Assembly (NCBI RefSeq): GCF_900188335.1
Contig: NZ_FZOY01000009.1
Location: 62,001-126,000, forward strand
Direction of reading: 5' to 3'
Length of the DNA stretch: 64,000 nucleotides
Source of the DNA: Tropicimonas sediminicola
GTDB taxonomy: Bacteria; Pseudomonadota; Alphaproteobacteria; Rhodobacterales; Rhodobacteraceae
Program-made: the position numbers and the translations under genes
Notes under the pieces: generated by a model
Told to the model about the DNA's origin: nothing
What the model saw: only the letters and a program-made list of their open reading frames with translations
Databases searched by the model: none
In this document: piece after piece, positions 1-64,000 of the stretch
Layout: every line of letters begins with the position of its first letter
Numbering within the stretch: position 1 is the first letter of the stretch

Positions 1-2721
1 GCCAGTGTCGTCGATCTCGATCCCCGGGGTGTCTGTTCCGACACCGCACCGCGTGCAATGGGCGATCGATTTGCGCGGGGCGTTCATCCGAATGACGCAG
101 GACCCGACGTCCGGATGCGCCATCGCCGCCGCGACGATCTCGGCCGGCTCGATCCGCACGCCGCGCAGCTTCAGCTGGGTATCGAGCCGGCCGTGGTACC
201 GCAGCGTCCCGTCCCGCGCGACGGAGCCGAGATCGCCCGTGCGATAGATCCTGCGGCTGGGCGCGAACGGGTCCGGGAGGAAGACCTCGTCGGTTGCCTC
301 GCTGTTGCGGAAGTATCCATCTGCCAGCCGCTCGATGCCTCCGACGAAGAGCTCTGCCGGCACCTCGTCGGGCGCGGGGTTGCCGCCTGCGTCGAGCAGG
401 TAGATCGCCGTTGCCGCAGCAGGCCGGCCGATGGGAACCGCCCGGCCGGTGTCGCTCACCGGGTCGAAACGGTGCGACATGCAGCCGACGACAGCTTCCG
501 TCGGGCCATACTCGTTCCAGATGTCGACATCCCTGCCGAAGGCCGCCTGCGCACGGCCGGCAAGCGCCGTGGTCAGCTCCTCTCCGCCGAGCACCAGTGA
601 CCGTATATTCTCCAGCCTGCGCGGCGTTTCCGTGACCAACGCGAGGTGCGCGGGCGTGAGTTTGACGACGTCGACCGCATCTTCCTCGAACACCCGCAGC
701 ACCGAGAGATCGGGGCCATCGGCCGGCTCGCGATAGCTCCGGATCTGTCCCCCGGCCACCAGCGGCGCGAAGATCGAAGTGATCGTGAGATCGAAACCGG
801 TGGCCGAGTGCAGCGCCCACCGCGCCCGTGGCACCGGAGAAAACTCCCGGGCCGCCCAATGGGCATAGCGCGAAAGCGCGGCACGGCCGACGACGACGCC
901 CTTCGGGGTGCCGGTCGAGCCGGAGGTGAAGATCACATAGGCCCTGTCACACGCCGAGCCCTCGGAGGGAGTGCCCGCTGTCCGCGGCGCGATATCGGCG
1001 AGATCGAGCCGGCGGGCCGCAGGCGCCCAACGTTCCGCCAGTGCCGCTTCGGAAAGGACCAGCGCGGGTCGCGCCTCCTCGGCGATCCGGTCGAGCCGCT
1101 GCGCAGGTTGCTGCGGATCGAAAGGCACGAACACGGCGCCGCGCTTCAGTGCGCCGAGCATGGCGGCGACCAGGTCGGGCGAACGCGTCAGATGCAGGCC
1201 CACGAGGTCCCCTTGCCCCACGCCGGCATACGCGAGCGCCGCCGCAATGGCATCGGACCGCGCCGCAAGTCCCTTGCGGTCGAGATCGCCGCCGTCGCCT
1301 GCGATCACCGGCGCGTCGGGATCATCGGCGAGGTGTTTGGCGAACGCATCCAGCACGTCCTGCACCGGGCTTGCCGCCTCGGCGCGGATCTCTGCCTGCC
1401 GCCGGGTGAGCCGGACCGACTGATCGTCTCCGTCGGCGAGATCGACCGAGCCGATCCGCGCGTCGGGATCATCCAGGAAGCGGTCGAGCAGGCGCAGGAA
1501 ATGTAACTGCGCGGCCTCGCGCCGCGGCGCATCAAAGGTCGAGGCATTGAAAAGCCATTTGAGCTCGCCCCCCGCGCTCTCGCCGTAATCGCTGACGTTG
1601 AGACGAACCGCGTGGCGGGGATCGGAATGGCCGTTGTCGAGCCAGTCCGCGCGCCCGATCCCGGAAACGTCGGCAAAGCTCGCGGTGATGTGGTTCAACA
1701 CGACGTTGAAGCCACCCTGCAGACCGGCGGTGCTGGCTCCGGGCGCCGCGTTCCGCAACAGGTCCATGCCGGTTTCGGCGACCTTTGCGTGCAGGCTGGC
1801 AAAGGTCTCGTCCGGGTCCAGCGCGGCGGCGAGCGGGAAAAGCTCGACCATGCATCCGGCGACATCCAGGTCGGTCGCGGCATGGCGCCCGTGGGTGACC
1901 GTTCCGAGCGAAAGCCTCTCCTGCCCGGAAACCCGGTGCATCCACGCCAACAGCGCCGTGGCATAGACGTTGAACGCGGCCTGATGGCGCGACAGGGCCG
2001 CGAACCTGTCCTGCGTGACAAGCTGCGAGAGCTTCTCGCTCCGCTCCGACCCGAGCGGGATGCGGACCACGGCCGCCGCGCTTTCCCCGGGCTCTCCGGA
2101 TTGCCCGTAGAGGCGCGGCAGAGCGACGGCGTTGCGCTTGACGGCCGACCAGTGATCGCGCACGGCGTCCGGAATCGGGCGCGGCTCCAGAGCCCGTGGC
2201 AGGAACTGCGCCGCGCTGGCGGGCTCAGGCTCCCTGCCCGTCCGCAACGCCGCGATCCGCGCCGCAAGGTCCTCCAGCAACACCCGGCCGGACCAGGCGT
2301 CCGTGAAGATGTGATGCTGGCAGAAATAGAAGAGGCAGTCCCCGCTCCGGGTGCGCAGGCATGCAGCCTCGAAGGTTTCGCGGGAAAGATCGAAGCCACG
2401 GCCGATCCGCTGTTCCGCCCAGTGCCTTGCGGCGGCATCGTCCTCGACATCGACCGCCCCGAAGCGCCCCGCCGGCTGCCCGCTGTCGTATTGAGCGGGC
2501 TCCGCATCGGAAGTCCGGATCACCAGCCGCAAGGCATCTCGCGACCGGCACAGGCCGTCGAACGCACGCCGCACGGTTTCCGTGTCCGGGGAACCTTCCA
2601 GTTCCACCAGCCAGGCCATGTTGTAAAGCGGGCTGTTCGGCGCCATCTGCTGGCCCGCCCAGAGCATCTTCTGCGGCGACGTGAGGGGCGCCTCGGCCAG
2701 ATGTCCGGCGCGCTCTGTCAT
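1..2721 (-). CDS. NRPS condensation-adenylation protein with a C-terminal Cys motif (3' end outside window)
   Basis: At least 907 residues; the frame has no stop before the left edge. A condensation domain (about 10-430) carries the catalytic HHxxxD as HHIFTD at 136-141. An adenylation domain (about 480-870) shows TSGSTGTPKG at 599-608, then GFDLTITSIF, NEYGPTEA, YRTGDL and the A8 hinge (GRLDTQ to IEPAEI, 844-862). Shortly after A8 the usual A9/A10 path is not seen; instead HCTRCG (Cys 889 and 892) is followed by PGIEIDDTG. By family knowledge this resembles the N-terminal Cys motif of WbpG/PseA-type PP-loop amidotransferases. The ATG has AAAGGA 7 nt upstream and overlaps the carrier gene stop by 4 nt, so the two are coupled. 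It should condense an acyl or aminoacyl group from a carrier with its own activated amino acid; substrates are unknown. Confidence 0.9.
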   Translation of the reverse strand, partial: MTERAGHLAEAPLTSPQKMLWAGQQMAPNSPLYNMAWLVELEGSPDTETVRRAFDGLCRSRDALRLVIRTSDAEPAQYDSGQPAGRFGAVDVEDDAAARHWAEQRIGRGFDLSRETFEAACLRTRSGDCLFYFCQHHIFTDAWSGRVLLEDLAARIAALRTGREPEPASAAQFLPRALEPRPIPDAVRDHWSAVKRNAVALPRLYGQSGEPGESAAAVVRIPLGSERSEKLSQLVTQDRFAALSRHQAAFNVYATALLAWMHRVSGQERLSLGTVTHGRHAATDLDVAGCMVELFPLAAALDPDETFASLHAKVAETGMDLLRNAAPGASTAGLQGGFNVVLNHITASFADVSGIGRADWLDNGHSDPRHAVRLNVSDYGESAGGELKWLFNASTFDAPRREAAQLHFLRLLDRFLDDPDARIGSVDLADGDDQSVRLTRRQAEIRAEAASPVQDVLDAFAKHLADDPDAPVIAGDGGDLDRKGLAARSDAIAAALAYAGVGQGDLVGLHLTRSPDLVAAMLGALKRGAVFVPFDPQQPAQRLDRIAEEARPALVLSEAALAERWAPAARRLDLADIAPRTAGTPSEGSACDRAYVIFTSGSTGTPKGVVVGRAALSRYAHWAAREFSPVPRARWALHSATGFDLTITSIFAPLVAGGQIRSYREPADGPDLSVLRVFEEDAVDVVKLTPAHLALVTETPRRLENIRSLVLGGEELTTALAGRAQAAFGRDVDIWNEYGPTEAVVGCMSHRFDPVSDTGRAVPIGRPAAATAIYLLDAGGNPAPDEVPAELFVGGIERLADGYFRNSEATDEVFLPDPFAPSRRIYRTGDLGSVARDGTLRYHGRLDTQLKLRGVRIEPAEIVAAAMAHPDVGSCVIRMNAPRKSIAHCTRCGVGTDTPGIEIDDTG

Positions 2722-2951
2722 GCGGCCGTCCTTTTGGCGACATAGGCCGCGATCGCGTTCAACGTCCCGAAGTTCGAGATCTTCAGGTCGCTTGCCGGGA
2801 TCTTTATGCCGAAGCTCGCCTCCAGAAAGGCAACGATCCGCATCACGCCCAGCGAGTCGATCATGCCACTGAGCAGCAGCGGCTCATCGGCGGTGATTTC
2901 CCGTTCCAGTACAAGATCCGCCTCGATGAACTCCCGTATCGTCTCATGCAT
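2718..2951 (-). CDS. Free-standing peptidyl/acyl carrier protein
   Basis: A 77-residue carrier protein. The phosphopantetheine attachment serine lies in LLLSGMIDSLGVMRIV (Ser33 of the IDSLG core), with the three-to-four helix length usual for a carrier. The ATG at 2951 overlaps the stop of the upstream adenylation gene by 8 nt, and its own stop overlaps the next synthetase by 4 nt. The three genes are therefore one translationally coupled unit. It probably holds the residue loaded by the free adenylation enzyme and presents it to the downstream condensation domain. It should be activated by the transferase encoded at 4900-5733. Confidence 0.9.
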   Translation of the reverse strand: MHETIREFIEADLVLEREITADEPLLLSGMIDSLGVMRIVAFLEASFGIKIPASDLKISNFGTLNAIAAYVAKRTAA

Positions 2952-4557
2952 TTCCAACCACTCCCGATACCTGAGCCTCGCCCGACAACTGTTCCGCCAA
3001 AGCCCGGCGATCGATCTTTCCCGAGCCCGTTCGCGGAAACTCCGGCAAGAGTTCGATCCGGTCCGGACGGGCAAAATGCGGCAACAGGCGCGCCACCGCC
3101 GCAGCAAGGTCGCGCGCTCCAATCGTTTCGTCGGGGTTCAGAATTGCCGCGCCCCTGATGACGGTAACCCCCTCGCGCAACGCAACCGTGAAGGCCGCCG
3201 CCTCCGAGACCATCGGCAACCCCGCGATGGCGCGTTCGACCTCGTCGAGTTCCACCCGGAAGCCCCGTGACTTCACCATCCGGTCGCGGCGTCCGAGGAA
3301 ATCGAGATTTCCGTCAGGGCGCTCAATCACGATGTCCCCGGTGCGGTAATAGCGCTGCGTCTCGCCACCGGCCCCGGCCCTTTCCAGGAACGCCGTCCGG
3401 TTCAGTTCCGGTTGCCGCCAGTAGCCTTGCATCATCGTCGGCGCGCGGACGGCGAGTTCACCGGTCTCCCCCGGGGCGACATCCGCATCGTCCTCGCCGA
3501 TCACCAGGAGGTCGGCATTGGGACAGGCGGCACCGATGGGCACCGGCCCACGGTCGGCATTCCACCCTTCCGGAACGTTGAACCACGTGCACTGATTTGT
3601 TTCGGCCGGGCCATAGACATTGCCGATCAGCGCGTCGGGAAGAAGACGTCGCAATGTCTCGAGATGCTTCGGAACGAAAACCTCGCCGCCATAGAGGACG
3701 ATCCTGAGGGCACTCAGGTCGCGCGAACCAAGATCGCCGAATTCGACAAGCTGCAGCAAGGCCAGGGGGACGGAGTACCAGACCGTCAACCGCTCCGCTT
3801 CGATCAGTTCCGCGAGGCTCGCCGGCAACTTGAGCCAGGGATCGGGAATGATCGTCGTGCTTGCCCCCACCAGGGTCGAGCAGAAGTAGTCGAGGGTCGA
3901 CATGTCGAAATGCAGACCGCAGGCGTTGCTGAACCGGTCGTCGGCGCGAAGGCCATACAGGTTCGCAGCCATACAGGCATAGCTCATGCCGCTGGCGTGA
4001 GTGTGCATGATACCCTTGGGCGTGCCGGTCGAGCCCGAGGTGAACATGATGTACGCGAGGTCGGTTTCCGAGAGGACCTGCGCGCGCGCACCGAGGTCGG
4101 GAGACGACAACGCCTCCTCCCAGGAGATCACGTCGACCTCTGCCTCAAGCGGCTTCGACAGGCCGATGACGGCCGACATGCTGGCGGGAAAACCGCCTGG
4201 CAGCGCAGCCCGCTTTGCCTCGGTGGTGACAAGGCATCGTGCACCGCTCAGATCGAGGATCTCACGAACGCGCTGCTGCGAAGCACCGGGATCGATCGGC
4301 ACATAGGCCGCCCCTGCCCGCAGGATCCCGAAGAGCGCAATGGTGGCCTGAAACGACCGATCGAGAAACAGAGCCACCCGATCCCCCCGGCGCACGCCGG
4401 CCTCCACCAATGTTCGCGCCATTCGGGAGCTCGTATCGGCGAGCTCGGAATAGGTCAGGCTGGCCCCGTCGAACCTGAAGGCGGGCTTGTCCGGGGTCGC
4501 GTCGGCCGCGAGTCCGAGCGGCGTGTGGAGAAGAGCGGGAAAAGTCGGTTGGATCAT
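2944..4557 (-). CDS. Stand-alone amino acid adenylation enzyme
   Basis: A complete 537-residue AMP-forming adenylation enzyme without fused carrier. Visible motifs are TSGSTGTPKG (173-182), HFDMSTLDYF (A4 region, Asp expected to bind the substrate amino group), YGGE, NVYGPAETN, YRTGD, GRRDRMVKSRGFRVEL (A8) and GSGKIDRRAL (A10, catalytic Lys). The HFDxST core resembles carrier-loading enzymes of the prolyl-AMP ligase or DltA kind, but substrate cannot be assigned by eye. The start is uncertain: the ATG at 4557 fits family N-termini but has a poor ribosome-binding site, while a GTG at 4626 has GGAAAGAG upstream. First gene of the three-gene minus operon; it should load the carrier at 2718-2951. 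Confidence 0.9.
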   Translation of the reverse strand: MIQPTFPALLHTPLGLAADATPDKPAFRFDGASLTYSELADTSSRMARTLVEAGVRRGDRVALFLDRSFQATIALFGILRAGAAYVPIDPGASQQRVREILDLSGARCLVTTEAKRAALPGGFPASMSAVIGLSKPLEAEVDVISWEEALSSPDLGARAQVLSETDLAYIMFTSGSTGTPKGIMHTHASGMSYACMAANLYGLRADDRFSNACGLHFDMSTLDYFCSTLVGASTTIIPDPWLKLPASLAELIEAERLTVWYSVPLALLQLVEFGDLGSRDLSALRIVLYGGEVFVPKHLETLRRLLPDALIGNVYGPAETNQCTWFNVPEGWNADRGPVPIGAACPNADLLVIGEDDADVAPGETGELAVRAPTMMQGYWRQPELNRTAFLERAGAGGETQRYYRTGDIVIERPDGNLDFLGRRDRMVKSRGFRVELDEVERAIAGLPMVSEAAAFTVALREGVTVIRGAAILNPDETIGARDLAAAVARLLPHFARPDRIELLPEFPRTGSGKIDRRALAEQLSGEAQVSGVVGNA

Positions 4558-4638
4558 CTTCGAACCCAATGGCGAGGATGAACGCGGCCCGGGCCGCAAC
4601 GTCGAATTGATTGCCATGCCTCCCACAACGCCACTCTT

Positions 4639-4701
4639 TCCGAAAACTACCGACTACACATCCCCTACATATAACATTGTACGTTGGGCAAGGTTTTCGG
4701 A
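4639..4701. promoter_or_regulatory. Spaced inverted repeat in the divergent NRPS/PPTase promoter region
   Basis: The segment between the adenylation gene and the phosphopantetheinyl transferase has an AT-rich core (about 4640-4710) in otherwise GC-rich DNA. It contains perfect 9-bp arms, TCCGAAAAC at 4639-4647 and GTTTTCGGA at 4693-4701, 45 bp apart. It may be a paired regulator site controlling both directions. No known operator was recognised. The arms are as seen; the function is inferred. Confidence 0.4.
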
Positions 4702-4899
4702 TCAATGTATTTCCCCAACAGCGCCTGCGGGCAGCCGGACGCCCGGAAATCGAATGCGGACGTCCATGGCGGATCGAGCTGCAACGGCGGCGGACAGGCG
4801 GATTTGATTGCCGGGAGACCGGCTCCTACTGTGGCGGGAGAGTAACCCCACAATCCGGACGCCGTCGCAGGATGGCCACGGGACAGCCCGCGAGGACCG

Positions 4900-5733
4900 A
4901 TGCCAGCAAGGATGCCCGACAAGGACGTTCCAGTTTCCGTCCACCAGTGTGGGATGGAGGAGATCTGGGCGGAGCTCCGGACGTCAGAAGGGCAGACTGC
5001 CCCCTTTGCGATTGTCCTGTCCCTCGGCTCACCCGCGGATGCCGACTTGCCCGAAGCATCGCTCCTTTGCCCGGAGGAAACGAGCCGACACCGGCGCATA
5101 CGGGAGCCGGTGTCGTCCTGGGCCTATCTCTGCAGTCATATTGCCTTGAGGCTTCTCGCCGGCCGGGCGTTGCGCCGGTCTCCCGCCGCGCTTGAATTCC
5201 TCAGCCCCGGCGCGCCCAACGTGGCACCCAGGCTCCGTGGTCAGGCACAGACCGGGCTTCAGGTCAGCCTCTCGCATTCGGGCGGGTGGGCAGCCATAGG
5301 GCTGCGGCAGGGCGGCCCCATCGGGATCGACGTCGAGCAGGTTTCGCGAGAGATCGACGCGCTTGCCGTCGCGGACCACTTCCTGACGCCGAACGAGTTG
5401 AACGAACTTCGCGCCCTGCCCGGTCATGCGCAAGGGCCATCGGCCTTGCGGTCCTGGTGCGCCAAGGAAGCGGTGCTGAAGGCGGCCGGCACGGGATTGT
5501 CGACCGATCCCCGAACCGTTCCGGTTCACTGGTCGGGACACGCCGGAACCAGCGCTCTGGACGGGGTCGGCTACGAACTTGCCCTCATAGGAGAGCGGTC
5601 CGCCGGGAAAGCCACGGGAGCAATCGCCGGCAAGGCGCCGGTCGGCCAGATCATCGAAGCGCATTCATCCTTCAACGAACTCCTGTCGCTCTTCCGCGAG
5701 TCGCAACCATGGTGGGAGACGCCCGTCGACTAG
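4900..5733 (+). CDS. Sfp-type 4'-phosphopantetheinyl transferase
   Basis: A 277-residue protein of the Sfp/EntD superfamily, which transfers phosphopantetheine from CoA to the carrier serine. The key family motifs are present: GIDVEQ (Mg2+/CoA site, about residue 145) and WCAKEAVLKAAG (about 187-198). GAGG lies 4 nt upstream of the ATG at 4900; an ATG at 4912 is also possible, since the first 50 residues are not strongly family-like. It is divergent from the adenylation/carrier/synthetase operon and is the obvious activator of its carrier domains. Length is slightly above the usual 220-250 residues. Confidence 0.93.
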   Translation: MPARMPDKDVPVSVHQCGMEEIWAELRTSEGQTAPFAIVLSLGSPADADLPEASLLCPEETSRHRRIREPVSSWAYLCSHIALRLLAGRALRRSPAALEFLSPGAPNVAPRLRGQAQTGLQVSLSHSGGWAAIGLRQGGPIGIDVEQVSREIDALAVADHFLTPNELNELRALPGHAQGPSALRSWCAKEAVLKAAGTGLSTDPRTVPVHWSGHAGTSALDGVGYELALIGERSAGKATGAIAGKAPVGQIIEAHSSFNELLSLFRESQPWWETPVD

Positions 5734-5903
5734 CCCCTGCCCGTCCCCGGGAACTGGCCATAGGGCGAGCCCGATTCATGGAAATGCCCGCCGGCGGATG
5801 AACCTGACAGGGCCGCCTTCGCCTCGCAAACGGTCGCGGCATCAAGGACCATCCCCGCGGACGGTCGTCTGTGAAGCCGTGTTCTTGCCCTCGCAGCGAT
5901 CCC

Positions 5904-6302
5904 TCAGGCGGCCTTCTTGAAGGTCCCCGACGTGGAACTGGGCGACGAGGGTCGCGGCGAGAGCGGGGTCACGTTATCGGGGGCGTGCGTCCTGCGGTTC
6001 GTCGCTTTCAGCAGGGCGCGAAACACCACGAGGGTCGCGAGGGCCGCGCCGAGGCTGACAAGGTCTGCGCCCGCCGAAAGGACGACAGCAAGGGAAAAGC
6101 CGCCTGTCAGGACATTGGCGAGGCCGATCACAGACCCGACGAGCCCGAGCGGGAAGAACCCGACCAGGAGCGACAGCAGGATCATCGCGAGCATTTCACC
6201 ACGCAGCCGGCTCCCGGGACTGGAGAGGATGTTGCAGTAGTAGATCGCGCAGACGAGGCCGAGGGAGCCGAGGCTGGCGGCAAGGATGGCGGCGTGGTGC
6301 AT
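5904..6302 (-). CDS. Small integral membrane protein, function unknown
   Basis: A 132-residue protein with about three hydrophobic segments (residues 5-27, 38-62 and 68-98) and a polar Ser/Pro-rich cytoplasmic-type tail ending GTFKKAA. The ATG has AGGA 4 nt upstream, supporting a real gene. I do not recognise a family. It converges with the phosphopantetheinyl transferase (170 nt between stops) and lies upstream of and divergent to the TerC gene, so it may belong to either neighbourhood. Confidence 0.65.
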   Translation of the reverse strand: MHHAAILAASLGSLGLVCAIYYCNILSSPGSRLRGEMLAMILLSLLVGFFPLGLVGSVIGLANVLTGGFSLAVVLSAGADLVSLGAALATLVVFRALLKATNRRTHAPDNVTPLSPRPSSPSSTSGTFKKAA

Positions 6303-6842
6303 GTCTTCCTCGATGGGTTGGTGCCTCCGGGAAACGAAGGCGGTGGGATGTCTCTTGTTGGTTGATGAGCAGGCGGTGCGCCCGAGGATCCGGCAATCGC
6401 ACCGGACAGAACATCGCGTGCGCCTGCTCTCCAGACTGCACGGGCAAGGGCTGAACGGGCGATCGTGCGAGGCAGCAATGGCGCGGAGCCGACCGTGGCC
6501 CCCAGGAGGAGCACGGGTTCACTTGCGACCGGACGCCGGGCGGGTGCCTTCAAGTTCGACCCTCTTGCGGCCCGCCTGGTCGGGGACGCGACGACCGTCC
6601 GTCGAAGGGGACAAGACCGGACGCGGATGCGCTCCGGCGTTTGGTCTGCGGCGGGCCGATGAGATATCTGTAGCGCCGGATCGGTTACAAGTGGGACCCG
6701 GAAAATATATTTCTCGCCGCCCCGATTGCATTGCCGCCGCGCCTTCCCACATCTCCGTCGCTCGGGTTCCGATCATGCGCCAGCGCGGCCAGGCCGCCGG
6801 TGCGGACCGCCGCTGCGAGTGCATCGAACCCGGAGTGGAAAA
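6303..6842. other. 540-nt non-coding region upstream of the TerC operon
   Basis: No convincing gene on either strand. An AT-rich patch near 6700-6712 (AAAATATATTTC) could be part of the promoter for the TerC-ExoD-Kup operon. TerC-family genes are often preceded by a manganese (yybP-ykoY) riboswitch; I looked for its conserved core and did not see it. The small membrane protein at 5904-6302 would be transcribed from the left end of this region. Confidence 0.5.
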
Positions 6843-7865
6843 TTGGACCTCCTGTTCCTCGACTTTCTCGGCAAACCGGCCTGGGCCTGGGTCTTCTTCC
6901 TGACAATCGTCCTTGCGCTCCTCGTCTTCGACCTCGGCGTTCTGCACCGCAAGAGCCATGAGATCGGCGTTCGCGAGAGCCTTCTCCTGTCGGCCTTCTA
7001 CATTGGCGTGGGCCTGCTGTTCTCGGTCTGGATCTGGCAGCATATGAGAGAGCGGGCGGCGCTGCTGTATCTCACCGGTTTCGTCGTGGAGAAAAGCCTG
7101 GCGCTCGACAACATCTTCGTCATCGCGATGATCTTCGGCTATTTCGGCGTGCCCCGCGCCTATCAGCACCGGGTGCTCGTTTACGGGATCCTCGGCGTGA
7201 TCCTGCTTCGGGGCGTCATGATCGGGGTGGGCGCCGCGGTGGTCGAGCGCTTCGAGTGGGTCCTGCTCCTCTTCGCGGCCTTCCTCATAATCACCGGCAT
7301 TCGCATGCTGCGCGATGGAGGCGGTGAATATGACGTCGCGAAGAACCCGGTTCTGCGCTTCATGCGGTCGCGTTTCCGGGTCACCGACGACCTGCACGGC
7401 GACAGGTTCTTTGTGCGGCTGCCGCAGGAAACGACCGGGCAGATGGCCCTCTTCGTGACGCCGCTGTTCCTCGCGCTGGTAATGGTGGAACTGGCGGACG
7501 TGATCTTTGCCGTGGATTCGATCCCGGCGATCTTCGCGATCACGACCGATCCCTACATCGTCTACACGTCGAACATTTTCGCCATCCTCGGCCTCCGGGC
7601 GCTCTATTTCGCCCTCGCGGCCATGATGCACCGCTTCGTCTACCTGAAGACGGCTGTGTCTCTCGTGCTGATCTTCATCGGCGCCAAGGTGATCGGCGCC
7701 GAGGTTATGGGGATCGAGAAGGTTCCCGCGGAGATCTCTCTCGGGATCACCGCCCTCCTCCTTGGCGGCGGCATGGCGCTGTCGCTCTGGCGGACCCGGG
7801 CGCCTGTGGTGGACCCCGTGCCGGCACCGCTCCCGCCGACAGCTCCGATGGCGAGTTCCGAATGA
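6843..7865 (+). CDS. TerC-family integral membrane protein
   Basis: A 340-residue TerC-family protein (tellurite resistance C / YceF-Alx type; several members export Mn2+). Acidic membrane motifs typical of the family are present: EKSLALDNIF near residue 76 and VELADVIFAVDSIPAIFAIT near 215-234. About seven to eight hydrophobic segments are visible. The start is a TTG with GGAG 7 nt upstream; reading further upstream adds an Arg/Pro-rich stretch that is clearly non-coding. Its stop overlaps the ExoD start by 4 nt. Substrate is not determinable from sequence; metal export is the family expectation. Confidence 0.92.
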   Translation: MDLLFLDFLGKPAWAWVFFLTIVLALLVFDLGVLHRKSHEIGVRESLLLSAFYIGVGLLFSVWIWQHMRERAALLYLTGFVVEKSLALDNIFVIAMIFGYFGVPRAYQHRVLVYGILGVILLRGVMIGVGAAVVERFEWVLLLFAAFLIITGIRMLRDGGGEYDVAKNPVLRFMRSRFRVTDDLHGDRFFVRLPQETTGQMALFVTPLFLALVMVELADVIFAVDSIPAIFAITTDPYIVYTSNIFAILGLRALYFALAAMMHRFVYLKTAVSLVLIFIGAKVIGAEVMGIEKVPAEISLGITALLLGGGMALSLWRTRAPVVDPVPAPLPPTAPMASSE

Positions 7866-8497
7866 CCCTGCTCCATCCGGCCCGGCCGCTGGTTGCGCAG
7901 AACCCGGGGCAGCGGCTTTCCGGCGTGCTCCGGGATCTGGTCGCGGGAGGCGGCGAGAGGATCTCGGTGGGCGACCTCGTCGCAGCGCTGCGCGACCGGA
8001 GCTTCGCTCCGCTGATGATCCTGCTTGCCATCCCCAACCTGTTCTTCTTCGTTCCCGGCTCGTCGGTTTTCACCGGTCTGCCGCTGATGTTCCTCGCCCT
8101 GCAGTTCCTGACCGGCCGGCAGGATGTCTGGCTGCCGCGCCGGGTGGCCGACCTCTCGATCGACCGCGCGGCCTTCGCCAGGATCGTCGCCTCGTCCAGC
8201 CCCTACATCGAGCGGGTCGAAAGGTTGGCGCGGCCGCGCTGGTGGCCGTCCTCGCACCTCTTCGCCGAGCGGCTGATCGGCCTTGCAACGCTGGTCCTGT
8301 CGACGTTCCTGTTCCTGCCGATCCCCTTCGCGAACGGGTTGCCCGCCCTTTCGATCATCCTCCTTGCGCTCGGCCTGAGCGAACGGGACGGCTACTGGCT
8401 GGCCGCCGGCCTGCTGATGACACTGGTCTCCATCGCTCTTGTCGCGGGAATGGTCTCGCTCGGGGCCTTCGCCGTCGTGGAGTTCATCCTGAGATGA
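7862..8497 (+). CDS. ExoD-family membrane protein
   Basis: A 211-residue protein of the exopolysaccharide synthesis ExoD family. The founding ExoD of rhizobia is linked to exopolysaccharide and alkaline tolerance, but its biochemical role is unknown. The N-terminal region has the family pattern LMILLAIPNLFFFVPG..TGLPLMFLALQ, and the C-terminal half has two further long hydrophobic segments. It starts in an ATGA overlap with the TerC gene and ends in an ATGA overlap with the potassium transporter, so all three are translationally coupled and probably made in fixed ratio. Confidence 0.9.
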   Translation: MTLLHPARPLVAQNPGQRLSGVLRDLVAGGGERISVGDLVAALRDRSFAPLMILLAIPNLFFFVPGSSVFTGLPLMFLALQFLTGRQDVWLPRRVADLSIDRAAFARIVASSSPYIERVERLARPRWWPSSHLFAERLIGLATLVLSTFLFLPIPFANGLPALSIILLALGLSERDGYWLAAGLLMTLVSIALVAGMVSLGAFAVVEFILR

Positions 8498-10410
8498 CAC
8501 CCCAATCCGTTGCCGGGCTGCCGCTGAACACGGCGGCTCCGCACGCCCCGGACCGCTCCGGGCCTGGCCGGACGGCCACGCTGACGCTGGGTGCGGTCGG
8601 CGTTGTCTATGGCGACATCGGCACCAGCCCGCTCTACGCCTTTCGCGAGGCCCTGCGGCCGGCCGCCGCCGACGGTGCGACGCAGGCAGAGATCATGGGC
8701 GTGGTGTCGCTTCTGCTCTGGGCGCTGATCCTGATCGTCACCCTCAAATACGTGCTGTTCCTGCTTCGGGCGGACAACCGCGGAGAAGGCGGCATCCTGG
8801 CGCTCTTCGCCCTGGTCCAGTCCTTTCCGCAGCGGTCCGGGGCGGTGTTCTTCCTTGGCGTGGCGGGGGCCGCGCTGTTTTTCGGCGACGCGATCATCAC
8901 CCCCGCCATTTCGGTGCTGTCGGCGGTCGAGGGTCTCAAGCTCGTCACGCCGGTCTTCGAACCCTTCGTTCTGCCCATTGCCGTCGGTATTCTCGGTGGC
9001 TTGTTCCTCATCCAGAGCGGCGGCACCGGCCCGCTCGCGCGCTGGTTCGGCCCGATCACCGTGCTGTGGTTTCTGGCAATGGGGGCAGCCGGTGTCGTCC
9101 AGATCGTCGCGCAACCCGCAGTGCTGGGCGCACTCAACCCGGCGCATGCCATCGGCTTCCTCGGCGAGCACGGGCGCGTCGCCTTCGTGGTCCTCGGCGC
9201 GGTATTCCTTGCCGTGACCGGGGCCGAGGCGCTCTACGCGGATCTCGGCCACTTCGGGCGCCTGCCGATCCGCCTGGCGTGGTTCGCCCTGGTGTTCCCG
9301 GCGCTTTCCCTGAACTACCTCGGACAGGGCGCGCTCGTCCTCGGCAACCCGCAGGCGCTGTCGGACCCGTTCTTCCTCATGGTCCCGCCCTGGGCGCTTC
9401 CCGGCCTCGTCGTGCTCGCCACGCTCGCCACGGTGATCGCCAGCCAGGCCGTGATCACCGGCGCCTTCTCGATGACCCGCCAGGCAATTCAGCTCGGCCT
9501 GCTGCCGCGCTTCGAGATCCGCCACACTTCGGAAACGGAATCCGGCCAGATCTTTCTTCCGGCCATCAACGTTCTGCTGTTGACCGGGGTCTTGGTGCTG
9601 GTGAGCGAGTTCCGCACGTCCTCGGCGCTCGCCGCTGCCTATGGGATCGCCGTCAGCGGCACGATGATCGTGACGACCGCCCTCGCCTATCGGATGCTGC
9701 ATCGCGTCCGGCGCTGGCACCCGCTGCTCGCCGCCGCCACCGTTGTGCCGGTGCTGCTGATCGAAGGCGCCTTCTTTGCAGCCAATTCCCTCAAGGTGCC
9801 GGACGGCGGCTACGTTCCGCTCCTCCTCGGCGCCGCGATCGTCGTGATGATGTGGACATGGGCCACCGGCACGCGCGAACTCTACAACCGGACCCACAAG
9901 CAGGCCATCTCGCTTGAGCAATTCGTCCGGAGCATCGAGAAAGGCTCGGCGGCGCGAACGCCCGGTGTCGCCGTCTTCCTGACCAGCGACCCGAGCGCGA
10001 CGCCGCCCGCATTGCTTCACAACCTCAAGCACAACGGCGTCCTGCACGAGCACATCATCGTGGTGACCGTGGAAACGTCATACCGGCCGAGGCTGGACGA
10101 CGCCGACCGTGTGCAGATCGATCGCCTGAGCGACCGGTTCGACCGCGTCCGCCTGAGGTTCGGCTTCATGGAAACCCCGAACGTCAACCGCGCTCTCGGC
10201 CTTTGCCGCAGACGCGGGCTGGACTTCGAGGGGCGGAAGACATCGTTCTTCCTCGGCCGTCGCAAGCTGGTCGCGCGGCCCGAAATTGGCATGCCCGCAT
10301 GGCAGGACAGGCTTTACATCCTGATGTCGCGCTTCGCCGCCGACCCCAGCGACTTCTACCACCTGCCCCGCGATCGCGTGGTGGAACTCGGTTCACAGGT
10401 GGCGGTGTGA
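8494..10410 (+). CDS. kup: Kup-type low-affinity potassium uptake protein
   Basis: A 638-residue Kup (KUP/HAK/KT) transporter, likely K+/H+ symport across the inner membrane. The N-terminal signature GVVYGDIGTSPLYAFREA lies at about residues 35-52, followed by twelve hydrophobic segments with GDAIITPAISVLSA and GAFSMTRQAIQLGLLPR, then a soluble C-terminal domain ending SDFYHLPRDRVVELG, as in the family. The start is the ATG overlapping the ExoD stop by 4 nt; the open frame further upstream is a shadow of ExoD and TerC. It converges with the FtsH gene, 100 nt between stops. Confidence 0.95.
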   Translation: MTPQSVAGLPLNTAAPHAPDRSGPGRTATLTLGAVGVVYGDIGTSPLYAFREALRPAAADGATQAEIMGVVSLLLWALILIVTLKYVLFLLRADNRGEGGILALFALVQSFPQRSGAVFFLGVAGAALFFGDAIITPAISVLSAVEGLKLVTPVFEPFVLPIAVGILGGLFLIQSGGTGPLARWFGPITVLWFLAMGAAGVVQIVAQPAVLGALNPAHAIGFLGEHGRVAFVVLGAVFLAVTGAEALYADLGHFGRLPIRLAWFALVFPALSLNYLGQGALVLGNPQALSDPFFLMVPPWALPGLVVLATLATVIASQAVITGAFSMTRQAIQLGLLPRFEIRHTSETESGQIFLPAINVLLLTGVLVLVSEFRTSSALAAAYGIAVSGTMIVTTALAYRMLHRVRRWHPLLAAATVVPVLLIEGAFFAANSLKVPDGGYVPLLLGAAIVVMMWTWATGTRELYNRTHKQAISLEQFVRSIEKGSAARTPGVAVFLTSDPSATPPALLHNLKHNGVLHEHIIVVTVETSYRPRLDDADRVQIDRLSDRFDRVRLRFGFMETPNVNRALGLCRRRGLDFEGRKTSFFLGRRKLVARPEIGMPAWQDRLYILMSRFAADPSDFYHLPRDRVVELGSQVAV

Positions 10411-10510
10411 TGCGGTCGAGACAGGGGGGTCGTGATTGGCGCCCCACATTCGTTCGCTCGGTCTCGCGCCGGATGGAGTGCAGCGAAACCCTCCCGTCCA
10501 TCAATCGCCG

Positions 10511-12463
10511 TCAGGTCCCGGAACTCGGATCATCCCGGCTGCCTTTCTCACAATCCTCGGGACGCTTGCCGGTTTCCGAAATCGAGGGCGGCTCAAGGCG
10601 AGGCTTCATCGGGCGGACCTTCTCGCCCGCGTCGAGGCACAGGCGGATCTCGTCGGCTTCCAGCACCTCGCGCTTCTCCAGTTCCCGGATCAGGAAGCTG
10701 ACCGCGTCCTCGTTCCGGGACAGGATGTCCTCGGCCTGGGCCTCGGCTTTCTTCAAAAGGGTCATCACGGCCAGATCCACGCGCGCGGCGGTTTCATCGG
10801 CATGTTCGCGGGGCTGCGCGATGGACTGCCCGAGGAAGGGGTGATCCTCGCTCTGGCGCAGGTCGACCGGCCCCAGTTCCTCGGTCATGCCCCAGCGGGC
10901 CACCATCGAGCGCGCAAGTTCGGTCGCGCGCTTGATGTCGTCGTCGGCTCCCGAACTCACGCTGCCGAGGAAATGCCGCTCGGCCGCGCGACCGGCCAGC
11001 AGGATCGCGAGCTGCGCCCGGAGGTAGCCTTCGGGAAGCGTATGGTGTTCCTCGCGGCTCAGCATGTGGGTGCCGCCTAGGCTGCGGCCACGCGGGATGA
11101 TGGTGACCTTGTAGAGCGGGTCAGCCTCGGGCGTGAAATGGGCGACCGCCGTGTGACCGGCTTCGTGGACGGCCAGGCGGTGACGTTCCTGCGGCTGTAT
11201 GGCCAGCGTGCGGACCGTGCCGAGTATGATCTTGTCGCGCGCTTCCTGGAGGTCGGCTGCGTCGACAAGGTCGCCCTGACGCCGTGCCGCGAGGATCGCC
11301 GCCTCGTTGAGAAGGTTCCTGAGGTCTGCCCCCGAAAAGCCGGGCGTGCCGGCCGCAACGTCGTCGAGATCGGCGGTGTTGGACAACGGGATGTCCCGGG
11401 CGTGGATGTCCAGGATGGCCCTGCGCGCCTTCTGGTCGGGCAGGTTCAGGGTCACGTGGCGGTCGAACCGGCCCGGTCGCAGCAGGGCGGGGTCGAGGAC
11501 GTCCGGGCGGTTGGTGGCGGCCAGCACCACCACGGCCTCCCGCCCGGTGAACCCGTCGAGCTCGGCGAGGATCTGGTTCAGTGTCTGCTCGCGCTCGTCG
11601 TGGCCGCCGCCGAGACCCGTCCCGCGGGTGCGCCCGATACTGTCGAGCTCGTCGATGAAGATGACGGACGGCGCGCTCTTGCGGGCGGCATCGAACATCG
11701 CCCGCACCCGTCCGGCGCCGACGCCGACAAAGACCTCGATGAACTCCGACCCGGACGTGGAGAAGAACGGCACCCCGGCCTCTCCCGCGAGCGCCCGCGC
11801 CAGGAGCGTCTTGCCGGTGCCCGGCGGCCCCATGAGCAGCACGCCGCGGGGCACGACCGCGCCGACCCTCTGGAACCGCTCCGGCTCGCGCAGGAACTCC
11901 ACCAGTTCGGCGACTTCCTTCTTGGCCTGTTCCTGACCGGCGACGTCGGCAAACGTGGTGTCCGAGTGCGACGCCGTCGGTTGCGAGAAACGCCCGCTGA
12001 ACATCCCGCCGATGCCGCGACTGTCGATGCCGCCGATCTGGCTGAACATCCGTCGTTGCAGCCAGACATAGACGCCCAGGATCACGATCCACGGCAGGAA
12101 CAGAAGCAGCAGCGAGTCGCCTGCGGGCGCCTCTGCCGTGATCTCGACATCCGCGGCCTCCAGCATCGCAAGAAGGTCGGGATCCGGCTGGACGGGCGTG
12201 ACGGCCTTGTACCGCGCCACCTCGCCGGTCGTGTCGGCGGCAAGGGTGACCGTGATCGCGTTTTCGCCGAGCACGGCTTCGGCAACCGCACCGGTGCCGA
12301 TCAACCGCTTCATTTCGCTGTAGGATACGGTTTCGACGGCGGCTCCGGGCTGCAGCATGGAGAACATCACCAGCAGCAGGAGCGCGAACGCCCATGGGAT
12401 GAGCATGGACTCGGCCCACGGGGAATTGGGGCCATTCGGTCGCTTGTTCGGGTCGTCGGACAT
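10511..12463 (-). CDS. ftsH: FtsH-type membrane AAA+ zinc protease
   Basis: A 650-residue membrane-anchored ATP-dependent protease. Two transmembrane segments (about 20-37 and 118-135) flank a periplasmic domain. The AAA module has Walker A GPPGTGKT (212-219), Walker B VIFIDE (about 267-272), RPGRFDR (329-335) and the M41 zinc site HEAGH (433-437), with the third ligand expected in SSGADDDIKRATELAR. ATG at 12463 with GGAG 9 nt upstream; the frame is open far upstream but that part is shadow. The periplasmic region is divergent and the tail Pro/Ser-rich, so this may be an accessory paralogue rather than the housekeeping copy. Housekeeping FtsH degrades misassembled membrane proteins. Confidence 0.94.
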   Translation of the reverse strand: MSDDPNKRPNGPNSPWAESMLIPWAFALLLLVMFSMLQPGAAVETVSYSEMKRLIGTGAVAEAVLGENAITVTLAADTTGEVARYKAVTPVQPDPDLLAMLEAADVEITAEAPAGDSLLLLFLPWIVILGVYVWLQRRMFSQIGGIDSRGIGGMFSGRFSQPTASHSDTTFADVAGQEQAKKEVAELVEFLREPERFQRVGAVVPRGVLLMGPPGTGKTLLARALAGEAGVPFFSTSGSEFIEVFVGVGAGRVRAMFDAARKSAPSVIFIDELDSIGRTRGTGLGGGHDEREQTLNQILAELDGFTGREAVVVLAATNRPDVLDPALLRPGRFDRHVTLNLPDQKARRAILDIHARDIPLSNTADLDDVAAGTPGFSGADLRNLLNEAAILAARRQGDLVDAADLQEARDKIILGTVRTLAIQPQERHRLAVHEAGHTAVAHFTPEADPLYKVTIIPRGRSLGGTHMLSREEHHTLPEGYLRAQLAILLAGRAAERHFLGSVSSGADDDIKRATELARSMVARWGMTEELGPVDLRQSEDHPFLGQSIAQPREHADETAARVDLAVMTLLKKAEAQAEDILSRNEDAVSFLIRELEKREVLEADEIRLCLDAGEKVRPMKPRLEPPSISETGKRPEDCEKGSRDDPSSGT

Positions 12464-12570
12464 GGCTGTTCCACTCCGAGATCGAGGATGCCATGGCTCG
12501 AGGCTGCACGCGTTGACGCAGGTCAACGCGCGCGAGGCCGAAGGCGCCCCGTCAACGGGACGCCCATTTG

Positions 12571-12720
12571 CTACCAGATCGCCGGCCAGGGGATGCGCCC
12601 CGGATCGACCTGCGGTTCCAGCCCGAGGTCGCGCAGGCGATGCGGCGAGAGCTCCGGTCCGAGGATCCGGGGCGTTGGGCGGCGGCGTCGGACCGACCAC
12701 CCGAGATATCTCAACAACAT
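12571..12720 (-). CDS. DUF1127-type 49-residue mini-protein
   Basis: A short Arg-rich protein whose C-terminal half has the DUF1127 pattern LSPHRLRDLGLEP, followed by an acidic/Pro segment and a terminal Trp (PWPAIW). ATG at 12720 with AAAGGA 7 nt upstream. In other alphaproteobacteria DUF1127 proteins are small, stress-induced and in some cases act on RNA turnover (CcaF1 in Rhodobacter). It lies between the cytochrome c gene (78 nt upstream) and ftsH (107 nt downstream) on the same strand. A second 49-residue copy with a similar end is at 19878-20027. Confidence 0.8.
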   Translation of the reverse strand: MLLRYLGWSVRRRRPTPRILGPELSPHRLRDLGLEPQVDPGRIPWPAIW

Positions 12721-12798
12721 TCTGAAATCCTTTTGTGAAAAGATGGGGCGGCCCGGCGGGCATCAAGGTTCCCGATGCCCGCAGAGCGTGGCGGGGCG

Positions 12799-13296
12799 TC
12801 AGTTCGCCGGCATGGTCACCCGGTAGAAGGGCGCGCTGGCCGCCGCACTCGCCGCGACAGGTTCCAGCCGCTGCGCCTCCGTCGGAGGCAGCGACCGGAG
12901 ATAGGCGACGAGCGCAGCGACATCCTCGTCGGACAGCTCCGCATAGGCCGGCCAGGGCATCGCGGGCGCCAACAAGCGCCCGTCCGGCCGCTGACCGGTC
13001 CGGATCGCATCCGCGATCTGCGTGTCGGTCCAGTCGCCGAGACCGGAGGTGCTCGGGGTCAGGTTGGGGGGCCAGAAGATCCCGAGCCCGGGGATCTCGA
13101 AGCCGATGTTGCCGCCGGACAGGCCGGCGTCCATAACCGGCGCACCATCGGCCCCACGCGGCATGTGACAGCCGGCGCAATCCATGATGCGGGCCAGGTA
13201 GCCGCCGCGCGCGATGGCATCGCCCTCGGCATCGGCGCGATGGCCGACAGACAGGAGCGCCGCTGTGGTCAGCGCCACAAGCTGCATTGGTCTCAT
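12799..13296 (-). CDS. Periplasmic monohaem c-type cytochrome
   Basis: A 165-residue protein with a cleavable signal peptide (residues 1-23, ending RADA) and one haem motif CAGCH at 40-44. The likely distal Met is in LAPAMPWPAY (about 113), and DEDVAALVAYLRSLP is the usual C-terminal helix of class I cytochromes. The WTDTQIADAIRTG region resembles the cytochrome subunits of membrane alcohol/aldehyde dehydrogenases. AGGAG lies 7 nt upstream of the ATG. It follows the flavoprotein gene by 48 nt on the same strand, suggesting that it accepts electrons in the same pathway. Confidence 0.92.
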   Translation of the reverse strand: MRPMQLVALTTAALLSVGHRADAEGDAIARGGYLARIMDCAGCHMPRGADGAPVMDAGLSGGNIGFEIPGLGIFWPPNLTPSTSGLGDWTDTQIADAIRTGQRPDGRLLAPAMPWPAYAELSDEDVAALVAYLRSLPPTEAQRLEPVAASAAASAPFYRVTMPAN

Positions 13297-13344
13297 TTCT
13301 GTTCTCCTTGAGGAATGCCCGGGCAGCGCCCGGGCCGTGACGTT

Positions 13345-14703
13345 TCAGGCGGCGGATTGGCCGCTGTGACCGGGGCGCGCGCCGAAGCGGCCCGCGGGAT
13401 CGTGAACAAGGCGCAGATCCGACAGTCGGCTGGCTGCCTCGGCGGAGAGCGTCGGCAACGCGGCCGTGGAGCGTTCGAGATCGGACTCGCCGACATAACT
13501 GCCGGTTGCGAAGCCGCGGCAGGTTTCGACGGAGCTGCGAAGCCACGCCAGGTTCTCCTTGTCCTGCGCGGCCTCCGGCCAGATCCCGTAGAGTGTCGCG
13601 AACACGCGGCCGTCGCGGCTGAAGGCGGCATCGCCCGGCAGAGGGACGGCGTTCGAACGCAGCGCGACGAGACCGAAGCTCCGGGAGGACGGGGCCCGAT
13701 CGATGCTGCGCAGGACGCGCGCAAGCGCCTCTCCGAAGGCCCCGTCGGACCACAGGCAGTCCACCCCGTATCGCGCGCCTTTCGGCGTCGACTGTCCGGT
13801 CATCTCGTAGAGCGCCGAGATCGGCGTGGGCATCGGCCCGGCGACCTCCACCGCCCCCTCGGGTGCATCGCGCCAGAGATCGGCGCAGATCCTGCGCGCC
13901 TCGGCCTCCTCGGTTGCGAAGACATTCGCGATGGCCGCGATGACGGCCCCTTCCGGCCCGGCAGCGATCTTGGCCGTGAACTCGACATTGGCAGGCGCGC
14001 GGCCAACGGCCGCCTCCGCCCATGCCGCGACCGCCTCGGCCTCGCCCGCAGGATAGACCCGGACCACCGACGTCAACGCGCGCGGCGCCTCAAAGAGCCG
14101 GACCCGGAACGCGGTGACGATGCCGAAGAACCCGGGGCCGGCGCCGCGGGCGGCCCAGAAGATGTCGGGATGCTCTGTCGCCGTGGCGGTCAGCAACCGG
14201 CCATCGGCCATCACCACGTCGACCCCTTGCACGGAGAAGCAGGCGATGCCCCAGGCACCGGAGTTCCAGCCGACCCCGCCGCCGAGCAGGTAGCCGCTGA
14301 CGGTCACGTCACCGCAATGGCCAACCGGAAACGCCAGCCCGTGGCGATCCAGCGCCGCGGCGAGCCGCGCGTTGGACACGGCCGGTCCGAGGATGGCGCT
14401 ACGCTCGGTCACATCGATCCGCAGCCCGTCCAGTGCGCCCAGGTCGACGACCATATCGGCGCGGGCGGCGATGCCCGTGAACTGGTGCCCGCCGCCTCTT
14501 GCGGAGACGCTCAGGCCGTGTTCGCTGGCGTAGCGGACGGCCGTCTGGACATCGGCCGCGTCTGCCGCGCGGACGATCACCCGCGCCTGGCGCTGCGGCT
14601 TGCGGCCGTTCCAGATCAGGGCGTCGCAGGCCTCGGCATGGTCGGGATCGAACACGGTAATCACCGTCCCGCGGATGCGGGACTTCAGGGTCTCGAAAGT
14701 CAT
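13345..14703 (-). CDS. FAD-linked oxidoreductase, berberine-bridge-enzyme-like
   Basis: A 452-residue PCMH-type FAD-binding flavoprotein (vanillyl-alcohol-oxidase superfamily). SARGGGHQFTG places His73 at the position that is 8-alpha-linked to FAD in this family, and PVGHCGDVTVSGYLLGGGVG places Cys130 at the 6-S-cysteinyl position. Bicovalent flavin is therefore possible. The C-terminal VHDPAGRFGARPGHSGQ is a variant of the usual YDPxNxF ending. No signal peptide is seen, although the partner cytochrome is exported. First gene of an operon with the cytochrome. Substrate unknown; sugar or secondary-metabolite oxidation is typical of the family. Confidence 0.9.
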   Translation of the reverse strand: MTFETLKSRIRGTVITVFDPDHAEACDALIWNGRKPQRQARVIVRAADAADVQTAVRYASEHGLSVSARGGGHQFTGIAARADMVVDLGALDGLRIDVTERSAILGPAVSNARLAAALDRHGLAFPVGHCGDVTVSGYLLGGGVGWNSGAWGIACFSVQGVDVVMADGRLLTATATEHPDIFWAARGAGPGFFGIVTAFRVRLFEAPRALTSVVRVYPAGEAEAVAAWAEAAVGRAPANVEFTAKIAAGPEGAVIAAIANVFATEEAEARRICADLWRDAPEGAVEVAGPMPTPISALYEMTGQSTPKGARYGVDCLWSDGAFGEALARVLRSIDRAPSSRSFGLVALRSNAVPLPGDAAFSRDGRVFATLYGIWPEAAQDKENLAWLRSSVETCRGFATGSYVGESDLERSTAALPTLSAEAASRLSDLRLVHDPAGRFGARPGHSGQSAA

Positions 14704-14860
14704 TTAGAAGGTCTCTGCAATGCTTGGGCGCCCGTCCCGCCGAAACCGGCCGTTGGGATCGGGTGCCCCGATGGGAAATGAAGAACGATCGGGGCGCTTC
14801 GGCGAAGGTTCGGCGACCGCGTCCCTGGGAGGTGCAATACGCCCGCAGCCTGGCGCGGGC

Positions 14861-14909
14861 ATGCTAAGTGTTCGCTCGCGAAATGCTCACGAATGCTAAG
14901 AGATTGCTA
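14861..14909. repeat. Phased ATGCTAAG direct repeats upstream of the flavoprotein operon
   Basis: Four related octamers in the same orientation start at 14861 (ATGCTAAG), 14883 (ATGCTCAC), 14893 (ATGCTAAG) and 14903 (TTGCTAAA). Spacings are 22, 10 and 10 bp, close to whole helical turns. The array lies 158-206 bp upstream of the flavoprotein start and touches the stop codon of the GAF gene. A regulator that binds one face of the helix is a reasonable inference; none is identified. Confidence 0.45.
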
Positions 14910-16259
14910 AACGGCGACCTCGCCCGCGTCGGGCTCCTCAAGCGCCACCCGGCAGGCCGCGACCAGCCTGAACCGTCCGCGCCCCGCCTTCTCGATCCTG
15001 AGGCATGCGGACCGCTCCTCGAGCCGCTTGCGCAGGAGGATCAGGCGGGCATCGAGGTTCTCGGCATGTGCCGGCAGCCGCAGTGCCGGGTCGAGGCGCA
15101 GCTCGCGGGTGGTGAACTCCGTGCGCCCGGTGGCGCGATGCTCGCACAGCAGCCGCCACAGGATCGCACCGGCCACGCCCTTGATGAGGTATTCGTTCTC
15201 CAGAAAGACGCTCTGGTCGAGCCGGAAGTAGCGCAGGGTCACCTGGCCACTCGCCGCGACCGGGGCCGTCGCGTCACCGGCAACTTCGTCGGCAGCGTCC
15301 TGACGCAGCAGGGACATCCGCGCGCCGACATGGCCGGCGACCAGCGCGAGCGCATCCTCCTCCTCGTAGCCGAAACGGTTGATCTCGTCGTCCTCGGCAA
15401 ACAGCACCCCGACCACGACCCCGCCTTCGGTGATCGGAAGCGCGATCTGGCTGCGCGGGGCCTCCAGACCGGGGAAGGCAATGAGCCGGGGCGCGTCGCA
15501 GACGATACCGTGGCGGCGCGCGGCGTCGCTGATCGCGGCGCCATAGCGGTATTCCCGGGTCATGTGACCGATGCGGATCGGTGCGTTCTCCCGCGCCGCG
15601 ACGCCGATCACGCCCTCACCCAGCGCCACCTCGGCCCCGACACCGGTATGGGGATAGCCATGCGATGCGACGGTGTAGAGCCGACCGGCCTCCGCACCCG
15701 CCATCAGGACCATCGACCAGGAGATCCCGAAGTCGCGCTCGAGGCAGGCCGTCACGCAATCCAGAAGCTCTTCGAGGTCGGCGCAGCCATCGAGAGCCGA
15801 ACAGGTGCGCCGCGTCGCCGCCAGAAGCGAAGGGCGGTTCGCCACGGGCAGCACGACCGGGCCCGGCACCGCCTCGATCGACTGTACTCGGTAGATATCC
15901 GCGCCGAGCAGCCGGAACACATCCTCGACCCCGTGGTGCGAAGCGATCCCCGCGAGCTTTGCCTTCATGCCTTCGAACAGCGGACCGCCGATCTGCGTCT
16001 CCTCGTAGGAGAGCGACAGCCGGAAATGCTCGAGCGTTTCAGGATCGGTCACCAGCACGATCGCGCGGCGTGTGGCCATAACGTTGCGGCGCGTCTTGTT
16101 GAAGAACTGGTAGGAGAGCGCGACGTGTTCCGGGTCCACGTAATGAACCTGGCTGATCATCGAGACATTCGGAATACCATCGGCATCGCAGGTCGCAAGA
16201 ACCGAGGCCATCACCCCCTCGAGCGCCCGTCGGAGCCCGTCTATGCGAAGGCCCGTCAT
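14907..16259 (-). CDS. Split-barrel (PPOX-like) plus GAF fusion protein
   Basis: A 450-residue multi-domain protein. Residues about 8-110 look like a pyridoxamine-phosphate-oxidase/flavin split barrel (ASVLATCDADGIPNVSMISQVHYVD, then FNKTRRNV). Residues about 150-315 are a GAF domain (LLDCVTACLERDFGISWSMVL to GVLFAEDDEINRFGYEEEDAL). Residues about 335-430 form a basic C-terminal domain (LRYFRLDQSVFLENEYLIKGVAGAILW), possibly a winged-helix or FHA-like module. Such fusions suggest a cofactor-binding redox or small-ligand sensor. It starts in a 4-nt overlap with the smaller split-barrel gene. No enzymatic residues could be assigned with confidence. Confidence 0.8.
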   Translation of the reverse strand: MTGLRIDGLRRALEGVMASVLATCDADGIPNVSMISQVHYVDPEHVALSYQFFNKTRRNVMATRRAIVLVTDPETLEHFRLSLSYEETQIGGPLFEGMKAKLAGIASHHGVEDVFRLLGADIYRVQSIEAVPGPVVLPVANRPSLLAATRRTCSALDGCADLEELLDCVTACLERDFGISWSMVLMAGAEAGRLYTVASHGYPHTGVGAEVALGEGVIGVAARENAPIRIGHMTREYRYGAAISDAARRHGIVCDAPRLIAFPGLEAPRSQIALPITEGGVVVGVLFAEDDEINRFGYEEEDALALVAGHVGARMSLLRQDAADEVAGDATAPVAASGQVTLRYFRLDQSVFLENEYLIKGVAGAILWRLLCEHRATGRTEFTTRELRLDPALRLPAHAENLDARLILLRKRLEERSACLRIEKAGRGRFRLVAACRVALEEPDAGEVAV

Positions 16260-16747
16260 CTCGGCAGCTCCGCGCCGGCGCCGGGACCGGGGGTCTGAGT
16301 GAACACCCGCTCGGGCGTCAGTTCCAGCGCCACCAGATCCGCCGGATCATAGGCGCAATACCCCGCCGCCTGGACGCGCGAGTAGCCGATCTCCACCAGC
16401 CCGTCCTGGAAAAGCACGCTCTGCCGGTCCATTTCGGGCAGGTCATCCGAACAGGCCGGGCAGATCCTGGCATGGGACGCCTTCACCTGAAAGGAACTGT
16501 GGTCCCGCGTCGCCGTGAACGTGACGGCCACCGGACGTTGCAATTCCACCGCCAGCAGGACCGCCGCATTGGCCGCCTGACCCAGCAATACCCGCACCAC
16601 GCTCCCCGGCATGATGCGACAGCCGACTCCGAGACCGACGACCGGCGCGCCATTGTCGTCGCCCGATGCGATCGAGACCCCACAGCCCCCCTGCGCGAGC
16701 GCAACGAGATCGCCGGGAAGCTGCGCATGGCTTATCGCGGTGGGCAT
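16256..16747 (-). CDS. Small pyridoxamine 5'-phosphate oxidase-like split-barrel protein
   Basis: A 163-residue protein with the beta-strand pattern of the flavin/PLP-oxidase split barrel (GCGVSIASGDDNGAPVVGLGVGCRI, then RPVAVTFTATRDHSSFQVKA). An unusual CPAC pair lies in HARICPACSDD, and another Cys in AAGYCAYDPADL. The ATG at 16747 is chosen because upstream residues are Arg/Ala shadow sequence; its ribosome-binding site is weak. The stop overlaps the start of the split-barrel/GAF gene, so the two are co-translated and may form a heteromeric sensor or reductase. Confidence 0.72.
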   Translation of the reverse strand: MPTAISHAQLPGDLVALAQGGCGVSIASGDDNGAPVVGLGVGCRIMPGSVVRVLLGQAANAAVLLAVELQRPVAVTFTATRDHSSFQVKASHARICPACSDDLPEMDRQSVLFQDGLVEIGYSRVQAAGYCAYDPADLVALELTPERVFTQTPGPGAGAELPR

Positions 16748-17109
16748 GGAGAATGCCGGTTGCACATCGCCGGTCCGACTTCGGGCCTTTCGGACCAAAG
16801 CGCGGCATTGTCTGGCAGGACCGTCCTGCAAGTTTCTGGCAGCCGGAAAGGCCGCCGCAGCACGGCAGCGCCTGTTTCCATATCGGGATCGAGCGGCATC
16901 CTGATGAGAGCCAGCATCGCCTTTTGCCATTCGATTTCGCGACCGATTGCACGACGGTCTCATCAAGCAGCCCATCCGTCATGCTTGAACCCGACATCGG
17001 CGTCGCAATTCGCATCCGCCCTGCCCGTCTGCCTGTCTTTCCGGCGCAGTGGGTGCCAGGGAATGGCACAGCCTATGTCGGATCGCCCGCATGGGGTATT
17101 GAGAGGGGC
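16748..17109. promoter_or_regulatory. Divergent promoter region with a 6-bp-arm inverted repeat
   Basis: A 362-nt gap between the split-barrel operon (minus) and the AraC-type regulator (plus). No gene is seen in it. A perfect inverted repeat GTGCCA-GGGAA-TGGCAC lies at 17053-17069, 40 nt before the regulator start. That position suits either an autoregulatory site or an RNA hairpin near the leader. It also contains imperfect C/G-rich repeats around 16775-16860 that I could not interpret. Confidence 0.4.
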
Positions 17110-18117
17110 ATGGGAACCGTCACCTCACTCTTTCTACGCAAGATGGTTGCGGCGGCCGGGCCGGAGGTCGATCAGGCAGGGCTGCTGCGGTCGGTCGGCC
17201 TCGCCCCGGACGCCGAGACCGATCCTAAGACCATGATCGCGGATACCGAGTATTACCGACTGCTGGAGCGCATCGCGGCCGAGATCGACGTCACCGACCT
17301 GCCCCTGCGCACCGGGGCCTCGATGCGGCTCGACGATTACGGGGCGCTCGGGCTGGCGTTCAAGTCGGCCACGACGCTCGGCGGTTCCTTTGCCCGGGTC
17401 ACCCGGTTTGCGCGGCTCTGGACCAGCGTCGTCGAATATTCTCTGGAGCCCGAGGGGGAAGACAGCTGGTTTCACCTGCACCGCGCCGGGCCGCCTCGGC
17501 TAGGCCTTCGGCTGTCGAACGAGGCGACACTGGCCAGCGCGACGGCCATCGCCCGCGAGGTTTCGCAGACCGGCAGCTTTTCCCCGCTGGAAGTTCACAT
17601 CCGGCACGCGGCACCGTCCGGCACCGCGCAGCACGAGGCCTATTTCGGATGCCCGGTCGTCTTCGGCTCGGATCGCGACGCACTGCTGATCGCCCGAGCC
17701 TCGTTGGACAGCCCCAACCGGCTTGGCGACCGGGGCATCACACGGTTTCTCGACAGCCACCTGGAACAGGAACTCTCCCTGCTCGCCGAGACCCGGCCTA
17801 TCGCCGACCGCACCCGGGATGTTATCGCGCGGGCTCTCAGCGAAGGGCTTCCCAGGATGGAGGATGTCGCCCGCCGGCTGGGACTGAGCGCGCGTTCCCT
17901 GCACCGCCGGCTGGCCGAGGATGGCCTGACCTTCCAGTTGCTGACCGATGACACCCGCCGGGAACTGGCCGAGGGCCTGCTGCGTGACGAGCAATATTCC
18001 ATCGCCGAGATCGCCTATCTGACCGGCTTCTCCGAACAGAGTGCCTTCAACCGCGCCTTCAAGCGCTGGACGGGCGCAACGCCGGCCGGCTTCCGAAGCG
18101 GCAAACCTCGCTCGTGA
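17110..18117 (+). CDS. AraC-family regulator with arabinose-binding-like N-terminal domain
   Basis: A 335-residue regulator of the OruR/MmsR type. The N-terminal half matches the Arabinose_bd domain (LLRSVGLAPDAETDPKTMIADTEYYRLLERIAAE). The C-terminal AraC DNA-binding domain has the two helix-turn-helix units MEDVARRLGLSARSLHRRLAEDG and SIAEIAYLTGFSEQSAFNRAFKRW. The ATG at 17110 is preceded by GAGAGGGG; earlier in-frame Met residues lie in shadow sequence. It is divergent from the split-barrel/GAF pair and 60 nt upstream of a LysR gene. Target genes are unknown; the divergent operon is the first guess. Confidence 0.92.
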   Translation: MGTVTSLFLRKMVAAAGPEVDQAGLLRSVGLAPDAETDPKTMIADTEYYRLLERIAAEIDVTDLPLRTGASMRLDDYGALGLAFKSATTLGGSFARVTRFARLWTSVVEYSLEPEGEDSWFHLHRAGPPRLGLRLSNEATLASATAIAREVSQTGSFSPLEVHIRHAAPSGTAQHEAYFGCPVVFGSDRDALLIARASLDSPNRLGDRGITRFLDSHLEQELSLLAETRPIADRTRDVIARALSEGLPRMEDVARRLGLSARSLHRRLAEDGLTFQLLTDDTRRELAEGLLRDEQYSIAEIAYLTGFSEQSAFNRAFKRWTGATPAGFRSGKPRS

Positions 18118-18177
18118 GCGCCTCCACGGCAGGAAAAGCGTCGACAAGCTGCCCGTCGCGGTCAACATGTCGAGACC

Positions 18178-19074
18178 ATGGACAAGCTTTCCGTCATGCA
18201 CGCCTATTGCCGCATCGTCGAGCGCGGCAGCTTCGCCCGCGCCGCCGAGGATCTTGGCGTTTCCGCGGCGCTTCTCAGCCGTGAGGTCAAACTGCTGGAG
18301 GAAAGCCTCGGCAGCACGCTCCTGACCCGCACCACGCGCTCCATGTCCCTGACCGATGCCGGGCGGCTCTACTACGAGGAGGCGCTCGGGATCCTCGATG
18401 CGGTGGGACGGGTGGAGGACCATATCCGCGACGGCGCAGGACGGGTTCAGGGGCATCTGAAGGTCAACGCCTCGAGCTCCTTCGGGCAGATGGTGATCGC
18501 GCCGATCCTGCCCTCCTTTCTCGACGCGTATCCGGATCTTCGGCTGACGCTGTCGATGGACGATCGCGTGGTGGACATGATCGAAGGCGGTTTCGACGTC
18601 TCCATCCGAATCCGGCCCGCGATGCCGGATTCCTCGCTGGTGGCGCGGCGGATCGGGATCATGCGGCAGAGGATCTTTGCCGCACCGGGCTATCTGGAGC
18701 ACGCGGGCACGCCGCAGAGCCCTGACGATCTGTCCCGGCATCGCATCGTCGGCTTCCTGCTCGCCGAGCACCTGACGGAATGGGCCCTCTCGGGACCGGA
18801 CGGCCCCTGCACCGTCCAGATCGACCCGCCCTTGCGGGTGGGAAACAGCCTGGTCCTGCGCGACCTGCTCGTCGCCGGACAAGGGATCGGCACCCTGCCC
18901 GATTTCGTCTCCGACGGCCCGGAAGCGCGCGGCGAGCTGGTTCGCCTGCTGCCGGATTACGAGTTGCCCGCGCCGGAGATCTTCGCCGTCACCGCGTCCC
19001 GGCTCGGCATGGACGCCAGGGTCTCGGCCTTTCTCGAGCACCTGCGCACCGCGCTCCGGCCCGCGCATTCATAA
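18178..19074 (+). CDS. LysR-family transcriptional regulator
   Basis: A 298-residue LysR regulator. The winged helix-turn-helix at 1-60 is standard (FARAAEDLGVSAALLSREVKLLEESLG). The effector domain continues from about residue 88 (GHLKVNASSSFGQMVIAPILPSFL) with the DMIEGGFDVSIRI signature of the subgroup that often controls quinone or redox genes. It lies 95 nt upstream of wrbA on the same strand, unlike the usual divergent arrangement, so wrbA regulation is plausible but not shown. Confidence 0.93.
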   Translation: MDKLSVMHAYCRIVERGSFARAAEDLGVSAALLSREVKLLEESLGSTLLTRTTRSMSLTDAGRLYYEEALGILDAVGRVEDHIRDGAGRVQGHLKVNASSSFGQMVIAPILPSFLDAYPDLRLTLSMDDRVVDMIEGGFDVSIRIRPAMPDSSLVARRIGIMRQRIFAAPGYLEHAGTPQSPDDLSRHRIVGFLLAEHLTEWALSGPDGPCTVQIDPPLRVGNSLVLRDLLVAGQGIGTLPDFVSDGPEARGELVRLLPDYELPAPEIFAVTASRLGMDARVSAFLEHLRTALRPAHS

Positions 19075-19169
19075 CCTGGTGTAAAGAATGATTTGCGCGC
19101 GGGTCGCTTATTCCCGCCCGCCCGATCACCGATCTTCCCGGCAACGAAACACCGACCGGAGACGATCCC

Positions 19170-19793
19170 ATGCCCCGCATTCTCGTGCTTTACTATTCCA
19201 GCTACGGCCATGTCCGCGACATGGCGCTGGCCGCGGCGGAGGGCGCGCGCAGCGTTCCCGGCGCGCGCGTCGATATACGCCGCATTCCCGAAACCGTGCC
19301 CGAAGCCGTGCGGCGGAGCGCTGGCTACATTGCGGACGACACACCCGAGGCCGCACCCGCCGATCTGGCGGATTATGACGGCCTGCTGCTCGGCACGCCC
19401 ACCCGCTTCGGCATGATGGCCGGCCAGGTGAAGCAGTTCCTCGACCAGGCCGGCGGACTCTGGGCGCGGAATGCGCTGGTCGGCAAGGTGGCCGGGGTCT
19501 TTGCCTCCACCGGCTCGCAGCACGGCGGCCACGAGGCGACGCTGCTCTCCACGCAGATCCCGCTGCAGCATTTCGGGATGCTGATCGCCGGCCTGCCCTA
19601 TTCCTTCGCCGGCCAGACCTCGCGCGACGGCATCATCGGCGGCGCGCCTTATGGCGCGGGCACCATCGCCGGGGCCGATGGCGCGCTCCGTCCCACCGAG
19701 ACCGATCTTGCCGGCGCGCGGTTCCAGGGCGCCCATGTGGCCGAACTGGCCGCCCGCCTCGCCCTCGGCGAACGCATGCGCGAGGCCGCCTGA
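19170..19793 (+). CDS. wrbA: NAD(P)H:quinone oxidoreductase WrbA
   Basis: A 207-residue flavodoxin-fold enzyme that reduces quinones by two electrons, limiting semiquinone stress. The FMN phosphate loop [12 protein letters not shown] (9-20), the WrbA-specific [25 protein letters not shown] (about 74-98) and [13 protein letters not shown] (about 114-126) are all present, with the usual length. The ATG has GGAG about 8 nt upstream. Downstream, 84 nt separates it from a DUF1127 mini-protein on the same strand, with a hairpin in between. Confidence 0.96.
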
Positions 19794-19818
19794 GTCAACG
19801 GCCGTCATGGCTCCGGTA

Positions 19819-19837
19819 CTCCGCGCACGCCGCGGAG
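19819..19837 (+). other. Hairpin between wrbA and the DUF1127 gene
   Basis: Perfect 7-bp arms CTCCGCG and CGCGGAG around a 5-nt loop. No T-run follows, so it is not a typical terminator. It may stabilise the wrbA mRNA end or modulate read-through into the mini-protein gene. Confidence 0.4.
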
Positions 19838-19877
19838 AGTGCCGGGCTCTTCCCCCCGAACCTGAAAGGGCCTTCCC

Positions 19878-20027
19878 ATGAGCTTCCCCTTCCGCCTCCC
19901 CGTCAGACGTCGGCTTCGCCACCGGCGGCGAGCCGTTTCCCGCGATCTCTCTCCCCGGCAGATGCGCGACATCGGTCTTGTCCCGTGGCCGGACCAGCCG
20001 CCCGTCTTCCCGCGCCACCTCTGGTAA
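19878..20027 (+). CDS. DUF1127-type 49-residue mini-protein
   Basis: An Arg-rich 49-residue protein. The second half reads SRDLSPRQMRDIGLVPW, the DUF1127 core (RxLSxxxLRDIGL), and the protein ends in HLW. ATG at 19878 with an AAAGGG-type site upstream. It matches the copy at 12571-12720 in length, in the LSPxxxRDxGL core and in the terminal Trp. Family members in related bacteria are stress-responsive and some bind RNA. Here it follows the quinone reductase wrbA and precedes a DMT exporter by 28 nt, suggesting co-transcription. Confidence 0.82.
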   Translation: MSFPFRLPVRRRLRHRRRAVSRDLSPRQMRDIGLVPWPDQPPVFPRHLW

Positions 20028-20055
20028 GCGCCCGCGCCGCAAAGGACACCCGACC

Positions 20056-20949
20056 ATGACCCGCCCGACCGACATCCTCCTCACCGCGCTCGCCCCGGCG
20101 ATCTGGGGCAGCACCTACCTCGTCACGACCGAGGCCCTTCCCCCGGGTTACCCCGTCACCCTCGCGGTGCTGCGCGCGCTGCCGGCCGGGCTTCTGTTGC
20201 TGGCCGTCACCCGCTGCCTGCCGCCGCGGGCCTGGCTGGGCCGCGTCTTCGCACTGGGGGCGCTGAACTTCGCCATCTTCTGGACGCTGCTCTTCGTGGC
20301 GGCCTACCGGCTCCCCGGCGGCGTCGCGGCGACGCTCGGATCCTTGCAGGCGCTGATCGTCATTGGGCTCGCGCGCGGCGTGCTCGGCACGCCGGTCCGC
20401 GGGATGGCGGTGCTTGCGGCCCTCACCGGTGTCGCCGGCGTGGCCCTGCTCCTGCTCGGCCCGGAGGCCGCGCTCGACCCGATCGGCATCGTCGCCGGGA
20501 TCGGCGGCGCCGCCTCGATGGCCGCGGGCACCGTGTTGAGCCGCAAGTGGCAACCGCCCGTGCCCGCGCTGAGCTTCACCGCCTGGCAGTTGACCGCGGG
20601 AGGGCTGATCCTGCTGCCCGTCGCGCTCGTGCTCGAGCCTCCCCTGCCGCCTCTCGATGCCGCGAATCTCGCCGGCCTCGCGTGGCTCGGGCTCGTTGGC
20701 GCGGCGCTGACCTACTGGCTGTGGTTCCGCGGCGTCGCCCGGATCGAGCCCGGCGCGGTCTCGATGCTCGGCATGATGAGCCCGGTCACCGCCGTCGCCC
20801 TCGGCTGGCTGTGGCTCGGTCAGGCGCTGAGCCCGCTGCAGGCCCTGGGCGCGGTGATCGTGCTCGGTTCGGTCTGGGTGGGCCAGGTCATCAACCGACC
20901 CCGGCTCCGAAAGGCCCAAGTCACGTCAGGCCGCGCCCTCTCGGCCTGA
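20056..20949 (+). CDS. EamA/DMT-superfamily transporter
   Basis: A 297-residue protein with ten hydrophobic segments in two EamA repeats (AIWGSTYLVTTEALPPGYP near the start and GAALTYWLWFRGVARIEPGAVSMLGMMSPVTAVALG in the second half). The drug/metabolite transporter family usually exports amino acids or small metabolites; the substrate here is unknown. The ATG has AAGGA 9 nt upstream. Transcription should end at the strong hairpin just downstream. Confidence 0.93.
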   Translation: MTRPTDILLTALAPAIWGSTYLVTTEALPPGYPVTLAVLRALPAGLLLLAVTRCLPPRAWLGRVFALGALNFAIFWTLLFVAAYRLPGGVAATLGSLQALIVIGLARGVLGTPVRGMAVLAALTGVAGVALLLLGPEAALDPIGIVAGIGGAASMAAGTVLSRKWQPPVPALSFTAWQLTAGGLILLPVALVLEPPLPPLDAANLAGLAWLGLVGAALTYWLWFRGVARIEPGAVSMLGMMSPVTAVALGWLWLGQALSPLQALGAVIVLGSVWVGQVINRPRLRKAQVTSGRALSA

Positions 20950-20977
20950 ACGACCGGCCCATCCAGTCAACAAGACC

Positions 20978-21017
20978 GGCCGCGCGGGAGCAGACCTCGC
21001 GCGGCCAAAATCTTTTT
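20978..21017 (+). terminator. Rho-independent terminator after the EamA gene
   Basis: Perfect 9-bp arms GGCCGCGCG (20978-20986) and CGCGCGGCC (20998-21006) around an 11-nt loop, then AAAATCTTTTT. The T-run reaches the stop codon of the convergent kinase gene, and the A-run gives partial function on the opposite strand. Confidence 0.85.
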
Positions 21018-21511
21018 CAATCAGCGCCATGCACGACGATATTGAGACCTTCCTCGGGGCTTGGAGGAACGAAGTGCCCGCTCAGCTGCGCAAACTGTTC
21101 GTCCGAGACCTCGAACGGATGATCGCCGCCCGCGTTGCGCGCCCGCAACCGCGCCAGGCAGACCTCGTCCGGCACGTCGAGGAAGTGCAGTTCGTGAGCC
21201 GCAGCCGAGGCCTCGACAAGGCCGCGCATCCAGGCGCGTCGGGCAAGGGTGTTCGCCTGGAAGTCGAGCACGACGGAGACGCCCGCCCGCAGCAGCGAGA
21301 CGACGTGAGGGCCGATGGCGGCCTCAAGCCGGGCGGAGCAGCGAACGTAATCGGCGATCGTGGCCATCTGCTCGCCGTAGAGGGCGGCAAGCAGCGCATC
21401 CTCGGAGAGGACGACGGTTCCCGGCTGGCGTCCCAGCTTCCCGGTCAGGGTCGATTTTCCGGAAGCGGGTTTGCCGCAGAGGAGATGGAGCGTGGGCACG
21501 TTGGGTGACAT
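21017..21511 (-). CDS. P-loop kinase-like ATPase
   Basis: A 164-residue protein of the AAA_33 / Zeta-toxin-like small kinase group. The Walker A motif GKPASGKST is at 13-21, SEDALLAALYGEQM follows, and a lid-type Arg-rich helix CLARLRARNAGGDHPFEVS is near 120-138. Such proteins phosphorylate small substrates or act as RNA/nucleoside kinases. No toxin partner or antibiotic-resistance context is visible. Convergent with the EamA gene; the substrate is unknown. Confidence 0.85.
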   Translation of the reverse strand: MSPNVPTLHLLCGKPASGKSTLTGKLGRQPGTVVLSEDALLAALYGEQMATIADYVRCSARLEAAIGPHVVSLLRAGVSVVLDFQANTLARRAWMRGLVEASAAAHELHFLDVPDEVCLARLRARNAGGDHPFEVSDEQFAQLSGHFVPPSPEEGLNIVVHGAD

Positions 21512-21726
21512 GAGACAGACCTGTCGAGGCGCAAGGCGCGTTTCGTGGAAATTCGGATACAGGGAACCCGGCCCGGCGAGTCAGGCCGGGATGGTAATTC
21601 GAGCCGGGAGCTTGCCGGCGGGTATCCGAAACACGGTCGTCATGCGGGCGTGGTGCCATGCGGGCGGCGGGATGTCCATGCCGGCGCGCCGGTCATGCCT
21701 GATAGCTGGGCGCCCCGACCACCGCG

Positions 21727-22227
21727 TCACGCCAGCCCCTGCGCCGTCCAAAGCAGGCCGAGCAGGAGCAAGGCCGCGGAGAGCACACAGGCCAGCGTGC
21801 GAACCGTGTTCCAGAAGGTCCAGCGGGGCAGATAGGTGCCGGTCCAGTAGCTGCGGGCGGCATCGGAGGACCGGTCCATGCCCGCAAGAGCTTCGTTCAT
21901 CGGCACGTTGAAAAACACCGTGACGCCGAAGCACCCTACGAGGTAGACGATGCCAGCCGCCAGGACGAGGCCGCGCTCGGGCCCGCTCATGCCGAATGCC
22001 GCGACGCCGGCAACCCCCAGCGAGACGACGGCCATGCCGAGAAACAGGGTCATGAAGACCCAACGGTAGACCTCCCGGTTGATGACCTGCATGGCCTCCA
22101 CGCCACCGCTGCCGCCGGTCAGCGACAGCGACCGCATGATGAAATCCGAGAAGGCGAGGAAAACACCGCCGACCAGCGCGTAGGCCAGGATGGCCGCCTG
22201 CATCAGCACGAAGAAGAACGGGGACAT
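21727..22227 (-). CDS. DUF1772-family membrane protein
   Basis: A 166-residue protein with four hydrophobic segments and the family signatures FSDFIMRSLSL near the N-terminus, FFNVPMNEAL and RSYWTGTYLPRWTFWNTVRT near the C-terminus. DUF1772 includes anthrone-oxygenase-like proteins, but most members have no known role. AAGGAGG lies 9 nt upstream of the ATG. Third gene of a minus-strand set with the DUF4345 and NmrA-like genes (69 nt gap). Confidence 0.88.
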   Translation of the reverse strand: MSPFFFVLMQAAILAYALVGGVFLAFSDFIMRSLSLTGGSGGVEAMQVINREVYRWVFMTLFLGMAVVSLGVAGVAAFGMSGPERGLVLAAGIVYLVGCFGVTVFFNVPMNEALAGMDRSSDAARSYWTGTYLPRWTFWNTVRTLACVLSAALLLLGLLWTAQGLA

Positions 22228-22296
22228 ATGTGAAACCTCCTTGAGGGGTCGATGGGCGGCGGGACGGCGCGGCCATCCCGCCGCGAGCGTGACGGT

Positions 22297-22722
22297 TCAG
22301 GCGGCCGGATAGCCTCGGCGCAGCCGCTCGGGCGCGCGGAGCCTGTGGCGAAAGGCGACCAGGCAAAGGGCGGCGATGGCCAGTTCGACGACCAGCGCGC
22401 CAAGGATGCCACCGGAGGGCATGCCGTCGGCCACGATCCCGAAGAGTCGCCCGGCCGGAAAGGCCAGGAAGACGGTCAGCGCCACGATCATCGACACCCG
22501 GCTCAGCGTGCCCCGGACGATCCCGGCCAGCATGAGCGCTCCGAAGGCGGCGAGGCCAGCGGCCGGGGCGCGCAGCTCGCTCAGCAGGCTGGCGTCGCTG
22601 CCGAGCGCGATGCCGTAGCTCGCGTAGAAAACATGCGGCGCAGCAAGGATGCAGCCACCGATGGCGAGAGCCGTGACGCCGGAGATGCCAAGCGCAGCCT
22701 TTTCAAGTCGGGTAAGGGTCAT
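22297..22722 (-). CDS. DUF4345-family membrane protein
   Basis: A 141-residue protein with four hydrophobic segments and the DUF4345 pattern PHVFYASYGIALGSDASLLSELRAPAAGL. The ATG at 22722 has AAAGGA 8 nt upstream; the longer open frame upstream is the antisense-rich end of the previous gene. It lies 34 nt after the NmrA-like reductase on the same strand and probably shares its transcript. No biochemical function is known for the family. Confidence 0.88.
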   Translation of the reverse strand: MTLTRLEKAALGISGVTALAIGGCILAAPHVFYASYGIALGSDASLLSELRAPAAGLAAFGALMLAGIVRGTLSRVSMIVALTVFLAFPAGRLFGIVADGMPSGGILGALVVELAIAALCLVAFRHRLRAPERLRRGYPAA

Positions 22723-22756
22723 GGGATGTCCTTTCGGTATCGAAGTCGTTTGACGG

Positions 22757-23584
22757 TCAGGCGGCCACCGGCCATGCGCCCGCCTGTGCGGCGGCTTTGG
22801 CGAAATCCGCGAAATCGCGCGGCGGCCGGCCAAGGGCGCGCTCGACGCCGTCGCTCAGGCTGGCATTGCGTCCATCCAGCGTCTCCCGCGCGATCGCGGT
22901 GAAGACGTCGGCCACGAAGTCTCCACCCGTCGCCGCGATCCCGGCGTGGAAATCCTCGAACGTGATCGGGACATGCCGGATCGGCAGGCCGGTGGCGGCG
23001 GACAGCTCGCCAGCCATGTCGGCGAAGGTCAGGAGCCGCGGCCCTGTCACCTCGTAGAGTTCGCCCCGGTGCCCTTCTTCGGTCAGCGCCGCCACCACCA
23101 CATCGGCGATGTCGTCGATGTCGATGATCGGCTCGGCGACGTCGCCCCCCGGCATCGGCAGCACGCCGGAGAGGATCGGCTCCCGCAGGTAGCCCTCGGA
23201 GAAGTTCTGCGCGAACCAGGCCGAGCGGACGATGGTGAAATCCACGCCCGAGTTGCGCACGACCTCCTCGCCCAGTCGCGCGTGATGCTCCCCGCGACCG
23301 GACAGCAGGACGAGGTGCTCGACGCCCGCGGCCTTCGCAGCGGCACAGAGCGCCTCGAGCTTCTCGACCGCACCGGGAAAAGCCAGATCGGGGAAATAGG
23401 TGACATAGGCCGACCGGACGCCCTCCAGAGCGGCGCCCCAGGTTTCCGGCGCGTCCCAGTCGAAGGGCGTGCCGGAGCTGCGGGAGCCGTGGCGAACCGG
23501 AAGGCCCTTCGCCTCCAGTCGGGCGATGACGCGCGCGCCTGTCTTGCCGGTGGCGCCGATGACGAGAATGGGTTTGACGTGCAT
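22757..23584 (-). CDS. NmrA-like NAD(P)-binding protein
   Basis: A 275-residue atypical short-chain dehydrogenase of the NmrA/HSCARG type. The dinucleotide loop is VIGATGKTGARVIARL (about 8-23). The usual catalytic Tyr-x3-Lys is not evident, as in redox-sensing or quinone-reductase members (QorB, YtfG). ATG at 23584 with GGGAG upstream. It heads a three-gene minus operon with DUF4345 and DUF1772 proteins. The 235-nt gap to the divergent ABC ATPase gene should hold both promoters. Confidence 0.9.
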   Translation of the reverse strand: MHVKPILVIGATGKTGARVIARLEAKGLPVRHGSRSSGTPFDWDAPETWGAALEGVRSAYVTYFPDLAFPGAVEKLEALCAAAKAAGVEHLVLLSGRGEHHARLGEEVVRNSGVDFTIVRSAWFAQNFSEGYLREPILSGVLPMPGGDVAEPIIDIDDIADVVVAALTEEGHRGELYEVTGPRLLTFADMAGELSAATGLPIRHVPITFEDFHAGIAATGGDFVADVFTAIARETLDGRNASLSDGVERALGRPPRDFADFAKAAAQAGAWPVAA

Positions 23585-23819
23585 GGATGATCTCCCTGGC
23601 TTTGCGTGATGGCCAAGGGATAGCCGCCCCGAAGCGCCGGGGTATTGACCGAACCTGCCATGGTTTTGACCGGAAATGCCACGCTGGCTGGCGCGGGGCG
23701 TTGATCCGTCCACATCGCTGCCGGCACCGCCCGCATCGCAGCCGTCACGAAACGGTTACACGGCTGCCCGAAGAAGGCCCGCAAACCGGAATGACGAAAG
23801 ATGCGGGAGCAGAGGCGAC

Positions 23820-24860
23820 ATGGCAGGCGGGATCGAGGTGGGTGCGGTTGGCAAGGATTTCGCGGGGCTCGCCGCCGTCGACAACGTGACCTTCGATGTC
23901 GAACCGGAGGAATTGTTCGTCATCGTCGGTGAATCCGGTTGCGGGAAGAGCACGCTCCTGCGGCTGATTGCCGGGCTCGAAGCACCGGACCGCGGCGAGA
24001 TCCGGCTGCACGGCGAACTCGTGGCCAACAGTTCGACCATGGTCCCGCCGGAAGAACGGGGAACCGGGTTCGTCTTCCAATCCTACGCGCTCTGGCCCCA
24101 CCTGTCGGTCAGGAACAACGTCGCCTTTCCGCTCGAAGCCGGCGGGATGGGGCGCAAGGCGGCGGCACGGGCCGTGGAGCCGCATCTCGCCACTGTCTCG
24201 CTGCAGGACTACGCCGACCGCAAGCCGGAGGCGCTATCGGGCGGGCAACGACAGCGGGTGGCGCTGGCGCGATGCCTGGCCGGCGGCGCCCGCACGATCC
24301 TGATGGACGAGCCGCTGGCCAACCTGGACCCACATCTGCGCGCGACCATGGAGCGGGAATTGCTGGCCTTTCACCGGTCCTCCGGCGCGACGACGATCTA
24401 CATCACCCACGACCAGCGCGAGGCAATGGCGTTGGCCGACCGGATGGCGGTCATGCGGGCCGGCCGGTTTCTTCAGGTCGGCACCCCCCAGGCGATCTAC
24501 GAACGCCCCGTTTCGCCGGAGGTGGCGGGCTTCATCGGCCATGGCGCGGTCGTGCCGCTGCGCTATGCCGATGGCATCGCCGAACTCGGCGGCGGCCGTT
24601 TCCCGGCGGAGGCCGCACCTGGCCAACCCGCCGGACCGGCCCGCGCCCTGCTGCGCCCCGAGGGCATCGAGATCCTGCCCGATGCGACGCCCGGCGGGCT
24701 TGCCGGCACCGTGCGCAGCGTTTTCTATCGGGGCGGCACCTGGGAAGCGGAGCTGCAGATCGCCGATGGCGTGGTGCTGACGATCTCCCACGGCGCGCCG
24801 CTTCACCCCGGGCAGCCGGTGTCCGTTCGCATTCGCCGCGCCTGGATTCTGCCGGAGTAG
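23820..24860 (+). CDS. ABC transporter ATPase, Fe3+/2-aminoethylphosphonate/polyamine class
   Basis: A 346-residue importer ATPase. Walker A GESGCGKST (about 38-46), Q-loop FVFQSYALWPHLSV, signature LSGGQRQRVALARCL and Walker B ILMDEPLANLDP are intact, followed by a C-terminal TOBE-type regulatory domain ending RIRRAWILPE. AGAGG lies 4 nt before the ATG. It probably energises the permease and binding protein encoded on the opposite strand at 25386-28077, since no other permease is adjacent. The HD gene follows after 3 nt. Confidence 0.92.
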   Translation: MAGGIEVGAVGKDFAGLAAVDNVTFDVEPEELFVIVGESGCGKSTLLRLIAGLEAPDRGEIRLHGELVANSSTMVPPEERGTGFVFQSYALWPHLSVRNNVAFPLEAGGMGRKAAARAVEPHLATVSLQDYADRKPEALSGGQRQRVALARCLAGGARTILMDEPLANLDPHLRATMERELLAFHRSSGATTIYITHDQREAMALADRMAVMRAGRFLQVGTPQAIYERPVSPEVAGFIGHGAVVPLRYADGIAELGGGRFPAEAAPGQPAGPARALLRPEGIEILPDATPGGLAGTVRSVFYRGGTWEAELQIADGVVLTISHGAPLHPGQPVSVRIRRAWILPE

Positions 24861-24863
24861 ACC

Positions 24864-25382
24864 ATGCGACGGCCCGACGACCATTTCGATGCCGGTTCCG
24901 ACCGGCTGGCGCATATCCGCAAGGTCATGCAGACCGCCCGCAGCATCGAGGCGCGGCGTTCCTTTGGCGGTCGGCTCGTGATTGCCGCCGCCTATCACGA
25001 CATCGGCTATGCGCCAGACCTTGCAACCACCGGCTTTCACCCGGTCGACGGCGCGCTGGTCGCCCGCTCCGACGGCCTCGACGACGAGATCGTGGAGGCC
25101 GTGCTGCACCATTCCGGCGCACGGGCGCTGGCCCAGAGGACGCGGCCGGACCTGATGCCCCATTACGGCCCGGAATGCCGGATGATGCGCCGCGCGCTCA
25201 GCCGGGCACTGACCTTCTGCGACACCCATTCCGGCCCGCGCGGCGAGACGTTCACCCTGTCCGAACGGATCGCGGAGATCCGCCAGCGTCACACCGGAAA
25301 CGCACCGCTCCTTGCGTCTCTGGAGCAGCACCGTCCGGATTACGAGGCGCTCGAGGCCGAGTTCCTGCCGCTCCTGCGCTGA
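24864..25382 (+). CDS. HD-domain hydrolase
   Basis: A 172-residue HD-superfamily protein. The metal ligands expected for the fold are visible: His in LAHIRKV, the HD pair in AAAYHDIGYAP, HH in EAVLHHSGA and Asp in FCDTHSG. HD proteins hydrolyse phosphate esters; some, such as PhnZ, are iron oxygenases that cleave a C-P bond. The N-terminal pattern here is that of generic small HD phosphohydrolases. It is in an operon with the ABC ATPase and stops only 3 nt from the convergent permease gene. Confidence 0.85.
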   Translation: MRRPDDHFDAGSDRLAHIRKVMQTARSIEARRSFGGRLVIAAAYHDIGYAPDLATTGFHPVDGALVARSDGLDDEIVEAVLHHSGARALAQRTRPDLMPHYGPECRMMRRALSRALTFCDTHSGPRGETFTLSERIAEIRQRHTGNAPLLASLEQHRPDYEALEAEFLPLLR

Positions 25383-25385
25383 CCG

Positions 25386-27095
25386 TCAGATCCGCCAGGG
25401 CACGACGCCCGGCGGGGCGCGTCGGCCCAACTGGTCGAGCAGGACCATGAGCAGGATCGTGGCCAGGACCGTCACCGAAGACATCGCGGCCGCGAGCGTG
25501 GTGTAACCGCCGTCCTCGTAGTTGTAGATCGTGGTGCCGATGGTCTCGTTGCCCGTGGACCAGAGCAGGGCCGAGACCGTGACCTCGTTGTAGGCCGTCA
25601 GAAAGACCAGGATCGCGCCCGAGGCCGCGGCCGGGGCGATCAGCGGGAGGAAGATGCGCCGCATCCGGAACATGTAGCGCCCGCCCGCGATCCGCGCCGC
25701 CTCGTCCAGCGCCGGGTCGAGCTGGACATAGGCCGCGCTGACCGGCTTCAACGCGATCGAGAAGAAGGCGCAGAGATAGGCAAGGAAGATGATGCCGAGC
25801 GTATTGTAGAGAGAGACGCCAAGCACCGGCAGCGGCTTGATGAAGGCCAGGATGAAGGCGATGGAGATCACCAGCCCGGGGATCGCATAGGTCATCTCGG
25901 CCAGCGTCGCCAGGCTGACGGCGGTGCGCCGCACCGGCCGGCGGCGGGAGCACATGAAGCGTGCGAGGAAGACACAGCCGATGGCGATGATCCCGGCCGC
26001 CGCCGCTGCGGTCAGCGTGGAGTTCAGAAAGGCCCGCGCGGTGACCGACTGGCGAAACAGGATCTCGATGAAGTTGTCGAGGGTGATCGTCTCGGCATTG
26101 AGCGGAAGGCCATAGGTCCGCACCAGCGCCGTCGCCACGAGCGCCGTCATCGGCAGCACCAGCGTCGCCGCGACCAGCCCCGCCAGGGCTCCTTCGGCCC
26201 AGGGTCGCGCAGCGCCGAGCGCCAGGTGGAGCGGTGGCTGCGGCGGCCCGATCAGCGTCGCACGGCTGCGAACCAGCAGCGCCATCTGCGCCAGGATCAC
26301 CAAGACAGCCACCAGCGCGAGCAGGGCCGCGATCACCGCCACGTCGGTCAGCACACTCGGTCCGAAGCTCGCAAGCCGCTGCCAGATCAGCACCGGCAGC
26401 GTGATGTAGCGCGCCGGGATGCCGAGCAGCGCCTGGATGCCGAAATTGCCGAGGGCCGAGACGAAGGCCAGCGCCCAGGCGGCGATCAGAATCGGCGCGA
26501 GCAGCGGCAGCAGGATCCGGAGCAGCAGCCGGACAGGCCTCGCGCCCGCAATCCGCGCCGCGTCGCTCATCTCGCGCGGCAGCGTCCGCAGCGCAGCCAG
26601 AACCACGAGAAACACCAGCGGCGTGTGCTGCACCCCGAGAAGGAATATCATGCCTCCCGGCGAATAGAGCGGATGTGTGCTGCCCAGTTCCGGCGCCATC
26701 CCGAGGCTGCGCAGGATCGGCGAGGACGGTCCCATCGCCTGGATCCAGGCAATCGCGGTGACGTGCGGCGGGATCATCATCGGGATCAGCAGCAGGAAGG
26801 TGAAAGCCCCCTTCCACCGGATGTCCGTCAACCCCATGACAAGGGCGATCGCCGTACCCGCGACCAGCGACAGGCAGGCGGACAGCGTCGCGGTCACCAG
26901 CGAATGCCCAAGCGCGCGGAGTACCGAACGGGACGCCAGCGCCTCGCCCAGCGGCGCCAGCGACAGGCCCTCCTCTCCGGTCAGGCCGACGCGGGCCAGC
27001 AGGCCGAGCGGAAAGACGAACAGCGCCAGCGCCAGAAACGTCACAGCGGCAAGGGTCATCCCCTCGCCGCTGCGCAGGTATTTCGTCAGTCGCAA
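25386..27095 (-). CDS. Fused ABC importer permease, FbpB/PhnU-like
   Basis: A 569-residue permease with two concatenated transmembrane modules of about six helices each. Each has an EAA-type loop (DAARIAGARPVRLLLRILLPLLAP and DEAARIAGGRYMFRMRRIFLPLIAP). This layout is typical of Fe3+, thiamine and 2-aminoethylphosphonate importers. The best full-length start is a TTG 5 nt after the binding-protein stop; an ATG at 27059 is an alternative. The gene lies downstream of and is coupled to the binding protein. Confidence 0.92.
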   Translation of the reverse strand: MRLTKYLRSGEGMTLAAVTFLALALFVFPLGLLARVGLTGEEGLSLAPLGEALASRSVLRALGHSLVTATLSACLSLVAGTAIALVMGLTDIRWKGAFTFLLLIPMMIPPHVTAIAWIQAMGPSSPILRSLGMAPELGSTHPLYSPGGMIFLLGVQHTPLVFLVVLAALRTLPREMSDAARIAGARPVRLLLRILLPLLAPILIAAWALAFVSALGNFGIQALLGIPARYITLPVLIWQRLASFGPSVLTDVAVIAALLALVAVLVILAQMALLVRSRATLIGPPQPPLHLALGAARPWAEGALAGLVAATLVLPMTALVATALVRTYGLPLNAETITLDNFIEILFRQSVTARAFLNSTLTAAAAAGIIAIGCVFLARFMCSRRRPVRRTAVSLATLAEMTYAIPGLVISIAFILAFIKPLPVLGVSLYNTLGIIFLAYLCAFFSIALKPVSAAYVQLDPALDEAARIAGGRYMFRMRRIFLPLIAPAAASGAILVFLTAYNEVTVSALLWSTGNETIGTTIYNYEDGGYTTLAAAMSSVTVLATILLMVLLDQLGRRAPPGVVPWRI

Positions 27096-27099
27096 GGTG

Positions 27100-28077
27100 T
27101 CAGCCGCCGAAGATCTCGGTGAACTTCATCTTGTTGGCCTGATCCTCGGCCAGCGCCCGGGCCGGATCGAAGTCGAGCAGTTTGATATCGGTCAGCGCCG
27201 GGAACCCTTCGGGCGGGGTGACGCCCGGATGCGCCGGCAGGTAGCCCATGTCGGCGGCAAGCTGCTGGCCTTCCTCGGAGATCAGGAAGTCGACGAAGGC
27301 CTTGGCCGCGTCGGGGTTCTGGGCTGTCGAGAGGATCGCGACGGGCTCGGTCACCGCCGAGACGCCCTCCTCGGGGAAGACGAACTGGACCGGCGCGCCG
27401 TTGGCGATCTCGCGGATCGGCAGGAAGTCCACGACGAAGCCGTAGAGCTTCTCGCCGCCGGCCACCGCCTTGTAGGTGCCGCCGTTGCCGCCTTCGGGGA
27501 TTGCGCCCTGGTCGGCGAGGCCTTCGTAGAAGCTCCACCCCAGATCGGGATTGGACGTGATCGCCGCCATGTGGATCGTCGCGGCGCCGGAGGTCAGCGG
27601 CGAGGGCATTGCCAGCTTGTCCTTCGCCTCGGCCTTGAGCAGGTCCTTGTAGGACGTCGGCACCATCTCGGCGCCGGTATTGTAGACGATGCCGGTGGTG
27701 ATGAGCTTGGTCGAGAAGTAATGACCCTCGTCGTCCATCAGCGCGGCGTCGTAGGCCGAGGTGTCGGCCTCCGGGTAGGCCATCAGCCGGCCCTCGGCCT
27801 CGAGGCCCTCCATCGTGACCATGTCGGCGATGAGAAGCACGTCGGGCTGCGGTGCTCCGGCCTCGAACTCGGCGCGCAGCTTGGCCATGACCTTGGTGGT
27901 GCCGTCCCGGATCCACTCGACCTCGACCTCGGGATACTTCGCCTGGAACGCATCGACGGTCTGCTGGGCATCGGCATTCGGCTGCGACGTGTAAAGAACG
28001 AGCTTGCCGGAGACATCGGCGGCGAGGGCGGAGGTGGAAAGAAGGGCGGCGGCGATCGCCGGGAGGACAAGACGCAT
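27100..28077 (-). CDS. ABC importer periplasmic binding protein
   Basis: A 325-residue extracellular solute-binding protein with signal peptide MRLVLPAIAAALLSTSALA (1-19). Class signatures are KLVLYTSQPNADAQQTVDAF, PDVLLIADMVTMEGL and AKAFVDFLISEEGQQLAADMGYLP. Ferric-binding relatives use a Tyr pair near the middle; I do not see an obvious YY. 2-Aminoethylphosphonate, another organic phosphonate or a polyamine is therefore as likely as iron. ATG at 28077; upstream in-frame residues are not signal-like. First gene of the minus half of the transporter. Confidence 0.9.
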   Translation of the reverse strand: MRLVLPAIAAALLSTSALAADVSGKLVLYTSQPNADAQQTVDAFQAKYPEVEVEWIRDGTTKVMAKLRAEFEAGAPQPDVLLIADMVTMEGLEAEGRLMAYPEADTSAYDAALMDDEGHYFSTKLITTGIVYNTGAEMVPTSYKDLLKAEAKDKLAMPSPLTSGAATIHMAAITSNPDLGWSFYEGLADQGAIPEGGNGGTYKAVAGGEKLYGFVVDFLPIREIANGAPVQFVFPEEGVSAVTEPVAILSTAQNPDAAKAFVDFLISEEGQQLAADMGYLPAHPGVTPPEGFPALTDIKLLDFDPARALAEDQANKMKFTEIFGG

Positions 28078-28272
28078 GGGAAACCCCGTGGATGGATTGT
28101 TGTCCCGCCGCGCTAGCAGAGGCGTGTGACAGTTTTTCAACGCATCAGGATCTCGCCCGGCGAATTCGGCCGCAGGACACAGGGGATGATCACAGCCTTG
28201 GCAGAGCGGCCCCGCATCCGTGGAGGCCGCGCCTGCGCTTCAACAGGGGGGGGTGAGCCGGCAAGCCCCGCT

Positions 28273-29337
28273 TCAGCCCCAGACGCGATCGAGGCAGGCC
28301 AGCCAGTTCTCGCGCGCCAGCTTCCGCAACAGCGCGTCGTCGTATCCATGCGCCGCCATCGCCTCGAAGAGCGCGGGCACGCCGGTCACGTCTCCGATCA
28401 CGTCGGGCACGACACAGCCGTCGAAATCCGACCCGAGGCCCACGTGATCCTCGCCCAATTGGTCGATAAGGTGATCGAGGTGCCGCAGCATCGCCTCCCA
28501 ACCGCCATCGGCGGCAGTGCTGCCGTCGGCATTCAGGAAGAAGGTCGCAAAATTGAGACCCACCATGCCGCCACGCTCGCGCATCATGTGGAGTTGCCGG
28601 TCGGTGAGGTTGCGGGGCGACGGGCAGAGCGCGTGGGCGTTGGAATGGGTCGCGACCAGCGGCGCGCTGGAATGGGCCGCCACATCGTCGAACCCGGCCT
28701 CGTTGAGATGCGACAGGTCGATCAGGATGCCTAGGGAGTCGCATAGCCGGACGAGGTCCTTGCCCTTTTCGGTAAGCCCAGGCCCGGTGTCCGGCGTTCC
28801 GGGAAAGGCCATCGGGACCCCGTGGCCAAAGACCGTCGGGCGGCTCCAGACCGGACCGAGCGACCGCAGCCCCATCTCGTGGAAGAGGTAGAGCGCGTCG
28901 AGGTCTGGGCCGATCGCCTCGGCACCCTCCATGTGCATCACCCCGGCGATGGCGCCGGTGCCCATGGCGTCGCGGATCTCGCGCACAGAGCGGCAGACCC
29001 GGAAATCCTCCGGCGCAGCGCGCTGCATCCAGTGGAGCAACCCGGCCATTGTCATGGCGTCGGGCTGCGCGGTGGCATGATCCATCTGGGGCGGCAGCGG
29101 CACCTCGAACGGGGGATTTGCCATCATGGCCCGGAGATCGGACAGCGATCCGCTCGCGCGCGGCGGCACGAAGATCGCGAACAGCCCGCCCGCAAAGCCC
29201 GCCGCCTTCATCCGCGGCAGGTCCAGATGCCCTGCCCCGCCGGTTCCGAGCCAGACATCTTCCCTCGGCCCCGGCGCATTCATCAGGCGCAGGAGGAAAT
29301 CGTTGTGACCATCGAAGAAGGGGAGAGGCGCGGTCAT
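28273..29337 (-). CDS. Membrane-dipeptidase-family (M19) zinc hydrolase
   Basis: A 354-residue amidohydrolase-fold enzyme of peptidase family M19. Visible zinc and substrate residues are DGHND near the N-terminus, the bridging Glu in MHMEGAEAI, LSHLNEAG, ATHSNAHAL and the Arg in SPRNLTD, plus GLGSDFDG. The family cleaves dipeptides, often containing D-residues. AAGGAG lies 5 nt upstream of the ATG at 29337. No signal peptide, so cytoplasmic. It sits between the ABC binding protein and the sugar-acid locus, not obviously in an operon with either. Confidence 0.92.
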   Translation of the reverse strand: MTAPLPFFDGHNDFLLRLMNAPGPREDVWLGTGGAGHLDLPRMKAAGFAGGLFAIFVPPRASGSLSDLRAMMANPPFEVPLPPQMDHATAQPDAMTMAGLLHWMQRAAPEDFRVCRSVREIRDAMGTGAIAGVMHMEGAEAIGPDLDALYLFHEMGLRSLGPVWSRPTVFGHGVPMAFPGTPDTGPGLTEKGKDLVRLCDSLGILIDLSHLNEAGFDDVAAHSSAPLVATHSNAHALCPSPRNLTDRQLHMMRERGGMVGLNFATFFLNADGSTAADGGWEAMLRHLDHLIDQLGEDHVGLGSDFDGCVVPDVIGDVTGVPALFEAMAAHGYDDALLRKLARENWLACLDRVWG

Positions 29338-29611
29338 GGTAGCTCCTTGTCTGGCACGGGACTGGGTATGCTCGGTCATCCCGGGCCTTGCGCATCGGAA
29401 ACACGCGTGCCGCGCGGAGGACGCCGAGCGCTGTGCCTGTTCCTAACCCGGAAAACGGGCGGCACGCCAGAGAGGCGAGGACCTTCGGGCAGGCTGTCAG
29501 CCCGGAAAAGATCGCCCTGAACACGAAGGGTTGCGGCCTCGCACAGGAGACCGCGACCACAGCAGAGAGGACGGGCGTGCCTGTCGCCCGATCAACCTTG
29601 ATGAAGGGACC

Positions 29612-30592
29612 TTACCGGGTTCTGCCCTTGCCCCACATGTCGATATCGGTTCCCAGCTCGGTCTTGAGCCGGTCGGACGCGTCGCTCAGGCTCTTGAGCA
29701 CGGCCTCGTCGAGGGTGACGTCGAGCAGCTTCTTCAGACCACGGCTCTGCGCGCCGTTGCGGGTTCCGACGATGACGCCGCCGACGGCCGGGCGGCTCTT
29801 CAGCCAGCCGATCGCCAGTTCTTCCATGCTCAGGCCGGTCTCGTCCACCAGCTTCCAGAGCGCGTCCAGCAGTTCCTGCCCCGCCTCCTCGGCGCCTTCC
29901 TCCTTGTGCACGACCTCCGCCCATTTGCGATGGTCGAACATCCGGGTCCGCGCGCGGTCCACCGGGAAATCCTGCAGCGACTTGTACTTGCCGGCCAGCA
30001 GCCCCTGCATCAGCGAGGAATAGCACATGATCGGCACGCCGGCGGCCTCGCACTTGGGCTGGACCTCGAACTCGATGGCGCGGAAGAACAGGTGGTAGGG
30101 AAGCTGGTTGACCGAGATCTCGCCGAGCGCCGTCGCCTCGTCGAGATCGAGGCTGCCGAAGTTCGACACGCCGTACCAGCGGATCTTGCCGTCTTCCTTG
30201 AGCTTCTTCAGGGCGCCGATGCTGTCGGCCAGCGGCACGTCGCGGTTGGGCCAGTGCAGCATGTAGAGGTCGATGTAATCCGAACCGAGGTTCTGCAGGC
30301 TGCGGTCGCAGGCAGCGATGATGTCGTCGGGCGCGAGGTTCTCGCGCGCCACCTTGGAGGAGATCACCAGCTCGGAACGCTTGTCGCCCAGGGCACGCCC
30401 GAGGAGTTGTTCCGAATAGCCGTTGCCGTAGGCCTCGGCGGTGTCGAAGAAGTTGATCCCGACGTTGAAGGCTTCCTGCAGCGCCTCGATGGAATCCTTT
30501 TCCTCCTGGGCGCCGAAGGCCCCCGCGCCGCCCATGCAGCCATAGACGATGGGGCTGGTCTCGAGATCGGTGTTGCCGAAGTTGCGGTTCAT
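29612..30592 (-). CDS. Aldo/keto reductase
   Basis: A 326-residue NAD(P)H-dependent TIM-barrel oxidoreductase. The catalytic tetrad is visible as Asp and Tyr in FFDTAEAYG, Lys in VISSKVA and His in MLHWP, with the family C-terminal cofactor region VIVGTRNGAQ. ATG at 30592 with GAGG 8 nt upstream. It follows the enolase-superfamily dehydratase by 40 nt and is the last gene of the sugar-acid operon. It may reduce an aldose, uronate or keto-intermediate produced there. Confidence 0.93.
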   Translation of the reverse strand: MNRNFGNTDLETSPIVYGCMGGAGAFGAQEEKDSIEALQEAFNVGINFFDTAEAYGNGYSEQLLGRALGDKRSELVISSKVARENLAPDDIIAACDRSLQNLGSDYIDLYMLHWPNRDVPLADSIGALKKLKEDGKIRWYGVSNFGSLDLDEATALGEISVNQLPYHLFFRAIEFEVQPKCEAAGVPIMCYSSLMQGLLAGKYKSLQDFPVDRARTRMFDHRKWAEVVHKEEGAEEAGQELLDALWKLVDETGLSMEELAIGWLKSRPAVGGVIVGTRNGAQSRGLKKLLDVTLDEAVLKSLSDASDRLKTELGTDIDMWGKGRTR

Positions 30593-30632
30593 AGTGCTTG
30601 CCTCGCTTTGAGTGTTCGGGGTGCCATGCGGA

Positions 30633-31868
30633 TTACCAGCTCCACAGGGTTCCATCTTCCAGACGGGTCACCGGCAGATAGGATCGGTTGTAGGGATACT
30701 TCGCCGCGGCGTCCTCGTCGAAATCGACGCCCAGCCCGGGGCTGTCGCCGACGTGAATCATGCCCTCCTTGACCGACATGTCATAGGAGAACACCTCGTT
30801 CGACGCATCGGTTCCGAAACCGACGTATTCCTGGATGCCGAAGTTCGGCGCCCAGAGATCGACATGGGCCTGCGCCGCGTGGCAGATCGGCGACAGGTCC
30901 GGCGCGCCGTGAGGGGCCGTGCGGACGTGGAACAGGGCGGCGAAATCCGCGATGCGCCGAAGCGCGGTGATGCCGCCGGCGTGGGTGGCGGCGGTGCGGA
31001 TGTAGTCGATCCACTGGTTCTGGATCATGTCCTTGCAGTCCCAGATCGTGTTGTAGATCTCGCCGATCGCCAGCGGCGTCGTGGTGTGATCCCGCACGAT
31101 GCGATAGCTGTCCTGGTTTTCGGCGGCAACCGCGTCCTCGAGGAACAGCAGGTCGAATGGTTCCAGCATCTTGCCAAGCCGTGCGGCCTCGATCGGGGTC
31201 AGGCGGCTGTGGACGTCGTGCAGAAGTTCGACCTCCTTGCCGAACCGGGCGCGGGCTTCGACGAACAGCTCCTCGATGGAGTTCATGTACTTGCGGGTCG
31301 ACCAGGGCAGCTCCGGCGGAAGGGGGCGGTCGTTCTGGAGCTGGAAGTAATCCTTCTTGTCGCCCAGAACGCCGTAACTTCCGTCGAGCCCGGGCACGGC
31401 GGTCTGCAGACGGACGGCCTTGAACCCCTGCTCCAGCAATGCCGCCGCCCGGTCCAGCGTATCGTCGACCGTGTTGCCGGTCGCGTGGGCATAGACGCCG
31501 ACCGCCTTGCGGCTCCTGCCGCCGAGCAGCTCGTAGACCGGCAGCCCCGCGGCCTTGCCCTTGATGTCCCACAGCGCCATGTCGACGCCGCCGATCGAGG
31601 CCATGTTGATCGGTCCCTTGCGCCAGTAGACGCCCTTGTAGAGGTATTGCCAGATGTCCTCGATCTGGTGCGCGTCGCGTCCGATCAGGCATGGCGCGAC
31701 GTGGTCCTGCAGATAGGTCGCGACGGCCATTTCCCGTCCGTTGACCGTGGCGTCGCCGACGCCGTAGATGCCGCATTCGGTGACGATCTTGACCGTCACG
31801 AAGTTCCGGCCCGGGCAGCTGACACTCACCCTGACATCCGAGATGGTCAGATTCTTGTCGGTTTTCAT
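30633..31868 (-). CDS. manD: Mannonate-dehydratase-type enolase superfamily enzyme (ManD/RspA)
   Basis: A 411-residue enolase-superfamily enzyme matching the ManD/RspA family over its full length. The Mg2+ ligands are in DVH (Asp218), LED (Glu244) and IGE (Glu270), with His220 next to the first ligand; these are a constant eight residues beyond the ManD positions I remember. [11 protein letters not shown] and the C-terminal [13 protein letters not shown] are also family-specific. The reaction would be D-mannonate (or a related aldonate such as D-gluconate) to 2-keto-3-deoxy-gluconate. It lies 27 nt downstream of the TIM-barrel isomerase gene. Confidence 0.92.
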
Positions 31869-31895
31869 TGGCTTCGTTTCCGCTCGTCTGCGTGG

Positions 31896-32720
31896 TCAGG
31901 CGTAGATCTCGTCGATCAGCGCCTTGAGGTGAGCGATGTCCTTGCGCAGGAAGGGAAGGATCTCGTCGCCCATGCGCTGGCCGGTGCGCCCGGCCTGCTG
32001 GCTGTACTCGGCGGGCATGCAGAAGGCGCCGGTGACGCCCGCGCCATGCAGGGCCGACACCAGGTCGCGCCAGTTGTAGCCGCCGTGGTCATGGGTCGTC
32101 CAATGCACCACGTAATCGGCCTCCATCTCGGGCCCGTTCGCGCGCAGATGGCAGGCGCTCTTGAAGTTCACCAGCCCGTTGAGATGCGGCCGGGCAATGT
32201 CCACGGCCATCCGCACCGGCTCGCCGTCGACCGCGCAATGGGCCATGTCAAGGACGGCGCAAATCTGCTTGGGGTCGTATCCCGACAGCAGATGCGCAAG
32301 GCCCACGGCGCTCCCCACGTTCTCGCCATAGTGGTTCTGCACGCCGATCGCGACGCCGGTCCGCTCCAGGACGGGGAGAAGCGCGTCGAAGCGGCGCCGG
32401 TAGCGGTCGATGGAGGCGAGGTAACCCGCCTCCATGTCGATCGGCGCGCAGATCCGGATGATGCCCACGCCGGCGGCGCCGCAGGCTTCGATGGTGGCCT
32501 CGTCAGGCTCGCTGGCGATGCTGGCCGTCTTCAGCCCGCGCTCCTCCAGCAGCCTGACTGCCCCCGGCAGGTCGGCGGTCACCATCTCCGGCACCACCTG
32601 GTAGCCGGGGCGCACCGCAAGTTCGACACCGTCGAATCCGAGGCCCGCCAGCTTGTCCGCCAGTGCAGGCAAGGGCTCGGTCCAGGGCTTGGTGAAGACG
32701 GTGATCAACGGTCTTTCCAT
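31896..32720 (-). CDS. Sugar phosphate isomerase/epimerase-like TIM-barrel protein
   Basis: A 274-residue xylose-isomerase-like TIM-barrel protein (AP endonuclease family 2). Typical metal-site segments are visible: GVQNHYGENVGS, CAVLDMAHCAVDGEP and the C-terminal AFCMPAEYSQQ. Such enzymes isomerise or epimerise sugars, keto-sugars or inositol intermediates. The ATG at 32720 has a weak ribosome-binding site but sits 48 nt after the permease gene in a tight operon. It likely prepares the substrate for the dehydratase encoded next. Confidence 0.88.
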   Translation of the reverse strand: MERPLITVFTKPWTEPLPALADKLAGLGFDGVELAVRPGYQVVPEMVTADLPGAVRLLEERGLKTASIASEPDEATIEACGAAGVGIIRICAPIDMEAGYLASIDRYRRRFDALLPVLERTGVAIGVQNHYGENVGSAVGLAHLLSGYDPKQICAVLDMAHCAVDGEPVRMAVDIARPHLNGLVNFKSACHLRANGPEMEADYVVHWTTHDHGGYNWRDLVSALHGAGVTGAFCMPAEYSQQAGRTGQRMGDEILPFLRKDIAHLKALIDEIYA

Positions 32721-32768
32721 TGACTCAGACTTTCTTTCGTTTGGGGTGATTGGGCTCACGGCGCGCGA

Positions 32769-33701
32769 TCAGCCCTTGAGGCCGGTGGTCGCGATCCCGT
32801 CGATGAGCTTCCTCTGGAAGATAAAGAAGACGATGAACATCGGCACCAGCGACAGAAGGGACATCGCCAGCATCGGCCCCCAGGAACTCGCCCCCCGCGC
32901 GGCCTGCAGCAGGCGCAGGCCCTGCGGCACCACGTAGTTCTCGATCGAGGTCAGGTAGATCAGCGGCGTCAGGAAATCCTCGTAGGTCCACAGGAACGAG
33001 AACACCGCCGTGGTGACGAGGGCCGGCGACATCAGCGGCAGGATGATCGAGAAATAGATCCGGATCGGCCCCGCGCCGTCGATCGCCGCCGCCTCGTCCA
33101 GCTCCCGCGGAATGCCCCGGATGAACTGCACCATGAGGAAGATGAAGAACGCTTCCACCGCGAGTAACTTGGGGGTCACGATCGGCAGGATCGTGTTCAC
33201 CCATCCAAAGGCGTTGAACAGGATGTACTGCGGGATCAGCGAGGCATGGACCGGCAGCATGATGGTCATCAGCATCAGCGCAAAAAGCGGCTTCTTGAAC
33301 GCGAAATCCAGCCGCGCGAATGCATAGGCCACGAAGGAGCAGGACAGGACGTTGCCGATCACCGCGAGGGTCGCGATGACGAAGCTGTTGGCGAAAAAGA
33401 TCTTGAAGGGCGCCGCGACGCCGGCCCAGCCCCGGGCGTAGTTCTCCCATTCGAAGTGCCGGGGAATGATGCTGGTGTCGGAAAAGATGATCTCGGACGG
33501 CTTGAAGGAACTCACCGCCAGCCAGATCAGCGGATAGAGCATGAGCAGCCCGAAGACGATCAGGAACAGGTGCATGATCAGTCGGCCCCGCGCCTTGGAC
33601 CGGGCGGTGACATGGTTGATGTTGGAGGTCGGCGCAGCCGTCGGCTGGGCGGTGAACTGGTCGGTTTCGGAGGTCATGTCGTCATATCCCGCGTTGGCCA
33701 T
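32769..33701 (-). CDS. Carbohydrate ABC transporter permease, MalG/UgpE type
   Basis: A 310-residue inner-membrane permease with six hydrophobic segments after a polar N-terminal tail of about 38 residues. The EAA loop is ELDEAAAIDGAGPIRIYFSIILPLMSPAL. GAGGGG precedes the ATG, which is 6 nt after the stop of the partner permease. It pairs with the MalF-type protein encoded upstream and is energised by an ATPase, probably the one encoded at 39384-40454. Confidence 0.94.
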   Translation of the reverse strand: MANAGYDDMTSETDQFTAQPTAAPTSNINHVTARSKARGRLIMHLFLIVFGLLMLYPLIWLAVSSFKPSEIIFSDTSIIPRHFEWENYARGWAGVAAPFKIFFANSFVIATLAVIGNVLSCSFVAYAFARLDFAFKKPLFALMLMTIMLPVHASLIPQYILFNAFGWVNTILPIVTPKLLAVEAFFIFLMVQFIRGIPRELDEAAAIDGAGPIRIYFSIILPLMSPALVTTAVFSFLWTYEDFLTPLIYLTSIENYVVPQGLRLLQAARGASSWGPMLAMSLLSLVPMFIVFFIFQRKLIDGIATTGLKG

Positions 33702-33707
33702 GTGCCG

Positions 33708-34613
33708 TTACCCCTCGTCCCCGTAGTGCACCCAGTACTTGGCGCTGAGAAAGGAGATCGAGGTCGCGATCGCGATGATGCCCACCAGCACCCAGGCGAT
33801 TGCCGATGCGTAGCCCATCTCGAAGTCGGTGAAGGCCTGCTCGTAGAGGTAGAGCGTGTAGAAAAGGGTGGAATCGGCCGGCCCGCCGGTGCCGTCGGAG
33901 ATGATGTAGGAGGGCGTGAACGCCTGGAACGAGCCGATTGTCTGCATCACGAAGTTGAAGAAGATGATCGGCGTCAGCAGCGGGATCGTCACGTAGAAGA
34001 ACTGCTGGACCGGACGCGCGCCATCGATGGCGGCCGCATCGTACATGTCCTGCGGGATCTGCTTCAGCCCGGCCAGGAAGATGACCATCGGCGCGCCGAA
34101 CTGCCAGGCCGCCAGAAGGACCAGCGTTCCAAGCGCGTAATCGGGGTTGGTGATCCAGCTCGGGGCGTCGTAGCCGAGATAGGTCCAGAGGAAGTGGTTG
34201 ATGATCCCGTCGTAGGAAAAGATCTGCCGCCACATCAGCGCCACCGCGACGCTGCCGCCCAGCAAGGACGGAAGGTAGAACACCGAGCGGTAGAACCCGA
34301 GCCCGCGCAGCCCGCGATTGAGGATCAGCGCGATGAACAGCGCGAAGCCCAGCTTCAGCGGCACCGAGAACAGGACGTAGGTGAACGTGACCTTGAGCGA
34401 CTGGATGTAGCGCGGATCTCCACCCATCAGCTTCCGGTAGTTGTCGAACCCCGTCCAGACCGGCGGGTTGAACAGGTCGTAATTCGTGAAGGACAGGTAC
34501 ATGGAGCCGAGGATCGGGCCCAGCGTCAGCAGGAAGAACCCGACGAGCCAGGGCGACAGGAACAGGAATGCAACCCCGTTCTGCCGTTTTGACAGGTTTT
34601 TGGTCGTACTCAT
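33708..34613 (-). CDS. Carbohydrate ABC transporter permease, MalF/UgpA type
   Basis: A 301-residue permease with six hydrophobic segments and the EAA loop DMYDAAAIDGARPVQQFFYVTIPLLTPII. The N-terminus NGVAFLFLSPWLVGFFLLTLGPI is typical of the sugar-permease family. It follows the binding protein by 107 nt with a strong stem-loop in the gap. The ribosome-binding site is weak (GGAG 13 nt away), which fits lower expression than the binding protein. Confidence 0.94.
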   Translation of the reverse strand: MSTTKNLSKRQNGVAFLFLSPWLVGFFLLTLGPILGSMYLSFTNYDLFNPPVWTGFDNYRKLMGGDPRYIQSLKVTFTYVLFSVPLKLGFALFIALILNRGLRGLGFYRSVFYLPSLLGGSVAVALMWRQIFSYDGIINHFLWTYLGYDAPSWITNPDYALGTLVLLAAWQFGAPMVIFLAGLKQIPQDMYDAAAIDGARPVQQFFYVTIPLLTPIIFFNFVMQTIGSFQAFTPSYIISDGTGGPADSTLFYTLYLYEQAFTDFEMGYASAIAWVLVGIIAIATSISFLSAKYWVHYGDEG

Positions 34614-34674
34614 GAGTCCACGCCATCTCCGTTAGCAGGCAATGCGCTCCGCGCCCCAAGGGCACGGGAGGAAA

Positions 34675-34708
34675 GGGACAGGGCGGGCCTTGCGGGCCGC
34701 CCTGCCCC
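34675..34708 (-). other. Strong intergenic stem-loop after the sugar-binding protein gene
   Basis: Fifteen-base arms at 34675-34689 and 34694-34708 with a 4-nt loop and only two mismatches, almost entirely G/C. No T-run follows. In sugar ABC operons such structures protect the 3' end of the binding-protein mRNA and lower read-through, giving excess binding protein over permeases. Confidence 0.65.
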
Positions 34709-34720
34709 GGATGGACGCCG

Positions 34721-36025
34721 TCAGGCCTTGAGCGCCGCGAGCTTCTCGTTGATCTCGGCCACAAGCGCCTCCGCGGCTTCGAGCGGAGTCGCGTCGCCAA
34801 AGGCGACGGCCTCGTTGCCGCGGCGGAACATCCCGCCAAGACCGCCGACACCCGGACGACGCGACGGCGCCGGATCCTCGCGGAGCATCCGCAGGTAGGC
34901 GACGAGCTTCTTCTCTTCTTCGGTGCCGCTGGTGCCGAACTTCTCCAGACCCTCTGTCGAGGCCGGGATCATGCCGCTGCCGGTGTAGTAGAGTTCGACC
35001 CCTTCCGGGTCGAAATGCATGAAGCGGATGATGTCGACGCAGAGCGCCTTGTCCGGCGCGTTGGCCCAGATGCCGGTGGAGTTCCCGGCGTAGTCGTAGA
35101 GATGCTGTTTCATCTCGCCGCCGTCAAACCCGTTCGGCAGCATCATCAGGTCGAGCGGGTCTTCCATGAGCGCGCCGATGCCGATGAAGCTGTCGGTGGT
35201 CTGGACCAGCATGCCGGCCCGGCCACGCACGATGCCGAGCGAGGCGGAGTTGTCGCCGGCCTGGGCCTGCACATCCGCCGGCGGGCAGCCGCCGGACTGG
35301 CGCATGTCTTCCCAGTACTGGAACCAGGCCGCGCCGTCCTCGGCGTCGAAGCCGATGGTGTGTTCCGGCGTGAACAGCGCCTTGCCGCGCGCCCTGAGAA
35401 AGATATCGCACGGCAGGTTGTTGCCGCCGCCGTCCTCGATGCCCCAGAAGCCGCGCCCATGCGCCTCGCTCAGCGCGACGGCGGTCTCCTGGAGGGTCTC
35501 CCACGTGTAGAACTTGTCGGGGACGGCAACGCCGACCTCTTCGAACTTCCTGGGGTTGAAGAAGATCGCCGTGGCAATCGCGTCGTTCGGCATCGCGTAC
35601 ATCTGACCGTCGTAGGTGCAGGAGAACACGCTGCCGTCCTGGTAGGACGACACGTCGAGCGGATCCGGGATGTATTCGGTCAAGGGCGCCAGCACGCCGC
35701 GCGCGGCGTACTCGGCCAGCAGGTCGACGTTCACGCTGAACATGTCGGGCGCGTTGCCGCCCGCGGCTTCGGTCGCCAGCTTGTCGGTGAAGGACCGGAA
35801 GGTGGAGAACTCCGGGACGATCTCCACACCCGGGTTCTTGGCCTCATAGGCCTTGAGCACCTTCAGCGTCGTCGCCAGCTGCTCCTCCGATTCCACGAAC
35901 CCGCTGAAGCGAACCCGCGTCTTGCCCTGCGCCATCGCGCCCTTCGACAGCACCGTCAGCGCGAAGCCTCCCATGACGGCGGAGCCTTGTTTCAGAAAAT
36001 TCCTGCGTGATTGAGTTGCGGCCAT
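34721..36025 (-). CDS. Tat-exported sugar-binding protein of an ABC importer
   Basis: A 434-residue extracellular solute-binding protein (family 1). The N-terminus SRRNFLKQG followed by a hydrophobic stretch and AMA is a twin-arginine signal, so it is exported folded. Sugar-binding signatures are GGNAPDMFSVNVDLLAEYA and TDSFIGIGALMEDPLDLMMLP. GGGAGGATGAA precedes the ATG. First gene of the minus operon, 80 bp from the nearer putative LacI operator. The substrate is probably a sugar acid or oligo-uronide, judged from the operon enzymes. Confidence 0.93.
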   Translation of the reverse strand: MAATQSRRNFLKQGSAVMGGFALTVLSKGAMAQGKTRVRFSGFVESEEQLATTLKVLKAYEAKNPGVEIVPEFSTFRSFTDKLATEAAGGNAPDMFSVNVDLLAEYAARGVLAPLTEYIPDPLDVSSYQDGSVFSCTYDGQMYAMPNDAIATAIFFNPRKFEEVGVAVPDKFYTWETLQETAVALSEAHGRGFWGIEDGGGNNLPCDIFLRARGKALFTPEHTIGFDAEDGAAWFQYWEDMRQSGGCPPADVQAQAGDNSASLGIVRGRAGMLVQTTDSFIGIGALMEDPLDLMMLPNGFDGGEMKQHLYDYAGNSTGIWANAPDKALCVDIIRFMHFDPEGVELYYTGSGMIPASTEGLEKFGTSGTEEEKKLVAYLRMLREDPAPSRRPGVGGLGGMFRRGNEAVAFGDATPLEAAEALVAEINEKLAALKA

Positions 36026-36105
36026 TTCATCCTCCCTGAAAGCGACCAGTCACGGGGCCGAGAGCGCGAAACACCGCGATTCGGGCAACCCTTCCGGCGA
36101 CATTA

Positions 36106-36117
36106 GTAAAACGTTAC
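36106..36117. promoter_or_regulatory. Putative LacI-family operator, site 1
   Basis: The 12-bp near-palindrome GTAAAACGTTAC lies 80 bp upstream of the sugar-binding-protein start. Read on the minus strand it is AGTGTAACGTTTTACT with flanks, matching site 2 at 36353-36364 in 14 of 16 bases. Position and symmetry fit an operator for the adjacent LacI-type repressor. Confidence 0.65.
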
Positions 36118-36222
36118 ACTTCTGTCGACTCCCCTTTCCCACAAATTCCCCAGGCACCCGGCCGCGCCCCGATCCACGTAGAATCCCCAAGCAAACCAAG
36201 CCAAAAACATATTGTAATAAAG

Positions 36223-36240
36223 CAATAATTCGAATGATTG
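36223..36240. promoter_or_regulatory. AT-rich imperfect palindrome between the two operators
   Basis: The 18-bp sequence from 36223 to 36240 has the form CAATxATTCGAATxATTG, with one asymmetric pair. It is centred between the two putative LacI operators in the most AT-rich part of the divergent promoter region. It could bind another regulator or simply reflect overlapping promoter elements. Confidence 0.4.
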
Positions 36241-36352
36241 CAGCGAATCCCCCTTCCGCGCCGCAGCATTTTTCCTGCGCCCGCAAGGAGAACGGGTCCC
36301 AGCTCGCCTCCAGAAACGACGCCGAAATTTTCAGTTGCACGAAAGTTCTAGT

Positions 36353-36364
36353 GTAACGTATTAC
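36353..36364. promoter_or_regulatory. Putative LacI-family operator, site 2
   Basis: The perfect 12-bp near-symmetric site GTAACGTATTAC lies 89 bp upstream of the LacI-type gene. With flanks AGTGTAACGTATTACC it repeats site 1 in inverted orientation. The two sites are 247 bp apart, one beside each divergent gene, which would allow joint repression or DNA looping. Confidence 0.65.
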
Positions 36365-36453
36365 CACGTCCAAGCTGTCCGATTGACGCCGACGACCGAT
36401 GACCGGAAGCTGCTCCGCACCCCGGTTTCGGCAGAATGGACGAGAGAACGACG

Positions 36454-37530
36454 ATGGTAGGGATCAAGGACGTAGCAGCGAGGGCCGGCGTGTCCGTCAG
36501 CACGGTTTCCAACGTGATCAACGGACGGCATGCCAAGATGCGCGCCGAGACCCTGCAACGGGTCCAGGCGGCGATCGCCGAACTCAACTACACGCCCAAT
36601 GCCGTCGCCCGGCAGCTCCAGTCCGGGCATATCAAGACGCTGGGCCTTGTCGTGCCCTCGGTGGCCAACCCCTTCTGGGGAAACGTCTCGCAGCTCATCG
36701 AGAAGGAAGCGCAACAGCGGGGATACCAGGTGATGATCTGCAACGCGGAGCGGGACCCGAAGCTGGAGGCCGACTATCTCAAGTCGCTCTACGGTTCCTC
36801 CATCCGCGGGGTCATCCTCGGCTCCTCGCCGCTGTCGCTAAGCCACCTGTCCGAGCACATCAGCAAGGATATGCGCATCGCCGCATTCGACAGGAAAACC
36901 CGCGCCGGCAACGACGTGATCTCCTGCTCCGTGAGCGTCGACCAGGATCTCGGCGCGCGCCTCGCGACCCGGCACCTGATCGGACTGGGACACACCCGGA
37001 TCGGGTTCATCTCCGGCCCCATCGGCACCGCGAGCCGGACCGGTCGCCTGGCGGGGATGCGGGCGGAAATGGAACGCTCCGGAATCGAGATCGACGAAAG
37101 CCTGATCTGGCTCGCCCCCGACGCCGCGGGCTTCGGCGACAGCCATGCCGCCGAACTCGGCCGGATCGGGATCCGCGAACTTCTCACGCTGGACGACCCG
37201 CCGACCGCGGTCTTCAGCGTCAACGACATGTACGCGATCGGCGCGCTCTCCGGAGCGCGCGAACTCGGCTACCGCGTGCCCGAAGACCTTTCCGTCGTGG
37301 GGTTCGACGATATCTACCTCGCCAAGGTCATGCACCCTCCCCTCACCACCATCCGCCAACCCGCTGACCTGATGGCCGAATTGGTGGTGAGCCGCCTGAT
37401 CGACCAGCTGGAAGGCACGGACGAGATCGCGGAGCCGCATGTCGTCCTGCGGCCGGACCTCGTGGTGAGATCCTCGACCACCGCCCCCGCAGGCGCAATC
37501 CGTTCCCATCCAAGGTTCCACACACAATGA
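36454..37530 (+). CDS. LacI-family transcriptional repressor
   Basis: A 358-residue LacI/GalR regulator. The N-terminal helix-turn-helix GIKDVAARAGVSVSTVSNVI and hinge AVARQLQSGHIKTLG are standard, followed by the periplasmic-binding-like effector domain (SVNDMYAIGALSGARELGYRVPEDLSVVGFDD). The ATG at 36454 is chosen because family members start MxxIKDVA; an ATG 18 nt earlier is possible. It is divergent from the sugar transporter operon and overlaps the SDR gene by 4 nt. It should respond to the transported sugar acid or an intermediate. Confidence 0.95.
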   Translation: MVGIKDVAARAGVSVSTVSNVINGRHAKMRAETLQRVQAAIAELNYTPNAVARQLQSGHIKTLGLVVPSVANPFWGNVSQLIEKEAQQRGYQVMICNAERDPKLEADYLKSLYGSSIRGVILGSSPLSLSHLSEHISKDMRIAAFDRKTRAGNDVISCSVSVDQDLGARLATRHLIGLGHTRIGFISGPIGTASRTGRLAGMRAEMERSGIEIDESLIWLAPDAAGFGDSHAAELGRIGIRELLTLDDPPTAVFSVNDMYAIGALSGARELGYRVPEDLSVVGFDDIYLAKVMHPPLTTIRQPADLMAELVVSRLIDQLEGTDEIAEPHVVLRPDLVVRSSTTAPAGAIRSHPRFHTQ

Positions 37531-38264
37531 GCGAGACCAGAGAGTTTTCGGGCCGCAACATCCTGATCGCAGGCGCGTCGAGCGGCATGGGTCGGGCGAC
37601 GGCCCGCGCGGCCGCCGCCGCGGGGGCCGGGCTGATCCTGCTGGGTCGCGACACTGCGCGGCTGGAACAGGTCGCGTCCGAAGCCCGCGCGCTCGGCGCG
37701 GCCTCCGTGACCTGCATCGAGGCGGATGCTGCCGACGCTACCACGCTCACCGAGGCGCTGGCCGCGCATCGGGCGGCATTGGCGGCGGTCGACACGCTGG
37801 TCAATTCCGTCGGAGTGAACCTCGTCCGCCGTGCCTTCGTCGAACTGACCGCGGAGAGCTGGTCGTCGATGGTCGACACCAATCTCACCGCCGCCTTCAA
37901 CCTTGCCAGCGCCATCGTGCCGGCCTTTCGCGCCCGAGGTGGCGGCCTTCTGGTCAACATCTCCTCCACCGCCGCCCGAAAGCCCGACCTCTCGGGCGCG
38001 GCCTACCAGGCCACCAAGGCCGGCGTGATGGCGATGACCCACGCGATCATGGAGGAGGAGTGGCAGAACGGCATCCGGGCCACCGCGATCCTGCCGGGCA
38101 TGACCGACACGCCGCTGCTCGAGAAACGGCCCGTTCCCCCGACCGAGGAGATGCGCGCCAGGGCGCTGCAGCCGGAGGACGTGGCCGAGGCCTGCATGTT
38201 CGTGATGCGCCTGCCCGCCAGGGCGCATGTTTCGGAGCTGACGATACAACCCGCGATCCGCTGA
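37527..38264 (+). CDS. Short-chain dehydrogenase/reductase
   Basis: A 245-residue classical SDR. The cofactor loop GASSGMGRATA (about 16-26), the NSVG strand (NNAG equivalent), the catalytic Ser in NISSTAAR and YQATK (Tyr-x3-Lys) are all present. Translationally coupled to the LacI gene by ATGA. In sugar-acid loci such enzymes act as uronate, mannonate or keto-gluconate dehydrogenases; the specific substrate is unknown. Confidence 0.94.
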   Translation: MSETREFSGRNILIAGASSGMGRATARAAAAAGAGLILLGRDTARLEQVASEARALGAASVTCIEADAADATTLTEALAAHRAALAAVDTLVNSVGVNLVRRAFVELTAESWSSMVDTNLTAAFNLASAIVPAFRARGGGLLVNISSTAARKPDLSGAAYQATKAGVMAMTHAIMEEEWQNGIRATAILPGMTDTPLLEKRPVPPTEEMRARALQPEDVAEACMFVMRLPARAHVSELTIQPAIR

Positions 38265-38300
38265 TCGCACCCGACGGAGCTCGGGGAGGAGGAGACCCAC

Positions 38301-39329
38301 ATGGATGGCCCGATACACAGCGACACCCGCCCGGACGTCGCCGTTCTGATCCCGGAAGCGATGCGCGCCCGCATCTGTCCCAAGCCGGTGATGGAGGCGC
38401 TTGCGGCCTTTGCCCACCCGGTGATCCCGACCGATGCGGAGCTCGCCGGGTCAAACCTTCAAGACCGCCTCAAGGGCGTGACCGCGGTCATCACCGGCTG
38501 GAGAAGCCCGCCCATCCCGCGCGCGGCGCTGGCGCCGGAGGGAAGCGTCGCCTTCGTGTCCCATGCCGCCGGATCGGTGAAGCCGCTCGGGGTGCTTGAC
38601 GCGCTCGAGTCCGGCCACGTCCGGGTCAGCCACGCGGCCCCCGTGATCGCCCATGCGGTCGCGGAATTCACCCTCGCCCAGATCCTCGCCCACCTGCGCC
38701 GACACCGGGAGATGGACGCGGGCCTGCGCAGCGGAACGCCATGGTTCGACCTGCGGGACACCAACCTCGGCCAGCTTCTCGGGGCCCAGGACGTGGGGAT
38801 CGTGGGGCTCGGCTATGTCGGCCGGCTCGTGCTCGAATTGCTGCGCCCGTTCGGCTGCACCGTCTGCGTCTGCGACCCGTTCATCGGCGAGGCGCAGGCG
38901 GCGGAACTTGACGTGACGCTGATGAGCCTCGAAGCGCTGTTCGACCGGTGCTCTGTCGTCAGTCTGCACGCCGCCAACCTCCCGGCCACAGAAGGCATGA
39001 TCACGCGAAAGCATCTCGATCTGCTCCCCGAGGGCGGCCTGCTGGTCAACACGGCGCGCGCCGGTCTGATCGAACCCGGCGCCATGCTCGCCGCCCTGCA
39101 GACAGGGCGTATCCATGCCGCGCTGGACGCGTTCGACATCGAGCCGCTTCCAGAGGAAGACGCCTTGCGCGCGCTGCCGAATGTCTACCTGTCGCCGCAT
39201 TGCGCCGGCCACACCCGCGAAAGCTACGTCCGGCAGGGCCTGTCGGCGGTGGAGGAGGTGCGGCGGCACCTGGGAGGGCTGCCGGGACGGCAGGAAATCC
39301 TTCGCGAGAAAGCCGCCGCGCTCGCGTGA
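38301..39329 (+). CDS. D-isomer-specific 2-hydroxyacid dehydrogenase
   Basis: A 342-residue NAD-dependent dehydrogenase. The Rossmann loop VGIVGLGYVGRLVLELL is near residue 163, the catalytic Arg in NTARAGLIEPGAM near 253, and the Glu/His pair in DIEPLPEED and SPHCAGHT. GGAGGAGG precedes the ATG. It would interconvert a 2-keto acid and a D-2-hydroxy acid, for example in keto-gluconate or glyoxylate/hydroxypyruvate metabolism. It lies between the SDR and the ATPase in the LacI-led operon. Confidence 0.93.
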   Translation: MDGPIHSDTRPDVAVLIPEAMRARICPKPVMEALAAFAHPVIPTDAELAGSNLQDRLKGVTAVITGWRSPPIPRAALAPEGSVAFVSHAAGSVKPLGVLDALESGHVRVSHAAPVIAHAVAEFTLAQILAHLRRHREMDAGLRSGTPWFDLRDTNLGQLLGAQDVGIVGLGYVGRLVLELLRPFGCTVCVCDPFIGEAQAAELDVTLMSLEALFDRCSVVSLHAANLPATEGMITRKHLDLLPEGGLLVNTARAGLIEPGAMLAALQTGRIHAALDAFDIEPLPEEDALRALPNVYLSPHCAGHTRESYVRQGLSAVEEVRRHLGGLPGRQEILREKAAALA

Positions 39330-39383
39330 CACGCATACCGCCCGTTTCGGGCAGAACCAGTTGAAAGGGAAAGGGAGGAGACC

Positions 39384-40454
39384 ATGGCCTCAGTAGAAAT
39401 TTCCGGCCTCAAGAAGTCCTTCGGCGCCGTCGAAGTGATCCACAGCGTCGACCTTCAGATCGAGGACGGAGAGTTCGTGGCGCTGGTCGGACCGTCCGGC
39501 TGCGGGAAATCCACCCTGCTGCGCATCATCTCGGGGCTTGAGCCGGCCTCCGACGGCGAAATCCGGATCGGCGGCAAGGTCGTCAACCACCTCAACCCGC
39601 GCGAGCGAAACATCGCGATGGTGTTCCAGAACTACGCGCTCTACCCGCACATGTCGGTGGCGCAGAACATGGGGTTCAACCTCAAGCTCTCCGGGTTGAA
39701 GCGCGGCGACATCGACGCCCGCGTCCGGGAAGTGGCGAAGCTCCTCGAACTCGACACCCTGCTCGACCGCAAGCCCGGCCAGCTTTCGGGCGGTCAGCGA
39801 CAGCGGGTGGCGATGGGCCGGGCAATCGTCCGCAACCCGGAGGCCTTCCTGTTCGACGAGCCGCTTTCCAACCTCGACGCCAAGCTGCGGGTCCAGATGC
39901 GCGCCGAGATCAAGACCCTGCATCAGCGCGTCAAGACCACCTCGATCTACGTTACCCACGACCAGATCGAGGCGATGACCCTCGCCGACCGCGTGGTGAT
40001 CCTCAGCGGCGGTCGGATCGAGCAGGTCGGCCGCCCGATCGATCTCTACAATCATCCCGACAACCTGTTCGTCGCCGGCTTCATCGGAACCCCGTCGATG
40101 AACCTGATCGACGCCACGATCACCCCGTCCGACGCCGGCCTGGCGGCGCAGTTCTCCTGCGGCCAGTCGGTGCCGCTCGGCCCCGAGCACGCACTCCGCG
40201 AGGGTCAGAAAGTCGTGATCGGAATGCGCCCCGAGCATTTCGCGATCGGCGCTTCCGGCGCGCCGATCGCGGGCGAAACCACGCTTGTCGAACCCACCGG
40301 CGCCCAGACCCACCTGACGTTCCGGATGGCCGGCGGCACCGCGACCGCGGTGATCGATGGCGGGGTGGACATCGGTGTCGGCCAGATCCTGACGGTCGCC
40401 ATCGACCCCGCCAAGATCCACGTCTTCGACAGGGAAACCGGCCGCCGTCTCTGA
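39384..40454 (+). CDS. Sugar ABC transporter ATPase, MalK/UgpC type
   Basis: A 356-residue ATPase with Walker A GPSGCGKST (about 37-45), Q-loop MVFQNYALYPHMSV, signature LSGGQRQRVAMGRAI, Walker B FLFDEPLSNLDA and the C-terminal regulatory domain (IGMRPEHF). GGAGGAG precedes the ATG. No ATPase is encoded in the divergent transporter operon, so this one very probably energises the permeases at 32769-34613. Some MalK-type ATPases serve several sugar transporters. Confidence 0.94.
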   Translation: MASVEISGLKKSFGAVEVIHSVDLQIEDGEFVALVGPSGCGKSTLLRIISGLEPASDGEIRIGGKVVNHLNPRERNIAMVFQNYALYPHMSVAQNMGFNLKLSGLKRGDIDARVREVAKLLELDTLLDRKPGQLSGGQRQRVAMGRAIVRNPEAFLFDEPLSNLDAKLRVQMRAEIKTLHQRVKTTSIYVTHDQIEAMTLADRVVILSGGRIEQVGRPIDLYNHPDNLFVAGFIGTPSMNLIDATITPSDAGLAAQFSCGQSVPLGPEHALREGQKVVIGMRPEHFAIGASGAPIAGETTLVEPTGAQTHLTFRMAGGTATAVIDGGVDIGVGQILTVAIDPAKIHVFDRETGRRL

Positions 40455-40512
40455 AAGGATCCACCGACAAGGCCCCGTTAGAGGCTGACGCGTGGTCCCG
40501 GTCGCCGGCTGG

Positions 40513-41475
40513 TCAAACTGGCGGCATCCGGGCCTTCGACCTGGCGAGGTGCGACGGCGCGAGCCCCGTCGCCCTCCGAAACGCCGTGGCGAAATTGGCC
40601 GGCGAGCGGTAGCCTGCAAGGTGGGCGGCCTCGGCCACCGTCACGCCGTCCCGTTCGAGCGCGACGCGGGCACGTGCCAGCCGGGTGCCGCGCACGTATT
40701 GCTGCACCGTGCAGCCGTGGGCGGCCCGGAACATCCGCCGCATGGTCGAGAGGCTGACATTGCCGATCCGGGCGATCTCCGACAGTTCGGGCAGATCCCC
40801 CTGCCCTGCCTCTATGAACTGCTCCATGCGCGCCAGCTTGCGCCTGTCGTCGCGGCCCATCCCCGCGCCGCACCCTGCCCGACCTGCGAACTCGGCGCAG
40901 GTGCTGCAGATCAACCGCAACGCCAGCGCCTCGACCTCGAGACGCGCCAGCGGCGTGTCCTCGGGCATCAGGCGGATCAGCCGCTCCAGCAGCCGGACAT
41001 CTTCAGGAAGCACGCTCCCGCAAGTCCGTCGAAGCGACGGCTTTGCCCCGTCAGCCAGAGCTCCAAGGCCGTTCGCGCGAAGCCAGGCATGCGACATCTC
41101 CACGTTGACCCCGCGCACACGGTCGCCCGCGCTACCGCGGCGGCGAAACGCCATGGAGTCGTTGGCCGCGCTCATGACCATCCGAACCGGCTCTCCCGCC
41201 CCCCGCCCGAGTTCGAGCGCCTCCCCGCCGAGCGACGCCCGAACCCGGCCTTCCAGCACGAAGTGCAGCATCACCCCCGCCGCCCGGACTCCGCACACCT
41301 CGAAGGGTGCCCGCACCCTGACATCCTGCGCGGAGAGCGACAGCCCCTCCCGCAGCACCCGCTTGATGTAATGCCCGTCCAGCGCGGCGAAACCCGGCCG
41401 CCAATCGCCATCGAATCGCTCACCGCAGCGGCTGCCGCGAGGACCCCGGTGTTCCATGCAATCGCCATCCGGCAT
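40513..41475 (-). CDS. AraC-family regulator, PchR-like
   Basis: A 320-residue regulator with a C-terminal AraC domain (LSEIARIGNVSLSTMRRMFRAAHG and TVAEAAHLAGYRSPANFATAFRR) and an N-terminal ligand domain of the PchR kind. The ATG at 41475 has GAGGGG 6 nt upstream and is preferred to a GTG at 41511. It is divergent from the TonB-dependent receptor, the arrangement of siderophore-responsive activators that sense an imported ferric-siderophore. It should activate the receptor gene and possibly the downstream ABC importer. Confidence 0.9.
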   Translation of the reverse strand: MPDGDCMEHRGPRGSRCGERFDGDWRPGFAALDGHYIKRVLREGLSLSAQDVRVRAPFEVCGVRAAGVMLHFVLEGRVRASLGGEALELGRGAGEPVRMVMSAANDSMAFRRRGSAGDRVRGVNVEMSHAWLRANGLGALADGAKPSLRRTCGSVLPEDVRLLERLIRLMPEDTPLARLEVEALALRLICSTCAEFAGRAGCGAGMGRDDRRKLARMEQFIEAGQGDLPELSEIARIGNVSLSTMRRMFRAAHGCTVQQYVRGTRLARARVALERDGVTVAEAAHLAGYRSPANFATAFRRATGLAPSHLARSKARMPPV

Positions 41476-41586
41476 CGCCAACCCCTCGAATATTTCGTTG
41501 CGGAAAGGCACCTTGGGCTGGCTCCGGCGATGCTTTGACCTTCTGGCAAAGACATCTGGCGCGCCTGCAAAGGCCGCCGACTGGCT

Positions 41587-41605
41587 CCGTGCAATCTCTG
41601 CACGG
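41587..41605. promoter_or_regulatory. Inverted repeat upstream of the TonB-dependent receptor
   Basis: Perfect 7-bp arms CCGTGCA and TGCACGG around a 5-nt spacer, 46-64 bp before the receptor start and about 112 bp before the regulator start. A likely binding site for the divergent AraC-type regulator or another repressor. Confidence 0.5.
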
Positions 41606-41614
41606 TAAATACCT

Positions 41615-41627
41615 GTCTAATTTAGTC
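41615..41627. promoter_or_regulatory. CTAA/TTAG palindrome near the receptor promoter
   Basis: GTCTAATTTAGTC is nearly symmetric about its centre (CTAA-T-TTAG) and sits in the AT-rich stretch just before the receptor gene, where an iron-responsive repressor would act. Rhodobacterales have palindromic iron boxes at such genes; I cannot confirm the match to any consensus. Confidence 0.4.
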
Positions 41628-41650
41628 AACTACAAGATGGGACAGAGATC

Positions 41651-43618
41651 ATGAGAGCACGAAGAGCCTTGCTGCTCGGCGCTTCCACGCTGGTTGCCAC
41701 GGCCGGTTGGGCACAGGAACCCGAAGAGGCCTACTACCTTGGCGAGATCCGCATCGACTCCAGCGGGGCGCAGAGCCTGCTCGGGAACAGCGAGATCACG
41801 ACCGAAGAGCTCGAGGACCGCAACGCCGGCTCGATGGCAGAGGTGTTCGACGGACAGACGCAGATCACCTCCAGCGGCGGCGCGGCGATCGGGCAGAAGG
41901 TCTTTGTCCAGGGGATCGAGGAAAGCCTGCTGTCGGTGACGATCGACGGCGCGCGGCAGAACAAGTCGGCCTTCCACCATGCCGGCAACGTCCTGATGGA
42001 CCCGGCCATGCTCAAGCGGGTCGAGATCAGCGCCGGCCTCGCCCCGGCCGACGCGGGCCCCGGCGGTCTCGGCGGCTCCATCGCCTACGAGACCAAGGAC
42101 GCACGGGATTTCCTCGAGCCCGGCGACGATTTCGGCGGCATGCTGTCCTATACCTACTCGACCAACGAGAACGAGAACCGCGGCACGCTCGCCGCCTGGG
42201 GGCGCAGCGGCGGCTTCGAGTACCTTCTGAGCGGCACGCGCGACACGGGTGACGATTACGTCGACGGCGACGGCAACACGATTGACGGCACCGGACCCGA
42301 CCTGACCGACTACCTCGCCAAGCTGGCCTTCAACATGGAAGGCGGCGGACGGCTGGAATTCTCTGCTTCGCAGACCACGGATGACGGCGACCGCGCCGGC
42401 CAGGAAGGCCCCTTCGGGCTCTACTTCGCGCGGCCGGACTTCGCGGGCGTGGTCGGCCGCGATACCGTCTTCATCGACGCGATTTCCAAGCGGACGTCCT
42501 ACACGCTGACCTATACCGACGAGCAGCCCGATGGCTGGCTCAACCCCGAGTTCCAGCTCAGCTATAACGAACAGGAGATGGACGTCGGCGGAGTGGAGGG
42601 GATCAACACCAGCCTCAGCGGCACTATCAAGAACGTCTTCGACGTGGGCAACGGCACCGTCACCGCCGGTCTCGACTTCTTCCACGACACCGCGGAAGGC
42701 TGGACCAATGCGGAGGCCCCCTACGACTTCAGCGGCGAGGAGAGCCTCTCCGATGTCGGCGTCTTCGCGCAGGCGCGGCAGGACCTGAGCGACAGGGTTT
42801 CCGTCTCCTACGGCGCCCGCGCCGATTTCCAGACGTTCGAAGGTGCCGACGGCAGCACGTTCGAGGAGTCCGGCCTGAGCGCCAACGGCACCATCGACGT
42901 GATCCTGACCGACACGCTGACATTCAACGCCGGCCTCGCGACCACCTGGGGCGGTTTCGAACTGGGCGAGGCGGCGCTGATCAACTACGGCACCGACTGG
43001 TATTACGACGGCCTCAAACCGTCGCGGTCGCAGAGTGGCCGTGTCGGCCTGCGGTATCTCAACGGTCCGTGGGAAGCCAACGCCGCCTATTTCGAAACCG
43101 ACATCGACAACGTGGCCGCGGTTCTGCCGACCTCCGGCTACCGCTCAGAGATGACCGACATCGACACCCGCGGCGTCGACGCCTCGCTCGCCTATGTCGG
43201 AACGGAGGGCTACCTGCGGTTCAATTACACCTATGCCGACGTGAAAGCGGATGACGCGACCATCGCCACCACCGCCTATTACCTCGGCCGCCCCGTCGGG
43301 CATCTGTTCGGCATCGAGGGTGCGGTCAACATCAACAGCCAGTTCCGGATCGGCGGTACGGCCGACATCGCGCTGGAGAATACCGACACCGAAGATGCCG
43401 ACGCCGGGATCGACGCCCTGCCGGGCTACGAGGTGGTCAACCTGTTCGGCGAGTACCGCCCGGAACAGATGGACAACCTGACAGTGCGGCTCGACATCAG
43501 GAACCTGTTCAACCAGACCTACGCGAGCCGCAGTTCGGACGGGATCGGGCTGAGCAACATCGAAGAGCTGAACGAGCCGGGCCGGAGCTTCAACCTGACC
43601 GCGCGGATCATGTTCTGA
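41651..43618 (+). CDS. TonB-dependent outer-membrane siderophore receptor
   Basis: A 655-residue receptor. Signal peptide (1-21, ending GWA), plug domain (about 40-150: TEELEDRNAGSMAEVFDGQTQ, VFVQGIEESLLSVTIDGARQ, LKRVEISAGLAPADAGPGGLGG) and a 22-strand-type barrel ending in the TonB-box-family C-terminus FNLTARIMF with terminal Phe. GYEVVNLFGEYRP and RLDIRNLFNQTYASRSS are the usual late-barrel motifs. It should import a ferric-siderophore or haem-like ligand; the adjacent FecCD-type importer favours a catechol or citrate-type siderophore. Confidence 0.95.
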   Translation: MRARRALLLGASTLVATAGWAQEPEEAYYLGEIRIDSSGAQSLLGNSEITTEELEDRNAGSMAEVFDGQTQITSSGGAAIGQKVFVQGIEESLLSVTIDGARQNKSAFHHAGNVLMDPAMLKRVEISAGLAPADAGPGGLGGSIAYETKDARDFLEPGDDFGGMLSYTYSTNENENRGTLAAWGRSGGFEYLLSGTRDTGDDYVDGDGNTIDGTGPDLTDYLAKLAFNMEGGGRLEFSASQTTDDGDRAGQEGPFGLYFARPDFAGVVGRDTVFIDAISKRTSYTLTYTDEQPDGWLNPEFQLSYNEQEMDVGGVEGINTSLSGTIKNVFDVGNGTVTAGLDFFHDTAEGWTNAEAPYDFSGEESLSDVGVFAQARQDLSDRVSVSYGARADFQTFEGADGSTFEESGLSANGTIDVILTDTLTFNAGLATTWGGFELGEAALINYGTDWYYDGLKPSRSQSGRVGLRYLNGPWEANAAYFETDIDNVAAVLPTSGYRSEMTDIDTRGVDASLAYVGTEGYLRFNYTYADVKADDATIATTAYYLGRPVGHLFGIEGAVNINSQFRIGGTADIALENTDTEDADAGIDALPGYEVVNLFGEYRPEQMDNLTVRLDIRNLFNQTYASRSSDGIGLSNIEELNEPGRSFNLTARIMF

Positions 43619-43624
43619 AACGCA

Positions 43625-43655
43625 ACCGGCCGCGGGATGATGTCCCGCGGCCGGT
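43625..43655. terminator. Bidirectional hairpin terminator between receptor and DUF2218 genes
   Basis: Perfect 13-bp G/C-rich arms (43625-43637 and 43643-43655) around a 5-nt loop, between two convergent genes. No long T-run follows in either direction, so it may need Rho or act as a stability element. Confidence 0.75.
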
Positions 43656-43681
43656 CTGTCCTGCAAGCCGGGTGGCCGGGG

Positions 43682-43978
43682 TCATGCCGGTACGGGCTCT
43701 GCCCAGTCCATGCCCGAGAACGCCTCCCGAAACGCGAAACGCTCCAGGTGGCGGTCGATCACGTCCCGCGCCTTCTCCAGTGCGTCCTCGCGATCCACGT
43801 TCATGCGGATCCGAAGGGCCGCGGCGTCGGCCGACAGCTCGGCCTTGCCGAAGGGAAAGGCGACGCTGCCCCATTGCTCGTCGAAGCTGACCTCGACCTT
43901 GTGGGCGAAGTGCTTGCAGAGCTGCTGGAGGTATTTGCTGGCGTTCGGGGTGCCGTAAGTGCCGTCTATCGTGTACAT
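43682..43978 (-). CDS. DUF2218-family protein
   Basis: A 98-residue soluble protein with the DUF2218 pattern YLQQLCKHFAHKVEVSFDEQWGSVAFPFGKAEL and RFAFREAF. Two in-frame ATGs lie 6 nt apart. AGGA abuts the first but is 6 nt from the second, so the start at 43978 is preferred. Family members are repeatedly found beside siderophore uptake genes, as here (divergent from the importer binding protein), but their role is unknown; iron release or siderophore handling is a guess. Confidence 0.88.
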   Translation of the reverse strand: MYTIDGTYGTPNASKYLQQLCKHFAHKVEVSFDEQWGSVAFPFGKAELSADAAALRIRMNVDREDALEKARDVIDRHLERFAFREAFSGMDWAEPVPA

Positions 43979-43988
43979 GTGCATTCCT

Positions 43989-44009
43989 GATTATTTTGCT
44001 CAGATTATT
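43989..44009. promoter_or_regulatory. GATTATT direct repeat in the iron-gene divergent promoter
   Basis: GATTATT occurs at 43989-43995 and 44003-44009, 14 bp apart, in an AT-rich island between the DUF2218 and siderophore-importer genes. The hexamer ATTATT resembles Fur-box units. Alphaproteobacteria also use other iron regulators (Irr, RirA, IscR), so the binding protein cannot be named. Confidence 0.4.
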
Positions 44010-44107
44010 GTCTGGACCTCGCGATTTCAAGCCGCTAGAGACGCTCCGAAGCGGGACGCCAGCCTGATGCCAGCACCACGCCGCGCAGACAGATCAGGAG
44101 CATCCCG

Positions 44108-45016
44108 ATGAACAGGATTACCGGTGGCACCGCCGCCGCCTTCGCCCTTGCCGCCATGCTCTCGACCGCCTCGGCGGCGGAGACCGTATCGATCGAGACC
44201 GCCCGTGGCCCGGTCGAGGCGCCGGAAGTCCCCGCGACCATCGCCGCCTTCGATGTCGCCGCCATCGATACGCTCGATGCGCTCGGCGTGACCGTCGCGG
44301 CTGTGCCGCAGCCACTCTACGTCCCGTATCTCGAGGATCTGACCGGCATCGCACAGCCTGTCGGCAGCCTGTTCGAACCGGATTTCGAGGCACTCGCGAT
44401 CCTCGCCCCCGACCTGATCGTGGCGGGTGGTCGGTCCTCCTCCCAGGTTGACGCGCTGGCCCGCATCGCGCCGACGCTCGACATGACGATCAGCGGCGAT
44501 ACGCTGATCGCCGACGCCAAGGCCCGCATTGACGCCTACGGCACGCTCATGGGCCTCGAGGACAAGGCGGCCGAGTTGAAGGCCGGCCTCGACGCCAAGC
44601 TCACGCAAGCCCGTGCCGCCGTGGACGGCAAGGGCGACGCGCTGATCCTCATGGCGAACGGTCCCAAGATCTCCGCCTACGGCGCCGGGTCCCGTTTCGG
44701 CTGGCTGCACCGGGAGCTGGCCCTCCCCGAGGCGGTCGAGGGCGTGGACGTGCAGACCCACGGCGAGGCCGTCTCCTTCGAGTTCGTGGCGGAGGCCGAC
44801 CCGGACTGGCTGATCGTCGTGGATCGCGGCGCGGCAATCGGCGAAGAGGGCGCGGGCGCCGCCGAGACGCTCGACAACCAGTTGGTCGCCGGCACCAAGG
44901 CCTGGAAGAACGGCCATGTCATCTACGTGGACCCGGCATCGATCTATATCGCGGGCGGCGGCGTCCAGTCGATCACCGGGATCCTCGACCAGCTGATCGC
45001 GGCCTTCGAAGGCTGA
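44108..45016 (+). CDS. Siderophore ABC importer periplasmic binding protein
   Basis: A 302-residue class III (FecB/FatB-like) binding protein. Signal peptide 1-23 (ending ASA), then the helical-backbone fold with ATIAAFDVAAIDTLDALGV, LAPDLIVAGGRSSSQVDAL and the C-terminal GGGVQSITGILDQLIAAF. AGGAG lies 8 nt upstream of the ATG. First gene of the four-gene importer. It resembles binding proteins for catecholate siderophores such as petrobactin and vibriobactin, but ligand residues cannot be read by eye. Confidence 0.94.
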   Translation: MNRITGGTAAAFALAAMLSTASAAETVSIETARGPVEAPEVPATIAAFDVAAIDTLDALGVTVAAVPQPLYVPYLEDLTGIAQPVGSLFEPDFEALAILAPDLIVAGGRSSSQVDALARIAPTLDMTISGDTLIADAKARIDAYGTLMGLEDKAAELKAGLDAKLTQARAAVDGKGDALILMANGPKISAYGAGSRFGWLHRELALPEAVEGVDVQTHGEAVSFEFVAEADPDWLIVVDRGAAIGEEGAGAAETLDNQLVAGTKAWKNGHVIYVDPASIYIAGGGVQSITGILDQLIAAFEG

Positions 45017-45067
45017 CCCGACCACCGGTCCGGGCTTCCGCGCCCGGACCCTTCGGCACGATCCCGG

Positions 45068-46021
45068 ATGCGCCTTTCCTACCTTCTCACCGCCACGGCC
45101 CTGCTCGTGCTGTCGCTGCTGTCGGTCCTCGTTGGCGCTGCCGATTTTCGCCTCCAGGACGTGACGGCCGACCCGGACGCGCTCCGGCTGCTCCTGACGA
45201 GCCGCCTGCCCCGCACCTTCGCCGCGCTGCTGACCGGGGCCTCGATGGCGGTGGCCGGGGTCATCATGCAGCTCCTGGTGCGCAACCGTTTCGTCGAACC
45301 CGGAACCACCGGCACGACGGAGGCCGCGATGCTGGGCCTGCTCTGCGTCACCCTGCTGGCTCCGGGCGCGCCGATCCTGCTCAAGATGATCGCCTCGGCA
45401 ATGGCCGCGCTGGTCGGCATGGCCGGATTCCTGCTGCTCCTGCGTCGCCTGCCGCCCGCGCAGCCGCTGCTGGTGCCACTGGTCGGGCTGATCTACAGCG
45501 GGATCATCGGCGCAGGCGCAACCTTCATCGCCTACCAGGCCGACCTGCTGCAATACCTCGGCGTCTGGATGAGCGGCGAGTTCTCTGGCGTTCTGGCAGG
45601 CCGTTACGAATTGCTCTGGCTTGCAGGCGCCCTGGCCCTCGTCGCCTATGTGGCAGCCGACCAGTTCACCATCGCGGGCCTTGGCCGCGCGACCTCGGTC
45701 TCGCTCGGTCTCAACCATGCGCAGATCGTGGTGCTCGGCCTCGTCACCGTCTCGCTGGTCACGGCGCTTGTCGTGGTCACCGTGGGAATGGTGCCTTTCG
45801 TCGGGCTGGTCGTGCCGAACATCGTCGCACGCACCATGGGCGACAACCTGCGTGCCTCGCTTCCGGTCGTCGCGGGCCTTGGCGGCGGCCTGGTGCTGGC
45901 GGCCGACCTGTTCGGACGCGTGATCCGCTATCCCTATGAAGTTCCCGCCGGCACGGTCTTTGGCGTGATGGGCGCCGCGGTCTTCCTCTGGCTCCTGCTG
46001 GGGAGGCCTGCCCGTGCCTGA
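45068..46021 (+). CDS. FecCD-family siderophore importer permease
   Basis: A 317-residue permease of the BtuC/FecCD fold with nine to ten hydrophobic segments. Family signatures include SRLPRTFAALLTGASMAVAGVIMQ near the start and VGMVPFVGLVVPNIVARTMG, the ATPase-coupling loop. It overlaps the second permease by 8 nt. It forms a heterodimer with the product of the next gene. Confidence 0.95.
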   Translation: MRLSYLLTATALLVLSLLSVLVGAADFRLQDVTADPDALRLLLTSRLPRTFAALLTGASMAVAGVIMQLLVRNRFVEPGTTGTTEAAMLGLLCVTLLAPGAPILLKMIASAMAALVGMAGFLLLLRRLPPAQPLLVPLVGLIYSGIIGAGATFIAYQADLLQYLGVWMSGEFSGVLAGRYELLWLAGALALVAYVAADQFTIAGLGRATSVSLGLNHAQIVVLGLVTVSLVTALVVVTVGMVPFVGLVVPNIVARTMGDNLRASLPVVAGLGGGLVLAADLFGRVIRYPYEVPAGTVFGVMGAAVFLWLLLGRPARA

Positions 46022-46958
46022 GCGCCGCCTGATGCTGCTCGCAGCCCTGCTGACCGCCGCGAGCGCGTTCTTCCTGTTCTGGGGCCTCAAGGGGCCGGTC
46101 GGGTTTATCCTGGAGCTTCGGGCAACCAAGCTCGCCGCGCTTCTGGTGGTCGGAGTGGCCCTTGGCACCAGCACCGTCGTCTTTCAGACCATCACCGGCA
46201 ACCGTATCCTGACGCCCGCGATCATGGGGTTCGACGCGCTTTTCCTTCTGATGCAGACAGTGCTCGTGTTCCTGCTCGGCGGAATCGGCTACGCAACGCT
46301 TCCCGGCGGGGCAAAGTTCCTGCTGGAGACGCTGGTGATGATGGGCGCGGCGATGTTGCTCTTTGCCCTCCTCATGGGCCGCGGTCGGCAGGACATGCAC
46401 CGCATGTTGCTGGTGGGCGTGATCTTCGGCGTGCTCTTCCGCTCCCTCACCGCCTTCCTGCAACGCATTATCGATCCGTCCGAGTTCGCGGTCGTGCAAG
46501 GCGCAATGTTCGCCAGTTTCGGCGCGGTCGATCCACTGCAACTCGCCATCGCGGGGGCGGTCACGGTGCTGGCGCTTGCCGTGCTGTGGCGTATCGCCGG
46601 GGAGCTCGACGTCGTCGCACTCGGGCGCAATGCGGCGATCGGGCTCGGGCTGCCCTTCGACCGGCTGGTGCTGGGCCTCCTGGCGCTTGTCGCCGCGCTG
46701 GTCTCCGTCTCGACCGCGCTTGTCGGACCGATCACCTTTCTCGGCCTGCTGGTGGCGGCGCTGGCGCACGGGATCATGCGCACCCACCGCCACGCCTTTC
46801 TGCTGCCCGCAGCCGGGATGCTGGCCGCGCTGGTCCTCGTGGCGGGCCAGTCGCTCTTCGAGCGCGTGCTCAGGATGCAATCCACCCTCTCCGTGATCGT
46901 GGAATTCCTCGGCGGCCTTTTCTTCCTCTACCTCGTACTCAGGGGACGCATCCGATGA
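46014..46958 (+). CDS. FecCD-family siderophore importer permease, second subunit
   Basis: A 314-residue permease with the FecCD fold. Signatures are RATKLAALLVVGVALGTSTVVFQTITGNRILTPAIMG in two adjoining blocks and LVGPITFLGLLVAALAHGIM. It starts with GTG at 46014, preceded by GGGAGG 7 nt upstream and overlapping the first permease stop. It ends in an ATGA overlap with the ATPase gene. Confidence 0.94.
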   Translation: MPERRLMLLAALLTAASAFFLFWGLKGPVGFILELRATKLAALLVVGVALGTSTVVFQTITGNRILTPAIMGFDALFLLMQTVLVFLLGGIGYATLPGGAKFLLETLVMMGAAMLLFALLMGRGRQDMHRMLLVGVIFGVLFRSLTAFLQRIIDPSEFAVVQGAMFASFGAVDPLQLAIAGAVTVLALAVLWRIAGELDVVALGRNAAIGLGLPFDRLVLGLLALVAALVSVSTALVGPITFLGLLVAALAHGIMRTHRHAFLLPAAGMLAALVLVAGQSLFERVLRMQSTLSVIVEFLGGLFFLYLVLRGRIR

Positions 46959-47722
46959 TCTCCATCCGCAATGTCAGCCACCGCATCGGCCAGTCGCAGA
47001 TCCTGCGGGACGTCTCCGCCGACATCCCCGACGCCGGCATCACCGCACTGATCGGGCCGAACGGCGCGGGCAAGTCGACACTTCTGAACCTCGTCGCGCG
47101 GCTGCTGACGCTCCAGACCGGGCGGATCGAGATCGATGGACAGGACATCGCCCGAACCTCCTCGCGAGACCTCGCCCTCAAGCTCGCCATCGTCGCGCAG
47201 CAGCTGGGCGTGGCGTCGCGGCTGCGGGTGCGCGACCTCGTGGGCTTCGGCCGTTGGCCGCATCACCGTGGCCGCCCCGGTCCGGAGGACGAGGCCACCG
47301 TGGCCGAGGCGATCGCGTCCTTCGACCTCGGCGCACTCCAGCACAGGTTTCTCGACGAGTTGTCCGGTGGCCAGCAGCAGCGCGCCTTCGTCGCCATGGG
47401 GTTTGCGCAGGGCACGGACTGGCTCCTGCTCGACGAACCACTCAACAACCTGGACATGTTCCACGCGCGCGCCCTCATGGCCCGCGTTCACGCGCTGAGC
47501 CGGCCCGAGGCGCCGCGCCCCCGGCGCGTGGTCATGGTCGTCCACGAGATCAACTACGCCGCCGCCTGGGCCGACCATATCATCGCCCTCAAGGATGGCG
47601 CGGTCGCTGCCTGCGGGGCGCCGACGGAGGTTCTGACAAACCCGGTGCTTTCGGCGCTCTTCGGGATGGAAATCCGGGTCGAGGAATTGCACGGCCGCCC
47701 CCTCATCCTGCACCACATCTGA
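46955..47722 (+). CDS. Siderophore importer ATPase, FecE type
   Basis: A 255-residue ABC ATPase. Walker A GPNGAGKST (about 36-44), Q-loop VAQQLGVASRLRVRDLV, signature LSGGQQQRAFVAMGFAQG and Walker B WLLLDEPLNNLDM are intact. The start is the ATG that overlaps the permease stop by 4 nt; the longer open frame upstream is shadow. Convergent with the TonB gene, 13 nt between stops. Confidence 0.95.
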   Translation: MISIRNVSHRIGQSQILRDVSADIPDAGITALIGPNGAGKSTLLNLVARLLTLQTGRIEIDGQDIARTSSRDLALKLAIVAQQLGVASRLRVRDLVGFGRWPHHRGRPGPEDEATVAEAIASFDLGALQHRFLDELSGGQQQRAFVAMGFAQGTDWLLLDEPLNNLDMFHARALMARVHALSRPEAPRPRRVVMVVHEINYAAAWADHIIALKDGAVAACGAPTEVLTNPVLSALFGMEIRVEELHGRPLILHHI

Positions 47723-47735
47723 GCCGTTCCGGGCC

Positions 47736-48689
47736 TCATCGCCCGCTGATCTTCACCGTATACGCCCGTCGCGCGCCCTGCGGCGGCGGGGGAAAAGGCG
47801 CGGCGCGGCGGACCTGCGCCAATGCGGCCTCGTCCAGGCTGGGCGAGCCGGAACTGCGCGCGATCGAGATCGACGCAAGCGCACCATTGGCGCCGATGGC
47901 AAAGGCCACCACGGTTTCCCCCCGCGCGTTGGTGGCCGAGCGCCGCACCCGGTTGATCCGGGAGAAGACCTTGCCGGGGTAGTTGGACGCGGCCGCATTG
48001 CCCTGCCTGCTCGTCCGCCCCTCCGCTGCGCCGGAGGCATTGGCCGTCGCCTCCGCCCGGCCCGTCGCCACACCTGCACGGGCGTTGGTGTCGGAATTCC
48101 CCTGTGCGCTCGCGGCGGCCCGTTTGGGCGGCTCAGCCTGCGTTTTCGTCGGTGCCGGCCTTGCAACCTCCACGCGCGGCGGGCGCTCGGGCGGGCGCGC
48201 GGCCTGCGTCGGCGCGCGTTCGGTGGGGGCGTCCTCTGCGGCTTCCTCGTCCGGCCTCTCCACCTCGGGCTCCATCGGCGCCGGCGCGGCGGCCTCGGTC
48301 ATCGCAGCCTGCTCGACAGGTCTTGCCGCCTGAAGGACCGGGACGTCAGACGGCGCCTGCACCGTCGGCGCAACGCGGGCGGGCTGCGACACTTGGGCGG
48401 CATGGGACGTCAGCGGCTTGGCCGTTGGGGCCGTCGGGGCGAGGCGCGCACTGGAGACAGGCGGCGTCGTGTCCGAGACAGGCTCACTGACCGCTTCGTT
48501 TGCGACCTCGGGAGACAGGATGCCCGCGGACATGTCGGCAAAGGAATTGCCTGGCACCGCCATTTCCCCTGCCGCGCCGCCTTCGATCTCGATCCGTGGC
48601 TGCGCAGCCTGGACCAGCAGAACCCCGCCATGTGCGGCCGCCGCCAGGGCCAGGGCCGCAAGCGCGGCACCTCTCGATCTCGGGATCAT
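47736..48689 (-). CDS. tonB: TonB energy-transducing protein
   Basis: A 317-residue TonB-family protein. A short N-terminal membrane anchor (about 7-28), a long Ala/Pro/Glu-rich periplasm-spanning region (about 50-230) and the C-terminal TonB domain (NYPGKVFSRINRVRRSATNARG, then GSPSLDEAALAQVRRAAPFPPPP). Its start overlaps the second ExbD stop by ATGA. It links proton-motive force through ExbB/ExbD to the receptor at 41651-43618. Confidence 0.95.
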   Translation of the reverse strand: MIPRSRGAALAALALAAAAHGGVLLVQAAQPRIEIEGGAAGEMAVPGNSFADMSAGILSPEVANEAVSEPVSDTTPPVSSARLAPTAPTAKPLTSHAAQVSQPARVAPTVQAPSDVPVLQAARPVEQAAMTEAAAPAPMEPEVERPDEEAAEDAPTERAPTQAARPPERPPRVEVARPAPTKTQAEPPKRAAASAQGNSDTNARAGVATGRAEATANASGAAEGRTSRQGNAAASNYPGKVFSRINRVRRSATNARGETVVAFAIGANGALASISIARSSGSPSLDEAALAQVRRAAPFPPPPQGARRAYTVKISGR

Positions 48690-49075
48690 TGCAGCGCCCT
48701 CTCGGTCACGACCAGCACGCCGACAGCCCCGGGCGCCCGCAACTCACCTCCGATGCGGACGAGATCCGCCGCCGGCAATTCCCGGTCCGGCACGACGCGG
48801 ATTGCGCCATGCCTCACGTCCTCAGGCAGCTCGGCCAGAAAGCGCTCGACAGATTCCACCGTCCGCCCCCGCAGCGACAGCCGCCCGTCGGGATGGATGA
48901 CCAGCGTGTCCGGCGGCTCGCGCGCCTCCAACCCGCTCGTCTCGACAAGCGACAGGTCGCTGTCGAGCGGCGGCGCCAGTGTCCCCGCGATCATGAAGAA
49001 GATCAGCATCAGGAACACCACGTTGATCAGCGCGATGGTCGGCTCCTTGCGGGCGGCGGATTTGCGGCGGACCAT
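48686..49075 (-). CDS. exbD: ExbD-family biopolymer transport protein (second copy)
   Basis: A 129-residue ExbD/TolR-family protein with one membrane anchor (ALINVVFLMLIFFMIAGTL). The membrane position normally held by Asp reads Asn here (INVVF, against IDVIF in the other copy), a notable change in the proton-path residue. The periplasmic domain DTLVIHPDGRLSLRG is otherwise normal. Encoded 3 nt after the first ExbD and coupled to TonB. Confidence 0.92.
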   Translation of the reverse strand: MVRRKSAARKEPTIALINVVFLMLIFFMIAGTLAPPLDSDLSLVETSGLEAREPPDTLVIHPDGRLSLRGRTVESVERFLAELPEDVRHGAIRVVPDRELPAADLVRIGGELRAPGAVGVLVVTERALQ

Positions 49076-49078
49076 GGG

Positions 49079-49459
49079 TTACCCCAGCACACTGGCGGCA
49101 AGCCCATCGACCCCGCGCAAGAGCGCGAGAAGATCGACAAGCCGTTGGGAGGACGCCTCCGGCGTCAGGCTGATCAGCACGTTCCGCTCTTCCCCGCCCA
49201 TCAGCTCCGCCAGCGTCTCGGGGAGGGCGTCGAAGGCGACCGGTCGCCCGTTCAGCAGCAGGTCCTCCGCGGAAAGACGCAGGAACAGCACCGGCCGATC
49301 GCCGGCCAAGCCCCCTGCCCCGGAGCCATTGAGCTCGATCTCGCCGTACCTGGAGAACGTCGAGGACAGCATGAAGAACAGCAGCAACAGGAAGATGACG
49401 TCGATCAGCGACGTCATGGACAGCCGCCCCCGCCGCCGGCGAACCGTCTCAAGCGCCAT
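49079..49459 (-). CDS. exbD: ExbD-family biopolymer transport protein (first copy)
   Basis: A 126-residue ExbD/TolR-family protein. The anchor SLIDVIFLLLLFFMLSSTF keeps the conserved membrane Asp (about residue 20) required for proton-driven motion. It overlaps the end of exbB by 11 nt, so is coupled to it. With the Asn-bearing copy next door it suggests a hetero-dimeric ExbD pair in the motor. Confidence 0.93.
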   Translation of the reverse strand: MALETVRRRRGRLSMTSLIDVIFLLLLFFMLSSTFSRYGEIELNGSGAGGLAGDRPVLFLRLSAEDLLLNGRPVAFDALPETLAELMGGEERNVLISLTPEASSQRLVDLLALLRGVDGLAASVLG

Positions 49460-50132
49460 TGGGCACCCGGTCCGTCCGCCACCCGGAACGCGGCGCGACC
49501 TCCCCCTTGGCTGGCGAGAACACGGTGCGCAGCGCGCGGTTGGCGAAGACGCGCTCGCGCTGCATCCGTGCCTCGAACCAGTTCAGGACCAGCGAAGTCG
49601 GCATCGCGACGGCGAGCCCCGCCGCGGTGGTCAGAAGCGCCACCCAGATGCCGCCCGCCAAGAGCGAGGGATCGACCGAAGACCCCGCCGTCTGCAACTG
49701 ACGGAACGCCTCGATCATGCCGAGCACGGTTCCGAATAGCCCCAGAAGCGGCGCCAGCTGGGCGACCATGTCCAGCGTCCCGAGCCCGTGTTCGAGCCGG
49801 GAGAAACGCTCCTCGGCCTCGGCATCGACACGCGCGGACAACGCGGGATCGTTGCCCCCCTCGCGCTCGATGGCCATTCGGATCACCGGGGCGAGGTAGC
49901 TGCGGCTGTCTTCCAGCATGCGCAGGGCGAGTGCCGCGTCGCCGCGGTCCCATGCTTCGACAGCGTTGCCGAGCGCAAGGTGCCGGCCGACATGCGCCGC
50001 CTTGTACTGCCAGAGCTTGTAGAGGATCAGCGCCAGGGTGGCGACCGACACGAGGATCAGCGTCACAACCACCGGTCCGCCGAGCTCGAACACCCCGACC
50101 ATCGCGGACCAAATCCGTTCGAGCGGGGTCAT
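49449..50132 (-). CDS. exbB: ExbB/TolQ/MotA-family proton channel protein
   Basis: A 227-residue ExbB-family protein with three membrane segments (about 17-38, 122-145 and 165-187). The family motif LAPLLGLFGTVLGMIEAF is at about 125-142 and GIWVALLTTAAGLAVAMPTSLVLNWF follows in two parts of the third segment. The ATG overlaps the stop of the secreted protein gene by 4 nt. It forms the stator ring powering TonB. Confidence 0.95.
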   Translation of the reverse strand: MTPLERIWSAMVGVFELGGPVVVTLILVSVATLALILYKLWQYKAAHVGRHLALGNAVEAWDRGDAALALRMLEDSRSYLAPVIRMAIEREGGNDPALSARVDAEAEERFSRLEHGLGTLDMVAQLAPLLGLFGTVLGMIEAFRQLQTAGSSVDPSLLAGGIWVALLTTAAGLAVAMPTSLVLNWFEARMQRERVFANRALRTVFSPAKGEVAPRSGWRTDRVPNGA

Positions 50133-50605
50133 CCGAGGAGCTCCACGTCCGTCCGCGTCGTCAGCTCGAGCCCGTCGATGCAGGCGCCCACGGCCAGCCC
50201 CTCGCCCTCGCACGCATGCGCGCCATTGATCAGCACCGATCCGATCTCGGCGCATTCCAACCCGTCGAACTGGAACTGCCGGACACGGGGCCGGCCGGCT
50301 GGCAGATCCTTGAGGTCGAGAAGGGTCATCAGCGCGACCTGCCCTTCGCGGGAGAAGAGCACCGTCTCGTAAACGGCCTGATCGATATCCAGCGCGGAGC
50401 CGTTCCGGATCAGGAAACTCATCCGGCAGGTACCCGGGAGCTCCTCGGCCGAGCTGAGTTCGATCGAGAGCCCGGCCGGAGCCTCGTCGCTCGCCGCATA
50501 CGCCGGGGAGACCACGAGCAAGGCCAGAACGCCTCCCAGAACGTGCCTGATGCGGCAAGCCGAACGCAGACTGGCGCATCGCCCCGCGCCCCGGCTCACG
50601 GGCAC
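50129..50605 (-). CDS. Secreted cysteine-containing protein at the head of the TonB operon
   Basis: A protein of about 158 residues whose hydrophobic segment VLGGVLALLVVSPAYA with AYA-type cleavage indicates export. The mature part has four Cys (GTCRMSF, GLECAEIG, HACEGEG, GACIDG) and reads IRNGSALDIDQAVYETVLFSREG. The GTG at 50605 is chosen to give a plausible signal peptide; an ATG at 50689 and a TTG at 50701 are possible but add a long polar leader. Coupled by ATGA to exbB. I do not know its function; its position suggests a periplasmic accessory of the TonB motor. Confidence 0.7.
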   Translation of the reverse strand: MPVSRGAGRCASLRSACRIRHVLGGVLALLVVSPAYAASDEAPAGLSIELSSAEELPGTCRMSFLIRNGSALDIDQAVYETVLFSREGQVALMTLLDLKDLPAGRPRVRQFQFDGLECAEIGSVLINGAHACEGEGLAVGACIDGLELTTRTDVELLG

Positions 50606-50701
50606 GCATTCGCCCCCGGACCCCGATTTGCCCTGATACAGCCTCAACGTCCATCTCCTCGTTTCCGGTCCCGCCGGCACGCACACCATCGGGCACCCCA
50701 A

Positions 50702-51024
50702 CCATGCGGGGCGGGATCATTCGTTCGTTTCTGGGAAGGCTGGAACACCTCGGTGTCTGGCTATCGCCTTATCCGATGGAATTAGTCGGAATCGCAAGGG
50801 ATTTCCTCGGACCGTCCCGGTCTGGGCACTTCGTTTCGGAAACTGCTCGTCGCCCAGTTGATGCGGATCTGCAACGATGCGCACCGTTTCAAGGCCGATT
50901 GGACAACGACCCGGCCTGAGAGGCGGGTGTCGGACTTGACCTCGCGACAGCCAAGAAGCCACTAAAACTTTAGAAGATTAGTCTTTGACGGATATTGGCA
51001 AAATGAATTGGGAGCTTCCCTTGC
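50702..51024. promoter_or_regulatory. Divergent region with a CTAAA/TTTAG palindrome
   Basis: A 323-nt gap between the TonB operon (minus) and the polytopic membrane protein (plus). No gene is seen. The right end is AT-rich and holds CTAAAACTTTAG at 50962-50973, followed by TTAGTC at 50978-50983. The same TTAGTC half-element occurs at the receptor promoter. It may be an iron-regulated promoter for the TonB operon, though it lies over 250 bp from that start. Confidence 0.4.
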
Positions 51025-52521
51025 ATGAGCCGAAACGCGATTGACCTGCGGCAAGGCGATGCGGGGCGTCTGATTTTCTCTTACGCGTACCTCGGCCTGC
51101 CGCTGCTGATCTTTGGATTGGGCTGGCTGCGGCCGGGGTTCGGCGCGATCCTCTTCGCCGTGGTTCTGATCGGGTTCATGCTCCTGATCCGGCAATTGCG
51201 GACCATCGACGTATCGGATCCGCCGCCGGCGGGCCTCTCACTTCGCCAGTTCACGCCGATCGCAGCCATTCTGTTCTGCTGGTCTATCTTCTCCGGGATC
51301 GGCGGGTTCGGTTTCCAGAATTCCGACTGGATCGCGCACAACGGCCTGTTGAACCACCTCTCCAGGGAATCCTGGCCGCTCATCCTCCACCCACCGGGAG
51401 ATCCGACCGGAGAACCGTTTTATTACGTCTACTACGTTGCGTTCTACCTTCCCGCAGCGCTCGTCGGGAAACTGGCCGGGTGGACTGCCGCAAACGTCGC
51501 CCTCTTTCTCTGGGCGTTCTTCGGACTGCTGCTGGCCATGGCATGGTTTCTGCGCCTGCTCGACCTCGACGCCGGAACGCGCGGGATCTTCCTGGTGGCT
51601 CCGGTCTTCGCCCTCTTCAGCGGGCTGGATATCGTGGGGTGGGTCCTGGTTCGCGGCGGCCTTCCGGAACTCGGCGAACACATCGAGTGGTGGACGGGCA
51701 AACCGCTGCAATATTCGTCCATCAGCACGCTTCTCTTCTGGGTACCGCAACATGCGATCGCGGCCTGGATCCTGACCGGCGTGACGATGTTCTACATCCT
51801 GTCCGGCCTTGCGCCGATCTCGGTAGGGGTGTTCTACGCATTCTCCGCCTTGTGGACGCCCTTCGCGGTCGTCGGTGCGCTGCCCTTTGCGGTGTTGGCG
51901 CTGGTGATCGCGCTGCGGCGGCACAGGATCTCCGAGGTGTTCAGCCTGTCGAACCTCGTCCTTGCACCGCTTGCCCTCGCGCCCGTCGCGCTTTTCATCA
52001 CCGCGAACACGTTCAGCTTTCCATTCCAGTTTGCCATTGACGAAGACTGGCCGTCGTTTCTGCGGACCTACTCGCTGTTCATCCTGCTGGAGATCGGCGT
52101 CTTTATCCCGCCCCTCTGGTTTCTGGCCCGGGACCGATTGCTCAAAGCACCCCACGCGCCCTGGTTCTGGGTCTCCGTTTTCGTTTTCCTGGCGCTGCCA
52201 TTGATCGTGATGGGCTTCGCGAATGACATTGTCATGCGCGGGTCGATACCGGCGTTCTTCGTGCTCGGCATGTTATGTGCCTATGCACTGCTCGGCACGG
52301 GGCCAATGCTTGCGCGCCTTTTTCTCATTGCCGCGCTTTGCGTGGGGGCCATGACGCCCCTGGCGGAGATCGTGCGGAGCGCTCAGGGATACACTCTGCC
52401 ACCGCCACAGATCGAAGAGGTCCGGCATTTCCTGACACAACGCGACACTTATGTGATCCAACGGAAGGGTGATCGAGAGGCGTTCTTCTTCCGCACCCTC
52501 GCGAGGACGAACGCCCCATGA
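51025..52521 (+). CDS. Polytopic membrane protein, possible GT-C-type glycosyltransferase
   Basis: A 498-residue protein with about eleven to twelve hydrophobic segments and an extracytoplasmic loop after the second pair (GFQNSDWIAHNGLLNHLSRESW). An Asp in this first large loop and the overall layout recall GT-C glycosyltransferases that use polyprenyl-phosphate sugars, but no diagnostic motif was recognised. ATG at 51025 with GGGAG about 10 nt upstream. Its stop overlaps the GtrA gene by 4 nt, supporting a role in cell-surface glycan modification. Confidence 0.75.
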   Translation: MSRNAIDLRQGDAGRLIFSYAYLGLPLLIFGLGWLRPGFGAILFAVVLIGFMLLIRQLRTIDVSDPPPAGLSLRQFTPIAAILFCWSIFSGIGGFGFQNSDWIAHNGLLNHLSRESWPLILHPPGDPTGEPFYYVYYVAFYLPAALVGKLAGWTAANVALFLWAFFGLLLAMAWFLRLLDLDAGTRGIFLVAPVFALFSGLDIVGWVLVRGGLPELGEHIEWWTGKPLQYSSISTLLFWVPQHAIAAWILTGVTMFYILSGLAPISVGVFYAFSALWTPFAVVGALPFAVLALVIALRRHRISEVFSLSNLVLAPLALAPVALFITANTFSFPFQFAIDEDWPSFLRTYSLFILLEIGVFIPPLWFLARDRLLKAPHAPWFWVSVFVFLALPLIVMGFANDIVMRGSIPAFFVLGMLCAYALLGTGPMLARLFLIAALCVGAMTPLAEIVRSAQGYTLPPPQIEEVRHFLTQRDTYVIQRKGDREAFFFRTLARTNAP

Positions 52522-52925
52522 GCACGCCACGCACCCTGATGAAACTGCCTCCGGAGTTCTTGCAGTTCCTGAAGTTCTCGACGGTCGGCACGTCGAACAG
52601 CCTGATCCACTACGTGGTTTTTCTGTTCATGTTCCGCATTTTCGCGATCAACTACCTGATCGCGTGCTGCATGGGATATGCCGCCGGATTGACCAACAGC
52701 TTTTTCTGGAACCGGCGCTGGACCTTTCGCTACGCGGGGGAGTCGGATCGCGCGACGCTCGCGAGGTTCGTCATCATCAATCTGACCGCGCTCTGCTCGA
52801 CCCTCGCATTCCTGTTCCTTCTGGTGAATGGCTTCGAGATACGGGAAGAGTTCGCCCAGTTCTTCACCATCGGCGTCTCGATGATGATCAACTTCCTTGG
52901 CAACAAGTACTGGACGTTCAGATAA
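52518..52925 (+). CDS. GtrA-family membrane protein
   Basis: A 135-residue protein with four hydrophobic segments and GtrA/DPMS signatures: FLKFSTVGTSNSLIHYVVFLFM near the N-terminus, NSFFWNRRWTFRY in the middle and NFLGNKYWTFR at the end. GtrA proteins are thought to flip polyprenyl-phosphate-linked sugars across the membrane. Coupled by ATGA to the polytopic protein upstream, which could use the flipped sugar. Confidence 0.93.
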   Translation: MSTPRTLMKLPPEFLQFLKFSTVGTSNSLIHYVVFLFMFRIFAINYLIACCMGYAAGLTNSFFWNRRWTFRYAGESDRATLARFVIINLTALCSTLAFLFLLVNGFEIREEFAQFFTIGVSMMINFLGNKYWTFR

Positions 52926-52936
52926 CTGGTCCCGAA

Positions 52937-52963
52937 GGCGACCGCCGGAAAACCGGGATCGCC
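52937..52963. terminator. Weak hairpin between GtrA and amidase genes
   Basis: Imperfect stem GGCGA...CCGG-AAAA-CCGG...TCGCC, with an internal loop, between convergent genes. No T-run, so only a candidate terminator. Confidence 0.35.
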
Positions 52964-53008
52964 CCGGGTGCCCGCGGCATGCCTGGCAGGATCGTCGTTT
53001 TCCGGAGT

Positions 53009-54415
53009 TCAACTGACCGTTGGCGGGCGTCGGGACAGCAGGTCCGGCCGGTCGGCTTCCAGATGCGCGGCCAGCGACAGGATCGACATCTCGTCGTGCG
53101 CTGCCGACACCGCCTGCAGGCCCACCGGCAGCCCCGCGCTCGTGAAGCCGGCCGGGATGGAGGCGGCGGGTTGCCCGGTGAGGTTGAAGGGATAGGTGAA
53201 GGACGCCCATGAAACGATGGATTTGTCCTCGTAGCCCGGCGGCCGATCGAGACCCGTCGCAAAGGCAGGAACCGGCAGGGTCGGAGAGAGCAGAAGATCG
53301 AACTCCTCGAAAAAGGCCCGCATCCGTTCGCGAAAATCGTAGCGGGCAAAGACGCTTTGATAATATTCGCGCATCTCCTGCATCAGCGCCGGGCGCAGGA
53401 CCTCCAGAACGGCCGGGTCGATGGCCTCGGGATGTTCTTCGATGGTGGCGCGCAGACGCGTGCCGACGCCGGCATAGAACTCCGCCACCCAGAGATCGAT
53501 CGGGTCTTCCATGACGTGGTCGACCTCCTCGATCTCGTATCCGAGTGCTGCGATCCTCTCGACCGTTGCACGGGTCAACGCCATGACCTCGGGATCGACG
53601 CGCGCATAGCCCAGGGTCGGCGACCAGGCGATACGGCGCAATTGACGATGATGGCGCGTGGCGGAGACGTAGTCGGGCTGCGCCGCCGTCACCGCGAACG
53701 GGTCGCGCCGGTCGCGCCCTCCGATCACCGACAGCGCGATGGCGGCATCCTCGACATTGCGCGCCAGCGGCCCCACATGGGCGAGCGTCGGGGTGGCGGA
53801 GGTCGGGTAGACGCCGACTCGTCCGAAATGCGCCTTGATCCCGAACAGCCCGCAGAGCGAGGCGGGGATCCGCACCGAGCCGCCGCCATCCGTGCCGATC
53901 GCGAAGGGCACCAGCCCTGCCGCGACCATCGACGCCGCTCCGGCCGAGGAGCCGCCGGGCGTGGTGTCTGTGTTCCAGGGGTTGCGCGTGATCCCGGTCA
54001 GCGGGCTGTCGCCCACGGCCTTGCACCCGAACTCGCTCGTCGTGGACTTGCCGAGGATCACCGCCCCCGCCGCACGCAGACGCTGAGAGGCCGGAGCGTC
54101 GACGGTCATCGCGTCCTCCGACGAGGCGCGCGAGCCGAAGCGCTGCGGCATGCCCCGGACCGCGATCAGGTCCTTGATCGACGTGGGGATCCCGTCGAGC
54201 GGGCCCAACGCCTGGCGCTTGCGAAGGCGATCCTCCGCGGCGCGGGCGGCAGCGCGGGCACCGTCGAAATCGGTGTAGGCAAAGGTGTTGAGCCGCGGTT
54301 CCAGAACCTCGAGGCGCGCCAGGACGTCGTCGAGCAGGTCGACCGGCGACAGCTCGCCGCTTGAAAAGGCAGCGCGGATTTCGCGGATCGTCAGGAAAGC
54401 CAGGTCGGACGTCAT
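53009..54415 (-). CDS. Amidase-signature-family hydrolase
   Basis: A 468-residue amidase. The Ser-cisSer-Lys triad is visible: Lys81 in TSIKDL, Ser156 in TPGGSSAGA and the nucleophile Ser180 in GTDGGGSVRIPAS. Length is normal. The start has a weak ribosome-binding site (GAGA). Last gene of the TRAP operon, 126 nt after the cyclase. Together they suggest uptake and hydrolysis of an amide or imide, with the amidase releasing ammonia or an amine from a ring-opened product. Confidence 0.93.
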   Translation of the reverse strand: MTSDLAFLTIREIRAAFSSGELSPVDLLDDVLARLEVLEPRLNTFAYTDFDGARAAARAAEDRLRKRQALGPLDGIPTSIKDLIAVRGMPQRFGSRASSEDAMTVDAPASQRLRAAGAVILGKSTTSEFGCKAVGDSPLTGITRNPWNTDTTPGGSSAGAASMVAAGLVPFAIGTDGGGSVRIPASLCGLFGIKAHFGRVGVYPTSATPTLAHVGPLARNVEDAAIALSVIGGRDRRDPFAVTAAQPDYVSATRHHRQLRRIAWSPTLGYARVDPEVMALTRATVERIAALGYEIEEVDHVMEDPIDLWVAEFYAGVGTRLRATIEEHPEAIDPAVLEVLRPALMQEMREYYQSVFARYDFRERMRAFFEEFDLLLSPTLPVPAFATGLDRPPGYEDKSIVSWASFTYPFNLTGQPAASIPAGFTSAGLPVGLQAVSAAHDEMSILSLAAHLEADRPDLLSRRPPTVS

Positions 54416-54541
54416 GCAATGTCTCGTTCGTTAAAGGTTCCGGGTGGCATTGGGAGGGCGACCGCCGCGGCCGATCCGCCCGCAGCGGACCTGCGGACGG
54501 AGGCCTGTCGGCCGCCGCGACTGGTGCGTGGCCGGGTCGAT

Positions 54542-55246
54542 CTAGGCGTCGAGCACCGCGATGGCGCGCACCGGCGAGCCGGAACCGTCCTTGAACTTGA
54601 TCGGCAAGCCGATGAACTCGAACTCGCCCTCGCCGATCAGCTCTTCGAGGTTCACCAGCCATTCGTAATGCGAGATCCCGAGGTCGCGGCACAGGCGGTG
54701 CTGGGCGAAGATGTTGTTGGACGGCTTGTCGGTCGAGGGGCCCTCCACGCCGTGCATCCTGGAGCCGCGGTCATAAAGCCACCGCGTCGCCTCGGTGGTC
54801 AGGCCGGGATTGCCCCAGACCAGCTTCTGCGGGTCGTTGATGTTGCGCTTGTGGAAGCCCGTGCAGAGCAGGACGATGTGTCCATCGACCTTGACCCCGG
54901 ATTTCTCCTCGGCCTCTTCCATGTGCGCGACGGTGATGTCCTCGAGGTCGCCGATATGCTGCAGATCGAAGCAGACGGCCTTGCCCATGAACATCTCGAG
55001 CGGCATCTGGTCGACCGAGGCGCCCTTCGGGTTGGTATGCAGGAAGGCGTCGACATGGGTGCCGACGTGGTCGAGCATCCCGATGAAGTTCGTCTGGAAT
55101 GTCATCGGATCGCCCTCGACACCGAGCCCGAAGGCGAGCGTCTGCTCGTGGGTCTGCGCCGGCAGGTAGATCGGGCTCTGGAAGAGCTTGTGCGACGGCA
55201 TGTTGTCCTCGATCAGCATGCTGAGGTCGATGATGCGTTTGGCCAT
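54542..55246 (-). CDS. Metal-dependent cyclase-family hydrolase
   Basis: A 234-residue protein of the cyclase/kynurenine-formamidase-like family. The metal motif HxGTHxDxxxH is present as His60-GTH64-Asp66-His70 (LDHVGTHVDAFLH). The ATG at 55246 has AAAGGA upstream. Family members hydrolyse formamides, cyclic amides (for example isatin) or lactone-like rings. It lies between the TRAP large subunit (70 nt) and the amidase, so it likely acts on the imported compound. Confidence 0.92.
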   Translation of the reverse strand: MAKRIIDLSMLIEDNMPSHKLFQSPIYLPAQTHEQTLAFGLGVEGDPMTFQTNFIGMLDHVGTHVDAFLHTNPKGASVDQMPLEMFMGKAVCFDLQHIGDLEDITVAHMEEAEEKSGVKVDGHIVLLCTGFHKRNINDPQKLVWGNPGLTTEATRWLYDRGSRMHGVEGPSTDKPSNNIFAQHRLCRDLGISHYEWLVNLEELIGEGEFEFIGLPIKFKDGSGSPVRAIAVLDA

Positions 55247-55316
55247 GGGATGTCCTTTCGTCGTGGCTTGGATTTGGGTGGCGGTGCCGGCCGGGGAGCT
55301 ATCCGGCCCGTGGCGG

Positions 55317-56660
55317 TCACATCTGGGAGGGCAGCCAGGTGGCGATGCCGGGGAAAACGGCAACGAGCGCGACCAGGATCAGCAGGATGACCCAGTACGG
55401 GATCGCGCCCCGAAAAATTCGCGCCAGCGTCGCCTCCGGGTCGTTGACGGACCCCTTGACGGTGTAGACGCACAGCCCCAGCGGCGGGGTCAGCAGCCCG
55501 GCCTCGATCGCGACGATGCCGATGATGGCAAAGGCAATCGGGTCGAAGCCCATGTTGGCGGCAAGCGGCGCAAAGATCGGGACGGTGAGCAGGATGATCG
55601 AGGTGGAGTCGATCACCATCCCCAGCACGAACCAGATCAGGATCATCAGCATCAGGATCACCGACGGCGCGTCCGAGATCGACAGGAACATGCCCTGGAT
55701 GACGTCGTTGATGCCGCCGAGGGCCAGCAGCCGGGCATACATCTGCGCCGTGATCAGCAGGAACAGCAGCGGCGCCGAGATCCGGCCGGCCTCGAGCACG
55801 GCATCGCCGACCTCGCGCAGGCTGACGCCTTTGATCACCGCCAGGGCCAGCGCAAAGATCACGCCGACGCCGGCCGCCTCGGTGGGGGTGAAGACCCCGA
55901 ACCAGATGCCGCCGAGAACCAGCACGATCAGGACCATGACGCCGAACGCACCCCGGACCTCGCGCCGGCGCTCGCTGCGCTCGGCCTCGGTTTCCGGCGC
56001 ATCCGCCGCTGCCCCGGGCTGAGTGTCGGCGCCGGCACCGAAGGCTTGCGGCTTCCACCATGCGGAGACGATGATGAAGAGGAAGAACATGCCCGCGAGC
56101 AGCAGCCCGGGCAGCACACCGGCCACGAAGAGTCGCCCGATCGACTGCTCGGAGACCACGCCCCAGACGATCATCAGCACCGACGGCGGCAGCAGCATGC
56201 CCAGTGACGCGCTGCCCGCTATCGAGCCGAGCGCCACGGACTTGTCGTAGGCGTAGCGCACCATCTGCGGGTAGGCGATCCGCGAGAAGGCCGCCGCGGA
56301 GGCGATCGAGACGCCGGTCACGGCCCCGAAGACCGCATTGCCGCCGACCGTCGCAAGAGCCAGCCGGCCGGGGAGCCGTTTGAAGCCGCGGTTGATGATC
56401 CCGTAAAGGTCGCTCGCCGTGCCCGATCTCGAGATCAGCTCGCCCATCAGCACGAACAGCGGGATCACCGCAAAGACGTAGTCCCGCAGCGCCTCGTAGG
56501 CGGTATTGGACAGCAGCGACCCGGGCACCCGGGTCGAACCGGTCAGCCACGCCAGGCCGAAGTAGCTGCACAGGCCGAGAGCCACGACGACCGGGACGCT
56601 GAGAAGGATCAGGACGACCAAGATGACGACGATGGCGATGGCAAATTCTGGTCCGCCCAT
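55317..56660 (-). CDS. TRAP transporter large permease (DctM type)
   Basis: A 447-residue DctM-family subunit with about twelve hydrophobic segments. Family patterns are FAVIPLFVLMGELISRSGTA, GLMP-like GSASLGMLLPPSVLMIVWG and FVLGMVIDSTSIILLTVPIFAPL. AGGAG lies 7 nt before the ATG. It forms the Na+-coupled transport channel with the DctQ subunit encoded upstream. Confidence 0.95.
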   Translation of the reverse strand: MGGPEFAIAIVVILVVLILLSVPVVVALGLCSYFGLAWLTGSTRVPGSLLSNTAYEALRDYVFAVIPLFVLMGELISRSGTASDLYGIINRGFKRLPGRLALATVGGNAVFGAVTGVSIASAAAFSRIAYPQMVRYAYDKSVALGSIAGSASLGMLLPPSVLMIVWGVVSEQSIGRLFVAGVLPGLLLAGMFFLFIIVSAWWKPQAFGAGADTQPGAAADAPETEAERSERRREVRGAFGVMVLIVLVLGGIWFGVFTPTEAAGVGVIFALALAVIKGVSLREVGDAVLEAGRISAPLLFLLITAQMYARLLALGGINDVIQGMFLSISDAPSVILMLMILIWFVLGMVIDSTSIILLTVPIFAPLAANMGFDPIAFAIIGIVAIEAGLLTPPLGLCVYTVKGSVNDPEATLARIFRGAIPYWVILLILVALVAVFPGIATWLPSQM

Positions 56661-56795
56661 GGGAGACTCCTGGAAGTTGGTCGCGGTGCGCCCTCCGACC
56701 GGACGGGCATCCGGCAGCCGGTTCGGGCGGTGGAAAAGCGGTGGATCGTTGGAGAAGGAGGCCCGGCCGAGACGCGGTGGCGGCCGGACCGGCGG

Positions 56796-57326
56796 TTACA
56801 GCGCGGGAGCAGCATCGACCGGGCGTGGCCTGACCCCGATCAGAGCGGTGCGCAGCGCGATCAGCAGGTAGGCCGCGATGGCGAGGATGGAGCCGGTCTC
56901 GATCACCACGCGCACCGGCCAGACCGGCATCTGGAAGCCCGAGTAGCCTGCGAATTCCTTGGTTTCGATGGCGCGGATCATCGGGGACCAGGAGGCCCGG
57001 GCGATGAGGTAGAAGAGCAAGGCCCCCAACAGCGCGCTCACCGTTTCGGCAATGCGCAGGCCAACCGGTCCGAGCCTCGTGAGCAGAAGCTCGGACCGCA
57101 GCATCGCCCCGGATGTCACCGCATAGGTCACCTGGAGGAAGGCGATGACGACGATGCCGTTGGCGACGATCTCCGCCACCCCGTCGATGGGATGGCTGAA
57201 GACCGCGCGCCCCAGAACGTCCGCCGAGATCAGCAGCGAAACCGCGAGCAGCAGCGCCGCCGCCAGGTATTTCAAGGTCCGCCCGACAAGGTCGACGAGG
57301 CGTTCGGCGAGGAGGATCAGTCGCAT
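56796..57326 (-). CDS. TRAP transporter small permease (DctQ type)
   Basis: A 176-residue protein with four hydrophobic segments and the DctQ pattern ISADVLGRAVFSHPIDGVAEIVANGIVVIAFLQ. AGGGA precedes the ATG. It lies between the binding protein and the large permease (136 nt gap to the latter). Confidence 0.93.
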   Translation of the reverse strand: MRLILLAERLVDLVGRTLKYLAAALLLAVSLLISADVLGRAVFSHPIDGVAEIVANGIVVIAFLQVTYAVTSGAMLRSELLLTRLGPVGLRIAETVSALLGALLFYLIARASWSPMIRAIETKEFAGYSGFQMPVWPVRVVIETGSILAIAAYLLIALRTALIGVRPRPVDAAPAL

Positions 57327-57376
57327 GGTGAAAATCCCTGGCGGAAGCTGCTGGTGGGGCTAAAGGAGGCTGGCGA

Positions 57377-58444
57377 TCACTCGACCGCGTAGCGGTAGGG
57401 CCATGCGTGACCGAGTTCCTCGAGCTTGCTGATGTAGAAGTTCAGCACCTCGGAGCCCGGTTGACCGCGGCCATTGAGTTCGTCTGCCATGCGCTGCGGG
57501 AAGTCTGCCAGCGCCTCGGCCCATTCCGCCTGGGCTTCCGCCGAAATCGCGGTGACTTCGACCCCGAGATCCGCAAGGCGCGCCTCGCCCTCGGCATCGT
57601 TGCGGTCACAGATCTCGGCCGTCACGCCACCCCATTCCTCGCCCATCTCCATCAGGATCTGCTGCACGTCCTCGGGAAGGGCCTCCCAGGTGTCCTTGTT
57701 GATCGTCACCGCGGACACGTATTGCGCGCCGAAGTCCACGCTCTTGAAGTGCGGGGCCACCTCGTTGAGCTTGAAGGTCTGCCACCAGGCCGAGGCGCTG
57801 ATGTAGCCTTCGTAGACGCCCGACTGGATCGACTGGTAGGCCTCGTTGAGGTTGGAGGCGACCGGCGTCGCGCCGACGATCCATTCGAGGTTGGTACCGG
57901 CGCCGGCGATGCGGTGCCCCTGAAGTTCCGAGAACTGCTCCCAGCCGAAATCGGAGCCCAGCCCGTAGTTCTCCGCACAGGCCCCGCCGAGGTAGATCTG
58001 GTTGTGCTCGTCAGCGAAGGATTGCGACATCTCGGGGAAGGCTTCGAACGTCGCCTTGGAGGCCTCGGTGGTCAGCGCCGCACTGGGCGAGGAGAACGGG
58101 AGAAACAGGGTGAAGGTCTGGAGATAGGCCTTCGACGGCTCGAAGATCAGGCTCATGAAGCCGATGTCGAGAATGCCGTCCTGCGTCGCTTCGAGAACTT
58201 CGGTCACCTTGGCGACCTGGCCGGCATGGAATTCCTGGATCGTGATCGTGTGCTCGGTCTCTTCCTCGATCCGCCGCCGAAGTTCCGGCGCAAACCATTC
58301 ATGCGCGGTTTCGGTATAGGCGAGCAGGCCGATCGGGTGGCCCGAGCCCATTCGGATCGTCAGGTCTTCCGCAGACGCAAAACTGGTTCCGGCCAGGAGC
58401 GCGACGCTGGAGAGGCAGGCGGCGCGGGGAGGTAGCATGAACAT
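57377..58444 (-). CDS. TRAP transporter periplasmic binding protein (DctP type)
   Basis: A 355-residue DctP-family protein. Signal peptide (about 1-25, ending FASA), then LTIRMGSGHPIGL, the ligand-Arg region GHRIAGAGTNLEWIVGATP and LNEAYQSIQSGVYEGYISASAW. The family usually fixes a carboxylate through the central Arg. Two start codons (58444 and 58438) are equally possible. First gene of the operon, divergent from a LysR regulator. Substrate probably a carboxylated amide, from the operon enzymes. Confidence 0.93.
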   Translation of the reverse strand: MFMLPPRAACLSSVALLAGTSFASAEDLTIRMGSGHPIGLLAYTETAHEWFAPELRRRIEEETEHTITIQEFHAGQVAKVTEVLEATQDGILDIGFMSLIFEPSKAYLQTFTLFLPFSSPSAALTTEASKATFEAFPEMSQSFADEHNQIYLGGACAENYGLGSDFGWEQFSELQGHRIAGAGTNLEWIVGATPVASNLNEAYQSIQSGVYEGYISASAWWQTFKLNEVAPHFKSVDFGAQYVSAVTINKDTWEALPEDVQQILMEMGEEWGGVTAEICDRNDAEGEARLADLGVEVTAISAEAQAEWAEALADFPQRMADELNGRGQPGSEVLNFYISKLEELGHAWPYRYAVE

Positions 58445-58523
58445 GTCGAATGCCCTGTTCTGTGGTTCGGTTTATGGCTCAACCATATTCACCCCCAGAA
58501 CAGCGGACTATTCCCTGATTCAA

Positions 58524-58545
58524 AATACGTGATATAAACAGTATT
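58524..58545. promoter_or_regulatory. LysR-type operator candidate (TRAP operon/LysR)
   Basis: Inverted arms AATAC (58524-58528) and GTATT (58541-58545) with a 12-bp spacer. This fits the dyad TA-containing boxes of LysR regulators. It lies in the 131-bp AT-rich gap between the divergent dctP-type and LysR genes. Confidence 0.5.
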
Positions 58546-58575
58546 AATATCTACGGCGCGCGGGGGCGTATACAG

Positions 58576-59499
58576 ATGGAGTTGAAGCAACTCAAGACCC
58601 TGATAGCGATCGCGGAGGCGGGCAGCCTGTCTTCCGCGGCGGTTCGGTTAAAACTTACGCAACCGGCGCTTTCCGCATCACTTCGAAGGCTGGAGGATGA
58701 ATTGGGCGTCTCGCTGGTGCGCCGCCATCCGAGGGGCGCCACCCTGACCCGGGAGGGACGAATCGTGCTGCAGAGCGCCTACGAGGTCATGCACGAGGTG
58801 TCCGAAATCGCCTCGGTGACCGCAGCACTGCAGGAAACCCCCGTGGGCCGTGTCCGCCTTGGCCTGCCGACCACGGTGGCCGGCGGGTTGATACCCGAGT
58901 TGCTGCCCGCCCTTCGCGACCGGTTCCCCCAGGTCACGATCTACCTGCTCGAAGCGATGAGCGGCGTGCTGAGTGAAAAGCTGCAGCTCGGGCACCTCGA
59001 CATGGCCATCCTCTACGACATCGAGCCCATGGCGGGCTTGCGCAGCCAGGCGTTGCTGAAGGAGCGGCTGTCCCTGCTCGTCCCGCCGGGCCACCGGCTG
59101 GCCGAGCGCGGTCGCATTCGTCTGACCGAAGTTGCTGATCTGGAGATTGCCCTGCCCAGCAGCGCCCACTCGATCCGCCGCCAGATCGAGACCGTCTGTC
59201 AGATCGAGGGGGTCCAACTGTCGGTGGCGGCAGACATCGACAGCCTTTCGGGGGTGATCAATCTGGTCCGAAAGGGTGTGCCCACGATCCTGCCGGTCTA
59301 CCGCGTCGTCGAGAAGATCGCGGCAGGCGAGATTGTCGCGATCGACATCGAGCGCCCGCGCCTGGAATGGACCGTGCACCTCGCGATGCGCCAGGACGCG
59401 AACCGCCCGCGCGCGGCACTGGCCGTATCGGAACTGGTGAGCGAGATCTGCCTGCGACTGGTGACGGAGGGCCACTGGCCCGGCGAGGTCGTGAGATAG
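58576..59499 (+). CDS. LysR-family regulator of the TRAP/amidase operon
   Basis: A 307-residue LysR regulator of the Nac/Cbl-like subgroup. The helix-turn-helix is SLSSAAVRLKLTQPALSASLRRLEDELG (in two halves of helices) and the effector domain starts near residue 93 (GRVRLGLPTTVAGGLIPELLPAL). Divergent from the TRAP operon with a dyad in between, so it very likely controls uptake in response to the substrate. Confidence 0.94.
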   Translation: MELKQLKTLIAIAEAGSLSSAAVRLKLTQPALSASLRRLEDELGVSLVRRHPRGATLTREGRIVLQSAYEVMHEVSEIASVTAALQETPVGRVRLGLPTTVAGGLIPELLPALRDRFPQVTIYLLEAMSGVLSEKLQLGHLDMAILYDIEPMAGLRSQALLKERLSLLVPPGHRLAERGRIRLTEVADLEIALPSSAHSIRRQIETVCQIEGVQLSVAADIDSLSGVINLVRKGVPTILPVYRVVEKIAAGEIVAIDIERPRLEWTVHLAMRQDANRPRAALAVSELVSEICLRLVTEGHWPGEVVR

Positions 59500-59536
59500 C
59501 GCCGGCCTTCTAGGGGCGCGGCGCAAACTGGCCCTG

Positions 59537-59866
59537 TCACCGAGGGCAACCCGCGTGCCAGCAAATCGTGGCGGGATCGCCAATGGTCGTTTCCCGAATG
59601 ATGGCCTTGTTCTCCTCGGCAAGGCAAATCACCTCGATCTTCAGGCGGCCGTCCCGGTTGGTAATCGTACTCTCCAACCTTTCGGCCGTGTCCACCGTGT
59701 ATTGGCCGAGCCGCCCTGTCAGGGCACCGGCAAGCGCCTGCGTGTAGCTTCTGCAATCACCAAATGACATTTGCTCCTCGGAGACCTTGGTCACCTCTGG
59801 ACCGGACACGCCCGCCCCACAGGCAGACAAGATCGCGACTGCAATTACTGCTGCTGTTTTCTTCAC
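59537..59866 (-). CDS. Small putative lipoprotein, unknown function
   Basis: A 109-residue protein starting with GTG, preceded by GAGGG at 7 nt. The N-terminus MKKTAAVIAVAILSACGAG has the lipobox LSAC, so Cys16 should be lipidated. The mature part has three more Cys (GDCRSY, EVICLAEE, TICWHAGCPR adds two) and no recognised domain. The longer frame upstream of the GTG is not signal-like. Convergent with the LysR gene. A 270-nt region on its 5' side (59867-60139) holds no gene I can support. Confidence 0.65.
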   Translation of the reverse strand: MKKTAAVIAVAILSACGAGVSGPEVTKVSEEQMSFGDCRSYTQALAGALTGRLGQYTVDTAERLESTITNRDGRLKIEVICLAEENKAIIRETTIGDPATICWHAGCPR

Positions 59867-60139
59867 ACGGCTGCCCTCAAATGCATTGTATGTTGAGTGT
59901 CCGTAGAGAGCGACTTTGGCCAAACTTTGGCAGCGTCATTCATGGCAGCGGCCTGACGTTGCGGAACCGGCCATAGCCCCCCGAAACCGTTCTGGATGAC
60001 CCCTCTCAAGGCGTGCGCAAACGCATCGCCAATCGCTGCCAATAGCCACGGGCCCTGTTGCCGCAATATCGTCAGACGAATGAACCGCGCCCGTTGTTGC
60101 CTGACATCCTTCAGGCGATGTTCCGCAATGCCTCTGCTG

Positions 60140-61069
60140 TCACCTCTGGGCGGAGACGATGAATTCCGCCCCGTCCGGCCCCTCGAAAAACGCCACGCAG
60201 GCGTCCATGAAGATCTGCGCCAGCTGCCGCGTTGGCCCCGGCGCGCAGCCGAGCGACAGCAGGACGCCGTTGGTGGCTCCGGCCAGGGGCAGGCAGCGGA
60301 GCGCCTTGCCGGAATAGGCCGGCATGTCCCGTGGGCGCATGTTCAGGAGGGAAAGGCCGAGGCCTTGCGCGACCAGGGAGCGGACCATCTCGGTTGAATT
60401 GGCGGTCGCGGCGATCCTGAACGGCGCGCCGCCCTGGGCCAGGAGTTCCATGTAGTAGCTGCGTGCAGCGGGTCGGTCGAGCAGGATGAGCGGCTCGCGC
60501 ACGATCTCAGGGATCGACACCGCGTCCTTCTGCGCAAGAGCATGGTCTGCCGGGCAGAGGCAATACGTCGGCGCGAAGATCAACGGGCGGGTGGCGATCT
60601 GCGGGGTCGGCAGGTCCTCGACGAACAGGATGACATCGAACTGCCCGTCCACCAGCCCCGCCCGGATCGACATGTTGTCGCCCTCGCTGAAGGAGAGCGT
60701 CACCTCGGGATGCGCCTTCAGAAGTTGCGCGGTGATCGCCGGGAAGAACGCCGGCGCGATCGGCGCGTTGTACCCGATGGCGAGGGAGCCCGACACGCCC
60801 GCCCGCAGGTCGGAGACATCCGCCAGCAGCGCTTCGTACCGCTCCAGCAGGTCGTCGATACGCCGCTGCACGTCGCGCCCCGCCGCGGTCGGGAAGATGC
60901 CCTTGGCCCGCGCTCGGGTCACCAGGGCCATGCCGAAGGTGTCCTCGGCTTGCGCCAGCGCCGTCGAGATCGCGGATGGCGCGACGTTCATCGCGTCGGC
61001 GGCGGCCGAGATGCTGCCCTTCTGGAGCGCCGCCTGAACATAGCGCATCGCGCGCAGGGACAAGGTCAT
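60140..61069 (-). CDS. LysR-family transcriptional regulator
   Basis: A 309-residue LysR regulator. The helix-turn-helix covers SISAAADAMNVAPSAISTALAQAED and the effector domain begins GSLAIGYNAPIAPAFFPAITAQLL. The ATG at 61069 has AGAGG 8 nt upstream and is preferred to a TTG two codons earlier. Divergent from the dehydrogenase gene with a 6-bp-arm dyad between, so it probably regulates it. Confidence 0.94.
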   Translation of the reverse strand: MTLSLRAMRYVQAALQKGSISAAADAMNVAPSAISTALAQAEDTFGMALVTRARAKGIFPTAAGRDVQRRIDDLLERYEALLADVSDLRAGVSGSLAIGYNAPIAPAFFPAITAQLLKAHPEVTLSFSEGDNMSIRAGLVDGQFDVILFVEDLPTPQIATRPLIFAPTYCLCPADHALAQKDAVSIPEIVREPLILLDRPAARSYYMELLAQGGAPFRIAATANSTEMVRSLVAQGLGLSLLNMRPRDMPAYSGKALRCLPLAGATNGVLLSLGCAPGPTRQLAQIFMDACVAFFEGPDGAEFIVSAQR

Positions 61070-61088
61070 CGCCAAAACCTCTGATTCT

Positions 61089-61114
61089 CAGACTAATTTT
61101 AGCTGATAAGTCTG
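61089..61114. promoter_or_regulatory. LysR-type operator candidate (dehydrogenase promoter)
   Basis: Arms CAGACT (61089-61094) and AGTCTG (61109-61114) are perfect inverted repeats 14 bp apart, enclosing CTAATTTTAG (61093-61102), itself a palindrome. It sits 20 bp from the LysR start and 62 bp from the dehydrogenase start. Confidence 0.55.
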
Positions 61115-61175
61115 TTTTTCAAAGGATGCGACCTCTGCCAGACTGCTTGCAGTCGTGACAACGGGAACGCAGAGC

Positions 61176-63611
61176 ATGAAATCCAGAACCAAGGTCGTGG
61201 TCATCGGCGGCGGGATCGCCGGATGTTCGACATTGTACCACCTGACGCAGGAAGGCTGGTCCGACGTGGTCCTGGTCGAGCGCGATGAACTGACCTCCGG
61301 CACCACCTGGCACTCCGCCGCGCAGGTCACGAATTTCGGCATGACACAGACGATGGTCGGCCTGAAATCCCACTCCATCGCGCTCTACAAGCAGCTCCGG
61401 GACGATCCCGACTACCCGGTGGGTTACCACCACGGCGATGGCGGGATCCGGCTGGCCAACACCGAGGCCCAGATGCAGGGGTATCGGCACTTCGCCTCGA
61501 TGGCCCGCGGCATGGGAGTGGAATACGAGGTGATCGACGCGGCGGAATGCGCCCGTCGCCACCCGCTGATCTCGACCGAGAACCTCCTCGGCGGCCTCTG
61601 GGACGGCGAGGATGGCGATATCGACCCGGCGCAGCTCTGCCAGGCGCTGGCCTTCCACGCCCGCAAGGCCGGGGCGGAGGTCTATCGCAACACCCCCGTG
61701 ACGGGCCTGACGCAGCGCAGCGACGACACCTGGACCGTGCATACCGCCAAGGGCGACATCGACTGCGATATCGTCGTGAACGCCTGCGGCTACCGCGTGA
61801 ACGAGGTCGGCGCGATGATGGGCGTGCAACATCCTGTCGCCTCGATGGAGCACCAGTATTTCGTCACCGAAGACATTCCGGCCATCGCGGCCGCCGGGCA
61901 CCGGATGCCGCTGCTGCGCTGCCCGATCAGCGACTACTACTGCCGGCAGGAGAAGGACGGGCTTCTGATCGGGTTCTACGAACAGGAGTGCAAGACCTGG
62001 GGCATGGACGGCATCGACCCCGGCTTTTCCAACGACCTGTGCCCGGACGATCTCGACCGGATCATGGACGTGCTGGTGGGCGCCTTCGCCCGGATGCCGG
62101 TTCTCACCGAAGTCGGCATCAAGCGCGTCGTCAACGGGCCGATCACCTATACGATCGACGGCGCCCCCCTGGTCGGCCCCATCCCCGGCAAACGCAATGC
62201 CTATTGCATCATCGGCCTGCGCGCCGGCCTCGGTGAAGGCGGAGGGCACGGATGGTTGCTGGCCCAGCAGATCGTCCATGGCGAGGCCTGCTACGACACC
62301 TGGGTGATCGACCCGCGGCGTTTCACCGGTCACGCGACCGTGGAACTGACCGCACTCAAGGCGATCGAGGACTACCAGAACGAGTTCCGCTTCCACTTCC
62401 CGCACGAGCACCGCCCCGCCGGGCGTCCCGCCAAGACCACGCCCCTGACCCCGGTGCTTGCCGCCGAAGGGGCCGACTTCACGGTGGTGAACGGCTGGGA
62501 GCGGATGGATTACATCAAGCCGTCACCCGATTTCCACTTCACACCCAGTTTCGATTTCGACGAGACCTTCGATCTCGTCGCCGCCGAGGTCCGCAATGTC
62601 GCCGAGAATGTCGGGCTGACCGAGGTCAACGGGTTCAACCGGATCGAGATAACCGGCGCGGATCGCCACGCCTTTCTCGACCGGCTGTTCTGCGGCGCCG
62701 TGAAGAAGCGCGAGGGCGGTGTCGGGCTCGGCTATCTGCTGAACCACCTCGGCAACATCAAGGCCGAAGCGACGCTGGCGAACCTGCCGGCCTCGGACCG
62801 GGGCCCGGCACGGGTCTGGTACGGGTCGGCTGCGGCGTCGGAATACCACGACATGGATTGGCTGAACGCCCATCTGCGACCGGACGAGGATGTCCAGCTG
62901 CGCAGCCTGACCAACGATCAGACCATCCTGGTCCTCGCGGGCCCGAAGGCGCGGGCGGTGCTCTCTGGCTGCGCCCGTGGGGATTGGTCGGCGGAGGCCT
63001 TTCCCTGGCTGTCGGTGCGCGAATGCCACGTCGGCTTTGCGCCCGCGACGATCCTTGGGGTCAGCTTCTCGGGCGAGCTCGCCTACGAGATCCACGTCCC
63101 CAACGCGTCGCTCCATGCCGCCTACCTGGCGCTTCGTGCGGCGGGCGAAGCCCATGGCCTGAAACTCTTCGGGGCCCGGGCCGTCGAGTCGATGCGGTTG
63201 GAGAAAGGCTTCCTGCACTGGAAGGCGGAGCTAATCACCGAGTTCGATCCTTTCGAGACCGGCCTGTCCCGGTTCGTGAAACGGGACAAGGGAGACTTCG
63301 TCGGGAAGGCCGCCCTGCTGGAGCGTCATTCGGAAGGACCGCGCCGGAAGCTGGTCACGCTGAAAATCTACGCCAGCGACGCCCCGGCACACCCCGGCGC
63401 ATCCCTGATGCACGGCGGTAGGGTGGTCGGGACGATCACATCGGCTGCCTACGGGCATCGCGTGGGCCTGAACCTCGCCCTTGCCTTCGTCGAGCCCGAA
63501 TACGCGGCGATCGGCTCCGTGACGCAGGCGGATCTCTGCGGCAGGCTCGTGGCCGCCGAAGTCATCCCTTCATCCCCCTACGACCCGACCTCCGGCCGGA
63601 TGCGTAGCTGA
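61176..63611 (+). CDS. FAD-dependent dehydrogenase fused to GcvT, dimethylglycine/sarcosine dehydrogenase-like
   Basis: An 811-residue two-part enzyme. The N-terminal DAO-type FAD domain has VVVIGGGIAGCS (8-19) and TSGTTWHSA, where His46 aligns with the covalent flavin His of dimethylglycine dehydrogenase. The C-terminal half (about 430-800) is GcvT-like with a folate-binding barrel (FSGELAYEIHVPN, ESMRLEKGFLHWKAEL, GHRVGLNLALAFVEPEYA). It should oxidatively demethylate an N-methyl amine and pass the one-carbon unit to tetrahydrofolate. ATG at 61176 preferred to a GTG 21 nt earlier. Divergent from a LysR gene. Confidence 0.93.
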   Translation: MKSRTKVVVIGGGIAGCSTLYHLTQEGWSDVVLVERDELTSGTTWHSAAQVTNFGMTQTMVGLKSHSIALYKQLRDDPDYPVGYHHGDGGIRLANTEAQMQGYRHFASMARGMGVEYEVIDAAECARRHPLISTENLLGGLWDGEDGDIDPAQLCQALAFHARKAGAEVYRNTPVTGLTQRSDDTWTVHTAKGDIDCDIVVNACGYRVNEVGAMMGVQHPVASMEHQYFVTEDIPAIAAAGHRMPLLRCPISDYYCRQEKDGLLIGFYEQECKTWGMDGIDPGFSNDLCPDDLDRIMDVLVGAFARMPVLTEVGIKRVVNGPITYTIDGAPLVGPIPGKRNAYCIIGLRAGLGEGGGHGWLLAQQIVHGEACYDTWVIDPRRFTGHATVELTALKAIEDYQNEFRFHFPHEHRPAGRPAKTTPLTPVLAAEGADFTVVNGWERMDYIKPSPDFHFTPSFDFDETFDLVAAEVRNVAENVGLTEVNGFNRIEITGADRHAFLDRLFCGAVKKREGGVGLGYLLNHLGNIKAEATLANLPASDRGPARVWYGSAAASEYHDMDWLNAHLRPDEDVQLRSLTNDQTILVLAGPKARAVLSGCARGDWSAEAFPWLSVRECHVGFAPATILGVSFSGELAYEIHVPNASLHAAYLALRAAGEAHGLKLFGARAVESMRLEKGFLHWKAELITEFDPFETGLSRFVKRDKGDFVGKAALLERHSEGPRRKLVTLKIYASDAPAHPGASLMHGGRVVGTITSAAYGHRVGLNLALAFVEPEYAAIGSVTQADLCGRLVAAEVIPSSPYDPTSGRMRS

Positions 63612-63643
63612 CGGAACGCATTGCGGGGAACCGCTCATTTCCC

Positions 63644-63683
63644 GCCCCGCGGCCCCGCCGCCCTCGCCGCGGGGCGCGCTTTT
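63644..63683 (+). terminator. Rho-independent terminator after the dehydrogenase
   Basis: Perfect 9-bp arms GCCCCGCGG (63644-63652) and CCGCGGGGC (63667-63675) around a 14-nt G/C-rich loop, followed by GCGCTTTT. The T-run is short, so efficiency is uncertain. Confidence 0.65.
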
Positions 63684-63835
63684 CCGAAGGCCGAGCAGGT
63701 TTGACCGCCTCGGGAGACTGCCTCCCCCGGTCTCGCCGGCCTCCGCGAAGATTTGCCAGAGCTGTCCGCAGCGCTACCTCCCCGTCCATCGAAGACTGAC
63801 CGCCGCGGATCGCGGCACCGAGGATTGGAGGAACC

Positions 63836-64000
63836 ATGCGCGCTGCAACGATCATTCTGGCATCCGCCTTTGCCGCCACGTCCGCCTGGGCGGAAGACGT
63901 CCCCTACACCATCGATGGCGAAGCCTTCACCGGTTACTGGGCCGAGGCCGCCGATCCCAAGGGCCTCGTGGTCATCGTGCACGACTGGGATGGCATGACC
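63836..64000 (+). CDS. Secreted dienelactone-hydrolase-like protein (3' end outside window)
   Basis: The first 55 residues of a gene cut by the right edge. A signal peptide MRAATIILASAFAATSAWA is followed by DVPYTIDGEAFTGYW and GLVVIVHDWDG, the oxyanion-strand pattern of the dienelactone hydrolase family (alpha/beta hydrolase). A perfect GGAGGAACC precedes the ATG. The catalytic Cys/Ser, Asp and His lie beyond the window. Probably a periplasmic esterase or hydrolase. Confidence 0.8.
   Translation, partial: MRAATIILASAFAATSAWAEDVPYTIDGEAFTGYWAEAADPKGLVVIVHDWDGMT

What the first reader, a model, noticed from the sequence alone, without database searches (positions are those of the whole stretch)
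1..60. Adenylation domain that breaks off after A8 into a CxxC PP-loop-amidotransferase-like motif
Seen: after the A8 hinge and the first strand of the C-terminal subdomain, residues 889-907 read CTRCG followed by PGIEIDDTG. The expected A9/A10 sequence with its catalytic Lys has not appeared by the edge. From family memory this is the Cys-bearing start of WbpG/PseA-type enzymes of the PP-loop ATPase superfamily; PP-loop enzymes also make thioamides on carrier-bound peptides. Inference: a synthetase with a built-in nitrogen- or sulfur-transfer module, or an adenylation domain with a replaced C-lobe. This would be a novel assembly-line layout.
Basis: partly seen in the sequence, partly recalled or inferred. 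Interest (0 to 1): 0.8.

Follow-up and report, generated by a model that had tools for sequence, protein, structure and literature searches.

The report
Asparagine-loading enzyme with inserted nitrile-maker domain
A peptide-assembly enzyme that loads asparagine carries, inside its loading domain, a second ATP-using domain of a kind known from the antibiotics albicidin and cystobactamid that probably turns asparagine into an unusual nitrile or rearranged form; the layout is not new, but its cysteine pattern suggests an iron-sulfur cofactor, and the genes around it recur in many bacterial groups with no product known to me.

Summary
Past the window edge the 1392-aa protein reads C–A(to A8)–[~330-aa PP-loop domain]–A9/A10–PCP, with no frameshift: an interrupted, not replaced, A domain. 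Its code DLTKVGEVGK is asparagine-type.

The layout is in print: the AMDH (aminomutase/amide dehydratase) domain of CysH and AlbIV, inserted in Asn-specific A domains, makes β-cyanoalanine or isoasparagine on the carrier (PMC7966384). That is my best reading; CysH itself was not aligned.

New here: the nearest solved fold is N-acetyl-sugar amidotransferase, with its Zn tetracysteine, plus a three-Cys triad (86 of 86 sequences; Cys in at most 1 of 25 control amidotransferases per column) that aligns with LarE/TtuA [4Fe-4S] ligands. It could explain the brown colour of CysH. Sulfur insertion remains a rival.

261 relatives were found, of which the 80 kept span many phyla. The neighbourhood recurs: free-standing A, carrier, prolyl-ACP-dehydrogenase-like protein, HupE/UreJ_2; 39 of 39 loci with a further large NRPS A domain show a histidine code there. 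Predicted core: pyrrole/pyrroline–modified Asn–His.

The parts
1..2721 (-). NRPS1, first 907 of 1392 aa (whole gene C24:60543-64721): C domain, A domain to A8, start of the inserted PP-loop domain
   Evidence: Pfam Condensation 10-324, AMP-binding 461-804, PP-binding 1295-1357
310..1341 (-). A-domain core (residues 461-804), specificity code DLTKVGEVG + K of A10 (Asn type)
136..165 (-). A8 hinge RGVRIEPAEI (residues 853-862)
1..66 (-). start of the inserted AMDH-type PP-loop domain (residues 886-907 of about 886-1212; boundaries chosen by me); rest outside the window at about C24:61086-62000
2718..2951 (-). free-standing carrier protein (77 aa)
   Evidence: PP-binding 4.5e-9
2944..4557 (-). 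free-standing A domain, probably prolyl; best single-domain PDB match 6o6e L-proline--[L-prolyl-carrier protein] ligase (1.8e-82; multidomain gramicidin synthetase chains score higher); code DMLYLGVQ; an upstream start at 4626 is possible
4900..5733 (+). phosphopantetheinyl transferase (PF01648; HetI model hit below its cut-off)

Best explanation
It is an Asn-activating A domain interrupted between A8 and A9 by an AMDH-type (aminomutase/amide dehydratase) domain of the PP-loop (AANH) superfamily. Proposed working: the A domain adenylates the alpha-carboxyl of Asn and loads it on the PCP (inferred from the code). The inserted domain binds ATP at SGGKDS and activates the side-chain amide oxygen as an AMP ester; loss of AMP gives the nitrile (beta-cyanoalanine). 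In some pathways it gives isoasparagine instead. A [4Fe-4S] cluster on CxGC plus a late Cys (residues 1025, 1028, 1151) would serve as Lewis acid or cofactor. The C domain joins the residue to a proline-derived acyl starter (pyrrole-2-carboxyl or pyrroline-carboxyl), and the next module adds His. Shown here: domain order, insertion site, motifs, predicted fold, Cys conservation, codes, neighbourhood. From the literature: the CysH reaction on carrier-bound Asn. Inferred: that this member does the same, the AMP-ester step, the Fe-S cluster, and the product.
For: Insertion site, A10 Lys and PCP. Asn code DLTK[IV]GEVGK in 75 of 86 sequences, close variants in 4, last residue cut off in 2, core missing wholly or partly in 5; PMC12283262 says that DLTKIGEVGK is also compatible with its Cya-3 moiety. 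PMC7966384: a 38-kDa SGGKD domain inserted in CysH dehydrates T-bound Asn in vitro (-18, read as cyanoalanine), and BLAST homologues were all inserted in Asn-specific A domains; ours is 37.0 kDa. Five of 80 relatives have the CysH-like layout of a complete A[insert]-PCP without a C domain (L068, L090, L091, L100, L103). PP-loop fold: AF2 pLDDT 91.4, Foldseek 8wex first. Triad in 86 of 86 and, by motif, in 18 of 18 further embedded copies; the profile aligns CxGC with the RCYNC of 8cnz, which is [4Fe-4S] LarE (title). CysH is dark brown and its authors found no CxxCxxxC motif.
Against: No CysH or AlbIV sequence was aligned: none was recognised among the 80 loci kept of 261 or. CtaC and TtuA use the same kind of triad to insert sulfur, which fits thioamidation at least as well as dehydration; QueC makes a nitrile without such a cluster (recalled). 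No Fe-S cluster is shown. The fold match to 8wex is loose (TM 0.60 and 0.64 by query length, rmsd 9.9 and 6.7); the TtuA and LarE matches are weaker (TM 0.30-0.39 among the rows shown) and beta-lactam/carbapenam and asparagine synthetases score alike. The sequence match to TtuA is weak (E 0.04). The model was made from L036 (70% identical), and its coordinates could not be measured. The Asn assignment rests on a code. One of 25 NASAT controls (L126) also has a CxxC plus a later Cys at similar spacing.
Confidence: 0.72

Rival explanations
1. The insert is a thioamide synthetase like CtaC: it adenylates an amide (the starter-Asn peptide bond or the Asn side chain) on the PCP and a [4Fe-4S]-bound sulfide replaces oxygen.
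For: Triad spacing from the PP-loop Ser: here S959-C1025-C1028-C1151, CtaC S78-C154-C157-C284 (PMC6772006). Profile match to LarE and fold matches to TtuA and LarE sulfur transferases. CtaC acts on PCP-bound substrate and its cluster encodes no sulfur-mobilising enzyme either.
Against: The host A domain is Asn-type wherever the core could be read, and the characterised domain in that setting dehydrates or isomerises Asn (PMC7966384). No CtaC sequence was aligned here. First fold match is NASAT, not a sulfur transferase.
Confidence: 0.17
2. The insert is an amidotransferase like WbpG/PseA/LpNASAT and makes an amidine from an amide with ammonia.
For: TIGR03573 matches 80 of 80 members at E <= 0.001; same Zn tetracysteine (Cys in 23, 23, 23 and 24 of 25 NASAT controls at the four columns).
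Against: Score 79.2 bits against a cut-off of 203.2. The triad columns hold Cys in 1, 1 and 0 of 25 controls. HisF in 0 and HisH in 1 of 83 neighbourhoods, each sought with one query (the HisH of L030 lies about 14.5 kb from the insert). Of three NASAT loci read, two sit beside hisH and a HisF2-family gene; the third sits near asnB instead.
Confidence: 0.06
3. The domain acts only as an Asn to isoasparagine mutase in this pathway, or has lost catalysis and is structural.
For: Cystobactamid heterologous producers make isoAsn only with the AMDH domain (PMC7966384).
Against: PP-loop and all seven Cys are kept (86 of 86 for the Cys), against loss. No hydroxylase of the CysJ kind is among the neighbour families that I named, but no search for one was made.
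Confidence: 0.05

Closest known systems
AMDH domain of CysH (cystobactamid) and its AlbIV homologue (albicidin)
   Same: About 38-kDa domain with SGGKD inserted in an Asn-loading A domain followed by a carrier; homologues in many unassigned gene clusters (PMC7966384, PMC8949500)
   Different: CysH/AlbIV are stand-alone A-T modules (CysH hands its product over through the shuttle CysB); here the host is a C-A-PCP module, as in 63 of the 77 relatives parsed, though five are stand-alone like CysH. The passages that I read describe no Zn tetracysteine or Fe-S triad.
N-acetyl sugar amidotransferase (WbuX/WbpG, LpNASAT 8wex)
   Same: Fold (Foldseek rank 1), Zn tetracysteine, SGGKDS
   Different: CxGC+C triad absent from nearly all controls; free-standing; HisH/HisF neighbours in two of three loci read; sugar substrate
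CtaC, closthioamide thioamide synthetase
   Same: AANH superfamily, three-Cys site of similar spacing, PCP-bound substrate
   Different: Free-standing; no Zn tetracysteine mentioned in the two of three parts read; sulfur insertion
LarE ([4Fe-4S] type, 8cnz) and TtuA
   Same: PP-loop core; CxxC aligns with the insert's CxGC (weak for TtuA)
   Different: Sulfur transferases for a cofactor or tRNA; no NRPS context
Interrupted A domains with methyltransferase, oxidase or ketoreductase inserts (TioS, KtzH and others)
   Same: Same insertion point between A8 and A9 (PMC11355689, passages)
   Different: Unrelated inserted chemistry

Membership tests
AMDH-type domain (CysH/AlbIV) | Inserted in an A domain, carrier after it | tested here: met
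AMDH-type domain (CysH/AlbIV) | Host A domain Asn-specific | tested here: met
   By code only: with PMC12283262
AMDH-type domain (CysH/AlbIV) | SGGKD motif, about 38 kDa | tested here: met
   SGGKDS at 954; residues 886-1212 = 37.0 kDa
AMDH-type domain (CysH/AlbIV) | Sequence homology to CysH or AlbIV | not tested
   No CysH recognised; AlbIV of the sugarcane pathogen left unfetched on purpose
AMDH-type domain (CysH/AlbIV) | Dehydrates or isomerises T-bound Asn | not testable with these tools
   Needs enzyme assay
N-acetyl sugar amidotransferase (TIGR03573) | Model score over 203.2 bits | tested here: not met
   79.2 bits; 83.5
N-acetyl sugar amidotransferase (TIGR03573) | Zn tetracysteine and PP-loop | tested here: met
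   zinc in LpNASAT from PMC10607449
N-acetyl sugar amidotransferase (TIGR03573) | HisH/HisF partners nearby | tested here: not met
   HisH 1, HisF 0 of 83 neighbourhoods; some loci are short
CtaC-type thioamide synthetase | Three Cys of the [4Fe-4S] AANH type | tested here: met
   86 of 86; spacing compared with the text of PMC6772006; cluster itself not shown
CtaC-type thioamide synthetase | Sequence homology to CtaC | not tested
   No CtaC sequence reached
CtaC-type thioamide synthetase | Oxygen-to-sulfur exchange on a PCP-bound amide | not testable with these tools
   Needs enzyme assay
Interrupted A domain (A8-A9) | A8 before, A9/A10 with catalytic Lys after the insert | tested here: met
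   Window. Relatives: Lys at the A10 column in 84 of 86, the other 2 (L067, L084) cut off by contig ends

The most novel reading that the evidence does not exclude
AMDH-type domains are [4Fe-4S]-dependent PP-loop enzymes that arose by inserting an amidotransferase-fold domain into Asn-loading A domains, and one branch drives an undescribed, cross-phylum pathway to a (pyrrole or pyrroline)-cyanoalanine-His tripeptide that works as a secreted metal chelator, taken up through TonB receptors in Bacteroidota and linked to HupE/UreJ_2 membrane proteins.
Probability: 0.3. Interest if true: 0.8.

Novelty: new member of a known kind. Interest (0 to 1): 0.55.

Why it matters
The mechanism of the AMDH domain of cystobactamid and albicidin was left open in PMC7966384: no structure, no CxxCxxxC motif, but a brown protein. 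The fold assignment and the seven conserved cysteines make two direct tests possible (Zn tetracysteine; [4Fe-4S] triad). The gene set that recurs across phyla, with predictable building blocks (Pro-derived starter, modified Asn, His), points to one widely spread small molecule that could be looked for by mass.

Tried and rejected
Replaced C-lobe or frameshift: rejected, frame open and A9/A10-PCP present. Plain NASAT: rejected on score, triad and partners. The first hand-made code of module 2 (DSACIAEVWK, in note 3) was wrong at one position; the alignment gives DSALIAEVW.

Literature on a copper or HupE link gave nothing on this cluster. The 2020 survey of interrupted A domains (Lundy et al.) is not held, so its contents are unknown to me. 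Searches for a print record of a PP-loop or AANH insert or of AMDH; PMC8949500 first appeared and its albicidin passage.

Full report
What is there. The finding sits at the left edge of the window, which is G000:C24:62001-126000 of a 5.17-Mb genome. Reading left, the minus-strand frame continues without a stop to C24:60543 and encodes 1392 aa. Pfam finds Condensation (10-324), AMP-binding (461-804) and PP-binding (1295-1357), with only a sub-threshold QueC match (949-1021, E 7.8e-4) between them. NCBIfam adds TIGR03573, N-acetyl sugar amidotransferase, at 888-1206 with 79.2 bits against a cut-off of 203.2. The insert lies between the strand after A8 (VGSCVIRM) and the strand before A9 (ELICYYTG), followed by LPREMIP (A9) and NGKID (A10) (strand and motif names recalled). 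[quoted passage not shown]

Relatives. tblastn against plasmids gave 31 records, 2 covering at least 80% of the query: Pseudohalocynthiibacter and Roseovarius plasmids at about 50% identity. Of 198 genomes of the family, 4, the own genome included, match over nearly the whole query at E below 1e-140; the remaining matches are partial and far weaker. A scan of genome contigs with a six-sequence alignment found 283 pattern matches, 261 of which encode a relative; the best 80 were kept, at 54-70% identity, and the other 181 were not shown. A tree of the 80 and the window labels 13 groups, among them Pseudomonadota, Acidobacteriota, Bacteroidota, Actinomycetota and Cyanobacteriota; they need 19 label changes against a least of 12 and a shuffled mean of 51.6. 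The pattern is largely by phylum, with some mixing; many rows are metagenome bins.

Host module. Of the 77 relatives caught at first parse (3 of 80 needed a looser motif), 63 have a long upstream part with a condensation-type motif and 14 a short one: six are open at the contig start, five (L068, L090, L091, L100, L103) are complete A[insert]-PCP proteins of about 1000 aa like the stand-alone CysH, L112 begins 21 bases from the contig end, and in L058 and L061 the upstream part is not in the same frame.

Always in an Asn A domain where it could be read. Of 86 sequences aligned (80 loci, the window, L010-L012, L030, L031), 52 read DLTKIGEVGK, 23 DLTKVGEVGK, 4 are close variants, 2 lack the last residue and 5 lack the core wholly or in part. 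PMC12283262 (sections 12 and 16 read; [quoted passage not shown]

Seven cysteines. All 86 hold C at seven columns: two CxxC pairs ahead of the PP-loop, CxGC after it, and a late Cys; 18 of 18 further embedded copies show a CxxC and the late NC by motif. LpNASAT binds zinc with such a tetracysteine (PMC10607449, abstract and results section read). In 25 of 30 NASAT control loci that could be parsed, the first four columns hold Cys in 23, 23, 23 and 24, but the triad columns in 1, 1 and 0; a scan without alignment finds one control (L126) with a CxxC and later Cys at such spacing. A profile of the 80 inserts finds in the PDB 8cnz first (E 4e-10; LarE with [4Fe-4S] by its title), CxGC aligned to its RCYNC; NASAT 8wex second (1.7e-7); and weakly TtuA (0.04), again with CxxC on CxxC. 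CtaC, the closthioamide thioamide synthetase, has its predicted cluster Cys at 154, 157 and 284 and the PP-loop residues D77/S78 (PMC6772006, parts 1 and 2 of 3 read); here D958/S959 and 1025, 1028, 1151.

Structure. AlphaFold2 on the insert of L036 (70% identical to the window's) gives pLDDT 91.4 and pTM 0.89. Foldseek ranks LpNASAT first (E 7.8e-10, TM 0.60 by query length, rmsd 9.9); TtuA, carbapenam synthetase, YcfA, LarE and asparagine synthetases follow near E 1e-5 to 1e-4 with TM by query length of 0.40 or less in the 50 rows shown. So the fold family is clear and the closer kinship is not settled by fold beyond NASAT. The A domain with insert folds at pLDDT 89.5 and pTM 0.68. Coordinates could not be measured, and the second library was absent.

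Precedent. [quoted passage not shown] CysH turns T-bound Asn into a -18 product only with the AMDH domain; deletion removes isoAsn and cyanoalanine congeners. The authors report a dark brown protein, no CxxCxxxC motif, failed crystallisation and an unknown mechanism. I therefore file the insert as an AMDH-type domain, with the caveat that no CysH sequence was aligned. The Zn tetracysteine and the CxGC+C triad are not described for AMDH in the passages that I read; a search with AMDH terms from 2020 on listed only these two papers.

Pathway. In 83 neighbourhoods (80 loci, L029, L030, window) a free-standing A domain occurs in 54, a protein of the family of the window's acyl-CoA dehydrogenase in 51, HupE/UreJ_2 in 42, a free-standing carrier in 38, ornithine cyclodeaminase-like in 25, glycosyltransferase in 23, phosphopantetheinyl transferase in 18, TonB receptor in 9, HisH in 1 and HisF in 0. 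These are lower bounds: many contigs are short, and the window's own carrier was missed. In the 46 loci with ample flanks: dehydrogenase 38, free-standing A 37, HupE/UreJ_2 28, carrier 26. The window's dehydrogenase is nearest to 4irn, prolyl-ACP dehydrogenase (E 1.1e-90), and matches the PigA and RedW models below their cut-offs; its free-standing A domain is nearest, among single-domain chains, to 6o6e, an L-prolyl-carrier ligase. Whether the starter ends as pyrrole or pyrroline is open. Thirty-nine loci hold a further A domain in a frame over 2600 bases, and in 39 of 39 its code is DS[AV]L[IM]AEVW; DSALIAEVWK is a His code in PMC12283262. The predicted core is (pyrrole or pyrroline)-modified Asn-His. 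The names 'ornithine cyclodeaminase' and 'TonB receptor' are my reading of representative sequences, not library matches. Eight of the 11 Bacteroidota loci are in the TonB cluster. A metal-binding role is inference from His, TonB and HupE/UreJ_2 only; literature searches gave neither support nor contradiction.

Verdict. The layout is a member of a published kind. What is worth keeping is the fold and cofactor hypothesis for AMDH and the broad, unassigned gene cluster.

Noticed in passing
L156 (G627:C25:33249-34139) and L172 (G922:C15:2464-3342): Stand-alone PP-loop proteins of 369 and 374 aa with a CxxC and late NC as in the insert; L156 lies beside what by eye looks like an AsnB-type protein and a carrier protein: possible trans-acting relatives.
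   Followed up: partly
L029:14932-17112: Streptomyces sp. NBC_01216 plasmid: the domain stands at the N-terminus of a protein annotated as condensation domain-containing, outside an A domain, next to an NRPS (A-PCP by eye) and asnB.
   Followed up: partly
L007:13813-18540 (left of the window): NRPS2 thioesterase region has GHCQG, suggesting a Cys nucleophile, and a long C-terminal extension without a Pfam match at E <= 0.001.
   Followed up: no
L007:8346-11091: HupE/UreJ_2 membrane protein and a radical SAM/SPASM protein follow the window's cluster; the HupE/UreJ_2 family recurs in 42 of 83 neighbourhoods, the radical SAM protein in 1, the window's own.
   Followed up: partly
L030, L031: The cluster sits on plasmids of Roseovarius pelagicus and Pseudohalocynthiibacter aestuariivivens whose neighbouring genes share protein accessions, suggesting recent plasmid-borne spread.
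   Followed up: no
G220:C1:378391-379422 (L146): A 614-aa protein looks by eye like a NASAT-type domain fused to an N-terminal glutamine-amidotransferase-like part, without the triad, near HisH/HisF-like genes.
   Followed up: no
G492 (genome of L036): Besides the insert, the genome holds three weaker partial matches to the insert profile close together on contig C33.
   Followed up: no
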